Of a DNA stretch of 64,000 bases, positions 1 to 64,000 are shown in pieces (positions within the stretch are counted from its first letter, which is position 1; each line of letters opens with the position of its first letter). Origin of the DNA: Bryopsis sp. KO-2023. Taxonomy: Eukaryota > Chlorophyta > Ulvophyceae > Bryopsidales > Bryopsidaceae. The notes under the pieces are model-generated. The model saw nothing but the letters and a program-made list of their open reading frames with translations. It did not search any database and had not been told where the DNA came from. Where the stretch lies: positions 3,534,001 through 3,598,000 of the forward strand of contig BSYQ01000001.1 of the NCBI GenBank assembly GCA_030272585.1. The letters are read 5' to 3'. The position numbers and the translations under genes are program-made.

Positions 1-166
1 TTCTCCCTTGATGGAGGCTTTTTGAGACTCGCTTTCTGGCCCAATCCTGAGGTTGGGCAGTTGCAAAAGATTGTCTGGTGTTCGTTGCTCGAAATAGTGT
101 TTGAAAAAGAAATAAAATTGAAGGTTTATCTTGGATATCCTACCCAAACGTCCACTGCGACACCCG

Positions 167-898
167 TCACGCCACTTGCTGCCAGGTAGTCCAGTGCCCT
201 GGTAAACCACTGCGTCGACGCATACTGAAAAACTCCTGCTGCGTTGACCTAGAACCGACAACAATGGGATCAGAACCCCGACAACTGCTAGAAACCCCAA
301 AACATTTCCCCCAAGCCAGTGAACGAACACGACAGGGTTCCTGAACGGAGCTGTGCGAGCAGGGGATTTTTGTTTCCGCTCTGTTTTCCCGCACCGTATC
401 CAGTGGCAGCATGACGAACACAGGTACTTTCGGAACGTCCCCGTTGATACGCGAGGAACAACCCTCCGCTGCCAAGCGTTCCGAAACCCGAAAATCTCGC
501 CCTCGAACCCCATCCCTTTCCCCAGAATAAGCCACCTCTGAAGCACGCCCTAACGCACCGTCGCTGTGGGTACGCCCCCTCAAAAACGAGTGGAAAGTTT
601 CGGTCACATCAGTAATGGTGGGCTCCCCTGCGCTTATGCCCAGAACCGCATCGACAGTGCACCTGTCGGACCCGGTCCCGCACAACATCGACACGTCCGG
701 TATTTCCTCCAAAGAAACGCGATCCCTCGCGATTATTGAAGCGTCTTCCTTGTTTTTCTCCCCGAGCGCACTCGTCGCCGCGTACCCGGTTTTGTTTTCG
801 AAGATTTTATTCCCTCGAGGACAACTGGACTCCAGCGCTTGAATGATGTCGTCTCCACTGTTTTGTGCCGTTGCTTCTGTGAGTTCAGCTCCGTGCAT
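167..898 (-). CDS. Doubtful ORF, hypothetical protein
   Basis: An open frame of 244 codons counted from the first ATG (898-896) to a stop at 167. I recognise no domain, signal peptide or membrane segment. The product is rich in Arg, Ser and Gly without repeat structure. A CAG that could serve as a splice acceptor lies just before the ATG, so this may be an exon rather than a whole gene. The GC-richer composition here makes long open frames likely by chance, and the opposite strand is also open over much of the stretch. It may be coding, but nothing beyond its length supports that. Confidence 0.25.
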   Translation of the reverse strand: MHGAELTEATAQNSGDDIIQALESSCPRGNKIFENKTGYAATSALGEKNKEDASIIARDRVSLEEIPDVSMLCGTGSDRCTVDAVLGISAGEPTITDVTETFHSFLRGRTHSDGALGRASEVAYSGERDGVRGRDFRVSERLAAEGCSSRINGDVPKVPVFVMLPLDTVRENRAETKIPCSHSSVQEPCRVRSLAWGKCFGVSSSCRGSDPIVVGSRSTQQEFFSMRRRSGLPGHWTTWQQVA

Positions 899-1883
899 TC
901 CCTGCAAGCGCTTGGGTCTATGCCCGCGACACGCTTGCGCTGGTCATGAACCCCAAGCGTTTGATGAAGGCACTGCGGCCGAAAGCTCTCTCTCTCTCTC
1001 TCTCTCTCAAATAGAATCCTTCACCCCCAGCGAATTCCCGAAAACCCTGGCACCCCGCCACGGTCCGCCTTTTTCTTCTTTTCCCCAAAGTCGATATATA
1101 AAAAGAGAAAAAACACACACCACCAGCCCCCCAAGCACAGAAGGAGGCTTTTTGCAGAAGAAACGCGTACTTCCGACGAGACGCACGATATGTTCGGTCG
1201 ACTAAAAAAGGGGTAGCGCGCTTGCGGTTTTGGGCGACTGGGCGCTCCTTTGCCCTTCGGAGCCGGATGACGTGAGAATTCGCACACAGCGCTTCGACTT
1301 GAAATTTCCTAGTGCAGTGACTGTCGTTTAGTGGTGGTGTACAGGTCACACCAATGCCAGCCCAACCACTCTTCCTTCATTTCCTTGCCCATTTATCCCC
1401 TCGATTTCTAATTTAACAGAGAAACAGCTCAAACAAATCATTCAATCCATCACATCGTAATTTTTTTGTTCTGTATGACTGAACTGGCCAAGTTTTCGGA
1501 CTGGATCGCAAAGCAGATTTTTGGTGGCTTCTATGGGAATATTGAGAAAATTGCCAGGGAAAATAGCAGCGCCTCAGTGTGAGCTGGGGCAGAGGAAACA
1601 CAAGGATCCTTGTGATGAAATTTTGTGTCAACCCCTGTTTGTAACTTAGCATTTCATCCAGAAAGGGCCTAGACTGTGCACCTCCAGATGTCGAAGGGCA
1701 TGCCTGATGTTGTGGGCATTTCGTTGGCTACCAAACAATACAAGCGTCACCTAGTACACCACCTCCACCTGCTGTCCTTTCCCACTGCTGGATGAAAAAA
1801 CATTGTATTGCTCTATGCTATATGCAAGCCCGACACCTCCTTCCATATGATCCGAAAGTGACCAATTCCTCTTAATCTAAGAA
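899..1883. other. Intergenic stretch, no gene seen
   Basis: About 1 kb between the doubtful ORF and the 3' end of the CEP70-like gene. It holds a CT microsatellite and several short open frames that look like chance. One of these on the minus strand reads as an Arg-Glu repeat only because it crosses the microsatellite. Confidence 0.6.
985..1008. repeat. CT dinucleotide microsatellite
   Basis: About twelve CT units in a row, a simple sequence repeat with no flanking element visible. Confidence 0.9.
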
Positions 1884-4800
1884 CTACTGTGAACTGACTA
1901 TTTGATGCACTGCTGGCACTATTTCTTCCATCGTTCTGATTCTGAGGATTTCATACAATTCTGCTGTCATCTTTTGATACTTTGGCATGACTTCGTCCAG
2001 CCGGTTCAATCTGTCCACGAGCTTCTCCGCATGCTTCATGATCTGCATACAATAGGGGCCAGTTTTCTTGCTTGGCTTTCGCATGATCAAATTTGAACTG
2101 AAATTGAATTTGGGAGGGAAAGGAATAACCTATTGCAACCACCATTGCCAATGATATTGATTTTGAAGCCATCCGTCACCTGTCCGATATCAGCCAGTTT
2201 GAATGTATCGATAAGCCCTGCGAGAATGGAATCCTTGAACTCTGCAACGGCAGATTGAGGCTCTTGCTTTGGGGCCCCAATATTCTTGCTGGGACCGTTT
2301 CCAGCATTTCTGACGTTCTCCTTCCCTGCGCACAGAAATCAAACGATCAGGGCCATTTCTCCTCTGCCTGTGAAAGAATGCTTTATCTTTGCTGGAACTT
2401 CTGCAGGTCAAATCAAAATCTACCATGTTCTTCTTTGGGGTGCCCACCTGCACATCTCAATATATCCTTGTACTCTGCTTTCAAATCCACAGTTCTGCCA
2501 TGCTGATCCAGCAAATCTCGGACTCTGTTCAAGCATGCAGCAATGCTGTGTTCCGTCTCGAATCCCAGAATTCCACTCAGCGACCTCAAGAAATTTCGGC
2601 TTTCGGTGACTGCCATGTAGACTTTGTTCATGGCAGGGATGACCCCCTCCAGATTAGGGCAATCGAAAAGCTTCTGGAAATGGCCGACAATTCTGTGAAG
2701 GAGAGTCGCTGGATCTGCGACGATCGCACTGTGTGCACCTTGAATGGTTTCGACTGCCATGAGACTCTTTCGTTCGTGTTGAATCAGCTCTCCAACCTGT
2801 CATGCATCGATTTCAAACGCATGCAATATTGCATTGTGGAGGGGGGGGGAACTCTCCATTTGGCGGAATATCATTTGCCACAGAAACACATGCAAGTGAG
2901 GATGGTTCGCTTAATGGACACACAGCTAGCGCACCGCTTCAACCAAGTCTGACAGATTTCCCATGGGTCTGCTCTCTCCATCCACCCTTCTGAGCAGTTC
3001 TCTCCTTATGGATTCGATCGCTTGCCTGCTGGCCTCCTGCTTTGCCAAGACGTCAATCCATCCTCGCAAGACATTAGGAATGATGCATGGATCGGATGCA
3101 CATGCATTCTGGGGCAGAAACATCGCACCGGACTTGAACACCACTTCGCACACTTTCCCGACGAATGCCTCCAGCTGAGGTAAGGACTCCACCACTCGCA
3201 CAAGTTTGAGAATGCTGGAGGGAAGGCGAGTGGCATCGTTCAGATCCAATGATACGCAGACATCCTAGAAATCGAGAAAAGACACACGAGAGTTCAATTT
3301 ACCATGGCCAAAAAAAAGGGATATTGTGCCAGGAAGTCTCAATTGGTCTATAAACCCTAGCTAAAGACACCCATCCGTCTCTTATTCGGTTGAAAATCGA
3401 AAGGCACATGTACCTGAAGAATATACACCAAAACATCCTTTGGCATATTTTCCACCACATGCAGTCCCAATCTATGCAAGTCTTTGTCTCGATCGATTCT
3501 CTGCTTGGTCGTGAGCAGCCCCACCCCCGACGATCCAATTCCTAACCCCAGTTCCCCTGCCTCAGCAGCACCACCTGCATCTCCGCTTTGGCTTGCTTTC
3601 ATCAGCCGCCTTTCCATCAGCTCAACCTGAGCAGCGTTCACATTTCCACAAACAAAAAGGACTGAAATCAAACCATATTCCTGCACATCAATCGACATGG
3701 ATCGCCACTTGAGCTGGTGTGAATGGGGCTGGCTAGTAATGACCCACGATTGCTTGAATCGTTCTCCCTCTTGACAAAAGCAAAAGATCGGAAGATACAT
3801 CCGATGCCAGGATGGTAGCAGGAGCTGACCTGTCGTTGTGCAGATTTCATGTCTTTCACAGTTGGCCTTGCTTCCAGTTCCAACAGCAATGATGAATTCT
3901 CTTCTGTCAAGCATTCCAGCCTCCTTTCCGATTCCCCTTTCTGGCGAGCTGCTTCTCTTTGGGCATCTGCAGCTTGGGCTCGAGTGCTGTTGAGTTCCCT
4001 CAAAAGCTCAGAAACCCTCTTCTCTGCAACATCTATCCGCACCTGATGAAACACCATAAAAAGGAAAAAAGATCAGGATCAACCCCGCTCATTCTCAGAT
4101 TTCCGGAATATAAATATATATTCAGTTCTCACCATGATTTGCTCTTTGTTCATCGACCTGCATGCCCCAGCTCTTTCCTTGGCTGCCAAGGCATTCTGTG
4201 CATCTTTCAGCTGATTCGACAAGACCCTGACTTCCGCATGCAAACTAGCCAGCTCCGACTCCATGCTTTCTTGCGAGGTTTCATAGATGCTGACGATCTC
4301 CACTGGCCGAAGCTGGCGTGCTGCTTTTGCCACTGAAAACAACACAAAAAACAGCCAAAGAGGATAAGTCCCTGACATGAGGTCCAGCATCATATTGTGT
4401 GTTTGGAAAGCAGCACCCATTTGTCTTTTGTTCCATGACGAACCCAGGCAGATGTCCCCACCTGCACCGGCTCTAGCTGCCAATTTGTTCTTTGTGGAGG
4501 TGTATGCATGCCTGATCCGTCCATACGTCTCTTTATCGTTTTGCAAGCGCCGCTCCTCTTTGTCCAGCTTTTCCTTCATTCTCTCTTTCAACTTCTGCAC
4601 CGTGAGTTCAGTGGATCGCAGCGAGTGTTCCAATTTCGAATTCAGCTGTTTCAACTGTTGCGATTCCTGTTTGGCCTTCTCCGATTCTTCCTCAGCCCTC
4701 TTGGCACGATCGTTTGCATCGGAAAAGCAACCCTGCAGGGCTCCCTCATTTTCCAACCTTGCCTCCAGTTCTGCCACCCTGTCTTTCTTCTCGACCTCCA

Positions 4801-7800
4801 AATCGGCAGCCCTCTGCTTCCATCTCTGCAGATCTGATTCGATTCTGCTGTTCTGGCTCTCTGCTTTGGATGCCCTTTCCTCCATGATAGACACTTTTCG
4901 ATCCCATTCCAAAGCGGCAGTCTGCCAACTGGAGAGCTCTTGTTCTTTCGATCGCAAGAGCTCTTCCCATTTAGGAAACTGGTTTCTTGCATGCATCAGA
5001 TCAGACTCCAGATGGCTGGTCCGTTTGTTCGAGGACACCAGTAGCTCTCTGTCGTTCTGCAGCTCTGTTGAGTATTGTTTGACTTTTTGCTGGAGTTCGT
5101 TGATCTGGAAAAGCAGGTCAGAAAAAGAATAAAGGAAAGAATGGGAATGTGGTCAAAGTATAGCTTGGAATTGGAGCAGTCACTGATAATATGATTGAAA
5201 GAAAATATGAAAATATATTTCTGAAATGATGATCGATACATTGTGCAATCCATCCCGACCTCAGAAGTTTTTCAAGCCATTCCTCCAATTTGATCTTTTT
5301 AGATGCTCTGACATACTCCAGTGCCTTTTTCACTACATTTTCTTTTTAAAATTTTAAGAAAATTGTTCTAGAATTCCGCACCTCTTCCTCATGGACACGA
5401 CATTGCTGTTGAAGCTCCGAGTTCGTTCTTTGAGTTTTTTTCAAATCATTCCCGAGTTTCGCCGCCCTCTCTTGTGCAGCTTTCGCATCGTTTTCCCATT
5501 GGCTGGCTGCCCTCTTGGACTGTGTGCATGACTGGTTCAAATGATTGATCTCTTTGTCTTTTTCTTTTCCGTTCTCTTTCAACAGGCCCCTCAACCGCTG
5601 GATTTCGGACTCCAATCGAGAAATCGCATCCTTTTCCCGGCTTTTGTTGGCTGGGGTCATCATTGGCGAAGAGGAAGCCTGCAGTTTTGTTATTTCGGCA
5701 TCTTTTGACCTGCGGATCGATGGAACAAGACAATAGGCAATCACCGTTAAGAACTGAATTTGAACAAAGGTCAAAGAAATATGTCAAAAAAATGTCCAGA
5801 TTGATGCCATTTCTGTTGTAAATGAGCATTTTTATCTGTGTTAAAAAAAAACAAAAACATTTTTATGGAGGGTCGTCGGAAGCGAGCCCGGCCTTTACAG
5901 ACGCACGAAAAAAAAAGTTGCTTGCGGATGTTTTTTTTATTTTTATTTTTGAGTCTGACAAATCTCAATTTGCTTCTGAGACCCCTGTTGGTCAGAAGAA
6001 TGTGAGGTGATATCCTTACCGAATCGCAACGTTCAGGCAGTGAACCTGATGTGACATTTGATGGACCTGCCCCTCCAAATTCTTCATGCTCTCAGAAGCT
6101 CTGCTGGCCTCAGTCGTGCTGGATTTGCGATTTTTTTCCGACATCGATGCCTGGCGTTTCAGAGCAGACAGCTCTTTTTCTTTCGCCCTGATGCAATCAA
6201 ACCAAAACAGCAAGGAATGCCATTGAGATGATGGCAAAAACAAAAAACAAAAACATACAAAACAAAACAAAAACAATAGATTTTTCTGAGAAATTGTCAT
6301 TTCCATGATTTTCCCAATAAACGGCCTTGAAAAACACAAGAACAAAAATGAAAGAAAGAAAAAAAAAATGTGTTTTATTTTTTTTTGGGGGGGGGAAGAA
6401 AAAAGGGAGCGTTTTCTTTAATTTCTTCAACACACTTGTTGCCTTTCTCCAGCTCTCCGATCCTGCTCTGCAATTTCTTCGATTGGGACTCCATTTTGAC
6501 CCCCATGGCCTTCTCTTTGGCAAGCTCCTGTTTAAATTTGGACCTTTCCTGGTTGAGCTGATTGAGGTGCTTGTTGGCCTCTTTCATTGCCCGATCTCTT
6601 TCTGCACACAGCTGCCTGCAAACAAACCCCTTCATTATTTCTACTTTGCCAGGGATGCTTCCACAACCAAATTATTTCAGGGAAAAAAAATAAAAACAAA
6701 GATTATGCTCGCTCCCCCTTTGTCCATAGATTCGCATTTTCTTCCTTTTCTTTCAAAGATTAGAAAATAAAAGTGAAAGCGAATTTCTTTGTTTTAAAAC
6801 GGCTGATCTTTCTCTTTTGAAAACGGCTTATTCACCCTATCTCTGCCTCGGTGTTTTTTTCACGTTTCATCCATGATTCGCCGTCCCGCATCAGGTTTCT
6901 TGCCAGCTCATCCTTTCGGATATATTGCTCCAAGACGCCCATGAACGAAGAAATCAACCTCCTTTGCCTTTCATCTGAACACCACACCACCGTTTCAAAT
7001 CCGCTGAAAATCCACCACCACCACAACAGCCAGCAATAATCCATGAATCCACAATTGCCACGATCTCTCACTCCTCCACTGACCGACCCATCTGCATCGA
7101 TTGATTAAACCTCGGTGCGCAACTCACCGCCACGAACGGCATGAGAAACCGAACTGAACCCGTTTCGCTCCAGACAGATATTCAATTTTTGCATGTCCTC
7201 GTTTAATCCATCGCCACCATCTGCATCGATTTCTTCATAAATTTCGGTGCCACAGTTACTTCCATCGTCGCTGGAGCTGGATGACTGGGTGTATCTAGGG
7301 ACATGCTGCTTGCGTCTGACTGCGTTCGCCCTGAAGGGGCGACTCAACGGTGACTGAATCGAGGCCTTGGATAAATCTTTCCAAAAATGAAAACAAAACA
7401 CGTCACGATATAGGATGTCAGCTTCGACCATTATCTACCATTGGGTGCTCAAACCACCCTTGTTTTGAACAATCAATCTAAAAAAAACCCAGAAACTGGA
7501 ACTAGATTTCGCCACTGTTGTGTTTTATCACTCTTTGAACTACGACTTCAGATTTCGGTTTCAATGACAAGTAGTTTGGTGGACTCTTCTGCAGTTCAGG
7601 TTCTGATTCAATCAGCCCCAGCATTTCTTGAGTCTCACATCAGTTCCACCCATTCCCCATATCACCTGACTCGCACACTTCTGATCCAGGATATCTCTTC
7701 ACCTCACGTTTCGTCGATGAAGGAAGGTTGAATCTGGATTTCAAATCTCCACACCAACAATGCACAAAAAGCCTTCTCAAAACTTAGCTGAGGCATCCGT

Positions 7801-8627
7801 GCAGACGGGAAGATATAATGGAAGTCCATAGCATGCGTAAGATATCGGCTGGCTAGAACCAACCTGCCACCAGCTGTGTCAAAGTGCCCTCCTGCCCGAC
7901 ACTTGTTCCAGCATCGCTCATCTCAGCTCCTTCACTGTCTTCAACGCAATTCAAAGAAGGTTGGGTGTCCAGAGCAAAAGTGTCAGCCTCACCATCCCCT
8001 GCCTACAACACATAGCTTACCTGAAAACAAAATGGACCGGATGAGGCTGTGATTTCCTGTCTTGCTCCCCCAACTGAAGCAGATGAGAAATGGCTGGTCA
8101 AATCTATTGACCAATGATCGCACCTTGGTGTTGCAGCTGGATGTTGGACAGGAAACGTCACCACTAGCCGCGAAAGACGTCAGACCGAGATTTCCCAGTC
8201 GATTTGGTGCGAAGCGTTCTGTTTGAACATTGTCCCCTTCCTGAGATGAATCGCAGCTGTCCGATTGCTCTCCTCCAACTCCCATTTCCAACGGGCCTCC
8301 TTCCAGCGTGTGAATAGACTGCTCCGTCGACTTGCCTCCAGGCGTCAAGTCGATTGCACCGAACATCGGCCGTGACGTCGCGCTTCGGCTGGACACAGGG
8401 CTGGCTGCCGCGCTTCCGACTCCTTTGAAAGTCGCCAGCTCGTTTTCCCACTCCAAACCAGCGGTCGATTCCCCCATATGCACCCAAAACGGCGACGCGC
8501 CGTGGTCGATGACGTCGGAGTCGTGAACGTGCGTAAAAATGGGCTTGTGGTCGCTTCCAGCGGTCGACTGGTCCATGCTTTCGTCCAGCTTTGCCTCAGT
8601 GGCCGCGCCACTCTGCTCTAGCTCCAT
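1884..8627 (-). CDS. CEP70-like centrosomal coiled-coil protein
   Basis: Fifteen exons chain in phase into 1305 residues: 8627-8124, 8002-7864, 7376-7128, 6974-6864, 6601-6436, 6187-6020, 5709-5382, 5104-4462, 4332-4133, 4042-3830, 3626-3414, 3264-2935, 2796-2448, 2325-2180, 2042-1884. The family acts at the centrosome or basal body and binds tubulin. Sequence marks resembling CEP70 are the segment ELEARPTVKDMKSAQRQ (about 890-907), RDKDLHRLGLHVVENMPKDV (about 953-972), the alpha-helical block after it, and HFQKLFDCPNLEGVIPAMN near residue 1120. Residues 300-900 are almost wholly predicted coiled coil. The N-terminal 170 residues are acidic and low in order. At 1305 residues it is about twice the human protein. 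The start is the first ATG in the 5' open exon; an earlier exon is possible. The family call rests on remembered motifs. Confidence 0.72.
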
Positions 8628-9245
8628 GGCCACTCGCTCAGAATCATGCAATATTCTTCCTGCAGCAGCGTCCCAAGCCGACCTACTCTTTGTAGAATGC
8701 CAGTTTCAGGACGATGTGGCGACCCCGTAGAGTGCAGGAGAACTGGGCATGGTTATTGGATTTAAACATATCAACAAGAGAGCATCAGTAAAATGGACAC
8801 TGTGGAATCGGTTGTGGGTGAAGGTGCAAACCTGGGAGGAAGTGGGGGAAAGCTGTATGAAACTGGCCAGTTGACAGCATCACAGTGTTAAGATTCCACA
8901 CTCAAAAAAATGCCACTCTTTACACTATAATATACAACCATCCCCATTTGCCCTCCATTTATGCCCCCCACCAAAAAAAAAAACAGGCTGCCTCAAGCAT
9001 CCCTCTCTACCCACACCCTCCCAAAACCCATTCTGCTATCCCAGTTTACTTGTCTTTTCTTTTCCCCTGCACAGTTTCGCTCACGGCCTGTAAAGCAAAC
9101 CCAACATTCCAATCCCAGATATCCCCTGTAGCTACGCTCGCAAAAAAAACGCACACACAAAAATTGCGTGCCTCACTCTTTCTAAAAAACTACCAAGAAA
9201 AACGAAAAAAAGTGTCCCAAAAAAAAACCTGGTGCAAGGACTCGC
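8628..9245. other. Intergenic: CEP70-like promoter side and TFIIS 3' side
   Basis: About 620 bp between two minus-strand genes. It should contain the promoter of the CEP70-like gene at its left end and the TFIIS 3' untranslated region at its right end. A-runs on the plus strand (T-runs in the TFIIS transcript) are frequent from 8960 to 9230. No further gene is visible. Confidence 0.55.
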
Positions 9246-10100
9246 TCAACAAAACTTCCATCGGTTATTGCATGCCGTGCACGTCACGAAAGTCGTCATA
9301 GGCTCGTCGGCCGACCTGGTCTGCATCTGATAATAGGTACACTGTCTCCGCTTACATCTGCCGCATTGGAATTGGTCGGTCGTGGCTTGCGTCGTTTGAC
9401 CCCGTTTGCACTCTTCCAGTTTCTTTTTTTTGATTTCCTGCGTTTCGGACCGCTTTTCGTCGTTGGCGAGCTCCTCCGATGGTAGCGTCACCAAAACCTC
9501 CCCGGAAACCTCCCCTTGCAAGATCCGTCGTCGAAGTCCACTGTTTTTCACGTCCTTAAGATTGAACATCAAACTCCGGACCTTGGTTTTGTAGGATGGA
9601 CCCATGCCCGGGTGCTGCTTGAACACGGCAACCTCGATTTCCGCTCCAACCCGGTTCGGGTCACCCCCGAACTTTTGGTGATCAACCAGCAACGCATTGG
9701 CCAAACCAGATCGAACTTTATCCCGCAGGGGGTTCCCTAATTTTTTTAGCTCGCTGAACTCCATTTTTACTTCTCCCGCGCTCTCGCGCCCAGTGAGCTC
9801 GGCGGAACCTTTGGACTCAATCCCTTTCTCTTTCCGCTCCTTGAGTTTCTTTTTCCACGACTGGACGACCTCGCCAGCTGCAGCCGCAACTCGGGCATCC
9901 TTGTGTTTGCTGAGCTTTCTGAGTTTTTTGCCTGCTTCCGTCTCCGTGAGCAGGTCCACGGTGACCTCCTGGTCCAGCAACTTTTTCAACCCATCCAATA
10001 CCCGCTCCACTTCACCCCCCCCCTCAGCTTTCTCCACCTCGCCAGCTGAAACGCTCACTGTCCGCACGAGCTTAACAAAATCCGCTTTGTCAACCGCCAT
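9246..10100 (-). CDS. Transcription elongation factor TFIIS
   Basis: An intact, intronless 284-residue protein. TFIIS enters the RNA polymerase II funnel and stimulates cleavage of backtracked transcripts. All three parts are visible: an N-terminal LW/TFIIS-N helical bundle (about 1-85), the central polymerase-binding domain (about 112-235, with RDKVRSGLANAL at its start) and the C-terminal zinc ribbon (244-284). The ribbon has two CxxC pairs (CGRC, CTAC) and the catalytic hairpin RSADEPMTTF with Asp-Glu at about 265-266. The protein ends right after the ribbon, as in other TFIIS proteins. The length is typical. It is the only intronless gene of conserved function in the window. The start ATG at 10100 gives a complete N-terminal domain. 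Confidence 0.96.
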   Translation of the reverse strand: MAVDKADFVKLVRTVSVSAGEVEKAEGGGEVERVLDGLKKLLDQEVTVDLLTETEAGKKLRKLSKHKDARVAAAAGEVVQSWKKKLKERKEKGIESKGSAELTGRESAGEVKMEFSELKKLGNPLRDKVRSGLANALLVDHQKFGGDPNRVGAEIEVAVFKQHPGMGPSYKTKVRSLMFNLKDVKNSGLRRRILQGEVSGEVLVTLPSEELANDEKRSETQEIKKKKLEECKRGQTTQATTDQFQCGRCKRRQCTYYQMQTRSADEPMTTFVTCTACNNRWKFC

Positions 10101-11677
10101 CAGTGCGGACTGCGCTCTCTATCCACCTTGTGGCCGCCTTTGCTCCGACACGAACGAAACTCTCACAGACGCAAACCTGGATTAAATAGGCGGAGCTTTA
10201 TCGCCAGCAATGACAACTGTCGCCAGATCCTCGTCTGACTCTCGATCCCACCCCACATCGTGGACTTCCATGTCAAAGATCGCGCACCTGTGTGTGTGTT
10301 TGACGATCATGTGGTAAGTTTGCGTGCATGGACTCCCTTCACGTTGCTCCCGTGTACGTTTCGTAACTTTCAATCGAACGTGGGGATGTTTGGAAAGACG
10401 GCAGCTAATATATGAGTGCTGCCCGCGTCTCCCTGTAGAATCTTGCTGACTATTGGATCGCGAATGAGGTTGGCTGCGCTCAAAAACGCTGCGTGATTAT
10501 ATGGGTTTTGACCCGTTGCAACCCTTCGCGCGCGCGTCTTGAATAAGGCAGCATAGAAAAAAGCACAGGACTTTTTTTATTGAAAAAAAAAGAGTACGAT
10601 CGACTTGGTGACGTTTGGGTGATAGGTAGCAGAGGATGTACAGTGCAGTAACCTGAATCCTTGAGTATACTTTTTCAGACACCCTTTCTGCAGATCAGTT
10701 TCCATGGCAGTGGATGGGGACATTCTGACCTAGACCTGAGTTGCCTCCTTGTGTGTGTGATCAGACTTTAAAAACCAGCAGCGAAAAAAAGAGCAGCACA
10801 TTGCTGGCGTTGTGGAGGAATTACATCGATCAGGAAGAGGGCCTGGTTTCGGAAGCCCTGTATCGAATCTTGTCGCCGAAAAACAGAAGCGACATCGTTC
10901 GTGGCGTCCACATTCCATCAATAAAATCTTACTCCTCGTTGTGTAACAGGCACCGTGAACTGGTCGACCCCACCTTCCCGAGACGGATTTCTGTACGTGT
11001 GGGCGTGTGGATGGAAACAAGCTGACAACATCATATCAATTGCGGCCGGAACCTGTCACCCATGGCCACGTGAACCGTGATGCGGAATGATTGGTGTTGG
11101 TATTTGATTCTGCACCGCTACTTTTGGTGGCACGGATGTACATCACAAATCGACAAAAGATCACACAGTGATGTGACACTCCGACGAAAGCCGGCGTTCC
11201 ACGTCCAATCCCCTCTCGGTATTACAGCATTAACATTTCTTTCGTTCAGCAGTGTGTGTGGGAAGCAACAGTTGAGTTGGAATTTCCGGCTCGTGGAAAA
11301 CTCAGGTCAGTGGCGACACACGACCTATCTTGCGGTTTACGATGCGGTCGCAGTCTCGCTGACTAGCATTGTACTTCGGGCAGAGGTGCTGGTCGGGGAC
11401 TGTCAGCGCAATGCGTCGGTTGGGAGTCAAACTCGTTTTTTCGTTTCGTCTTTTTTTTTTTCTGCGAATGACATGCTACGGGTGTTTTTGTTCTTTTTTC
11501 GTGGGGGTACGAAAAACATGACGATGAGAATGCCAAACACCACATGACCGTCGTGCGTTAGAGCGTGGAATGGGAGGTTTATTCTTGTGGTGTGTCCCAG
11601 ATTTCGACAGGAGCAAGGCAGATTTTTGTGGGCGAGAAAAAGGAACAAAATAATTTGTGTCACGGGCGGACGAGGTC
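10101..11677. promoter_or_regulatory. Divergent intergenic region, TFIIS and AP2/B3 gene
   Basis: 1577 bp between the start codons of two divergently transcribed genes, so it must hold both promoters and 5' untranslated regions. Several short open frames occur on both strands (for example 10741-11025 and 11077-11547, plus) but none shows a domain or a convincing splice chain. I see no TATA motif I would trust. Confidence 0.45.
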
Positions 11678-14600
11678 ATGGACGTGGAAGTTGCTGTGAA
11701 GGGCGAGGAGGCCGTTGCGACTCAGGGCGAAGTTGAGACGGCGAATGGTGAATTGAACGCCGAAAAAGAAGCGGAGAACGCCGGAGAAGGAAAGGAAACG
11801 CCGCAAGGCGACTCGAAGGAAGCTCCTGAAACGAACGGTACGGGATGGCGAAAATCTGTGAAGGAAACACCATCAGGGAATTTTCCACGACACGCGGTCA
11901 AGTACCGGCTTTGTGGAAAGAGTGTCTATGGGGGGGGGGTCGCGACTCGACGGGGTGTTTTGATAGAGTTCAATTTTTTGGGTGGGGCAAGAGGGGGGCG
12001 GGGCGGAAGCGGAGGTTGAGAGGCGGGTTTTTTGTTTTAGTTGCTGTGTGCGGAGCGGCGAGGATGTGGAGTGATTTCCCAAAATTATCACTGTGGAAGC
12101 GGTGTCGTGTGGCTATTGCCAAATTCGCATGGATTCTATGGACCATGGGCCGTCTACAGTGGAGTGCGTGCGCTCATGCACGGTGTCACGGTTCTGACGA
12201 GGAGACTCTTTGGGGTGGCCAACCTTTGTAATTTTTAGTCTGCGATCGTAAGCGCTCCTTCCGGACAAATAGGGGGGTGTGGCGCGCATCGGGGCTGTTA
12301 GTGGAATTTCGTGGTGGGGGGGTGACACTACACCCTGAACCCTTTTCCACGGGAAGCGGGGGGGTGTCACGCCTAAAAATAGTGTTACTGTGGCCAAAGG
12401 CAGGAGTTCTGCTCTCCTGGAAGAAAGTTGGAGCGGTGCAAGGACTTTAGTGGGCGTTGGGTTGGTTGACTCTTTGACCTGTTTCTTTCCTGGGGAGGTT
12501 TGATACGAACTTCTCGTGTGTTTTTTTTTTGCGTCTCCAGGTGAACAGGTCGTCCGCGCTGTGGAACAGGCGACGAATGAGGAGGCTCCTGTTGGTGAAG
12601 GTCGAGCATACATGGATGAGAATCCCGCAGCGATCGAAGGACTGCTGTTGCTCCAGCATTCTGCCAAGGAGGGGAAAGACGTCGAGGAAAGAGCGACCGA
12701 AGTCGTCAGCATCACGTCGACGCCTGCACCTTGTCAGGATTCGGTGGTGCCAACTGGGCCCACTGGTGCAGAGATCATTTCACCCAGGAGAAGGACTGTA
12801 AGTTTGTCAGGATTGTACAAGGATATGCAGGCAAACCCAGAGTTGAGGGATCCTGTGGCAAGGGCCAGAGCCAAACTCGGTGAGGCGATGGCCTTGCAAG
12901 TCAGGAGTGCAGACTCTCAAGCTGGGAAATCCGATAGGGTGGGGAGTGGGGAGGAGCAAGGGGCTGTGGAGGAAGGCAGTCAGGAGGCTGTTGTTGCAGC
13001 TTCGAGAAACATATGCAACCCAATTCACGAAGCGGTGCAGGGGAGGCTCCACAATGGTCCTGTCACGATGCCGGTCGGAGCAGGAAGAGGGAAAAACTTT
13101 TACAGGGGCGTATACATTCACAAGAATGTTTCCATGCCCTACTCGGTGATGAAGTATCAGAGCAAGCAATGGTTTCTGGGTTATTTCAAGACTGCACTGG
13201 AGGCAGCCAGGGCCTGGGATCTGGCGGCGTTGAAGAGAGCCATGGAGAGTCGGAGGCCTCTTTCCGGCACCAAACTGAACTACCCGTTGGAGGAGTACCT
13301 GGACAATCAGAGTCTGATCACTGCACTGGTTCAATCCAGTTTCGACGATGTCATAATGAAGCTGAGGAGCGCCAGCAACACTTCTCGAACCCAGCAAGAG
13401 GATGTGGAAATGGAGGAGTTGCTGGATGGCCAGGAAATCCCTGAAACAGACGATCAAGAAGGAAACGTGGAAATGGAGCAGACGGACAACAACCCCGTGA
13501 ATAAGGATGCAGGCCCTGATCAAGAAAACCTGACCAGAGTTGATGAAGTGATGGACGCCACTTTGGTCCGGAAACCTGTGAAGCAGCTCCGAACGATGCA
13601 TTCTGGTTCACGCTTGGCGCAGAACAACTGGATCAAGCGGCTCAGGGATGATCACAAGTTCAAGGGGGTGTATTTCTCCAGGGATGGGGTCCCCTATTCG
13701 AAGGTGGAGCTGGAAGGGAAATACCATTATCTGGGTAGATTCGACACCATGGAGGAAGCTGCTCGGGCATATGACTTGGCCACCCTGAAGAGAGCGATGA
13801 TTCACAACCAGACGTCTGTTTCGTTGAATTTCCCAGCTGAGGATTACATCCAGGACGATGAGTTGATGGGGTTTATGCGCACAGCAAATTGCGACCAAGT
13901 CGCACTTTTTATCAGGAATTTGGCTCTAAACAGACGTGGGACGAAAGCTGATGACAATCCTGCAAGGGGTATGCACAGGAGGGCTGCTGGGACGAAAAGG
14001 ATGAAACCAGACGGCTCTGGACTTGCCCTTGTGCTGGATGCTGATAACCGGCCGGTGCAAGCTGTGGACCCCACCAAAAGAGAGGGACTGGGGGGGGAGG
14101 TCGATTGGGCGAGTGTGGCCATGCAAGCTCAAAAAGGGCTCCAGCAGCGACAAGGTGATGCGGGCGGTTCGAGGAAAGCGATTCAGCAGTCCCGCCTCGT
14201 GCGAGTGAGAAGGACGATCTGCGATGAAAAGTTGCTGAAAAGGGTGTCTGAGGGAGTTGGATGGGTGCAAGTGGGGAGCAACACCTTCGCTGTTCGAATC
14301 ACGCAGATCTGTAATGCCCACTCGGACATGGTCAAGCAGATCCCAGGTGAGCATTGGCGTAGGCTGTTTCGATTGGATTATCCATCTTTTTTTCATGTTT
14401 CTTTCCCCTCTTCAAATGTTGGTTCAGTCCCTGTGCATGTTTCTTTGTGAGTTGAAAACATGTGTGGATTCTGAAACAAGCACTTTTTTTTTGTCTGCTT
14501 GTGCAGAGCCCATGGCAGCGTGGTTTGGGAGTGTGAAGTCGCAAAGCAGTCAACTGATCGAGCTGATCGACCCTGAGTTCAACAAGGCACACCAGCTGAA

Positions 14601-16321
14601 TTGCATCCAAAAGGAGGAAGGACTCAGGTTTTCGACTGGCTGGGGAAAGTTTGTCGATGACACGGGTTTGAACACGGGAGAAGTGCTGATTTTCTTCAGA
14701 ACCGATTGTGCTTGGAAATTACGCTACACTGTGGCCATATCACGAGAGGATGCTCAGGTAAATCCCTCTGGAAAATTCCTGTCCCTTCAGTTGGCACACA
14801 AAATGAAGCATGCGTTCTGTTTTTAAATGGTTTTCAAAAAGCAGGTTTATTTCGTGTTTTTAAACTAGGAATAATTGTTTTGAGTGAAATTGGACTCCTT
14901 GTACAGTGTACTTGTGGGGGAAGTGTTGATGATAGGGAAATGATTTGGTTATGCAGGCATTGAATGCTACTTCTGCTGCCAGCGCTGGTGATGTGTCCCA
15001 ATATCGTGTTGCACAATCGCAGCTGACTGCTCAGGTTGGACTCCAACCACAGAATCCTGCTGCGGTCAAACCTGTGGGGACTGCTGTTCGCTTCAAAGGG
15101 ATGCCTCAAGGTGCCCAAGTGGTTCAGAAACTGGGAGGAGGCCGGCTTCTCGTGCATTATCCTTCTGCAACCGAACCCGGGAAGAGAAATTTGGTCATTG
15201 TCAATGACCCCTCACGATATGTCGGCGCAGCACCACCCCAACAACCACAAGCTATTGCCACACAGCCACCAGGGGCAAGGAAACTCCAACAGGCCAAAAA
15301 GGTTGTATATTCTACCGGTGCTCCGATGATGGTGGACCCCACTCTCAATTTGCAATCCGCTGTGAGTGGAGTAGCAGCTTCGGGGCGGCACCAACCGATG
15401 CATCAGTTCACACCTGGTGTGAGGCCCGTTCAGTTGGGTGGGGCAAAACCCCTTGCTGCGACAGCAAGACCTGTACTTCAGCCTGGCGATTTGGCAAAAC
15501 AGCATGGAGAGAAGATGTATCTGGTGTCGGATTCGAAGGGACAAGTGCGTCTGGTGAACACCCATGGGCAGGTGGTCAACACCTCGGGCACAATTGTGGT
15601 GGACAGGAGTGGAAACGCTGTGCTTTCCCCCAAGACCCCCGCCACGACTCAGCAGTTGCAGCTTGTGGGATCCACAACCGAGGGTTTGCTTGCTGGGCAG
15701 AAAACAATGCCCATTGTTGGACCGAGTTTCCAAACCGTGGGGAACAAGAGAGTTCGCATCGGTGGCACAGAGCAAGTCCAAGTTGGAGTTTCGCTCCCTG
15801 CCTCTGCACCACAGCCACAAGCTGTTCTGCCCCAGACGATTCCAACTGGGCTTCAACTACCGGTAGCACCCCAGATCTTGCCAGAGGTTCCTCCCAGTCA
15901 AGTTGCAGCCCAACAAAGTGGGGTGGCTCAACAAGCTGCTGTGACATCAAGTGCAATCCCTGAAGGAAGTGGGCCTCAAACCATGAATGAGTTGGATGGA
16001 TCAACCCAAGTGCATCAGGTCGCCACAGAAGAGCAAGCCCCAGATGTGGAGATGGATGTGGATATGCCACAGGAGGGGGTTTCCCAGAGTGAGGCTGGTG
16101 CAACTGGAAAAGTGCCAGACTGGTACACAAGGATCTTTCAGATTCTGAGCTCATGTGATGGACTTGACACGGAAATGGTGACGAGGTACAAGTTCCAGTT
16201 TATTAACAAGATGACGGAGGTGCAGCAGAGGGCGAATTTCATGGAGTTGATCGCGCTGAATGCTGCAAACAAGCAGGAGGAGATTGTGACTTGGGTGAAG
16301 AACACATTGGGTGGCATGTGA
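11678..16321 (+). CDS. AP2-AP2-B3-like transcription factor
   Basis: Four exons join in phase (11678-11837, 12541-14346, 14507-14757, 14957-16321) to give 1193 residues. The first intron is 703 bp. Two AP2/ERF DNA-binding domains are visible at about 238-308 (core GVYIHKN..., WFLGYFKTALEAARAWD) and about 425-495 (GVYFSRDGVPY..., YLGRFDTMEEAARAYD). A B3-like domain follows at about 615-735, recognised from LRFSTGWGKFVDDTGLNTGE and the hydrophobic strand after it; its middle crosses two introns. The N-terminus is acidic. The last 450 residues are rich in Gln, Pro, Val and Ala and end in a short helical, charged domain I do not recognise (about 1125-1193). Plant RAV factors combine one AP2 with one B3; two AP2 plus B3 is not a layout I know. 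It is presumably nuclear and sequence-specific; target genes are unknown. Confidence 0.85.
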
Positions 16322-17254
16322 GAGCTTTTTTTTTTTTGCTGCCCATTATTGGGCTTTGGGGGAAAAGGAGGGGAGGGGAGGGGGTAACAAAGACAGAGAA
16401 TCGATGAAAGAAGAGTTTTGACCAGGATATTGAGTTGCTTGTGTAATTAATTGTTATGCGACAGAGAGATGGGGATAGGCAGGGGAATGGAGTGCAGAGT
16501 TGCATCGTGTTTTGTATTGTGTGAGTGAGGGAAGGGTCTTTTTTTTGGATAGTGGGTGGGTTGCCTCTGCCAATGCAACATGCATCTGTACCGCGGCAAC
16601 ATTGTAAACCGTGTGCTTTTATTCCACATGTTCTGGGCGAAATGGTGCTCATGGGTTTTCTCCAAACAAGGTTTGAGGCATATTCATCCAGATGCAATTG
16701 AGAACAGCAATAATATAAAAGCACTGAAAATCCCATTGACACTTCCCCAATGGGAGGAAGTGGCTGTGAGTGAATGCATGAGGGAGTCCGACAATTGAAA
16801 GACTGCAAATCGTTGGGGAGAGGGGGGGGGGGGGGGCTATATAGATATATATAGCCCCCCCCTGACCCTTTCGTTATTGTGTGAGTAACGCAGTCCACCT
16901 GTTCGTCATTGAAAGGAACAGAGGCGACGAAAACGCCCACCCACCCCACAAAAAAAATTGAGTCGTTGGGATTAGTGACCAGGAAACGGTTTCATCATCA
17001 CCAAGAAGATGTGTGCACGTGGTTGCTTCGGCCTCGGCAATTGGACGGACACCCACTCTTTCCTCGTCAGCCTCTCTGTGATGGGCTTGATAAGACGGTT
17101 TCGGAAAAGAGTTTAGAGACGGCTTTTCTTTGCTTAATCTCGCCGCGGCGATGTGGAGAAAACGAACAGCAGCCGAGGTATCCACGCTGCAAGGGGTTTC
17201 TGTTGCGGTTGGGGGTTGTGTGGGGGGGGTCAGTGCGTGCAGGAAAAACCTCGT
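16322..17254. other. Intergenic stretch after the AP2/B3 gene
   Basis: 933 bp with the AP2/B3 3' untranslated region and the upstream region of the ABC1-kinase gene. TGTAA, the usual green-algal polyadenylation signal, occurs about 120 bp after the stop codon (near 16441). A perfect G/C-capped inverted repeat lies at 16829-16862. No gene seen. Confidence 0.55.
16829..16862. repeat. Perfect 15-bp inverted repeat with G8/C8 ends
   Basis: Arms of eight G plus CTATATA, and TATATAG plus eight C, separated by the four bases GATA, form a perfect 15-bp stem. The G-run continues upstream to 16822, giving 15 G in a row. It sits about 510 bp after the AP2/B3 stop codon and about 390 bp before the next start codon. 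Confidence 0.9.
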
Positions 17255-20200
17255 ATGTTTGAAAGTCAACCATCACGCGTCGTTTCTTGTTTGGCTATTG
17301 CGCAGTCCCGGGCGATATCCCTAGCGGGGAAACTGAACTCTCTGGAGAAAGAGGAGCGGTTCTGGGAAGGAAGGCAGGACCCCGCCTTCTTCAGGTGGGT
17401 GTGTTCGAACGGTTTGTTTCTGTCTATGCCCGAGAGATTCTCGAAACCTTGCGCTCATCGTCGATTCTCCCTTTCCACAGCGTTTCCAAGACGAGGTCTG
17501 GCGCTCCCGAGCCCCGCCCATACGGTGAGGACTGGAATTGTACTGGATTCATCTCGGCGACATAAAGTTTTGCTGAATCATCGCTTTGATCTCCATTTTC
17601 ATTTTCGACATCGACTGGGCGCCGTAGGAAGGCGAAGAAAAAACTATCTGGGGGCAAGGCACAATGCTGGATTGTGGCTGCCGTTTGCTTTGCAAATCGG
17701 TGCAGGCCATGGGGGCGGTCCAGACCTTCGCCTGAAAGTGTTCCACTTCACAATGGGGGCAGCTTTCGCTGAAACCGAGGCTCGCATCGGCAGCATCCCA
17801 TTGAAGGAAAACGCAGGTACATGCCTATCCTCACAGGTAGATTGATTGATTGATTGATTGATTATCATGCGCAAGCATTACACTTGATGCATTTCATTTT
17901 CAATTATTCCATTCAATTATTTTAATTATCATTTTCAATTATTTTATTAATTACTTATAATGATTAATTATTTTGATGATCTTTTGTTTGTTTTGTTTTT
18001 ATTATTTTTGATTTTTTTGGGGGGGAGGATGGGATGTCGAGCGTTCCCGGCATCATCTTAAACAGAGATGAAAATAAAAAATCATCATTGCCTGTACATC
18101 ATTTTGTTGCCATTGAATCGATATCAAATGGCAAAAAAAAACAAAACATCAAATGCTGATGTATGTGAGGATGTGAATTTCCAGGGTGGGTGGGGAACCT
18201 GATTGAGGCAGCCACCTTTGCTGGCGAAATCGGGGGTGTGGTAATGGCACAGATTCTGTTTCCTCAAGTCATGGCATCGCTTGGGGGAATTTTCTGGATG
18301 ACGGGGTTGGCATCGATGTTGATGGGCCCAGATTCCATCATCAGAAAAGTGTTCTCCGGTTGGTTTGGAGGGAGAAAGGGAGGCTTGAAGAAGGGGTTAG
18401 GGAGAAGGCCACTCAAATCGCTGGAGGGTATGTGCGATTCGTTGAACTCCATGGCGCTCCAGCTTTCGGGCCCCATCACGGTGGTCTTCCTGGGCCATAT
18501 GCTGTGGAAGCGGATGCACCAGCGATCCCATGTAATTGATAACGAAGGAGAGAGGAAAATTCTCAAAAATATTAGTATCATGGAGCATTCATTTCCCCCC
18601 CAAAAAAAAATGAAATTTCAAGCTCCTTTGGCAATATATGCAATTCTGTTTTTATTTTTATTTTTAATTTGAGCAAGTCGTTTCAAATATGGGGTTCTCC
18701 CCTTGTCCTCAAAACAGAAATAAAGTATCAACAAGGTGCCGGATGCTGCTCCATCAGGGACGTTTTCCATTTGATAGTATATTTATTGGAAATCCTGGTG
18801 GTTTCAGAAACTGGCCGAGTCTTCCCTTGCGCTGATGGAAGTTTCCAGAAGCTACAACGTCGTGAGGCAAAACACCTCCAAAGGGAAATATGCCAGCGAT
18901 GAGGAAATCGAGCAAGCCTGGCTGGATACCCACAAGAAGGCTGCACAGAGAGTGGCTCACCTGATGACCGATTTGCCATCCAGGTCAGAAGAAACTGCCA
19001 TCCTTCCCCTCATGGACTTCAATCAATCTGGTTCATTTTTTTTTTTGCTCTTTTTTTCCGGAAGCTGCTGATGCATGGCCTTTTTTAGCTCCTGTGCCTT
19101 TTTTGGGGGGAAGATACTGGATTACATAGTTTGTATAAGATCAGGGGTACACATTCCTTGGACCATGCATTTCACTTGGGGGAGAGAAAGAATATCACTT
19201 CTATAGGTGTTGATTATTATTATTATTATTTATTTTTGGGGGGGGGGTTGAGGAATGGGGCAGTTGGGTGTTGAAGTCATGGTTATGGTGTGTCAGCCCT
19301 CCTCTGAAGCCTCTTCTTGACCTTTGGGAATCCACGGAAATGTGGGTTTTCATCCTGCCGGAGAGCTGCCACGGTCAACGGGGATTCGGCATGTCCGAAC
19401 CCCGCAGTGTGATGCTGTCCATCAACCATGGTCGGCACGCTCCCGCCAGCACCAGCTCCTCTCAAGACAGAGAAATCTCGTTTTCCGCATTCGAGTCGCC
19501 GAGACGAGTTCAACAGCAAGAGGACGAGGGTCCAAGCTGCTCCTTCGAACAACCCATGGAAAGAGTTTCCTCTCCTGGGAAAAAAGAGTGGGTTGGATTT
19601 CTTTCGAGGGGGAAGGGGGATGGCGGGGCATGTTCCAGCAGCTCGGAGGTGTCTGTGTGGGATAGCTGTGCGGATGCTGAGCGGTTGAGCCCTAATTGCA
19701 GGTCATCTCAAATGCCAGTTCTCAATGAAGAGGAAAACAGACCCTCCACGTCAGGGATGAGTTTCGATGAAAGTGAGCTGCCCCTGTTCGGCAGGCAGGA
19801 CCATGCACAGGAGGAAGAGCCTCTCACGTCTTTAGAAAAAACACTTTTGGTGGCGAGGGCTGTGAGATTATTTTTTATATTTATGCCCGTGGTTTTGTTC
19901 GGGGGCATTGTGTTGGTGTTGGCTAACTCGCTGGAATCAGGGGCTCAGAAAGAGAGGAATGCTGAACTGGCAGCTAAGAAGCAGAAAAAGGCCAGCGGGA
20001 TGAAGACGTGGGCATTCGATCGGCTGTTGGCTGGTTGCAGGTGGGTGGGATCGACCCCCAGTTTCCCCAACATTCAATACAATTGAAGCAATGAAGTGAT
20101 GCTCTGGCATGTCTCCTCAGGACTGAATGCTGCTCACAAGCCCTTTTGAAACTGCAATTGTGCTCCCTTGACCTTTTTCCTGGAATATTTGCAGTCGCAT

Positions 20201-21791
20201 AAGAATAAGTGTGATTGATAGTGCTTGGATTCGATCAAACGGAATTTCGTTTTTCCCATTAGGACGGGAGGTGCTGCGTTCATCAAATGGGGCCAGTGGT
20301 CGGCATCCAGAGAAGATCTCTTCCCTCCTGAATTCTGCGATGCCCTTTCTCAGCTGCACGACCAGGCTCCTGTTCATTCCATAAAGGAAACAAGGGATGC
20401 TATCCATCATGCTTTTGGAATCCCTTTGGAGGAGATATTCGAATCCTTCGAGGATGAGCCGCTGGCTTCTGGAAGCATCGCACAGGTGAACAATCGCCTC
20501 TATTTATTTCCCCACCTTCAATTCTCCTCGTTTCTATGTCAAAAACAACTGTTTTGTGTCTCTTTTGTCAGAAAGGGGGGGGGGGTGGAGGGATGTCCAC
20601 CATTGATTTCATATAATGAAAGAGGATTCACCATCGGAACAGAGTTCTGAGAGGAAGATTGAGTTTGCTGCAGGTACATCGAGCCACCCTCTGTCGATCT
20701 GGCCGCTCTATGCCTGTCATCGTCAAAGTTTGTCACCCTGGAGTCGCAAAAAACATTCACCAAGATTTCCAGGTTTTGAAGCCATTGGCTGCCTGGGCAT
20801 CCAACATCCCCTTGCTTCGAGGGCTGCCCTTGAAGGAATCGGTGTCGCAGTTTTCCCACACGATGACCGCCCAAGCCGACCTGCGTGTGGAGGCAGTTCA
20901 CATTCGCCGGATGTTCAATAATTTCAAGCGACATGGGGATTCGATAGTGATACCCGCTTTGGTGGACGAGTTGATTTCTGAGTCTGTCATCGTGGAGAGT
21001 TTCGAAGCAGGCAGGAGCGTGACGCATTACATCAAGAACCCCAGCCCGTTGAACACGAGAATCGTGGCCCTCGGTGTGGATGCCTATTTGAAAATGCTGC
21101 TGTCGGACAACGTGGTGCACACCGATTTGCACCCTGGTAACATTTTGGTCAGGGAAGTGGAGAAACCCGATGGGTCGAGCAGTTTGCAGATGATCTTGTT
21201 GGATTTCGGGTTGGTGGAGGAGCTCATGCCGAACGTGCGGAAGCATTTCATTTCGTTTCTCAACATGATCAGCAAGGGTGAGTTGTCATCTGAAAAAGGT
21301 CCCCGATAATTTCTTCATTACATACTCCATCAGTTTTTTCCCCTCGATGCCTTGTGTCATACATACCAGCTTAAGAATCGAGATCTGCAGAACCTCAATT
21401 TCTGCCGATCAGCAATTCACACAAGTCGGTGTGGTGTGGAGCAGGGGATGGGGAAAATGCTGCCCAGCATTTCCTTCACTGGAGCGATGATCAACAGTGC
21501 CCCGACCCCGAGGCTTTCGTGCAAGACATGGTGGCATTGTTCGAGGAGCACTGTGACGTACAGTCGCCCGAGGGAATCGACCTGGACAAAGTGATCAAAT
21601 CGATCCTGCTGCTGTCCAGAAATCATCGAGTGAGCATCGACAGCAGTTATGCAGCCATGGTGGTTGGTGTCTGTATTATTGTTGGTTTTGCGACAGGGCT
21701 GGACCCCAGAGTGAATCTGATGGATGCAGCGACGCCCGTTCTTTTGACTTATGCATTGACGGGGAGAGTAGTGGGAAGGATGTATGGATAA
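17255..21791 (+). CDS. ABC1/UbiB-family atypical kinase, ADCK2-like
   Basis: Nine exons chain in phase: 17255-17394, 17481-17524, 17706-17816, 18185-18531, 18808-18983, 19264-20040, 20263-20485, 20674-21277, 21445-21791 (922 residues). The last four carry the ABC1 kinase: AAFIKWGQWSASREDLFP (KxGQ motif), the Ala-rich loop LASGSIAQ, the Lys strand PVIVKVCHPG, catalytic HTDLHPGN and LLDFGLVEEL. The C-terminal strand RHRVS-like segment and FATGLDPRVNLMDAA resemble ADCK2. Such proteins support ubiquinone or prenyl-quinone metabolism in mitochondria or plastids. A hydrophobic stretch (RLFFIFMPVVLFGGIVLVL) precedes the kinase, as in ADCK2. The first five exons encode a hydrophobic region I do not recognise plus a motif, AWLDTHKKAAQRVAHLM, that resembles the pre-KxGQ helix of other ABC1 proteins. 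These could be a separate gene; the kinase part is secure, the upstream linkage less so. Confidence 0.75.
17841..17863. repeat. ATTG tetranucleotide repeat
   Basis: About five to six ATTG units inside the third intron of the ABC1-kinase gene, followed by about 150 bp of very AT-rich intron sequence. Confidence 0.85.
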
Positions 21792-24485
21792 CCCAGCATT
21801 CATAATTTGTGATAATAGAGATTGAAAGAAACGATGCGGTGGGCCAAAGAAAGAGCCTCTTTGGTGTGAATGCATCACCCTGAGAAGATATGTTGAATGT
21901 TTGACCGGAGAGAAGATATTATTGCTTAGCGAGGGGGATCGAGGGATTTTTAGGGGGAGAAAAAAAGGATTGTACTTTGGTCACAGAATTGGGCTTTTGG
22001 GGACGCAGTTTCAGGAGAACTGCAGATTTCATTTGTGGCACGGTAGTTCTTCTTACATTTATTTGCCTGGTTTTGGTTAAGCGAGGTTTTAGGGCTCCTG
22101 CCTGTGTGTATGATTGAGGAATGTAGAAATTCAAAGTTGGTAGCTTTCTCGGACTGGTTTTAGGGCTATGCTGCTGTGGAAAGGAATCAGTCGTACGGAG
22201 GAGAGTTGGGGCAGCAGTTTTCCAAATCCGTTTTGTGTTCGTGTGCGAGCCAGTCAATCATGCTTCCTACCGACACCTTGATCTTTGCAGAGCTCATGCA
22301 AGTCACAATGTGTGTGTTACTATATTTTGGACACAGCAAACTTCCAACTGATGACACCAAATTTTATTCAAAGACAGAAAAAAAGGGAACTGAGGAATGT
22401 GCGTGTTGAAATGAATGGATTCCGGTTATCCCTAAACCCTCAATCTATCACAGTCCCCGAAAAGCCAACAAAAACCACAAACATCGATACACATTTTTCG
22501 AATCACCAAAGTCAAGAAATTGTTGGGTATTGCATCAAGAAACATGGTGTTTGCTTACCTACTGATTTTTATCCAGTCAGTGATCGCCATTCTCCCCGTG
22601 TTTCATCCAAAAACTACTGGACAATTAATGTGGGGTCATTGTGCACTTGAAACATCAAATATCATCTGCTCACCACTGCATCACTACATCTTGAATGCAA
22701 ATATTGCTCTGACAGAAAAAACTGAAAAATGAAGTGTCTTGATGGAAACGAAAGCAGCGCCATGAGGGTTTTGTGGTTCTCTGTGCTGTTGATTTGATCT
22801 TGGGTGTTTGAGAAGAAAACCAGCATTGAGTCGAACCATGTATTTGTCCCCAATATGGACACTGGCTTGAGGAGAGCCCGGCAGATGATGTATGCAAGAT
22901 AACCATCATAAAGTCCACCTGCCATGTTGCAATCGAACGAGAGAGAAAAACACTTAAGGAGGACTGCACATCTCTGTTTTGTGGTAGATAAAAGCATGTT
23001 GAGACAGCTTCAGGAATGGGTGCTGGGTTTTGAGCTAATAACATACCATTTTTGAACATGATTTTTCCACTTGGATACACCCTCTGCCACCTTCATAAGT
23101 CTCATCAAAGAAAGATGAAGCTTCCCTCTTTACCTTTCATCGGAAAAAACAAAAGCATGTGCTTGAAGCAGCCGACATTCCAAACGCCGGCCGAAAGGGA
23201 ACCTTTGCAAGACATGTTAGCTTTGAATGAGAAAACTGTATTTCATTCAGCAGACCTCTATTGGATGCAGTAACTTCGACTCCAGAGATGTTCAGATCTT
23301 ACTTGAATGCCCCCCTTGCCCAGATGTTCTTTGCGAACAAACATTGCCCCTCCTTGAATGCATGCTGCAGAAGTCCCTGGAACGATTGCTTCAATGCAAG
23401 TTGAAAAAAGTTGAAGGATCCCCCTGATTGAGGAATCTGCTGGCCAGTAACACTGTCCATATATACTTGAGAACTTGAAATAAAATACACCTGATGACTT
23501 GAAGGTGAATCATGTGTTTCAAAATGAACTTGAAACTGGTTGAAAACTGCAGAGGGTGACCCAAACTGCATTCTTGAAAAATGCCCAAGCAAATAAAAGT
23601 GTTCATTGAAAAAACTCATTGGATGCTGGGCCCTTGAGGGTTGAAACTGAAGTTGAGAAAGAGGACAACACGCGTTGGTTGAAATGCAACTTGAAGAATA
23701 AATTGGAATTGAAATGCAGGTTCAATAAAGCGATTATTGAAAAAGAAACTTGCAGAATGCTGGTTGAAGAAAACATTGGGGTGAAAAATAAGGCAATGCT
23801 CATCTGGAAACCACAGTTGATGGGGTGTCATACTCACACCTCTCTCTCTCGGCTCCTCAATCCTCCTGCTTGTCCCGCCCGCTTTCCTCTTGATGTTGCT
23901 GAGGTATTCCTCCGAAGCATTTTTCTTTTCTTTTCTTTTCTTTTCTTTTCTTTTCTTTTCTTTTCTTTTCTTTTCTTTTCTTTTCTTTTCTTTTCTTTTC
24001 TTTTCTTTTCTTTTCTTTCTTTCTTTTCTTTCTTTTTTTTTTTTTTATGAGGTCAACTCTTTGGACATCCTCCTTTCCTCCTACCTTCTCTTCATCTCCC
24101 TGACCTTCTCCGGGATATCTTTCGATTCTCCGTCCTGTTCTCGGTGATATCTTCGTTTTTGCTGGAATTTTTTCTTTCCTTTCTTGCACCCTCAAGTCTG
24201 TCCCACACACTTCCTTCTTTTCCTTGATCTCCTTCCAAGTCTTTTTTTTTAATGGACTGCTCCTGTCCTCACCCACCCCGCTCGTCCCGCCCATTTTATC
24301 CCTTCGCTTTTGCTGCTGAGGCATTCCTCCAAAGCCGTCCTCCTCTCGATGTCTGCATTTTCTTAGGACATCCTCCTTTCCTCTTTCTCCAGGCATCCTT
24401 CACCAAAGCATCCCCCACTCCAGACAATTGTTTTCAAGTTTTTATCCACCTCCACCACCATATCCTTCACTCTAGCCAGATTTTG
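21792..24485. other. Intergenic stretch, no gene recognised
   Basis: 2.7 kb between the convergent ABC1-kinase gene and the acidic coiled-coil gene. Short open frames occur on both strands, none with a domain. From about 23400 to 23780 the plus strand is dense in TTGAA-type words and reads as a charged peptide (frame from 23619), which may be a decayed or partial coding segment. The right part holds a CTTTT microsatellite flanked by two degenerate copies of a pyrimidine-rich segment (about 23862-23922 and 24275-24345). The Lys-rich minus-strand frame 23857-24396 is produced by the microsatellite. Confidence 0.5.
23921..24047. repeat. CTTTT microsatellite
   Basis: About eighteen to nineteen TTTTC units from 23921 to about 24016, then degenerate CTTT units and a run of T to 24047. 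It is purely pyrimidine on the plus strand and could adopt a triplex-type structure. Confidence 0.92.
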
Positions 24486-26360
24486 TTACGCTTCCTCATC
24501 CTCCTCCTGCACCAAATCCACCTCCGGTCCATCCATAATTTGCCTCATCTCCTCCTCCCCCAGCACTCCAGTCATCCACTCATCCACTGCAGCCAAATAG
24601 TTTTCCACTTGTTCATCCACCGACTCCCCCTCCACTCTACCCAGAATTGGCCTCAGATACTCACCCACTACATCCAAAAAGTTTTCCTCATCCTCATTCA
24701 CCGACTCCACCTCCGGTCCATCCAGAACTTCCTCGTCCGCTGCAGCTGAATAGTTTTCCTCATCCTCATTCACCAACTCCCTCTCCACCATAATTCGCCT
24801 CCGCTCCTCCACCTCCATTGATCTGCTCAGACTTTGCCTCAGCTCCTCATCCACGGCAGCCAAAAAGCTTTCATCATCCTCATCCACCAAATCCCCCTCC
24901 GCCAGAAATCGCCTCAGCTCCTCCTCATCCACCACTCCGCTCAGACGCTGCCTCAGCTCCTCATCCACTGCAGCCAAAAAGTTTTCCTCATCCTCATTCA
25001 CCAAATCCACCTCCGATCCATCCATAATTTGCCTCACCTCCTCCTCCCCCAGCACTCCGGTCATCCACTCATCCACTGCAGCAAAATAGTTTTCCACTTG
25101 CTCATCCACTGACTCCCCCTCCACTCTACCCAGAATTGGCCTCAGATACTCACCCACTAAAGCCGAAAAGTTTTCCTCATCCTCATCCACCAACTCCACC
25201 TCCGGTCCATCCAGAACTTCCTCATCCGTTGCAGCCGAATAGTTTTCCTCATCCTCATTCACCAACTCCACCTCCGATCCATCCAGACTTTTTTCCGCTT
25301 CCTCCTCCTCCTCCAACAGAACATCCTCCACTGCTGTCAGGTTTTCTTCCATTTCCTCTGCATTTTCCTGCCCCACTGCAGCTTGGCTTTCTTCCACTTC
25401 CTCTGCATGTTCTTCCACCAAACCATCCTCCACCACAGCCAGTTTTTCTTCCACTTCCACTTTCACTGCATTTTCCTCCTCCACCAAAGAATCCTTCACT
25501 CCAGCCAGATTTTTTTCCACTTCCTCTGCATCTTCTTCCACCAAAACATCCTCCACAGCAGCCATATTTTCTTCCACTTCCACTGCAGTTTCCTCCTCCA
25601 CCAAAACATCCTCCACTGCATCCAGATTTTCTTCCACTTCCACTGCAGTTTCCTCCTCCACCAAAGAATCCTTCAGTCCAGCCAGATTTTTTTCGGCTTC
25701 CTCACGATGAAGCTTTTCCAAGGCCAGTTCCTCCTCTTTTTTTTCCAATTCTTTTTTCATGTCTTCCAAATCTGCCCTTGCTGACCTGAGCCTGCCTTTT
25801 CTTCCTTTCAGCGCCTTTCTCATGTCCTTCATTTCCTCCCTTGCCACAGACAGCTTCTCCTTCATTTCAACTGCACCTTTCTTTTTTTCCTCCAAATCTG
25901 CCTCTGCCGACCTGAGCTTCCTCCTGGTTTCCACCAACTCTGCCTTCACAATACCCAGTTCCTTTTTTGCTTTCCTGGTATTTTTTTCCTCTTTTTCCAG
26001 CTCCGCTACCACTTTTTCCCTCTCCTCCACCTCTTTTGAAATTCTCACCGTCTTCCGATGCAAGCAAGTTTTTGCTGCCTTCATTTGAACTCTTCTCTTT
26101 CTTTTTTCTCGCTGTCGTTCGCGCTCCACCTCACCCAAGCCCGTCGTCGTCAAGCACAACCACCAAACCAACACAAATACCAACCCGACCAAGGCCAGAA
26201 AAAAGAAGGGAAGCATGCTGTCGCCGCCATTCGCCAAGGTTGTGCTCCGCTCAACGTTTTCGCCTGTCGTCGCCTGGATATTATTCGTGCAAGTCATAGC
26301 ATCTGGTAAAAAATACGTCAAAATATTTTTCGCCAAGTTCGTAAGTGCCTGAGTCGCCAT
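24486..26360 (-). CDS. Acidic, repeat-built single-pass membrane coiled-coil protein
   Basis: A single open exon of 624 residues counted from the ATG at 26360, chosen for its good context (AAATGG) and because upstream sequence is a minisatellite. I do not recognise the family. A lone membrane segment, MLPFFFLALVGLVFVLVWWL, lies at about 48-67, so the short N-terminus and the long C-terminal part face opposite sides of a membrane. A basic stretch follows it, then coiled coil (about 95-235), then several copies of a Glu/Val-rich unit built around VEEN...AVEDVLVEEE, then two long copies of a block containing GEYLRPILGRVEGESVDEQV, 163 codons apart. The C-terminal half is strongly acidic. It could be an organelle-tethering or scaffold protein; that is a guess. 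No introns are needed, and the frame is intact in spite of the repeats. Confidence 0.65.
   Translation of the reverse strand: MATQALTNLAKNILTYFLPDAMTCTNNIQATTGENVERSTTLANGGDSMLPFFFLALVGLVFVLVWWLCLTTTGLGEVERERQREKRKRRVQMKAAKTCLHRKTVRISKEVEEREKVVAELEKEEKNTRKAKKELGIVKAELVETRRKLRSAEADLEEKKKGAVEMKEKLSVAREEMKDMRKALKGRKGRLRSARADLEDMKKELEKKEEELALEKLHREEAEKNLAGLKDSLVEEETAVEVEENLDAVEDVLVEEETAVEVEENMAAVEDVLVEEDAEEVEKNLAGVKDSLVEEENAVKVEVEEKLAVVEDGLVEEHAEEVEESQAAVGQENAEEMEENLTAVEDVLLEEEEEAEKSLDGSEVELVNEDEENYSAATDEEVLDGPEVELVDEDEENFSALVGEYLRPILGRVEGESVDEQVENYFAAVDEWMTGVLGEEEVRQIMDGSEVDLVNEDEENFLAAVDEELRQRLSGVVDEEELRRFLAEGDLVDEDDESFLAAVDEELRQSLSRSMEVEERRRIMVERELVNEDEENYSAAADEEVLDGPEVESVNEDEENFLDVVGEYLRPILGRVEGESVDEQVENYLAAVDEWMTGVLGEEEMRQIMDGPEVDLVQEEDEEA
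24505..25225. repeat. Intragenic direct duplication, 489-bp spacing
   Basis: A block of roughly 220-240 bp occurs twice in direct orientation within the acidic coiled-coil gene (about 24505-24735 and 24995-25225), offset by 489 bp, an exact multiple of three. The intervening sequence carries further diverged copies of the LVNEDEENF-type unit. The copies differ by scattered substitutions, and the frame is kept. Confidence 0.85.
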
Positions 26361-27251
26361 TTCTTTCGCCGGAAGTGTCAGTTTTGTTATCATCGTATTC
26401 GCCTCGCTGATGTTCGCCTTTTTCGCTGGTATTCGCCTCGCTTGTATTCGCCTTTTCCGCTGGTTTGTTTCCTCGCCTGTGTTCGCCTTTGCCGCTTGTG
26501 TTCGCCTCGCTTTTGGTTCGGATGTTCGCCTCGCTTTTGGTTCGGATGTTCGCCTCGCTTTTGGTTCGGATGTTCGCCTCGCTGATGTTCGGATGTTCGC
26601 CCTTTCCGCTTGTGTTCGCCACGCTTGTTGTGCTCGCCTTGTTCGCCTTGATTGTTGTGTGTTTGCCGCCGTCCGCAAGAGAATTCGTTTGCAGGTGAAA
26701 AAAATGACAGGCGTAGAACGAGTTTTGTGTGGATCGTACGACACTGTCGTACATGACAGAATCACTGTTTCTGGAACGCATTCGTTTCTTGCGATTGCTC
26801 TGTACGCAGCCGATGGAATGATGGTGATGAGATTCTATTGTGGAGTTGTGTTGGCTACACTCTTCAGCATAAGCTTTCTCCTTTTACAAGGGATGGGTCA
26901 GATGGAATTTCTTACAAACACCCCGGTGCAAGATACCAATCAGGGATTGATGGAAACACAGCTTGCATCTGGGCGTGGGCAATTGGTTCAATCGATCTGG
27001 CGGTTTCAAGTGCTCTTTGTCACAATATACACTGTTGAAGCGATCGTACACTCTATATTCCATATAATTCTCCCAGAGGCTGGCCTGAATTTTGTTTTTC
27101 TTAAATCCTTGGCTACAATCTGTCCTATATGATAAATAGTTCCCCTTCTTTCGGGGGCATCTCTGTGGCTATCACCTCACCAAACCCTAATTCGAACACA
27201 AAATTTGAAAGATATTCCTGAACAGCAAGTGAATCCATCACATTTTCCTCG
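26361..27251. other. Intergenic with TTCGCC-rich minisatellite
   Basis: About 890 bp upstream of the acidic coiled-coil gene and downstream of MED7. The left third is dominated by TTCGCC words in degenerate array. A plus-strand open frame from an ATG at 26704 runs to 27132 (143 codons) with two hydrophobic stretches, but no family is recognisable and I treat it as unproven. Confidence 0.5.
26501..26572. repeat. 24-bp minisatellite, three perfect copies
   Basis: The unit TTCGCCTCGCTTTTGGTTCG plus GATG is present three times in a row (26501-26524, 26525-26548, 26549-26572) and a fourth partial copy follows. Because 24 is a multiple of three, every frame crossing it stays open on both strands, giving apparent Arg/Ser/Lys-rich or Val/Phe-rich octapeptide repeats. 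Degenerate TTCGCC-containing units extend on both sides, from about 26320 to 26660. Confidence 0.9.
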
Positions 27252-28567
27252 CTAGTCTCCATTTTCTACGTTTCCTAACCCCCCTAAGCCGCCTCCCGAT
27301 CCTTTTGAACCTGAGTCTGACTCAGATTCTGACGCAGTGTCTAAATCCATGTCCATATCCAGCTTCGAAGAATCGAGCAATGAAGCTGATGCAGACTCTA
27401 AAATCCGCCTTGCATTTTCCTTCTTATTCCGCATGTCTTGCAGGCCTCGCTGCAGCTCTTCGATGTCGATGTTTAGCATTTGTTCCAGGGAGGCCAGTGC
27501 CTGTGATGCCCACAATCGATGTATCAATCCATGCCCCTGGCGCTTGTGCATTCCAGAGAAACTCATCTTTTTTTTTTTCGTCTCGTTCTTTGTTCAGGAA
27601 CCATCAAAGTGCTCATCAATCAAATATATCTCCACATGTGGGCGTTGTTTCACAGCTCAATAGTCAAAGGCATGTTCTGGAAAAGAAAGAATCCACCTCC
27701 AGTCCAGAACGCACTTGGTGAGGCCTCATGAGGTTGAGCAGCTGATGGACGTTTCTCAGGATTACTCCGAGGTTTTCGAGATTCCGTGCATAGCCACCAG
27801 GATTCGAAATGAGCACGGAGATGAGCTCCAAGAAACAAAATATGGTTTCCCGATTGAGTTTCTTCAGCTCGACCTTGAAGTCTGATAGGATTGAGCATTA
27901 CAACAGGGAAAAGGAGGAAAAAAATGAGCCAAACTCCAGAAAAAATCCGAGCGTGGATGAAGATAAAGACTCTCTGTTTGTTCTTTGCATCATGGAAGGA
28001 TTTGATGATTTTGGCAAAAAAATCTGGCATCCCTCGCAGAAAATTGCTAAATTATCACCAGAACAGTGAGAAATTCTTCCCACAATGAAGTATTGAATCA
28101 CAATTCAATTCGAATGGACAAGAGGAGGAAACAGAACTTCTCATTTTGAAGGAGAAAAAAATACACAAGGGATAGCTTGATTTCAATTTCGATGCAGGTT
28201 GGGCAACATGCCTGCTCAATCGCACATCCAATTAATGGAAAATCAATTTGGGCTCACCGACATCGGCATCCCTGAAAAGTTGCTGCACCGGGATTTTCGG
28301 AACACCGTCGGTGGTCTGTGCCCGACAAGAACCAAAAAAGGCGTCACGACAGGTCACAGCCGTTCGAGGCGGCGCAGACTATACGCACACAGTTTCCCTC
28401 ACTTCGAATATTTCGCCGAACGAGTGATATTCCCCCTGGACGGGGGAAGGGGGCTCCACAACGTCCGTCAGATCCTCCGAGTCCGTCTCGGCAGCACCCT
28501 CGGCCTCCTCCTCGCATAGTTTGTAGAAGAAAGGAGGAGGGGGGTACGCTTGGCGAGGGCCGCTCAT
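27252..28567 (-). CDS. MED7: Mediator complex subunit 7 (MED7)
   Basis: Four exons join in phase (28567-28403, 28315-28258, 27881-27715, 27500-27252) to give 212 residues. MED7 belongs to the Mediator middle module and forms a heterodimer hinge with MED21. Family marks are visible along the length: an N-terminal YPPPPFFYKL segment, VEPPSPVQGEYHSFGEIFE, then VQQLF, DFKVELKKLNRE, and the helix containing NLENLGVILRNVHQLLN and MRPHQ. A final helix ending in RRILESAS is followed by an acidic Ser/Gly tail. The MRPHQ motif is interrupted exactly after Gln by an intron and resumes correctly. The start ATG sits four residues before the conserved proline run. The gene is head-to-head with the TFIIH p44 gene. 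Confidence 0.94.
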
Positions 28568-28812
28568 TTTCGACGCTGGTCGCGAGTCTGCAGTTGCTCA
28601 AACTGGGGGCTGCTGCCTTCCACACCCCAGTTCCCAAAAGCAAACCGTCAACATCACTCTTCGCTCATGCATATAAAGCTGTACGAACCTCACAGACGTC
28701 ATCCCAAGCCTGGTTTGACTGGGAAATTCTGCACGGGAGCAGCCATCAAACCGTATGTGCATGGAGTTCCCACGCCTCAACACGCTCCATTCCGATTTGG
28801 AGGAAAAAGAGA
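28568..28812. promoter_or_regulatory. Shared divergent promoter, MED7 / TFIIH p44
   Basis: Only 245 bp separate the two start codons, so both promoters and both 5' leaders must fit here. No TATA motif stands out. A short CATATAAAG-like word near 28668 is the nearest candidate, oriented toward the TFIIH gene. Confidence 0.55.
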
Positions 28813-31214
28813 ATGGACGGAACGGTCAGCCAAGAACCCATAGACCCCGAAGTGCCGGATGACGGCGAGGACACGTGCGGTTGATCTTTTCCATTGATGC
28901 CAATTCGAATCGTTCCATGCATTCCTAGATCACATGACCAAAAGTGCTGTGTTCTGATTGAAAAGTATGCCCTTGTAGTGATTCTCAGCAAGATTTTGAA
29001 GCTTTTGAGCGAGAATACCAGGCAGATCATTCGTGGGAACAACTTGCAGAAGATGAGGATGGCCGATTGCTTCCAGTGGTACGAAGATTGTTTCATTCAG
29101 CTGTTGGGAGCCTGATGTTGGCTTCCTGGAGTGTTTTGTGCCTGTCTGAATGCAGCAATCCACCTTTTGGTCTTGCATCTGTTAAGGTCCCCCATCTATG
29201 AATAGATAATGAATTGTGGCTGCCGCACTGCAGGATACTGCAAGAGAACAGCGGGCCAAAAGGAGGATGCTATTGGAGCAGCACAAGGGTGCCAGAATTC
29301 GGAAAGGGATGATTCGGTACATGCAAGTGGTGTGTGTGCATCACTCCCCTCAACATACAGACAATCACTTCATCATGTGTCTCTTTTTGGGAGTTCTTTG
29401 TTCGTTTTTTATTTTGATCCAATTCGGCGTAAAATCTGTGGTGCAGGTGATGGATGTTTCGAGTGCTGCTGCTGTGGTCGATCTGAAGCCCAATCGCTTC
29501 ACCGTGATGGTGAGTCTGTTGAAAACTTTTGTGAGGGAGTTTTTCGATCAGAATCCTTTGAGCCAGCTGGGAATCCTGTTGATGAAGAACGGCCAAGCAG
29601 AGAAGCTCAGCGAGCTGTCAGCAAGTCCGGTAGGGTCCCGATGTTTTTTCATTACGCCCAAAAAATTGATCTCTAAAAAAGCCGCTCGAAGAGGGGTGGT
29701 GATCCATCGACTGAGCTACCCACAATGCTCTGCCCAAATGGAATTCAGCATTCTTGATTGTTGCGGCTTTTTCAATTGGTAATCTCTGTTTGACTTCATA
29801 CATCTTCATATGATATTTCCACACGTCCATGGGGAGAAGCGTTGATAAATTTTTTTTTCAACCGTCTGTGATGCAGGAATATCTTCTCAAACGTTTAGGG
29901 GGGAACGTGGATTTGGAAGGCTGCGTTTCGCTTCAGAATGGCCTAAACCTGGCATTGGAATCTCTCAAGACCGTGCCCACCCATGGCCATCGGGAAATCG
30001 TTTGCTTGATGGCAGCGCTCAATAGTTGCGATCCAGGGGACATCCGGCAAACCATCAAGGAGCTGAAGGTTGGGTTTCGTGATCGAGACACTGTTTAAAT
30101 ATGTGGAGGAGACGTGTTGCTGTTGTGATGTGATTGGCAAGCTGGGCCACCTCTATGCACATGAATCTATGGTGTCCATCTGGGTCAGAAAAAATTGCAT
30201 CAAAGGATTAGTCAACCAGACCCCAGCTGCCAGTACTGATCTAGACTTTAAGCTGTGGTGGAAATCAAAGATCGGTGTGTCACGATGACTGGAAGGGTTC
30301 ACTGAGATGATTTCATGGCTCGAAATGCAGAAGGAGCGCGTGCGAGTGTCCTTCATTGGCCTGGCGGCCGAGGTGTTTGTTTGCAAGAGCATTGCTGAAG
30401 AGACTGGAGGGCCATATCATGTTGCATCGACAGAAAAGCATTTGGAAGACACTCTGATTGGACTCGTCCCACCACCTCCTGCACCTGCAAGGGCAACACA
30501 AGCCACACTGGCAAGTGCCAGTCTGACGTCAATTTCGCACTGTTACCTACTCAAGGCTCAAGATTTCTGTGAATTTCGGGATGTACCAGTCTTTATCTGC
30601 TGCTGAGTTGGGTGCAGATAGAACCTTTTATTGGCTGCAAGTTTTGTAGCAATCTCCCACAGTACTTTTGCCTTTGGGAGCTGTTTTCCCTTGAATATCA
30701 AGATCATTTTCTAGTGGATACTGTTTTACAGGTGCGCATGGGCTTTCCAGAGAAGAATCCGGATGGTCCCAAGGGGTTTGCATTCACTGGGGAAGACAGC
30801 CAAATCTTGGATGGGGGGTACACCTGCAATCGATGCAAAGCTCGGGTCAGGGATCTTCCTTGTGAATGCCATGTTTGTGGATTGGCACTGGTATCATCTC
30901 CCCACATCGCCCGGGCTTATCACCATCTCTTCCCTGTTGACCCATTCGATGAGGTCTCCCAGGACGATGAGCATTTGATGGCCGACAGAGACAGAATGGA
31001 ATGCGTGGAGAGGGAAGAGGAGGCCAATTGTTGCTTTGGCTGTTTTGCGAATCTCTGGGACCAAGCGGGGGTGGTGTTGCAGTGCAAGCACTGCCGTAAT
31101 TTGTTTTGTTTCGAGTGCGATTCATACATTCACAGCAGTTTGCACAACTGCCCTGGGTGTGAGTGTGGGGCAATGCAGAAAGGGGATGAAAACGGAGACT
31201 CGATAGAGCAGTAG
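28813..31214 (+). CDS. GTF2H2: TFIIH subunit p44/Ssl1 (GTF2H2)
   Basis: Seven exons (28813-28851, 28989-29078, 29234-29329, 29447-29629, 29877-30068, 30331-30510, 30732-31214) give 420 residues, the usual length. p44 binds and stimulates the XPD helicase in TFIIH, for transcription initiation and nucleotide excision repair. Visible marks: FEREYQADHSWEQLAEDEDG near the N-terminus, the Ssl1-type VWA domain (about 70-260) with FDQNPLSQLGIL and HGHREI...CDPGDI, MGFPEKNPDG after it, then the C-terminal zinc modules, a C4 finger (CNRC...CHVC) with SSPHIARAYHHLFP, and the RING-like CFGC...CKHC...CFEC...CPGC. The end of exon 1 is uncertain: a donor at 28880 with an acceptor four bases further in would add an acidic stretch. 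The intron 30511-30731 starts with GC rather than GT. Confidence 0.95.
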
Positions 31215-31408
31215 TTTGTTTTTTAGGAAGGATGTGGCGGTGAACTGTCAAGGAAGGATTGTCTAGGATAGTTTCGATTGAAATTTCTTACAACTGGCGA
31301 CCAGAACAACACAACCACGAGAAATGGAGTCTAATAAAATACCCGAGAAAATGGACATTTCGAGTTGAATGCTGCAACATCCAGCGTGAACCACATCTTC
31401 TTTGCAAC

Positions 31409-32715
31409 CTACTTGACAACTTCCCCAATGATGTCATACTTTGACACGAATTTCGCAAACCAATCGTTCATGGCATCGATGTCTGACGCATCCAACCCTT
31501 CTAGATTGTCGTTGCAATCATCTAGCTCAGTAGAGTACAGAGCAAATGCCCTGGCACATTCCCGACCAGCAAACGGATACATCCCTGCATTACACGAAAC
31601 ATCTAGAGATCGACTCACGTGACTTAGCATGTTCGCTCACACACAACGAAAAAAACGATATTTAACGGCCCTGTTGAAATGCATTGTAGAAGAGGGGAGC
31701 GACATCAAAGTCGAGTTTCCTTCAGGGCAAAACCTGTGCATTGCATAAATAAGAATTTCGCTGATGACGTACCATCAGGGCCATAAAACTGGGGAGCCTT
31801 TGACACATCAAAGATGGTCCCTTTGATCGCCAGATACATGGGCTTTTCTTTGTCGGTTCCATCGAACTCTCGTAACTGGTCCAGCGTCAGATTTTGCAGG
31901 GGCACAATCTGAGGAAATACATTTTTGTCAAGCATTAGAAAGGTCATGCTCCAATTGCTGCATTCACTAACTGAATCATTTCTTGGCATCCCCATTCAGA
32001 AAGAAATCCAGTAATTGTGGGTTTTCCACTACAGTCCGATCCAACAGCTTACTAAGGTTCCTATTGATGTCAACAAGTGATAAAGCCATTCAGTTCGCTG
32101 CAGTGTCGGTCTTCTGAAACGTTCTTTCCCACCCCCACCAAACCAATACTTTATTGGCTGGGAAGCCTACCTTACCGACCACTGGATACTTTTCCAGTTT
32201 TCTGATCCACCCATCAAGAACTTCGAACTCCGACTCCGTCAGGTCGTCAAGGTCGTCATTGCAATCCTCTTTGGAAGTGCTCATCTTAGCCAGAGCTCGG
32301 GCGCACTCTCTTCCAGCGAACACGTGGTATCCCCCGCCTTCCGAAAACGAAAATAACATAACGTGAAAACGCGACGTTCTAATACGTTGTATCCATATGC
32401 ACACCCTGGGACGACTTTCAACTTTTTTTGGATTTGCTACTGCCTGCTCACAGCATGCACCAACTGACCGGGTCCATAGAAGGTCGATCCCTCCGTGACG
32501 TCATATATCTTTCCCTTTATAGCAAGCAAGAGAGGTCGGAAAGGATCTCGCCCGTCGTAGCAACTCAAACTCAAAGCCGTCAGGTTGTATTCTGGGGGTG
32601 TGGGGGGCGTTTGGATCTGCTTGGCACGCTTATAAAACCCAAAGATACGGAAAAGAATGTAACATATCAAGCCAACAGCCACCACCACCGACCAATCGTT
32701 GTTGGACTCGTTCAT
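31409..32715 (-). CDS. Tandem MAPR (cytochrome b5-like) membrane protein
   Basis: Four exons join in phase (32715-32469, 32337-32171, 31908-31773, 31584-31409) to give 241 residues. A single N-terminal membrane segment (about 9-28, VVVAVGLICYILFRIFGFY) precedes two membrane-associated progesterone receptor-type heme/steroid-binding domains, about 40-135 and 140-241. Each shows the LAIKG.I(Y/F)DV strand, the FYGP turn and FAGREC.RA, followed by a helix and a terminal VVGK or IIGE strand. The tyrosine that ligates heme in PGRMC1 is kept in both (GGGY in the first, DGMY in the second), although the second loop is one residue shorter. Each domain is split by an intron at the same phase-1 point just after FYGP, which argues for internal duplication. 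MAPR proteins usually carry one domain and act at the endoplasmic reticulum with cytochromes P450. Confidence 0.88.
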
Positions 32716-33185
32716 GATTTGAGCAGAGAAGGAGATGTGGGGGGCGTGGGGGTTGGTATCTGGTGCATCTTTGGATCAAACAGTTTTTTGATAGGGGGTC
32801 ACATTGGACGATTTTCTGCAATGTCTTGAGAGATTGGGCAATCAAACGGTGTCTTTTTCTTTGCGCACGGGTCAAGACGGCGTTGCTGCTCTTCAGCAAC
32901 GTGATTGTGTGGGTTTGGTTTTTCGGTCTGACATACAGATTCGGACTAATGGCATTCGGACTGAAGGGAGTTCACGGTGGGTTTGTATGGGTTGAACCAT
33001 GAAGGATGTCTACCAGATTGTACACTGACAAGTCTTGCCACAAGTGTATGCCTATTATTAATATTACAGAAACCAAAAAACACTTGGAAGCTCCAGACTG
33101 TCCTGCTCAATCACTCAAACTTCGAAGTCCTTCGCTCTTTTTTTTTTTTTTCAGCTGTCAGGCCACTCAAATTGATTTATTCCTT
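32716..33185. other. Intergenic, MAPR promoter side
   Basis: 470 bp between two minus-strand genes: the MAPR promoter at its left end and the 3' untranslated region of the PHD-GNAT gene at its right end. TTACA on the plus strand near 33065 is TGTAA on the transcript strand, about 120 bp past that stop codon. Confidence 0.5.
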
Positions 33186-36100
33186 TCAGCGCATCATCGA
33201 CTTGGTGGTCCTTGACGGTGACTGTGGTTGTCTAAGAACAAATGCAACACGGGTCAGGAATACTGTTCCTATCAACACATTTGAATGCAGAAATTGGCCG
33301 GCATCTGAACTTTATAGTTCAAAAAAGCACAGAATCTCACTTGACTGTGCCTTGCACCCTTGGTTTGTTGAATCCTGGTCTCCACGAGTTGCGACAATAC
33401 CCTCATCCTTTCGGCTATAGGGGACTGTGACATCAATTCGTTCACTCTCTGCGATCCATCAGAATCAGCGTGCATTCTGGCACCACCAACAATTGTTCCA
33501 CCAGACTTTTGGGTGCCATACTCCCAAGCTGTGTCCATCAGCAGAGGGGGGCTGAGCAAGGCGCTGGTCCCAGCACCAAGCCGTCCAGACATCTTCCCTG
33601 ACGGAGTTCTGCACCTGTCTTCTTGTGAAAATGGGGAGGACTCCAACCTGGGATCTGGTTTTCTCACGGGCTGGGCTTCTCTAGGTTGGTTGGGATGCAA
33701 TGCCCGGTTTGGGGTAGAAGTCCTGGCAATGAATTTGGTATGTGTGGTATCCTGGACAATATGCACATGGTTATCTTGACAAGATGCTGGTGGGACATCA
33801 AACACGTCTTCTTGGGTTTGTGTGGCTTCCGTGCTCTTCACCGAAATTCCATCCAATTTGTGGTGGTTATCAACAGGATGCGCTCTCCACAGCGGATGAG
33901 CTCTTGCATCGCAGTCACCAACCCCTCCAGCAGCTGTATGTCTATTTCCGGGGGGATTGCCAAATTCTTTCAAAGCATCGAGACCTTTCTGCAGTTCAAC
34001 CATGGCTGCCTGCAACAAAAAGCCTTGGGTATGAAGGAAATCAACTCAAACCGACAAAAGCAATGACATGGCTGAAGTCGCCACTTGCATACCTTGAATG
34101 AATTCTCCACCACCCCGGTCGTTCTGGGAACACCATCCGCTGGTGTTTCTTTCATCTTTGTTCTTCTTTGCCATGTATTGCTGTCTTCCTGATCTTTAGA
34201 GATCCAGCCCTCCCATTCGTAATCCCCAAAGTCGATACTGTTTGATATCAGGGATGTATTGCCACCACCACACATTCGGTGCCTGGTTTCAACAAGATTG
34301 GTTCGCTGACTGGTGTAGTGTGCCCTAGTCATGTTCAAGAGGTTTTCTCGCAGCTCCCTGTTCTGCTCTCTAAGCCTGTGCAAGGTTGGTAAATTCTCAG
34401 ATCCCAATGTCTAGGCCATTATCCATGCCATCAGCAAGTTTTGTGTTTTTTTATCCTCCACAGACCTGTCAATCTCAGATTTGCTGTCCTCCCTCTCCAC
34501 CTCGATGCAGAACTTTTTCACGGAATCTGAAAGCATCACATCCCGCAAGTCAATCGGAGCCTCAGTTCACAAACATGTGGTCCATCCACCAATCAGCTGA
34601 TGCACCCAAGTGCTGGTGTTATGTGGATGTCAATTCCAAAATACCGGCAATGGCAAGCGCTAGAGCATCTTCTGTTTCAGCATCCACCCTAGGTCTTTTG
34701 TGAGAGATCGGCTTTGGGGTAGTGGCAGCCTTCGACCCTCCATACCTTTGGACCGTACCCCCAGGTTTTCCAGCTCTTTTCCCTGACGTATCGTTCAATC
34801 ATCATTCAAAGTGACACACTTCTGGTAAATTCATGAACATTGCAGTTGAAAGCATTCTTGGTTCACGGTTTACCTCGAGCGTAGCAAGCACGGCAAATGC
34901 ACAAGTCCTCTATTGGGCCGCAAAACCAGCAAGATGTAGTCTTGCTTCCACAAACATAGCACTCCCGCTCCTCCATAGGAACCGTAATTCTGCGTGGTTT
35001 GCAGGTCCTTTGGAGATCACATGGTACAGGCTGTGGTCTTGAATTCGACACAGAAACTACGTAGAAAACCACAAAGAGAGGCCAAATATCTCATGAACCT
35101 GGGTGTCATTCAACAAGAAGCACCCACCAGGGTTGTAGGAAAGACTGACAAAGCAACCCTACCTGTTTTATCATTGACATGTGTTGGATCCTCCTCCTTG
35201 TCGTCCAAATCTGAATTCTGCTCCATGTAGTTCACAGATTTCTTGGTCTTCCGTCGCATTGCCCCTCTCTGTTCACCAGGAGCATTTTCTCCTGAAATGT
35301 TCAGAGTTGAACATTCTGTAGCGATACCTTTTCGTCCTTGCACTGGCACCTCCATCCCAACAGTGACATCGCCCACAGTGACTTCACCATTATCCACACA
35401 CCCCAGCATAGATTCGCTTGCGCACATGGTCAATGGAATTCCCTGAGAAAAGGAGTCTGTCGAACCTTGTCTGGAAATACCAATTTCAGTGCCTTTTAAA
35501 GAAACCTTCATAGGTCGGGCCACCCTCACTCCTCGTCCCCTTCTGGCACGCCTCCTTTGTTTTTTTTGGCCTCCCTCTAAATTCCCATCTGGAATGTCTG
35601 GAAGCTGCTCCACACCGTCATGTCTAGAATTGAGCGCCACATCCCCCAGCAGAGATCTTGTGCCTTCAGGGTCGACCCCTCCACCATCACCAGCATTTGT
35701 TTCGGTGTCTCCTTTTGTTTCAAGATTGCTGGGCTCATTTTCCTTCTGCTCGACCTCAGGGTTCCCCGCTAGCGACGGTTCTTGGCCTATCGAATCGATT
35801 GGTTTTTGCAGTGCCGTAACCATGACGCTTGTAGAATCTCCACAAGAATAGAGCTCCCATTTTCTGAGATCAGCCTCCTCCTCCTGAGTCACTTTTTCCA
35901 TCCCAATTTTGTCTTTCCAGAAACCCATCGTCTTTTCAACTGCAGGGACCACCAGATATTGAACCCCCAGCTTGGTCAAGTGCTCGGTCAAAGTCTGCCA
36001 GCAGACATACAAGTCGAAATTATTCAGATCCACAGCAAAAGAATGACTGATGAGCAAATTTTTGACAAGGATAAACGGAAGAGGTGCCATTCAAACTTCA

Positions 36101-37532
36101 TGTTACCTGAAGCTAAACAACTGAACATTCAAGTGGCCGGTGAGTGAAAGATTGACTCTTTCGTGTGATAGTTGATTATTTTCGAGGAGATTGGAAGCAT
36201 TTGTATACTTACGGAAATTATTAGAGATGCATGTCCTGCGCGGCGATGTCTGGGGGCTGTGGCAATGTACGGCATCTCAAGGAAGTGAAAGCCTGTGACC
36301 CTGTAGCCCCCAAACTTGATATTTCAGATCCATTTGATATCCATTGAGAAGATCCAGCTGGAACGACAACCAAAAGATGCTCACCGAAACGTGGCAGCAG
36401 CAATCACCGTCCCTTTCTTCCTCACAACGATCAACAAAAAGTCACCTGAGTTGCCACAGTAAAGTTGTTGAGCGACAACAGGGTGCTTTGAAAAGAAAAA
36501 AATCAAAAGAGATTCCAGAATGAAAAAATTTCGGGGGCCCGTGTTGCTCGTTTGTTGACAGGGTTTGTAGGCTTGATGTGTCAAATTCGGAACAAAAAGA
36601 CTCCACCACGAGTAAACTTTCCACAAAGACGTAAAATCATGAAAACGAAAGCCAGGAGTCTGGGGTGCTCACTGAAGTCGAAATCCTCCGCTGCCCCTTC
36701 TTCGGATCGATACCCGCTACACATCATTTCGATAGAATTCATCCCCTCCGCGAGACTCTTCAGGTCTTGTCAGTCACAAAGCATGCAAAACGCTCGCATA
36801 CGTCCCAACCATCGAAAACAGATGCAGAACAGAGCTGGGTGGTGTGGCATATGGCAACTCAAATCATACCGAATGCGATCTTGAAGACTCGCAGCGCTCC
36901 GTCGACAGTAGCTTTCCTTCCTGTGCATCCCTGCGAAGTGTTACAACCTGACCATTTGAAAAAATAAACCACCGTCCCAGCATGCACATGAACCTCTCCA
37001 ATACCTCTGACCCCTCGATACTTCACGATCTCCATTTCGACGTGTGGCTGCTCGCAGGGATGCCGCACTCCGATCAGCGTTTCCAACCCTTTGTGAACCT
37101 TCGAGAAAAGAAACAGGGAAATGATCGCAGACGATCTCATGATGGGTTTCCGACGCCCACGATATTAACGCAGCGACGGAAAAAGCTCTTGGTTCACATT
37201 ACCTTCTCGCAGGCCTGCCGCCAAGCGACGATCGATGCGATCCGCGAAGCGAGATTGCAACAGACGTGTCAGTCCAGGGTGGAAGTTCTCGCGCGAAAAA
37301 CGACGAACACGATCGGCCGCACCTTTGAACAGAACCATTCCTCCTTGGTTTGCACCAGATCTTTTCCTTTCTTGCTCGTTTCGCCCTGATCGTGGCAGCT
37401 GACATGCATCCCTGTCCATCTGCAACTCGAGCAGAGCAGGAAAGTTCTGTCGCCGATTTCATCCTCGACGAAGTCGCTCTCGTTGCACCGAAGACAGGTA
37501 TTTGGAAAAGAAAATCTGCTGCCCTTCGACAT
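33186..37532 (-). CDS. PHD finger-GNAT acetyltransferase with GATA-like finger (IDM1-like)
   Basis: Thirteen segments chain in phase to about 938 residues: 37532-37323, 37287-37203, 36947-36870, 36765-36673, 36445-36385, 36300-36213, 35994-35163, 35056-34874, 34782-34645, 34526-34466, 34375-34093, 34009-33341, 33221-33186. The first encodes a plant-type PHD finger (CLRCNESDFVEDEIGDRTF...CSSC...HVSC...WFC). Next comes a GNAT domain (about 105-255): FLLIVVRKKGTVIAAATFRV, MPYIATAPRHRRAGHA (acetyl-CoA loop RxxGxA) and LGVQYLVVPAVEKTMGFW. This PHD-GNAT pairing is typical of plant IDM1-related histone acetyltransferases. A basic patch follows (KKQRRRARRGRGVR), then a GATA-like finger (CYVC...TTSCWFCGP...CICRAC, about 515-542) and a coiled coil. 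The second intron boundary is odd, only 35 nt, and the last PHD zinc ligand is not seen. Exons upstream of 37532 may be missing. Confidence 0.82.
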
Positions 37533-38119
37533 GGGTGCCCTCGTTGCACACTCGGAAGGACTTGTGGCTGCTGCCGTTACAGCTTTGTAGGGAACTAAAG
37601 CAAGGTGTCGCCAATGTGGATTTTTAATGGTGAAAACGGACTCGGCCAGGAATTCCAGAAACCTGTAGCTGGCGGCTGTATACAAAAGCCTCGTTGTTTT
37701 GAGTGAGCACAAAAACAACCCATGCAAACTCCTAGTGATTCTTACATGCCATCTTCCCTGGAGTGGACTCCACAAAATGCATTGAATCCATCATCAGGAT
37801 CCAGTAGTCAGAAATCAAGAAAACAACTCAACTCTGCCTCCACACTTATCTAAGAAACTTAGCCCCATGTGGAACTATATCCAACCTATCACCTCAGAGA
37901 AGCAGGCGGCGCCACTACAAGCAGTACTCCAGAGCTTATGTACTGTCCACAGATTGGCAAATTTGAGTGATGATGTGTGGATATGGAGAAGGTGTGACAC
38001 TTTGCCAGAAAGATGGGGGACTTGACTGTTGCGAAATATCAAATATTCTCGCTTGTTTTTTGGGGGGTTTGGTTTTCGAAAGCGATGAGGAGGGACTACG
38101 AACGAGAAAAGCCGCCAGC
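37533..38119. promoter_or_regulatory. Divergent region, PHD-GNAT and VWA-lectin genes
   Basis: 587 bp between divergent start codons. Both promoters must lie here unless the PHD-GNAT gene has an upstream exon. The minus strand is open from 37775 in the PHD frame, so a longer N-terminus is possible. No clear core promoter motif. Confidence 0.45.
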
Positions 38120-41100
38120 ATGCGTGGAACGAAAAGCTCGACTGTTTTGCAAGTCGCGTACATTGTCGCTCTTTTGCTGAGAAACTTTGGGGAAGCGAGT
38201 GGCGATCGTGCTACCATAAGCGCGAGAGAAATCGTCGAGATTGTGTCAGAAGCGACCAGAGCTCAGCATGTGTCCAGGGCGTCCCTCGTCAAACAATGCC
38301 AGTGCTCGCTGCACGCTTGTTCCAACGACATGAACCAAGACGGGCACCAGTGCACTCTGGAACTGGGCGACAACGAGATGTGCCTCTGCAGCGAAGGCAT
38401 GAAGGTTAGGAGGCATTTCAGAGAGTGCAGGGTGACGGAGTTTCGTTTCGTCGACGTGTCGAACGGGAATTCTTTCCCCTCTCACTCTATTTTCGTTCCG
38501 TCGTTGAGTATCAAACGAGGTCGACGCCTCATCGCGCAGCTGTCCTGATGGTTGTCGTCTGTCGACAACCGCCCCGCGGTTCAGAAAGTGCGACGAAAAA
38601 GTTGGGACGCCAATCTTGCGTTTCTCTGTCGTGCACGAAAAATATCTGTTCCCTTGTGTGATCTGTTTTGCAGTTGAACCTCAACAGGAGCTACGTTCGG
38701 ACTCCTCCCGGCGTCGACCCAAACGATTTGCCTCCACACATCACCCAATCGGTGTGCCTATATCAGGTGTAGAATTCGTCCGAGATATGACCAGTATAGG
38801 TGATGAGTAAGAAGGAATGGCAGCGCGTCCGTAATCGCACGTGCGGGCTTGGATTCGAATTCTTCTCCCACTTCGCTGTGTGACATAATTCAACCGTTTA
38901 AAGGAGTTGAGAGTTCAGGCACTGTGGAGGTTGAAGATGGGTGTGTGGTTGCACAGGGACTAGATTCTGTTTTTCGTGACATTGGGGCAGAGAAGGGGTT
39001 CCAAACATGGACATATTTTGGCAGCATGGCTGGAATCATGCGGTAATGAACTCTCTCTCTCTCTCGCTCCTTTGTGGAATGTGAAATCTTGATAATTGCA
39101 ATTGTAGAACTGATCATTGAAGCTGAGTTCGTTCCATCAAAGTCAGTCTGAGTTCTGTTGAGACATGATGCCGAAAAAAAGAAGAAAAGGTCTACCAGCT
39201 CTCACCCTTTTTTTTTCCGCCTGCAGAATATGGCCCGGAAAACCCAGAAGGAGGGGGCTAACGGATGGAAGTTTCGATCCACAACTGGGGAATTGCAGAA
39301 CTTATGAGCCGGTGAGGATTATCTTGTGCTGCTTCGTGTCGAATGCACATTTGTAGATGCCCCTTATTCATAAATTCTTATTGTATTTGTTTTTTCAGCG
39401 ATTAAGGCCATGGTTCATCGCTGCCGTCACCAGTGGAGGGCCGAAAGATGTGGTCATACTCCTTGATGTTTCGGGTGAGGCTGATCAATTCTTTTCCTTT
39501 CCATTCTTCCCCCTTCGCCAATCATCTCCAACCACAACATTCATATAAGTGATAAACGATGTGTGGTTTGGGGGACGAAATGATGATGTGTCCGTTACAG
39601 AAACGATGGGGTCGCCTGCCGGTCAGTCAACGAGGCTGTCCATTGCGAAGCTGTTGGTGGAGAACATTTTGGAGTTCATGACGATCGCTGACCACATATC
39701 CATTCTCCCTTTTGGAAGGAAAACTAATGCTCTGGTGGCTGACTACCTTCTGAAAGCCACGCCATCCCTGAGGGCCAATCTGGTGGCTGCCATGAATAAT
39801 TTAGAGGCCAGGGGAAGAAGTAATGTTTCCGATGCGTTCTCGGAAGCTTTCAAAATTTTGCTCAAATCAGTGGACCTGGAGAAAACCGCAAATTGCCAAA
39901 CGGTAAAAGAAAATACTAATGAAAAAAAAGACATCAAAAGGTGTAACCGACATAACACACATATTCTGAACTTTAATGTTTTCTTCCACTTTCAAAATAC
40001 TTAACTGTATATTAAAGAATTGTGATGGTTTCGACTGAGGCTATCTGAGCAAGGGTGGTTTGCATCTTTTTTCACTTTTTTTTTTCTCTTCCCATCAGGT
40101 CATCATCCTCGTTTCAGATGGGCACAATTGTGAAAATCCTATTGATGGGGTCTGCGGAGACGGTTTGAGCGAGGTTGCAAAAATCCGAGGAGAGATCGAG
40201 AATGGGCAGAAATCGCTGGACAAAGCAAACACCGAAAGAGCATCCATCTTCACCTTTTCGATCGGACAAGATTCGCACAACGCCTTGGAAAGGCGAATCG
40301 CATGCGATAATGGTGGAACCTGGTCAGAAGTTACAGGTACCAGGGGTCTCCAGCGTTTTTAAATTCTCAGTTTCCATTATGGAGCTTTTTTCCCCTTTCG
40401 GTTTGGTTTTCTCGGGGGGCGGGGACGAGAGAGACACTGATCTTTCATTTTTTTTTATTTGTTTATATTTTTTAATTTAATTTAATTTTTTTTGTGTGTG
40501 TGTGATTCGGTTTCTTTAGGCACTGATGATATTTTACACAAGCTCCAACTGTACATCAGTTTCTTGGCATCCCGTCGAAAAGGAGACAGCATAGTCTGGA
40601 GCAGCTTCTATGAGGATGACAGTGGCCTCGGGAGGATGACCACCGCAACCCAATCCATTTTCAGTTTCGACCGTTCAGCAGGTCTCAGAGGGCAGCTGGT
40701 GGGAGTGGTCGGCCACGATGTGCTGGTTTCGCAGCTGGGAGATTCAGGATTCTCGTACCTGTCTGTCTTGGGGACAGTGACTGGGAGGCTGGGAACCTGC
40801 ACAGTGCAGAATATGACCACCTGCGAAATGCAGGTATTTCCGAGAGTCGATGTAAAATTAATGGCGGAAAAATGAGCTGGAAAAGCGTTGATACAAGATA
40901 ATGCCCTCCATAATGGTTGGGTGTGAAGTTCAGGCCGTCACCACCGGACGAATGACACTCTCTAGTTGATTTGGTAGTCAAATCTTAGTTTCAACAATAG
41001 CGATCAGCAGAAAAAGTGTGAATGAATCCCTCGTTTCAGACCTCATTTTTTTTCTCCTGTTTTTTGCACCACCAGGTGCTACGAGGCATGGAAGATCAAT

Positions 41101-41828
41101 GTCCAGAAATTTTGTCAAAAAGTTGTCATAAATTGGAGGCGACCGCACATACTTATTACTCTTCAGCAAACAAAAGACTCAGCCAAGGAGATGCAGTCGA
41201 AGAGTGCAAGTCTTTAGGAGGATATTTGATTGAGCTGGATTCCGAGGAGGAGCTGAGCTTTGCCAGTGGACTGGCCGATGATGGAGGTTCTTGGATCGGT
41301 CTGGAGTCTGACTTGGGCGGAGTGTGGAAATGGCAAGCCAGTGGGAAGGAAATCGGCTTGGGAAAGTTTTGGGCACCGGGGTATCAAGACAGGGATGGAT
41401 TTTGCGCTTCGATCGATTCACGGGGAACCATGAAAACAGGCCAAAGGAGGCTGTGCGATGTGAGGTTGCCCTACATCTGCGAATTCGATTCCATGGGGAA
41501 AGCGGGGAAAGTGTGCAGAGCTGATGAAGTGAATAAAATTGGGCCGGACGATGATGCTGAGGTTCCATCGCTGTTAAAGTGTTTACGGGAGAATGGGCTG
41601 GAAGAGGAGGTGGAAAAGCAGGCGATCTTGGAGAATCATGTCGGTGGGGTGGAGGATAGAGCTGTGTGCGGTTTAGGCCCACCGAGGAAAACCGAGGAGT
41701 TGCTGTGTTGTAAAGATTGTCCCAATCGTCCGGAGGGCTCTTCCGAATCGAGCAGCCCGAGCAGCAGTGTGGTGTTGCTTTCGTTATTGGTTTTGAATAT
41801 GGCGATCACCTTTTTCTTCCTTACTTGA
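38120..41828 (+). CDS. Secreted VWA-Cache-C-type lectin protein with GPI-type tail
   Basis: Nine exons join in phase (38120-38404, 38674-38766, 38957-39042, 39227-39311, 39399-39474, 39601-39902, 40099-40336, 40520-40833, 41076-41828) to give 743 residues. A signal peptide (about 1-26) leads to a cysteine-bearing N-terminal part, then the segment TWTYFGSMAGIMRIWPG and RPWFIAAVTSGGPKDVVILL. That order is the Cache/VWA junction of calcium-channel alpha2-delta and CACHD1-type proteins. The VWA domain covers about 195-385, and a second Cache-like part about 389-493 (SIVWSSFYEDDSGLGRMTTA). A C-type lectin-like domain follows (about 518-630) with four expected cysteines (about 537, 603, 620, 628) and WIGLESDLGGVWKW. 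The end is Ser-rich, then hydrophobic to the last residue, as in GPI-anchor signals. The MIDAS motif reads DVSGE, not DxSxS. Likely a cell-surface or flagellar adhesion or sensing protein; the ligand is unknown. Confidence 0.88.
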
Positions 41829-44800
41829 GAAAAAACGAAAAAAACAGCAAAAAAGATAAAAAAAGAAAAGAAAGAAATTTATCTGTGCCTTTTTTGGTCA
41901 ATTCCATGAGTCACTGAAAAAAAAAGAAAAGAAAAAAAAATGAAACCGAATGAAACCGAATTAGCTTTGGGCGGAAAAGAAAAAAAAAGAAAAAAAAAAA
42001 GAGGGAGAGATGGGAACATGATCGTCTTATTAAGTATTGTGTTTGTTTTTTTTCTTGCCATGAGCCGCCCCACATTGGTGGTGTTTTTAAGTTTTGCCTA
42101 GGGACTTCAAGAGTGGGCTAGGAGTATGGTTTCCAATTAGCAGCCGATACAGGGGTTCAAAAATTCGACTTTCTTTCAGTTTCGAGTAGGTGTGTTTGTT
42201 GAAGGGAACAGATGATTTCCTAGGAATCGTTCAGTTTTTTTGGGAGGGAGGTCGCTTGGGGGCTGGGGGTTTCTTGTCATGGATGGTTTCTTATTCATTT
42301 TCGGCACCATTTTTTTTCTTCTGTTTTTGGAAACTTGTTTTCTTGATCCGATGGGGGATAAATTCTTAGATGGTCAAATCTATAATCGCATTGAACAAAA
42401 AATTAATGAACATTTTTGGGAGGGCTTTGTGTCCACCCCCTCCTCCCCTGCCCTTAAAACAAAAAAAAAAGAAAGAAAATCAGGAAAAGAAGAAAGATTT
42501 TGTGGAGAGGTTTTATTCAGTTTCGATATTTTCTGTAGTGTTTATGACTTTGCCTTCAACAAGAGAAAACGGGGGGGGGAGGGGAATTTGAGGAAAAGGA
42601 GGAAAAAATTTGAGAAAAAGGAGGGGGGGGGGGAAGAACCCTCCAATGAATTGTTGAAGGGTGTTGCGACTTTCGTGAGGGAAAAAAAAAAAAAAAGAAT
42701 AACGGATAAATTTTAAAAATTAAAACAAAATAAAAATTGATTAGGCGAACGGCTACCTTGACTTTGATTCCTTTCGAAGGGATTTGGGGTCAGTGCAGGC
42801 ATCTTATTCGAAACGATGCCAATTGTATATGCTGGGGATAGCTTTTTGCGAGAGTTGCTTACTTGGGGGGTGCTTATCTTAGGAGGGCTATTTTCTGACG
42901 CAGTGGGAAGGCACATTAGGGAATTGTTTGATGGGAGGGTGACTTTGTAATAAATGACTTATTCTAAACAGCAACAATTGCAATTGTCCTTGTGTTTTGG
43001 TAGTAGTCATCTAGATTTTTACACAGGGTAGGGTGCCTTGTATCATTTCTTCCCCCCCCCCCTTTCCCAACCACTGTTAGTTGCAAAAATGTCTTGTAAC
43101 AGTCGACTTCATTGGTCTGCTTTCTTTCTTGACGAGTCCAGTGTCGGGGGAAGCCTGAAATTTTGTTGAGTGAAAGGGGTGGTGTTGGATGTGAATGATG
43201 GATGGAGAAGATGATCGGGAAATCCAGCTCAGCTGCAGAAATATTTCTGCAGATATGCTTTTTTTTTGTGCTGCTGGCTCCTGAACTGCACAAAAGCCCT
43301 TGCAAAAAGCAGCAGGTCAGAAGACACTGTGCATTCGACACTGTTCATCATTCATCAATACTGTAATATTGGAACATACTAATACTGTAACATCAATTCA
43401 ACAAGCAGCAGTGAGGGGGAAAACACAAAACCGTTGACACAGCGCTAACAAGTCTTTTAACATTTGTTCAATGATGTATTGTATTTCACAAAAAAAATCA
43501 ACACACAGAAACGTGGCGACTCTCTCTCTTTCCTGATCATCCCAGAAAAAAAAAACAAGAAATTCTTCTCATCATAACGTTCTAAAATAACTTCTTGAAG
43601 CCTTATTTTTTTTTTTAACCTTGACTATTCAACCTTGAAAAAACCCCCCTTTCGCCGCACAGCATTTCTGAATCAACATAAGACCAACAGCAAAACACCA
43701 ATCGATACCAGCCCTGCTAATGCTTTCCCTAAGCCGATCACAATCACGTCAAATAGTACAGAGAAAAAAAAACATAACCACAATGCATTCCAAATATACC
43801 TTCCATGTGTGGGGCGTTTCGCTTAAAATGTCCCCATGCAAGAGCACCCCCCTCCCCACCAAAACCAGAGTTCTCTGGCTTTCTTTTTCCAAATAACCAA
43901 TCGTTTTTTTTTGTGGTTGCAGTAGAATCCATAAAGAACCCCCCTCCCCTGCAATACTTCCAACCACAGCGCCGCCGCTGAGGTTATAAAAACCCAGGAT
44001 CGAATATTTTCTTTTTTTGGAAAAACCTCTTTCCTCTCGACCCCAACAAAAAGAAAAACACAAAAAGAACGAAGATAGGCTAAGAACCTGCCTGGATTCT
44101 TAAGAAATCTCTCCCTAAAAAAGTGTAACATCTATCACTTTTTTTTGTTTTTTTTACTGCTTTTCAACCACTGGTAAACCCTCACTGCGCGGGCTGTTAC
44201 CAGAAGCAGGTTTTTCCACAGGCACGATGTCGAGGGGAGGAGGGGTATCTCTTCGCACCAGTTCCTCGCCGATGCTGACTTGGGAATCCTCAGCACTTTC
44301 GGATATGAACCCAAGCAAAGCCTCTTCCACAGCAGCGAACGGTACGCCACTCATGATGGGCTCCAAGGACCTGCTGGAACAGGTCTTTCCGTCGTTGAGC
44401 GGCAGACTTCTGCGTCCTGACTTTCCCCCCGGCTGCAGGTCGCCACAGAGAGGTTCAGCCAACACGATGCAGTTCCAGTGATGTGCGCGTTTTCTTACAT
44501 ATACATGTGATCAGATCTTCCGCAAGCAATACTGTTGCTGCGTTTCTCAATAAAACGGAGGCTTAGAAGTCTATAGCACATCCATTTTGGAGCGCCACGC
44601 TTTCAAAACCGTGAAAAAGAACGCAACCTAGCTGGATCTTACTGGGGTGGGGACGCCGAAAGGTCCGCGCTCTGAAGTGCAGGCGTCAGTCATATCTGTT
44701 TCTTGATATGGTGGCCGCGCGCTTTACAGCTTCAAACAAACAATACAATTGTTTTTTTTCTTCCGTCGACTTCTGTCGGTGCGTGTTAGCAAGAAGCAAT

Positions 44801-45775
44801 TTTTTTTTCAACACTATGGCCTGTTCGGGTGTTTTATGCAACGTACGTGGCAGACGTCACACAGTGGAGGGAGTGAAGCGGAATCCATGAGAAATCTTAT
44901 GTACCCCGGCGATTTGTACGTTTTTCTCAGGAAACGGTGCCTGGCAGCGACCCGGTGACTAATCTCTGTGTGTCACTGTCCTGATCCCAACGCCCTCTCA
45001 CACTTTGAGAGGCGGCGCGAATGCCATGTAGATGGCAATAAAACCAGCCCTCGATCAATGTGTGAAAAGTACAGGTTGCTTGGGGAAAAGGCCAGTTGAG
45101 TTCGTCAGTGGCTTGAGCTGGTGGTGATGGTCAGTGTATATTTTTGTGACCCATTGAGGCCCCCCCTATCAGGTTTTTGGAGTCCAAAATTTGGACCACA
45201 AAAGGACCAAAATGTATTTTTTAAAAGACAATTTTGTGTCCCAAAAAGGGCTATAAGAAGATGAAACAGCCAAATTCAGGGGATGCTGAAATTGAGAAGA
45301 AAAATACACAGGTGATGGTGTTTTCTGTCAGTTGATCCATATGTGGCTATGAATTTAATGGAGCATTATTGCATATGATGATCTTGAAAGGAAGAGGAAA
45401 CCAAGGCCAGCCCCCAACTGCTGATTACTTCCCACAGGTTTTGAACCCGCTAATCCTGACACTTATCGCCCCAATACATTTGAGTTCTCATACGTTCCAA
45501 CTATCAGTATTATTATTCAGCTTCCTCCATCAAACCGAGTCCCTTCCACAAACCACCCCCCCCCACCATCCAAATCTGATTTTTGCTGCAGTCTTAACAC
45601 AAAAGAAAAAACAGTGGTAAGACTCCCACCACCAAAATTATCATTATTCAATGCAAAACACAAAAACAGCCACCACCCCTTGGAGTTACCCCCCTCTTCA
45701 CTCCCCCTGAATGCTCCTGATCGAACTTCTCATTTTCAATTCTTTGACCAATAATGGTGCCTGTTGTTTGCAGCA
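41829..45775. other. 3.9-kb gene-poor, low-complexity region
   Basis: Between the VWA-lectin gene and the small coiled-coil gene. It is rich in A, T and G runs (for example 41840-42000, 42450-42720, 43490-43620). I find no conserved coding sequence. A plus-strand frame at 42240-42716 becomes Lys/Gly-rich where it enters purine-rich low-complexity sequence and is unlikely to be real. One compositionally normal minus-strand frame, 44154-44354, is listed separately. Confidence 0.5.
44154..44354 (-). CDS. Small candidate ORF, unrecognised
   Basis: 66 codons from the first ATG (44354) to a stop. The frame is open upstream for about 37 further codons without another ATG, so it could instead be the last exon of a spliced gene. 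The predicted peptide has a short helical start (MSGVPFAAVEEALLGFISES), then an acidic and proline-rich tail ending in VEKQ. Its composition is more protein-like than the surroundings. No family is recognised. Confidence 0.25.
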   Translation of the reverse strand: MSGVPFAAVEEALLGFISESAEDSQVSIGEELVRRDTPPPLDIVPVEKPASGNSPRSEGLPVVEKQ

Positions 45776-46489
45776 TCACTTCACAGCTTGTTCCGCTTTT
45801 CGGTCAGAGTGCTGCAGTGCCCTCCTCAGGTGTTTAACTCGATACCTCAATTTTGCCGATTCTGTTTTCGCCTTGGCTTCGGCATCTCTGATCTCTGCCT
45901 CCCTCAATGACCTCTTCAAGTGCATGACTTGGTATTTCAGTTTGGCCACCTCCGATTTGGCGGTCGCCGTAACCTTTGCCATCTGCAGGAAAACCAAGCA
46001 AAAAAAAGGTGAACCCCTGTCCAAAAACCACCACCTCCAGTGTGCAGATCGCTCAATCCTGAAGAGCTCGCAATGCATTGAACTGATATGATGCTGGGGG
46101 CTAAATCTTAACCAATGATGAATGTGCAGGAATGCTTCTCATTTCAACGATCTGTAGGGTAGCAGTTCTGCAATCAGTCCGACTCCATGTGGAAACCAGC
46201 ACCCCGACATCACGTCCAAAATCAGATCGACCATTGCACACGAGGATCAGTACGCTGAAGCCCCCACCTCCTCCAGTCCTTCGGCCGCGGTGCCCTCGTT
46301 CTTAGGATCCACTACGCACGAACAACCATCTGACGTCAGGCAACTTTGCATGTACCCCACCAAAACCAAAGATCAACGCTGCAACGAATCCCGCTCACGG
46401 CTGAGAGTTTTCATCTCAAGAAGTGCCAGTCGCTTCTCCATGTCGGCTGCTCTGGATTCCAGCTCGGACGCATTCCCATTGTTCACCAT
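45776..46489 (-). CDS. Small coiled-coil protein, 113 residues
   Basis: Three exons join in phase (46489-46399, 46311-46268, 45982-45776), with introns of 87 and 285 bp, to give 113 residues. I do not recognise a named family. The N-terminal exon starts with an acidic helix containing ESRAADMEKRLALLEMK; the middle exon is a short acidic linker; the last exon is a long basic coiled coil. It contains the same motif twice about 30 residues apart: KLKYQVMHLKRSL and KLRYRVKHLRRAL. The two motifs suggest a paired binding surface. The exon chain was found from phase agreement alone, and the second exon is only 44 nt, so the exact boundaries need transcript support. Confidence 0.68.
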
Positions 46490-47058
46490 AGCGAAATCGT
46501 TTTTCAGAAAATTCTGTGTGAAACTGCAAAACTGATAGTCGCAACTCGTTATATTCGACGTGGCAATCGCACGTGGTGAGTGCTTGCACAGCAAAAAATG
46601 AGAGGACCACTCACTTTCTCTGTTGGTTCGTACAACGCAGTACAAGAGCTCTGATCAATGCCCATCATCCACACACTGATTGGCCGCGACGTTTTCATGG
46701 TGGAGGGGGTGAATTCCAACGAAAACGACTTCCCAGCAATTCTCAGCCCTTCTGCTGTGAGGGGCAACAACAGAACAGATGACTAATCCACTCCATGTAC
46801 AATCCTATATGTTATTACTAATCACTGATTATCCCATCCACCCCCTGCCCACCCATGCAGCCAAATTCAATGATGTGGGAAAAGTCATCGATTGTTGCCC
46901 CTTGATAAAGAATGCCAGTGGAAATAGCACACAGTAGCGGAAAAAAAAGTGGAGCAGACGAGAATCAAATGCGTTACAGCCATGTTGGAAGCTAAAACTG
47001 AAAAGAATAGAGGTGTGTACACCGCTTGAATGCTTGCGAAAGAAACATGCCGTCCCGC
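46490..47058. other. Intergenic between two minus-strand genes
   Basis: 569 bp holding the 3' untranslated region of the mitochondrial carrier gene and the upstream region of the small coiled-coil gene. No gene seen. Confidence 0.5.
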
Positions 47059-49306
47059 TCACAAGCTGCCCTCTTTGGGGGCGATCGCAGTGAGATATCC
47101 CAAAAAGAATTCGTAAGACACAAACGTCACCGCTGCAGCTGGCCCAGCCTGAAATTAACCACAACACCGCATACATTTGTTCAAACAGCTTGAAACCATG
47201 GTGAAAATCCACCACCCTTGAAAAAACAAAAGGGGGAAAGGGGGTTGAAAGCATACGAAAATTAGGAGTTGGTGCGTCATAACTACTTACACATGGAAAG
47301 TATGGTGAGATTTCCAAATCACCGAGAAAACCACCACCACCCTAAAAAACAGAGTGATGTCCTGAACCCTTTTTTTTTGTCTTTCTCTTTTCAGTTCCTG
47401 ATTCTGAAGGAGATTCACCTTGACTATGTTTGGAAGGCAGCCTTTCCATAATCCAGCCACGCCTTCCTCTCGACAGATCTTCGTCAGCAGTCCCAGCAGC
47501 GACCGAACCCCTTTCATATCGATTTGCTTTCCGTAGATGGAGTTCCTCTTCAAGCCAGCGATCTGGAATCGCTTTTTGGCAACATCCAACGGATGCGTCG
47601 CCAATTTGCTGGCGATCCCGGCCACCAACCCACATGTGAACGTCTGCACCCCATTTCGATTGGCTTCATTCGATCCCTTAGAGAAGACACGCGAAAACCC
47701 CCAACACAGATCAGCACATCCCCCTTCCATCTGTGGTTTTGCATCTCAATGAATGCACAGAGGATGATGCTTGAATATCGTGTGGTGTGCTGCAATCCGT
47801 AATGTAATATGGGCAAAAAATCAGTCAGTCATACGTACATATCTGGATCCACACTCTGTCAAATTTAAAGCGGATGTAATCCAGTTCTCACCATGGCTCT
47901 ATCGGCAACGGCATTCAGCGAATCGTACGCTGCAAACTGAATTGCTGAGTAGGGAATGACTTCTACCAGCGTCACTCTGAACCCACTGTACAGCCCACCC
48001 AACCCATTCCTCTTCACGATTTTGGCGGCTGCATCCCTCATTCCTGAGTAGATCTCTTACAACACACATAAATTCAGTCAACAGAAAACACGATTTGATG
48101 TTCTGCTGCCAAAAACCAACATCCTTACTTTGAGTGAACGCAACTCAAGTTTTGGAAAAGGGAAAAAAAAATTCCAACAGTGAAATGTGATATCAAGCCA
48201 TTGAATTTTGTGCAACACCCAGTGTCATTTTCCCAGTTTTGAAACTGTCATTTTCTTAGTTTTGAAAGCAGAGGGAGCAAATCATATGCACCGATACCTT
48301 TGGTTCCCCTTGTGCTGCAAGCGTGGTTCGCAACAGATCAAAAGGATACGACGCCAGCGTGGCGGCAGCCCCAGCGAACGCCCCACTCACAAATGAAACA
48401 CTCGGAAGATAGACCGATTGATTCCCTTGAAAAAACACACAGACAAACAATGGACCAAAATCAAATCTGAAATCGTGTGCTCCTTCCTCTTTTTGAACAG
48501 CCAGCAGCAAGTTTATCAACCCAAAGCCGATACATCCAGCCAATAAGGTTCGATCAAAGGGGTTGGAGATCATTTTAGTCTTGCTTCGTTCAATTCATTT
48601 TCGATTTTTCTTTGAACGAGTTTCGGTGGATTCCTTGAATACCTGCCCATCCCATTCTGGAGGCAATTTCCTTGCATCGAGTGACAGTGACGAACTGAAC
48701 AGCTGTGTATGGCACAGTAAGCAGAAGCCCAGGAACAGTACCTCGCCACAGTCCCTTCAACACGTTCATAAAATGTCAAACAGCGACCACTGGGCAACCG
48801 CCAAATTTCGAGAAAATTTGCATTTCGGATTGAACATACAGTTACTTTCCATTTCAATGATTTCCCGCGTCATTCAGGGGGGGGGGGGAAATGAAATGAA
48901 ACATCCTGATTGTTGGTATGGCGAAAGCATTGTTTCAGTGGTGGTCAAATTTTCAACTGAGAATTGGTTTCATTGAATCGTTGCCGGGCATCGATTTCTT
49001 GTCCCATGTGATTTAGACATGCACATGTGACCATCAGAATAACTCCTCCACAACTGTGGTTACTGAGAATTTTCTACAGCCCCTTACCGCCAGGCCTTCC
49101 TCTTTCACGATCACCCGGAAAGCTTGGAGCATTCCAGTGTAGTGCGACTGGGTGGCTTTCTTGATGGGCTCCAACTGGACCTGGAAGCGAATTTTTATCA
49201 CGTCCAGCGGACCGACGGCCAATCGGGACACACATCCTGATAAAGCACCAGCAATGGCGTTCGAAACTGGCTTGCGTTTCCCTTGCCCTTCGGAATCCAG
49301 CTTCAT
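47059..49306 (-). CDS. Mitochondrial carrier, thiamine diphosphate type (SLC25A19-like)
   Basis: Six exons join in phase (49306-49088, 48754-48643, 48425-48298, 48053-47892, 47676-47419, 47148-47059) to give 322 residues. It is a complete SLC25 carrier of the inner mitochondrial membrane: three repeats, each with the PX(D/E)XX(K/R) signature, [20 protein letters not shown] and [10 protein letters not shown]. Further marks are [64 protein letters not shown] and [17 protein letters not shown]. The order [12 protein letters not shown] with PYTAVQF, and the C-terminal [10 protein letters not shown], fit the thiamine diphosphate carrier subgroup, but substrate assignment from sequence by eye is less certain than the family. 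The start ATG lies 17 residues before the first repeat helix, so there is little N-terminal extension. Confidence 0.93.
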
Positions 49307-51932
49307 CCTGGAATGTCGGCGCCCGATTCACCATGTAACGCGAGCCATGCGGGCTCTTGTACAAACGCACCTGGTGACAAATGAAGTGGAATTCTGGAAA
49401 CTGAAGCGAAGCTATGAAACGGTGGCTCACCCAACCTAATCATGAGTCACCAGATGGACAAGCTACCCCGACTTTAATGTTTTGGATGATTTACTGGAAC
49501 ATCAATTATTCTGGGATTTTCTATTTCAACCTGCCAAAATGAATTTTGCCTGTGGAACAATCGATTGAGCTGTGTCCAAAAGTACCAAATATTTTGTTGG
49601 AAGCTTTTGACCAGCGGGTTATCCCTAGTCACACCAATCCTGACTAGTCCTTTGTTAGACAGATACAGTGGAAAGTTAGAAGCTCGATCAGGGAAAAAAA
49701 GGGGGGAGGGGGATTTTCAAAACACAATGCTTTTCTTGCACCCACAGAACTGGGTCTGCTTTCTAGGTTTCTTTTTAGATGAATGGGATTGCTGTTGGTA
49801 CTTCATATTTCTGCTGCAAGCATCAAGAGGAAAAAAAGAAATCACACTATAACACCACACTTTCATTTTCATTACTGAAACATGGGTGGTGGCTTTAGGG
49901 GCACGCAGTGACGTAAAACAAGTTGATTCGTCATTGAGCAATCGGTTTTTGTGGTCTACATGAGTGTTCAGCAATAAACAGCATGGTCCATTCCTGCACA
50001 GCGCACCTCCAAAATGAAAGTCAATTTTGCTGTGATTCTCAATACTGCTGCAACAAAGAAAACACAAAGGAACATCAAGACAAGAGCTGGCTTAATACTC
50101 ACAGAAACGAAAAGACAAGCAAGGCTTTGGCTTTGGCTTGTGAGCAGGTTTTAGAAAAACATCCTGAAACTAAAACCTTGAAATATGATCATATTAGCAA
50201 TTGTAGAGACGTTTTTTTACCTTGATCGACCAGCCTTAGTTTTTGTTGCCTTTTCTAGTTTTATTCTTTCCACACCTTGATGCGAAAAAATGGGTTAAAA
50301 ATTTCATCGATGAATTCCTACACATAGAGGCATCTGCATGTCACTGTGAGGGAGTTTTTTTTTCACACAGTCAGGCAAAATCTGCTTCTGTTTTCCATAT
50401 TTCACGTTCACGTTTCTTATGTGATGGCCTCTTTTTCCTGTGTTTCGTATTGGTGGGTTGTTGGCTGGGTCTACAAATGTGCATGTTGGAGAATCCCAAG
50501 AAAGAATGATATTTCATTGTGCTGGGTCGCCCAACTGAAAGTTCTACTCTGGGGATTTTCAGAAAAAAAAGACTGCCGACCGTATTAGTGTCTTGTTTTC
50601 TGCTGCTGTGGGGCATTGTTTTTGGTGACTGACCCTCACCAAAAACTGACTGTTTTTATTTGGCCAATTGCTTTCTTCACCAACACCATCATACCTCTCT
50701 TAAGGAGCCAAAAGTGGACCCAAGTCTGCTAAGGGTTGGAAAAAGAAGCCAATCTTGTGGAGAATGGGTGGCACCTGTTCATCAGCCTGGTTCTGTCAGT
50801 TTCTCCCCTGATTTTCAAGGGTGGTAGGCTGAATGTCTTGGAACAAATGAAGTGATCAGAGGTGGCTGTAATCCTCCCTCACTTGTGAAGGTTACTCTGA
50901 GTCGCATTGTATTTGGATTGTGGTGCAGGCATTGACTGATATCACATGATCCTTTATCATGATTTGTCAGATCTGTGCAGGCATTGACTGATATCACATG
51001 ATCCTTTATCATGATTTATCAGATCTGACTTATTTAATTAGATGTCCTGATTGAAGTATTCTGGCACATTTGTTCAGGCACCCATTGCTTGAACAATGCA
51101 TGCTAGAATATTTCCGCTCATGACCAAGAAGCACATCCACAGGGAAGAAAAGGGATGGAGTGTATCATCCCTGCCACCACAAAGACTTCTTCCACACAAG
51201 GATCAATTTTGTATCGAGGTGAGATGTGAAGGACATTTCTGGACCGAAGTGCATTGCCACCCAGGCAGCAGCTATGCTTCCAGTTCTAATTCCTTTGTCC
51301 CCAGTTAAGCAGCTCATCTTTTCCTTAGCAAAAACAGATCAGTAGTACCTGTTCTCCCATATTGCTCTATCCACCAAACTCATCCCTCTTTTCCCGGCAA
51401 CCACCCCCCCCACTTCCCCTTTGCATTTCAAGGGGCGTATGTCCTTCCCGCCAGCACCCCTCCTAAAATTGGCTTTCAAAATTTTACATACCGAATCCAG
51501 GGATTCCACGCAGGATTACCCCTGGCCCTTTTGACAGTGCCTTATAGCTGAGCATCCGGAGTTTCTGTTTCTCTTTTCCTTCTCCGTTTTTTACCCCCTC
51601 CGCAAAATCTATGAAATCAATGTCTTCTCGATGAGATTACACATCTTACGTCCCCATACAATAGATAATCCGAAAATTCTCTTCCCAAGACTGCTCAAAA
51701 CCAGCAACCTCCAAATCTCAAAAATACTCGCTGCAACCAAGACTCGAACACAGTCTCAAATCAAAATCATCTGCAATCAAAATTACTCCAGGATTTTCCT
51801 TTTCTTTTTTCCAACTTGCCAAAATGAAATATGCCTGTGGAACATTGCATTGAGACAAACGAGGCATCAACCCAGATGTATTCTTGTCGTTACAGAAAGT
51901 AACATCTTTTTTTTGTAAATGTCTGAGAGCAA
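49307..51932. other. 2.6-kb intergenic region, no gene seen
   Basis: Between the carrier gene and the CP29 gene, both on the minus strand. It contains the carrier promoter at its left end and the CP29 3' untranslated region at its right end (TTACA on the plus strand near 51893 is TGTAA in the transcript, about 40 bp past the stop). A 52-bp tandem duplication lies at 50923-51026. Open frames here are short and without domains. Confidence 0.5.
50923..51026. repeat. 52-bp tandem duplication, two copies
   Basis: Copies at 50923-50974 and 50975-51026 differ at one base (GTCAG versus ATCAG). Each contains the inverted repeat CATGAT-CCTTT-ATCATG, so the pair could form two small hairpins in series. 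Confidence 0.92.
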
Positions 51933-53261
51933 TTACAAGTTCACTGCCCTGGAAAGAGATCCGAAGATACCCTCACCGGTGGCCAAGGCCTGGACGCTGA
52001 AACCTGTTGAAAACATAACAAAGCCTTCAACAACATATCCATATATAATCTCGGAATGCATATGCAAGTGTCGTGTTAATCGATGATTGCATGCCCAGTC
52101 TTTATCTCTCCTCCCTCAGATATTCTAGCCGTTTCAATTCTCAAATGGTTTCTCTCTGTACTTGTTCCTTGTCCCCCTCGAGATTGGGGGGATTTTGATC
52201 CAAATATCTACTACTTTGTTAAAGTCAATGTGGATATCTTCATTTCTGAAAAAGAGATATTAGAGAGGGGGCATTGCCGATCGTGTTGTTTCTGGCTGCT
52301 TACCCAGGAAGGCGATCATGGCCAAACGACCGTGCTTGATCTCAGCCTCCTTGAGCCTCTCGACCTTGGCGGGGTCGCCGGAGCCGAAGTTCAAGGGGTC
52401 GAAGTAGCCGCCGGGGTAGCATCGTGCGGTGGTGTCCAATACCGAGTTTCTGTAAAGCTCTGCGCCACCGACGAGGAGCACCTCGATCCACACGAGCTGG
52501 GTGACGGAGAAGGGGAGACCCAAACCGAAGTAGCTGCCGCCGTCCTGGAGGATAACCTCTCCGGCCTTTTGCCTGCGTCACGTAACGGACCCCACAAAAA
52601 GCGTCAACTAACCGTCCAGAGACTTTCCACCCGAGGTGTCGTACCCCCGCGATCGTGTCTTTCCCACACGTCGAGCCGTGATTTATCTCGACCCAACTTC
52701 TAACCCAATTCTTCGACGGAAACACCGTCGCCATCGTTGCGCATTTTCGTTCAGAAAAATAGTTTCACCCAGCCTATCGCACGAGATCCCCACGTACCAT
52801 GGGACGCCGGTGACCAACTCCTGAACCAAGCAGCCGGTGGTCGCCAACATACACCACCTTCCGTGGATGAGCTCGCACTCACGGAACCTCTGGATACCGA
52901 AGACCTCGGAGTAGGGCTGGAGAGCCTCGGTGGACACCTCGTCGGTGGTGGTGCTGAATGCGCCAGTCACGTTACCCTTCTTGTTCACGGCTGCGTTCTG
53001 GTCGAGCTCGTCAATTTCGAACTGGAGGAACTCAACGGGCTTGGAGAGACCCAAGGGATCGAAACCCCTGTCACCGGCCATGGATCCGTCCAACCAGGCG
53101 GGACGGGTGAGACCGGGCATCCAGAGGGTGTCGGATGATTTCGCGCCACCCGAGGCCTTCTTGGTTCCCGCTGGCTTCTTGGCGACCTTCTTGGTGCCCT
53201 TCTTCGCCATGAAGACGCGGGAGCCATTGGCAACGCCGAACTGGAGGCTAGACGACATCAT
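51933..53261 (-). CDS. CP29-type chlorophyll a/b-binding protein (Lhcb4-like)
   Basis: Three exons join in phase (53261-52798, 52572-52304, 52003-51933) to give 267 residues. CP29 is a minor antenna protein linking LHCII to the photosystem II core in thylakoids. Marks: [17 protein letters not shown] and [14 protein letters not shown] before helix 1; [21 protein letters not shown] (helix 1 chlorophyll ligands Glu/His and salt-bridge Arg); TGVPW joined across the intron to [35 protein letters not shown] (helix 2); [16 protein letters not shown] (helix 3); and a short C-terminal tail. The long loop before helix 1 and the LQDGG insert are CP29 features. The N-terminus is a plastid-targeting region followed by a Lys-rich stretch, as in CP29. 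Two ATGs are adjacent; I start at the first. Confidence 0.95.
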
Positions 53262-55401
53262 TGCTGCTCCAAACAAGGGGGGAAAGTTCGCGTACCCGGC
53301 TCAACGGCGGAGGAAGACGGTAAAAGGAGGAAGACAAGGTATGCAAGAGGAGAGACGGTACGATTGCCTAGTTGAACTGGTGATAGTATTATAGCGACAA
53401 GATTTCAGATCTCGCGACCACGTGGACCTGCCCTTTCTCCGATTGCGTCTGTCCATTGGGAAAACCCTCCTCGACAGCGAAATCCTCTGCGCTGGAAGGT
53501 CACGATGTGCCACAGATCCGACTGGCAACTCCCCCCCTCTGCACCAAGGGGGTGCGAGGTGCGTCCTTCCCATACCGAAGACGGCCATGCCGACAGTTGC
53601 CCCCCACTGGGAGAATCGCTGTGGTTGGGAAGCGTGAACTGATTGTTGGGAGGAAAGCTTCCCTCATGGGTGGGGGAGGTGGTCGTGCATGGCGTTTATC
53701 AGTGTTTCTTGTGTTATATACAATCCTTCTTCTTCTTCCTTGGAATATCTATAGCTTTTACCACACATTGATTCTTATTCTTTGGGTGGTTGAGATCTGA
53801 TGCACTCCACCTTCCAAGTGGCAACTCTTGAATCGCTAATTACATACAAATGATATAAACCCACACCAACAGATTGTCCATCTAAGATTACTGGGAAAGA
53901 TAATTAACATCCAGGTATCAGCAACCACAACCCCGCCCCCCCCCCCTTCTAACCGCAACTCTCCGAATCACATCTGCTGCAATGCATCCATCATTACAGA
54001 CAGAATTAGCGACAAAAAGATCTGCCGACTTGCAGTCAAGGTCTTCTTACCTTCAACAATCGGTCGACACCGACCGACCCCACCTTCACACAACAAATCT
54101 TGACCGAACTGAAAGGGTCATCTCACCACAAAAACCCAGAAAACAAAAAATTCACCAAAAAAAAAAACAGCGCAGCAAAAATGGAGAAGTTTATCATGAA
54201 TCGAGGAACAATTTCAATGATTCAATTGATTCAGCAGTGCACAGTCTGAATTTACATCGGAAAAACAGCATACAGGATTTTTTCAATTCTTTGTCGTGCA
54301 ACATGGAAGTTCTTTTCGAGCGAGAGAGAAAAAACTAAATAAAAAATTCAGAAAGCACTCATTTTCAGCGGAGAGGGGAAGAGAGAGAGAGAGAGTGAAT
54401 GACAGAGAAAAGAAAAAAAAGAAGATGAAAATTCCAACAGCGAATTTGTCTATTTGGGTAATTCTTTGATTTTTTCAATTTCTACTATTTTTCTTTGATT
54501 TTCTTGTTTTTGGAGGGGTAGGTTTGAGAGAGGTCATGGGCCATACCAATCGCAACACTCGGCCCATTCGTGTTCCCACACTCAAGAAACCTAGCCAAAA
54601 GAAAACACACACAGACGAAGAAAATCTATATTTGTGAACATCGCAAAACTTTTTTATTTCTTCTTTTTCCCTGATTCTGTAATTTGCATTCAACTATGTG
54701 GGGTGTGTGTGCGTGTGTTTTTTTTTTTTTTTCTCTAGGGCTTTCCAGAGTGTTCATTGCAGAATTATAGCAGCAAAAAACCAAAAAAAAAATTCTGTGA
54801 ATGATACAATGAATTTCTGTGGCAGCAATGATTCCATGACTTCTCTACAAACATCCTTTTTTTTTCCTTTACCGTTTTTGATTTTCTTGGAGGAATCAAC
54901 GAAAACAGAAAGGAGAAAAGACAGTGGTTAACTCCACAGAAAGAAGAACAATTTTGTTTAATCGATGTAATTCTCATGTGTTTAGACATGCACAGATTCT
55001 TCCTTTTCAAAATAAAAAAATGACTCCACCAAAACAGTTTGCAAGTCTTTCTTTTTTTTTCTTTCCTTCAAATTAAAATGAAAAAAAAAAGAATGAAAAG
55101 TGTTTTACTGTGTTCATCATCCCACAACAATCTGCAAAATACCACACCCCATCCAGTAAAAAAAAACCAAAAAAAAAGAAAATGAATGCCTACATGTTCC
55201 TTTTTTTTTAAACTTTCTTTTTGCTCTTTTTTTTTCTCTTGAGAGTATCCATAAGCTGTTTTTTTGTTTCTTTTTTTTTCCAAATATTCTAACAGACAAA
55301 TTTCGGAACAGATTGTAGAAAAAAAAACGAACCTGTGTGAAGTTCATTCAGCCTCGACCCCAATCCCTTCTATATGAGAACACACCCTTGCAACCATTTC
55401 C
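53262..55401. other. 2.1-kb intergenic, low complexity
   Basis: Between the CP29 gene and the KH-protein gene, both minus strand. The left part is the CP29 promoter and leader; the middle holds a C-run near 53937, a short AG repeat at 54380-54395 and many A/T runs up to 55340, including runs of T above ten. No coding sequence recognised. Confidence 0.5.
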
Positions 55402-56337
55402 TCAGTAATACCCTGGGGGGGGTGCACCTGGATAAGGCACCGGAGCTTGTGGAATGAAAGCTGGAGGAGGTGGAGGAAAACTTTGAACACCAGGCATTGG
55501 AAATGGATACTGCATGGGCGGGGGTGGAGGTGGGGCTCCATGGGCATTATACAAAGTGTAGCCGTGGAGAATCGACAAGCTCGGGGGAGGACCTCCCGGG
55601 ACTTCCCTGGGTGGATTGTCGCGAATCTGCCTGCACACGATGACCAGTGCGGCTTTCAGCTGCTCCGCTTGACCCGATATTAACACCACGCGGTCGTTGT
55701 GCAAGGCGCACACGGGGATGTCTTCCTGAGGCAGGATTTTGCAGAACGCCCCGGTGCTTTCTCGAATATCTTTCGTGATGCAACCCCCCTTGCCGATAAT
55801 GGATCCCGCCTGGGTGTGGTTCACCAACAACCGAGTGAGCATGTTGAAGGTCTTCCCTGACTGCTCCCTGCTTTCCACTTCCGCATCCACAACACGTCTG
55901 TGAACCTCCGCCAGCGCCCGTTGCGCCTGGTTGGTGTCGTCCGGGGTGGCATCTCGGGCCGAAATCACGATGACCCGCTCGTCGCAATTCGGCACGCCCT
56001 CGCACACACGGATCCTAGCTTTCGTCGCGTTTCGTATTTCCCTCACAATCGCCCCAGCCTTTCCAATCACCGCGCCAACTCTAGTGGCAGGCACCAGCAG
56101 CCTGAACACGGTGTCGCGATCCTGCGGCTGTTGCTGCCTTTTGAATTCCCGTCCTCCAGTTCCTTCGCCTTCATACGGTCTCTTGCGGTCGCCGACAGCT
56201 GCCCCATTTTCGCCGCTTCCGTTGGTTGCGCCGAAAGAATAACCTTCCCGAGGTTGAACGTCAGCAACCGCAGCCGAAGAGAATTGCTGCGCTGGTGGCT
56301 GCTGTTGCTGCTGCTGTTGTTGCTGATAAGGGTACAT
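55402..56337 (-). CDS. Two-KH-domain RNA-binding protein
   Basis: An uninterrupted 311-residue frame from the ATG at 56337. A splice acceptor (TTTCAG, near 56352) just upstream and a donor near 56459 suggest an intron in the 5' leader, which is why I do not use the GTG/CTG-initiated extension. After a glutamine run (about 5-13) come two KH domains, about 76-150 and 166-240, with GxxG loops GKAG (92-95) and GKGG (182-185). The tail (about 245-311) is almost all Pro, Gly, Ala, Tyr and Phe. It resembles plant PCBP/PEPPER-type proteins, which bind C-rich or U-rich RNA in splicing, 3'-end choice or stability, but usually have three KH domains; here there are two. Probably nuclear or shuttling. Confidence 0.9.
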   Translation of the reverse strand: MYPYQQQQQQQQQPPAQQFSSAAVADVQPREGYSFGATNGSGENGAAVGDRKRPYEGEGTGGREFKRQQQPQDRDTVFRLLVPATRVGAVIGKAGAIVREIRNATKARIRVCEGVPNCDERVIVISARDATPDDTNQAQRALAEVHRRVVDAEVESREQSGKTFNMLTRLLVNHTQAGSIIGKGGCITKDIRESTGAFCKILPQEDIPVCALHNDRVVLISGQAEQLKAALVIVCRQIRDNPPREVPGGPPPSLSILHGYTLYNAHGAPPPPPPMQYPFPMPGVQSFPPPPPAFIPQAPVPYPGAPPPGYY

Positions 56338-56774
56338 CCTTCCACCGCTGAAACAAGAACTGCCCAACCAAAGTGAACGCACAGAAAGGCTGGCGAAATG
56401 TGTAGAGAACGGGGGTTGGGGCTTCTTGGAAGAGAATCACCCCGTCAGACGGAGTCGTACCTGCCACGTCAGACGCACCATTTCCGACACACAAAAAAAA
56501 AAATCAATTTCGGGCCCGATTTGGCGTCAATTTTTGAACCTGCGCCACCTCTACGGGGTTGAACGAAGAACTCCACAAAAAAACACAACTCCATCGCAGC
56601 CCTTTCTCTGTTCGTCTTGCTGAAATCTGGGACTGGGCATTCAACGTCGAACCTGACGTCTGGGTGTTCTCGTACAAAGTGCATGCAGTCGCACCTATAT
56701 GTTGATGCGTAACCTTTCACCATTCAACACCTAAACGCGATTTCTTCAGCAGCAACACGCGCGCCCAAACTTCA
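56338..56774. promoter_or_regulatory. Divergent region, KH and Tudor genes
   Basis: 437 bp between divergent start codons, also containing the probable 5'-leader intron of the KH gene (about 56352-56459). No core promoter motif is obvious. Confidence 0.5.
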
Positions 56775-59700
56775 ATGGCTGGCCTTGCGTTTCATGTGGC
56801 GTGCCCTCACACCGGGTAGGCTGCCGCTGCAAACCCCCCTCCCCCCCCCTCCCCTTTCTGGGATTTGCTTCAGCAACCACTAACTCGAGCTGCAAAAAGT
56901 GCAATAGAACCTTCAGTGGGGGAACAACACCTTTGTTTTTCTTTTCCTCATGATTGAACAGGACGGCTATTTGCTACTGCTCCTTGGGGAACCCACCTTC
57001 GGTGTCTGATGCTTCCAAATCGCAGAAATATTTTCAGGAAGCGAAAAAGCTGTGGGAAATATGGAAGAACTCCCACAACTTGTTCGACAAACCCCACGGA
57101 GTCGATGTTCTGGTGAGGTTTGAATCTTTTTTTTGCTTTTTCTGTGGAAGCTTCTGAATGATGCATTCTCATGGTGTGGGTTTCGGAACCACGTGGAAAA
57201 ATAGGAGGGTTGTCGAGATGCTGCTCGATTCAATTTGAAATCCCCAACCTTTGAAGGAGAAAAAAAAACAAGCAATGATATTTGGTATGTGTGTGGATTT
57301 GGGCAGGTGCCGATTTTGTACAAGAGAGAGATAATGCCATTCGATGACTGCGTTGATGAAACAGGTCAGAATTTTGACAAAAAAAAATACAAATAGAAAA
57401 TCAGGAATAAAGATCAGTCATGATCGGTTGTGGGACAGTAGAATATTATTGAATAGGAAAATCGGGGGAGTGGGGGTTCTCTGGATTTTTGATCAAGATT
57501 CCATAGTGCAATGTGTGGAAATCTGTTTCGGTTCTTTTTTTTAATTATTTTATTTTATTTTTGGGGGGTCGATGTGCAGTGCTTCCAACGCAACAAGAGG
57601 CCGAACAGAATATCGAAGAGGCAGAAAAAGCTGCCAACGATGCTGCTTTCAGGGCTGCCAGAATCTCAACCGCGGCCGGAGTGCAATATCAACTCCCATC
57701 AGGTGTGGAAGTAGACCTCAGCTCCCTGTCAAAACCAGAAAGAGCGGAAAGGAGCAGCGATGCCATCCAGAAAGAAATTCTGAAAACGGAGGCGGAGCTG
57801 AAATCTATAGAGGAAGAAAGGTCCAGCTTGGACGCCAAAACCGTCGCAGAGGAGCAGGACGTCAAGGCCGCGCTTGTGGCAGCCCAGCAAAAATTGACCG
57901 AAATGCAGATGATCAAAAAAAGGGGTGAGAGATGAGGATTTTTTTCCATCCAAAGTAAAGTACTTGAGCTTCGTGTAAAAAACCAAAAAACAACAAATTT
58001 TGAGCAATAAAGTGAAAATAGTGCTCAAATTCGTAATTGGCTCTGTTTTATTGTGTTTCCATTAAGGGTTGATGGGTTTTTTTCAGTCGCCTGTCCAGCT
58101 GTTTCTATAGTTTCAATATTTTTGCTAACTTTCTGGGTGTTGCTGTGTGCAGGGAGGCCAAGGCAATCTAGTCAGGTTGGTTTGAACCCTCTGAATGTGG
58201 CACAAGATTCAATAGACCAGGTGATATTTTTAGATGTTTTGTCCGAAGAGTGAGGCAACCCAGCCTCCAGTCAGCAGACTGGCAGACTGGACATTTCTTG
58301 CTAGTTGTAGCGGAACAGTAGTCTGACGGTAATGAACCGCTCCTTGTAGCTCAAAAAAAAAAAGCAGGGAAAAATATCTGGGATCTGGAGACAATATTTG
58401 CAGAGGGGTGCATCCATATCGTTCGCACAACAGAGGGTTTTTTAAATTGTGTTGTTGGAAAAATAGAATGGGGCTCAGGCAGCCATTCAAAATTTATGAA
58501 ACGTGACGGGTGAAGGTTAAAAGAGAGGAACGTCATCAGATGGGGCGAATTTTAAATAGATTTTGCCTGAATGCATGCAGATGCTAGGGAATATCGACAC
58601 TCGGGAGCTCGAGCCGATCCCAGTTGGCGTGCGCCCAAAAAGGGGAAGGCGGGCTCCGAGGGAGGAAAGGCGTTTCTTGAGAAAATCAGAGTTTTCGCCC
58701 AGTCTGATCGGCCGTCAGCTACAGGTGGAAAAAGATGAAAAAAATCATCCTTTCCAGCTCATTGGGTGAAACTTTTTTTGTGCAGTATTTTCATCAAGAA
58801 TTCTTTTTTCTGTCGTTTGGAAAAACTCTGTCGTCAAGAAAACTGGTTAAAAATATTGAAATTTGTTGCGTCTGTTTGAAGAAGATCCTGTGAATCGTCG
58901 TGAAAACTATGATTTGGCTGGAAAAAAGAAATCCAGGAAATATTAACTTTGAAAATAGATTTCTTTTCCAACTTTAAATGCAGGTGTTCTGGCCGCCAGA
59001 CAAAACATGGTGGACTGTGGCGATTCGAGACATTCAATTGGAAACAAACACGGCAACCCTGCTATATGACACAGGTGGGTGAAACTCCTTTTTCATTGAA
59101 CACATATCTGGAAGCAATGGAGGGAAAATAGAAAAAAGGGATGCGTGCGCTGGTTTTTCTGAACCTAAATTTTGAATCTTGAGGTGATTTTCAAAAAAAA
59201 AAAAAAAGAAAATGAAAGATGCTTTTTTCGAACAAATCAGATACAGAAAAAGGAGAAGAGTGAAAAAAAATTAATAATGGGCCTTGTTTTTAAATAAAAC
59301 AAAAACAAGGTCCATTTTTTTTTAATTGAAAATAAAAATGGCTGATGGGCACTGCTATAATGCACTGTTTTTTTTTGTTTTGCTGCAGGGGAAACAGAAG
59401 AGGTTGATTTTAAGAAATTGATCGATTCTAGGGAAGTAGCTTGGCCTGTTGGGGAGGAGCCGTCTCAGGTGGGACGATGAAATTGAAATAGAGGGGGGAG
59501 GGGAGGGGCGGGGGGGGGGGGGGGGGGAGCTATTCGATGTTTTGGAGGGTATTAAAATAGGATTGTAGGATGATGTATTAACCATAAGTTCAAGCGACGT
59601 TGGGTGGGGTCCGGGGAATGCCAAGGAGGAAAAAAAAGAAAAATCTCTATGAATGGGGATGTAGTGAGGTTATGTAAGGGGGGGGGCTAGTAGTGTAAAT

Positions 59701-61044
59701 GATAAGTCAAGATCAAGTTCATCAAAATAAACGCAATGTAACGATTTCTGTCCCTCTGATTTATCTGTGCCGGTTCCCAATTTTGCCAAGTGCATCTATG
59801 ACTCACTCGAGTATTTCTGCAGTCATCCTTTCATAATCCGACCTGGTTGGGGTGAGTTTGGGAATGCATTCTGGAATTTCCCTTACTAATGTGCATGGGA
59901 TATACGGCGACTCGGATGGGTGGGTGGGCTAGCTTGTTGTCCTTCTTTTGGTCACACAAATCTATTTTGATACCTTTTTGTGCGAGTTCTCTGCTTCAAC
60001 CATCATCTGAGCATGTGCTTTGAGTGAATTCCCGAGGATGATGTTGCAGATAATTTTTGGGAAAAAGGTGTGCACTGCTGCGACTCATCGGCAAAAGACA
60101 CCAGTGTTTGAAATGCTTGCGGTATCTGGGATGGTGGAGTACTGATGGAGCTCTCTGTTTTTCACAATTTCAGAAAATTTCAGATCAAGTCGAGTATATC
60201 TTACCCCAGCTGCTGATATGTTCCTGCAGGTAGGACAAGAGAGTTTTCATCCTTTTCGTTTTTGCTGAGAAAAAGTGCGTTTTTCGTTTCAGGAAGAACA
60301 CCAGGCATTCTGCACATCAACAGCTGACACCGACCTGACTCTGGCAGGTGCAATGGGTGCACTCGGGGACGGCGTGGTGTTGAAAGAAAAAAACGATGTG
60401 GGTGTTGAGTTTTCGGACGGGGCGGTGTACATGGTTTTGACAGTTCCAGAAGTTGCTGCTCTGGGGTCTGAAGCCATGGGTCAAGATGTCCAGGTGTGGA
60501 ATGCTGTTCAGGGGAAAAAAGAAGTGAAAGAGGGAGATCTTTCATTTCGTTCTGAAATGTGACGCTCAACATGAGGGCAGCCAGATCATCCGCATGCATG
60601 ATTCTCTTCCCACAGAAAACTGCCTTGTATGACTTCGAATGAAAGATGGTTCAGTCATCATCTTTCATGCTGTTGTATTTATTGCTCGAACATGGCTATT
60701 GTGAGCAGGATTTTCCAGACTATTTTCAGGAGTGATTTTTTTGCTGTTGGATCGTTCGACTGTTTTTTGACCCAAGTGCAGTGTGCAATAAGACGGTGGG
60801 GTTGAAATGGCAGGTATTCTGGCAACAAGAGAAGAAGTGGGCCGATGCGATCATTTCCAATGTCAGCCTCGAGGAAGAAATGGTCACCGTGGAGTATGGG
60901 TTTGGACTGGGTGTGAGCTTGCATTCTTCACAAAATTGCGTCCTGAGATTTGCGGGCTGATGTCCCATAGAATTCGTTTCTTACCTCGGTCATTCAGCAG
61001 AATCCAGCCATGAGGAGGAAGGGGCGATTGTTGATAATCTTTAA
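56775..61044 (+). CDS. Tandem Tudor-like protein, probably chromatin-associated
   Basis: Eleven exons join in phase (56775-56815, 56962-57112, 57307-57364, 57580-57924, 58153-58220, 58581-58724, 58984-59074, 59389-59468, 60293-60493, 60814-60910, 60971-61044) to give 449 residues. The N-terminal domain (about 1-85, beginning MAGLAFHVACPHTGT) is one I cannot name. A coiled coil follows (about 90-200), then a basic AT-hook-like stretch (VRPKRGRRAPREERR). A Tudor-like domain begins VFWPPDKTWWTVAIRD, with LLYDTGETEEVDF. A further segment has GALGDGVVLKEKNDVGVEF, and a second Tudor-like unit begins VFWQQEKKWADAIIS. Both Tudor-like units start at a phase-0 splice acceptor and are split by a phase-1 intron at the same place. 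Tudor domains bind methylated lysine or arginine; the partner here is unknown. No orthologue name can be given. Confidence 0.8.
59510..59527. repeat. Run of 18 G in an intron
   Basis: Eighteen consecutive G, preceded by other G-rich blocks from 59491, within the eighth intron of the Tudor-like gene and on the coding strand. It could form a G-quadruplex. Confidence 0.9.
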
Positions 61045-61657
61045 TCTGTCATTGTTCATAGGACTGGTTCGTTAGTAGGATACTGAAAAGGCATCAGAAC
61101 TGTACAGAACTGGTCCTAGGCTAGCTTAAGTAAGCTCAACCATGTACCATCCATTCATAATTGTAATCACAACCAGCTGGAGATCCAGTCTCGGAATTCT
61201 CCTTTTCCAAGATTATGTAAAACCGTTGCACGATTCTGTCATTGACCATGCGAACGGTCCAATGAAATTGTGAATACTCGATCTTATCGATGAAGGATAA
61301 AGTATTCCTTTTCTTGGCATTGGTTTCGCCGAGTCGGCTATATATATAGCTTCTGTCGGTGTTGGCGCACACGAAAAGGAACTCGAAGAGATACCCCAAG
61401 GTGGCGGCGGTACCTCCCAAGGTACGGTACGGATACGTACTGACACTACGACACGCTGGATCTCACGTGGATGTCGAGCGACTACTTATCCTACCTTCGT
61501 GTCGGAACGCTACTCCTCCATCCGGAGAGAGGTTTTGACGCTTGAGGTTTCATAACCCCCACGTCCTGATCAAATACCCGCTTTTTTGCGCTCATCACGA
61601 TTTCAACAGGTCTTTCAACGAGCGGCAAAATTCTTTGGTGAGCTGAAGAGGGACAAG
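61045..61657. other. Intergenic with a TATA-like palindrome
   Basis: About 610 bp between the Tudor-like stop and the kinase start. The palindrome CTATATATATAG at 61338-61349 is the best TATA-like word and could serve the kinase gene (about 310 bp before its ATG, with a 5'-leader intron ending near 61612) or a minus-strand transcript. A minus-strand open frame (61136-61420) has no ATG that would give a sizeable protein; it could be a last exon of an unseen gene, without recognisable domain. Confidence 0.4.
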
Positions 61658-63388
61658 ATGCCGTTCTGCGGTTTCAGGAGATTTATTGTAATCTGCGGAC
61701 CTGTGGGCGAAGCGGGATGGAGGCCTCACCGACAGGGGTTCGAGGGTACCAGACCTCGGAGCACCTCGGTAGACTCGCCGCGACAGTCCACGTCACTGGC
61801 TGGGCAGGGGGTTGCCCGGTGCGAATCCCCCACCCCTCTCCTTGCAGCGCGCGAAATGACTCCTGCCAACCTCAACAACGCCATGAGTTTGCCTTGGGAG
61901 GCTTTTGAGCACGCCACGTTCGTGGAAACCCTCCCTACTGTAACGACGAAGGCCGGTTTCGATGAGAATTCGGTTTTCTGTGCTTACGACTTCTGCGAGA
62001 AGGTTGGGAGCGGTACGTACGGAACGGTTTACACTGCTGTGGAGAAGAGCACCGGCCGTCGCGTGGCGGTGAAAGAAATCGGCTCAGGTCAAAAAACAGG
62101 CAGGAACAAGAGCAGTGGGTGCAACATGGCCCGGCAGGAGGCCCGCATCATGGAGGCCCTGCAGGATTGCTCCTCGGTGGTCGGGTTCAAGCATTGCTTT
62201 CAGGGGGATGGGAAGAAAAAATACTCCTATATTGTCATGGAGCTGTGCGGTGGCGGTGATCTGGAACATTTCACTGAGGTGAGTTTTATGAATGTTGTTG
62301 ATCCAAGAGATCTCTTGGATCAATCCCTAAGCATGATCCAATATCTATATGCTTAGATGTTAATCTGGACATTAGTCATCGATATCAACACATTGTGTTA
62401 CTTAAAAATGCGTACGATGTTTTAGGGCAAGTTTTGAAATGCAAATCGGGTGCAGCAGTTTGAAAGATGTTGGTATTTTGTTGCAGGAGAATGGTCCTAT
62501 CATGGAGGGGCAGGCTGGTGTTGTGGCATTCGAAGCTCTGAACATGCTGCGAAGCTGCCACCAGAAGAGGATACTCCACGGAGATGTCAAGCCTGCTAAT
62601 TTCATGATCCACTCTGAAATTCAGCACCAAATCTTCAAACACGGCCCGACTCGGTTACTGCGGCCTGGTTGGCTCAAAGGCATCGATTTCGGGACCTGCC
62701 AGCAGCTTGGTGAGCATCTGCTTTGCTCCCCTACCCACCTTCCCAACACAAAACACAGTCGAGAATTTAACTACAATTTAACTGAAAACATACTCCTGAG
62801 TGCTGCAGTTGAAGGCTGCCACAGGTCTATTTCCAAGACAGAGATTTTAGAATTTTTTATTTTATTTTATTTGTTTTTTTCAAGATCTAAAAGAATAATG
62901 TGATTGCATCAGTCTCTTCTGCTGAAAGATGAAATGATTGGCTCCTGTATTTGTTGTATACAGGCTACGGGGGAGTTACGAAACGGGTTGGGACACCGAC
63001 CCACTGGTCTCCTGAGGTTTTCGGCGGCCACTACTACACGGAGGCCGACATGTGGAGTCTCGGCGTCCTGGTCTACGAGCTGATGGCCGGCCGAAATCCT
63101 TTCTTCACGAAGGATGAGGAACGGGCGATGCGGAGTTCGACCGAGATTCTCAGGGCCGTCATGCAGAGGAAGCCAGACTTCAGCTACGGACCTTGGTTGG
63201 AGTGCAGTCCACAGGGGATTGACTTCATCAAAGGTCTGCTGACGCTCGATCCACGAGTGAGAATGAAGGCGTGCGAAGGACTGCAGCATCCCTGGGTGAA
63301 AATGCATCAAACTTGGAGGAAAAAGGAGAGGCCTTTCTTTCAGGGGAAACCTGTTGAACTCGACACGTTCATCCCGTGCTTTGCATGA
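61658..63388 (+). CDS. CDPK-like Ser/Thr protein kinase without EF-hands
   Basis: Three exons join in phase (61658-62278, 62487-62709, 62964-63388) to give 422 residues. The kinase domain (about 110-400) is complete: glycine loop VGSGTYGTVYTAVE, VAVKEI (the ATP-binding Lys), hinge VMELCGGGDLEHF, catalytic loop HGDVKPANFMI, DFGTC, activation-segment GTPTHWSPEVF, ADMWSLGVLVYELMAGRNPF and LTLDPRVRMKACEGLQHPWV. It resembles plant and algal calcium-dependent and CaM-dependent kinases, but the protein stops about 25 residues after the kinase domain, leaving no room for EF-hands. The catalytic loop has Gly where RD kinases have Arg. The N-terminal 110 residues are basic and Ser-rich and may be a targeting region. 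The ATG at 61658 is the first in frame; a leader intron probably ends just upstream. Confidence 0.92.
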
Positions 63389-64000
63389 GTTTACTGTTCC
63401 CAGATAAATTGAAAAATTGGATAAACAAAAGAAAAGACTTTGCCCTAGGCATTACGATGTTTTGTGAATGTGTGTGTGTCGGTGGTCGATCGACGAAAAA
63501 GAGCTAAGAACAAAGGAAAAAAAGGGGGTCGATGCATTGATGGGCATATCTAGCTTGTACGAGAATTTGTTGGCTTTTTATTTAGGAACAGTTTCGGAGA
63601 GAAGAAAATGAATTTAGGGGGGGGGAGGGGGGGAAGATAAAAAGAACGGGATATGAACTATGAGTTCAATAACTGACGAATTTTGACCTTCAATGAGCAA
63701 CATCAATGTGTGCCCAAGGACGGTGCTTCCTTTTGTACATTGTACTTGCATGAAATTTGAGGTGGTTGGCTAAGCATGGATGTCTGCATGGATTTTTAAC
63801 ATTTACGAAGTTTTCCAGATAGAAGAATCTGGAATAAGGAAAACACGAAAAACAAAATGGATGGCGAGAGTAAAAAACGGGAAAGGAAAAAAAAAAAGAG
63901 TGAGACAGTGAGTGAGATATATGAACATGAGGGTTGAATCAAAAAAGAAGAAAAGGGGAAAGTGTGACAATTTTTTTTTCCTCCCCTTTTCTTTTTTTTT
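63389..64000. other. 3' flank of the kinase gene
   Basis: About 610 bp with short G, A and T runs and a TG microsatellite-like stretch near 63470. No coding sequence seen up to the window end. Confidence 0.5.

Follow-up and report, generated by a model that had tools for sequence, protein, structure and literature searches.

A predicted surface protein with a VWA-split Cache and a C-type lectin-like domain in the green alga Bryopsis, and its putative receptor-kinase siblings

The window analyzed here, a stretch of 64,000 nucleotides from the green alga Bryopsis sp. KO-2023, contains a gene for a predicted surface protein in which a Cache domain, split by a VWA domain, is followed by a C-type lectin-like domain (CTLD). 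Judged from sequence, the explanation that we tentatively prefer is that this protein is a GPI-anchored, ectodomain-only sibling of a family of receptor kinases that senses a small extracellular ligand. It appears to belong to a receptor family that has not been described before.

The gene extends from an ATG at 38120 to a stop codon at 41826-41828 and has nine exons (38120-41828) separated by GT-AG introns. Splicing was read from the frame, the splice sites and homology, and on these we take the gene and its nine-exon frame to be genuine. A first model of 758 residues, with the acceptor of exon 3 at 38912, was dropped in favor of 38957 because it adds 15 residues lacking in all nine paralogs; the acceptor at 38956/38957 cuts these residues in frame and leaves a protein of 743 residues that is collinear with the paralogs. 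The order of parts is signal peptide, Cys-rich module, Cache split by VWA, CTLD, second Cys-rich module, Ser-rich linker and hydrophobic tail. The domain order proposed in an earlier note on this DNA was thus recovered within a single frame, at these positions:

38120..38404, plus strand: exon 1 (residues 1-95), with a signal peptide at about residues 1-26 (hydrophobicity) and a Cys-rich module (C60, C62, C67, C78, C88)
38674..38766, plus strand: exon 2 (residues 96-126), where the N-terminal half of the Cache begins; the introns on both sides are common to the kinase gene C13a (see below)
38957..39042, plus strand: exon 3, start corrected by paralog alignment, Cache N-terminal half
39227..39311, plus strand: exon 4, Cache N-terminal half, closing with Y181-E-P of the ligand motif
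39399..39474, plus strand: exon 5, with R186, W188 and F189 of the Cache ligand motif; the VWA begins, with MIDAS positions D206 and S208
39601..39902, plus strand: exon 6, VWA, MIDAS positions T210 and S282
40099..40336, plus strand: exon 7, VWA, MIDAS position D316
40520..40833, plus strand: exon 8, Cache C-terminal half, ligand-motif Y419 and D455
41076..41828, plus strand: exon 9, CTLD, C-terminal Cys-rich module, Ser-rich linker, hydrophobic tail and stop
41178..41486, plus strand: CTLD (Pfam Lectin_C)
41502..41723, plus strand: C-terminal Cys-rich module (C640, C662, C691, C704, C705)
41724..41825, plus strand: Ser-rich linker and terminal hydrophobic tail, putatively of the GPI-signal type (hydropathy)

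Of the 52 neighboring open frames, 20 were scanned with Pfam, and among those 20 no link to the gene was seen. The features around it are:

9249-10118, minus strand: TFIIS
20620-21306, plus strand: ABC1-type kinase
30573-31211, plus strand: TFIIH C1-like
55405-56436, minus strand: KH domains
61556-62353, plus strand: protein-kinase exon

Positions 24001-26000 of the window have a GC skew of -0.59; the minus strand there holds a 782-residue open frame that is biased in composition and has no Pfam match at 1e-4.

The genome searched comprises 91,088,769 bases in 28 contigs. It is that of a plastid-bearing organism, with rbcL on contig 28 (91,672 bases), in agreement with the green-alga host that had been proposed from the window alone. 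At least nine collinear paralogs of the window gene were found (C5a-c, C6a-d, C7 and C8), and 23 cysteine columns are common to the window protein and these nine. Pfam matched VWA and Lectin_C in all eight family members scanned; for the first, 758-residue model of the window protein the values were E 4.9e-12 (VWA_2) and E 4.6e-12 (Lectin_C). There are 13 ectodomain loci altogether, and three of them have kinase exons.

These three loci (L037, L038 and L039) lie on contig C13, at C13:1208053-1214678 (C13a) and near 1.238-1.246 and 1.311-1.317 Mb, and carry exons for VWA, Cache, Cys-rich module, CTLD, membrane helix and kinase. A reading of them as lectin-only genes proved wrong when the further ectodomain and kinase exons were found. 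The C13a model, with splice sites chosen by hand, has 12 exons whose phases all agree and encodes 1066 residues in one open frame, with a membrane helix, judged by eye, between ectodomain and kinase. Pfam identifies Pkinase (E 3.7e-34) and Lectin_C (E 1.1e-6) in this protein, and no VWA at 0.01. A query with C13a lacking its last 54 residues matched most of the C13a exons, the kinase among them, at each of the three loci. It missed some of the short exons that encode the Cache N-terminal half, though a family profile finds the region of the RPW exon in all three. As read, the C13a kinase keeps the glycine loop, the lysine, HLD and DFG, and HLD in place of HRD would presumably make it a non-RD kinase. 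It matched no solved structure at E 1e-20, and a search with the C13 kinases (E 1e-3) was negative for the window and for the stretches around the other paralogs, C7 included. The window gene itself lacks the combination of transmembrane helix and kinase, its frame stopping after the tail, and the kinase exon 20 kb further on is unrelated.

Introns 1, 2, 3, 4, 5, 6 and 8 of the window gene coincide in alignment column and phase with introns of C13a; only intron 7 differs. In 200,000 random placements of introns at most 3 coincidences arose, as against the 7 observed, a test weakened by the choice of C13a splice sites with the window model in hand, though the frames themselves allow little choice. 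Only one intron, that preceding the CTLD, is shared between the window gene and the C5, C6, C7 and C8 genes. The columns and phases shared with C13a argue that the window gene retains the structure of the kinase gene; the intron-poor copies probably lost seven introns. A gain of seven introns by the window gene was dropped as an explanation because the same seven occur in C13a. We also set aside the idea that its introns are mobile introners, since intron 1, the one searched, has no other copy in the genome. In the C5, C6 and C8 paralogs (L029-L035) Cache and VWA lie in one exon and a phase-1 intron falls within the CTLD, the opposite of the arrangement in the window gene. The C8 model (C8:2431288-2434519, L029) includes a GC-AG intron, and its C-terminus is provisional.

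The best solved relative of the window protein is alpha2delta-1, with E about 5e-23 over residues 140-474 of the 758-residue model and 2e-38 by profile. (The profile searches of Pfam families, viral contigs, prokaryotes and solved structures used an alignment of eight of the ten sequences, without C5a and C5b and with C8 cut at its C-terminus.) According to the available portion of PMC9901441, the first dCache_1 of alpha2delta-1 is split by the VWA, and its amino-acid motif consists of Y, R, W and Y before the VWA and Y and D after it. The window protein has this defining feature, a VWA inserted into the first dCache_1. Relatives also occur in Asgard archaea, where 18 of 148 genomes match at 1e-20 and in six of these the match, judged from its span, covers the VWA as well as the two Cache halves; prokaryote genomes hold at least 15 relatives, and the three best among the matches listed are Asgard. 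One of these archaeal proteins (L050; 595 residues) has a VWA above the Pfam cut-off, a dCache_1 below it (E 6e-9) and a hydrophobic stretch at its C-terminus. Its VWA interrupts the Cache at the position seen in the window protein, as does that of a second one with an interrupted frame (L048); unlike the window protein, L050 possesses the membrane-proximal part of the Cache, ends in a hydrophobic helix and lacks a CTLD. At both archaeal loci a VWA-less dCache gene adjoins the VWA-split one. Among viral contigs, 79 stretches fit a pattern and none is a relative.

The window protein has no match to any of the Pfam Cache families, and single-sequence searches with the Cache halves were weak (N-terminal half E 0.036; C-terminal half, no alpha2delta match). 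When the VWA was removed and the halves were joined, however, they aligned unbroken to a VWA-less Asgard dCache with an hhalign probability of 96.8 (E 2.2e-10), as against 0.1-0.4 for five column-shuffled controls; the test is partly non-independent, its target adjoining a gene found with the family's own alignment. The N-terminal half alone scored 96.2 against this target and the C-terminal half alone 7.9, and the latter reached 96.4 against the VWA-bearing neighbor. The earlier note had seen a Cache/VWA followed by a Cache. Both pieces are present, but they are better described as halves of a single Cache interrupted by the VWA, because the protein is collinear with alpha2delta and the halves align across the VWA junction to an uninterrupted archaeal dCache.

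The residues at the ligand-motif positions are Y181, R186, W188, F189, Y419 and D455, five of six identical to alpha2delta, with F189 replacing Tyr. This assignment uses a partly assumed spacing of the alpha2delta ligand residues. L050 has six of the six. Over 11 copies (the ten ectodomain genes and C13a), which are related by descent so that the counts are not independent, the Arg and the Trp are found in all 11 and the Asp in ten, C7 having Glu; Tyr or Phe occupies position 181 in 11 of 11 and position 419 in 10 of 11. Two observations lead us to favor ligand sensing: every copy keeps the Arg and Trp of the Cache, and the same ectodomain occurs in association with kinases. The MIDAS of the window VWA (D206, S208, T210, S282, D316) has oxygen-bearing residues at all five positions, with two conservative changes from the metal-ligand set DxSxS, T, D.

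The CTLD has six conserved cysteines, namely the four canonical ones that had been claimed for it (C537, C603, C620, C628) and the pair C502/C510, together with a WIGL stretch. Sugar-binding CTLDs carry EPN/QPD and WND motifs. The window CTLD has neither, reading YQDRDGFC and KTGQRRLC at those places; C6a, C6b and C6c read EPH, EPY and EPH at the EPN/QPD place. We accordingly call the domain a CTLD and regard lectin activity as putative. A structure model of exon 9 (mean pLDDT 39) was uninformative on its fold.

It is unlikely, in our estimate, that the protein acts instead in adhesion or recognition (gamete contact, protoplast re-aggregation or pathogen recognition), with CTLD and VWA as the active parts and the Cache as a structural one. 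Oxygen-bearing residues at the five MIDAS positions in 8 of 11 copies, the window's included, would suit such a role, as would the restriction of all 12 Lectin_C matches in the genome (E 0.001) to this family, the CTLD of C7 not being among the 12. The available part of PMC8226300 counts over 30 SRCR/CTL genes in Chlamydomonas, with possible roles in immunity or chemoreception, and Bryopsis protoplasts regenerate after wounding (PMC3252328, available part). The CTLD, however, lacks the canonical EPN/QPD-WND sugar site, and some of the MIDAS oxygens are lost in three of the 11 copies (C7, C8 and C13a), all of which keep the Cache Arg and Trp. The adhesion, mating and flagellar roles put forward in the earlier note are not supported in that form; of the relatives modeled, the one that shares the introns is a receptor kinase, which points toward ligand sensing.

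The kinship with alpha2delta raises the further alternative, improbable in our view, of an auxiliary calcium-channel subunit that acts like alpha2delta through a contact between VWA and channel. The genome does encode a four-repeat calcium-channel homolog at C1:4105400-4111947 on the minus strand (L063), with four ion-transport repeats and, as read, a glutamate in each pore loop. Its best solved matches are calcium channels, T-type first (one 804-residue frame as query), and T-type channels are not known to need alpha2delta. Two more four-repeat clusters lie at C6:5.37 Mb and C1:7.17 Mb. The 13 ectodomain loci, three of them with kinase exons, compare with three four-repeat clusters as read; the accessory role proposed in the earlier note is not supported in the form given there. 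Like alpha2delta (CACNA2D) and CACHD1, the window protein has a VWA-split Cache, the ligand residues and a VWA that is putatively of MIDAS type, and like alpha2delta it ends in a hydrophobic tail. Unlike them, it has one Cache subdomain, the membrane-proximal one being absent, and the CTLD follows directly. A second dCache_1 is absent: 46 residues separate D455 from C502, the first CTLD cysteine, and the alpha2delta match stops just past D455. No VGCC_alpha2 domain (PF08473) was found in the window protein; a search of the whole genome at E 0.001 was also negative, though the control genomes gave no match either. VWA_N (PF08399) likewise had no match in the genome at this threshold or in 14 control genomes. 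The protein is also shorter, at 743 residues versus about 1100. The alpha2-delta/CACHD1 layout suggested earlier therefore holds for the VWA/Cache core and not for the remainder; with no second Cache pair and no VGCC_alpha2 domain, the sequence argues that the window protein is not an alpha2delta subunit.

The hydrophobic tail of the window protein has a best 15-residue stretch of hydropathy 2.51, followed by 4 residues and no basic stop-transfer. An N-terminal signal combined with such a tail is, by hydropathy, the pattern of a GPI-type protein. C5a, C5b and C5c, like the window protein, end 0-5 residues past a 15-residue stretch whose hydropathy averages 2.1-2.8. In C6d, 14 residues follow the hydrophobic stretch. 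C7 (C7:1967789-1971252, L036) resembles a type I membrane protein because its stretch is followed by 27 residues that include RIKRRMR. In C6a, C6b, C6c and C8 the value does not exceed 1.1, and these genes may have more 3' exons. GAA1 gave four exon matches in the genome. The window protein is probably secreted and membrane-anchored at the cell surface; of the GPI-type tail claimed earlier, secretion and probable anchorage stand, and the GPI attachment is plausible from tail hydropathy and the GAA1 matches.

On our preferred reading, that of an ectodomain-only sibling of receptor kinases, the sensor module would be secreted and held on the outside of the plasma membrane by a C-terminal GPI anchor. 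The VWA-split Cache would bind a small ligand, presumably of amino-acid type, in a pocket like that of alpha2delta and bacterial chemoreceptors, and the VWA and CTLD may serve as contact modules for protein or glycan. Having no cytoplasmic part, the protein would signal through a partner. The best candidates, by homology, are the three C13 receptor kinases with the same ectodomain, much as receptor-like proteins work alongside receptor-like kinases. A soluble or membrane-bound decoy, sequestering the ligand of the C13 kinases and so weakening their signaling, would likewise have the same ectodomain without a kinase, and in C6a, C6b and C6c the last modeled exon encodes no hydrophobic tail. These three may have further 3' exons, however, and nothing here separates a decoy from a co-receptor; we think this role very improbable.

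The proposed co-receptor resembles plant RLKs and RLPs, C-type lectin RLKs among them, in that ectodomain-membrane-kinase proteins occur beside ectodomain-only siblings, with the CTLD outside. It differs from them in its VWA-split Cache ectodomain, which is not among the features described in the available accounts of those proteins, and the window protein has no kinase. Chlamydomonas SRCR/C-type-lectin proteins are alike in being chlorophyte proteins with a CTLD; in the portion available, no Cache or VWA is mentioned for them. In 2016 the available text of PMC4822843 described metazoan Cache as mostly confined to alpha2delta, and Cache of plants and fungi as confined to histidine kinases; its occurrence in archaea and eukaryotes was read as transfer. 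According to the accessible part of PMC6362431, the sampled chlorophytes yielded no lectin receptor kinases, C-type lectins possibly lying outside its domain set, and PMC10868138, in the part available, lists one C-Lec receptor kinase in Chlamydomonas. A full-text literature search, which covered main texts and few subscription papers, turned up no paper describing the window architecture; this is weak evidence of novelty.

It is possible, if doubtful, that siphonous green algae have a receptor system of their own, in which an alpha2delta-like VWA-split Cache of archaeal age, combined with a CTLD, is deployed in receptor kinases and in lipid-anchored co-receptors. A gabapentin-type amino-acid pocket would then serve kinase signaling outside animals, independently of calcium channels. 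Here the VWA-split Cache forms a surface family that has expanded in a green alga; it has Asgard relatives and occurs together with a protein kinase in three loci. If the proposal is true, the alpha2delta core would be an old ligand sensor that animals tied to channels later, and the ligands of such receptors could be sought in a giant single-celled alga.
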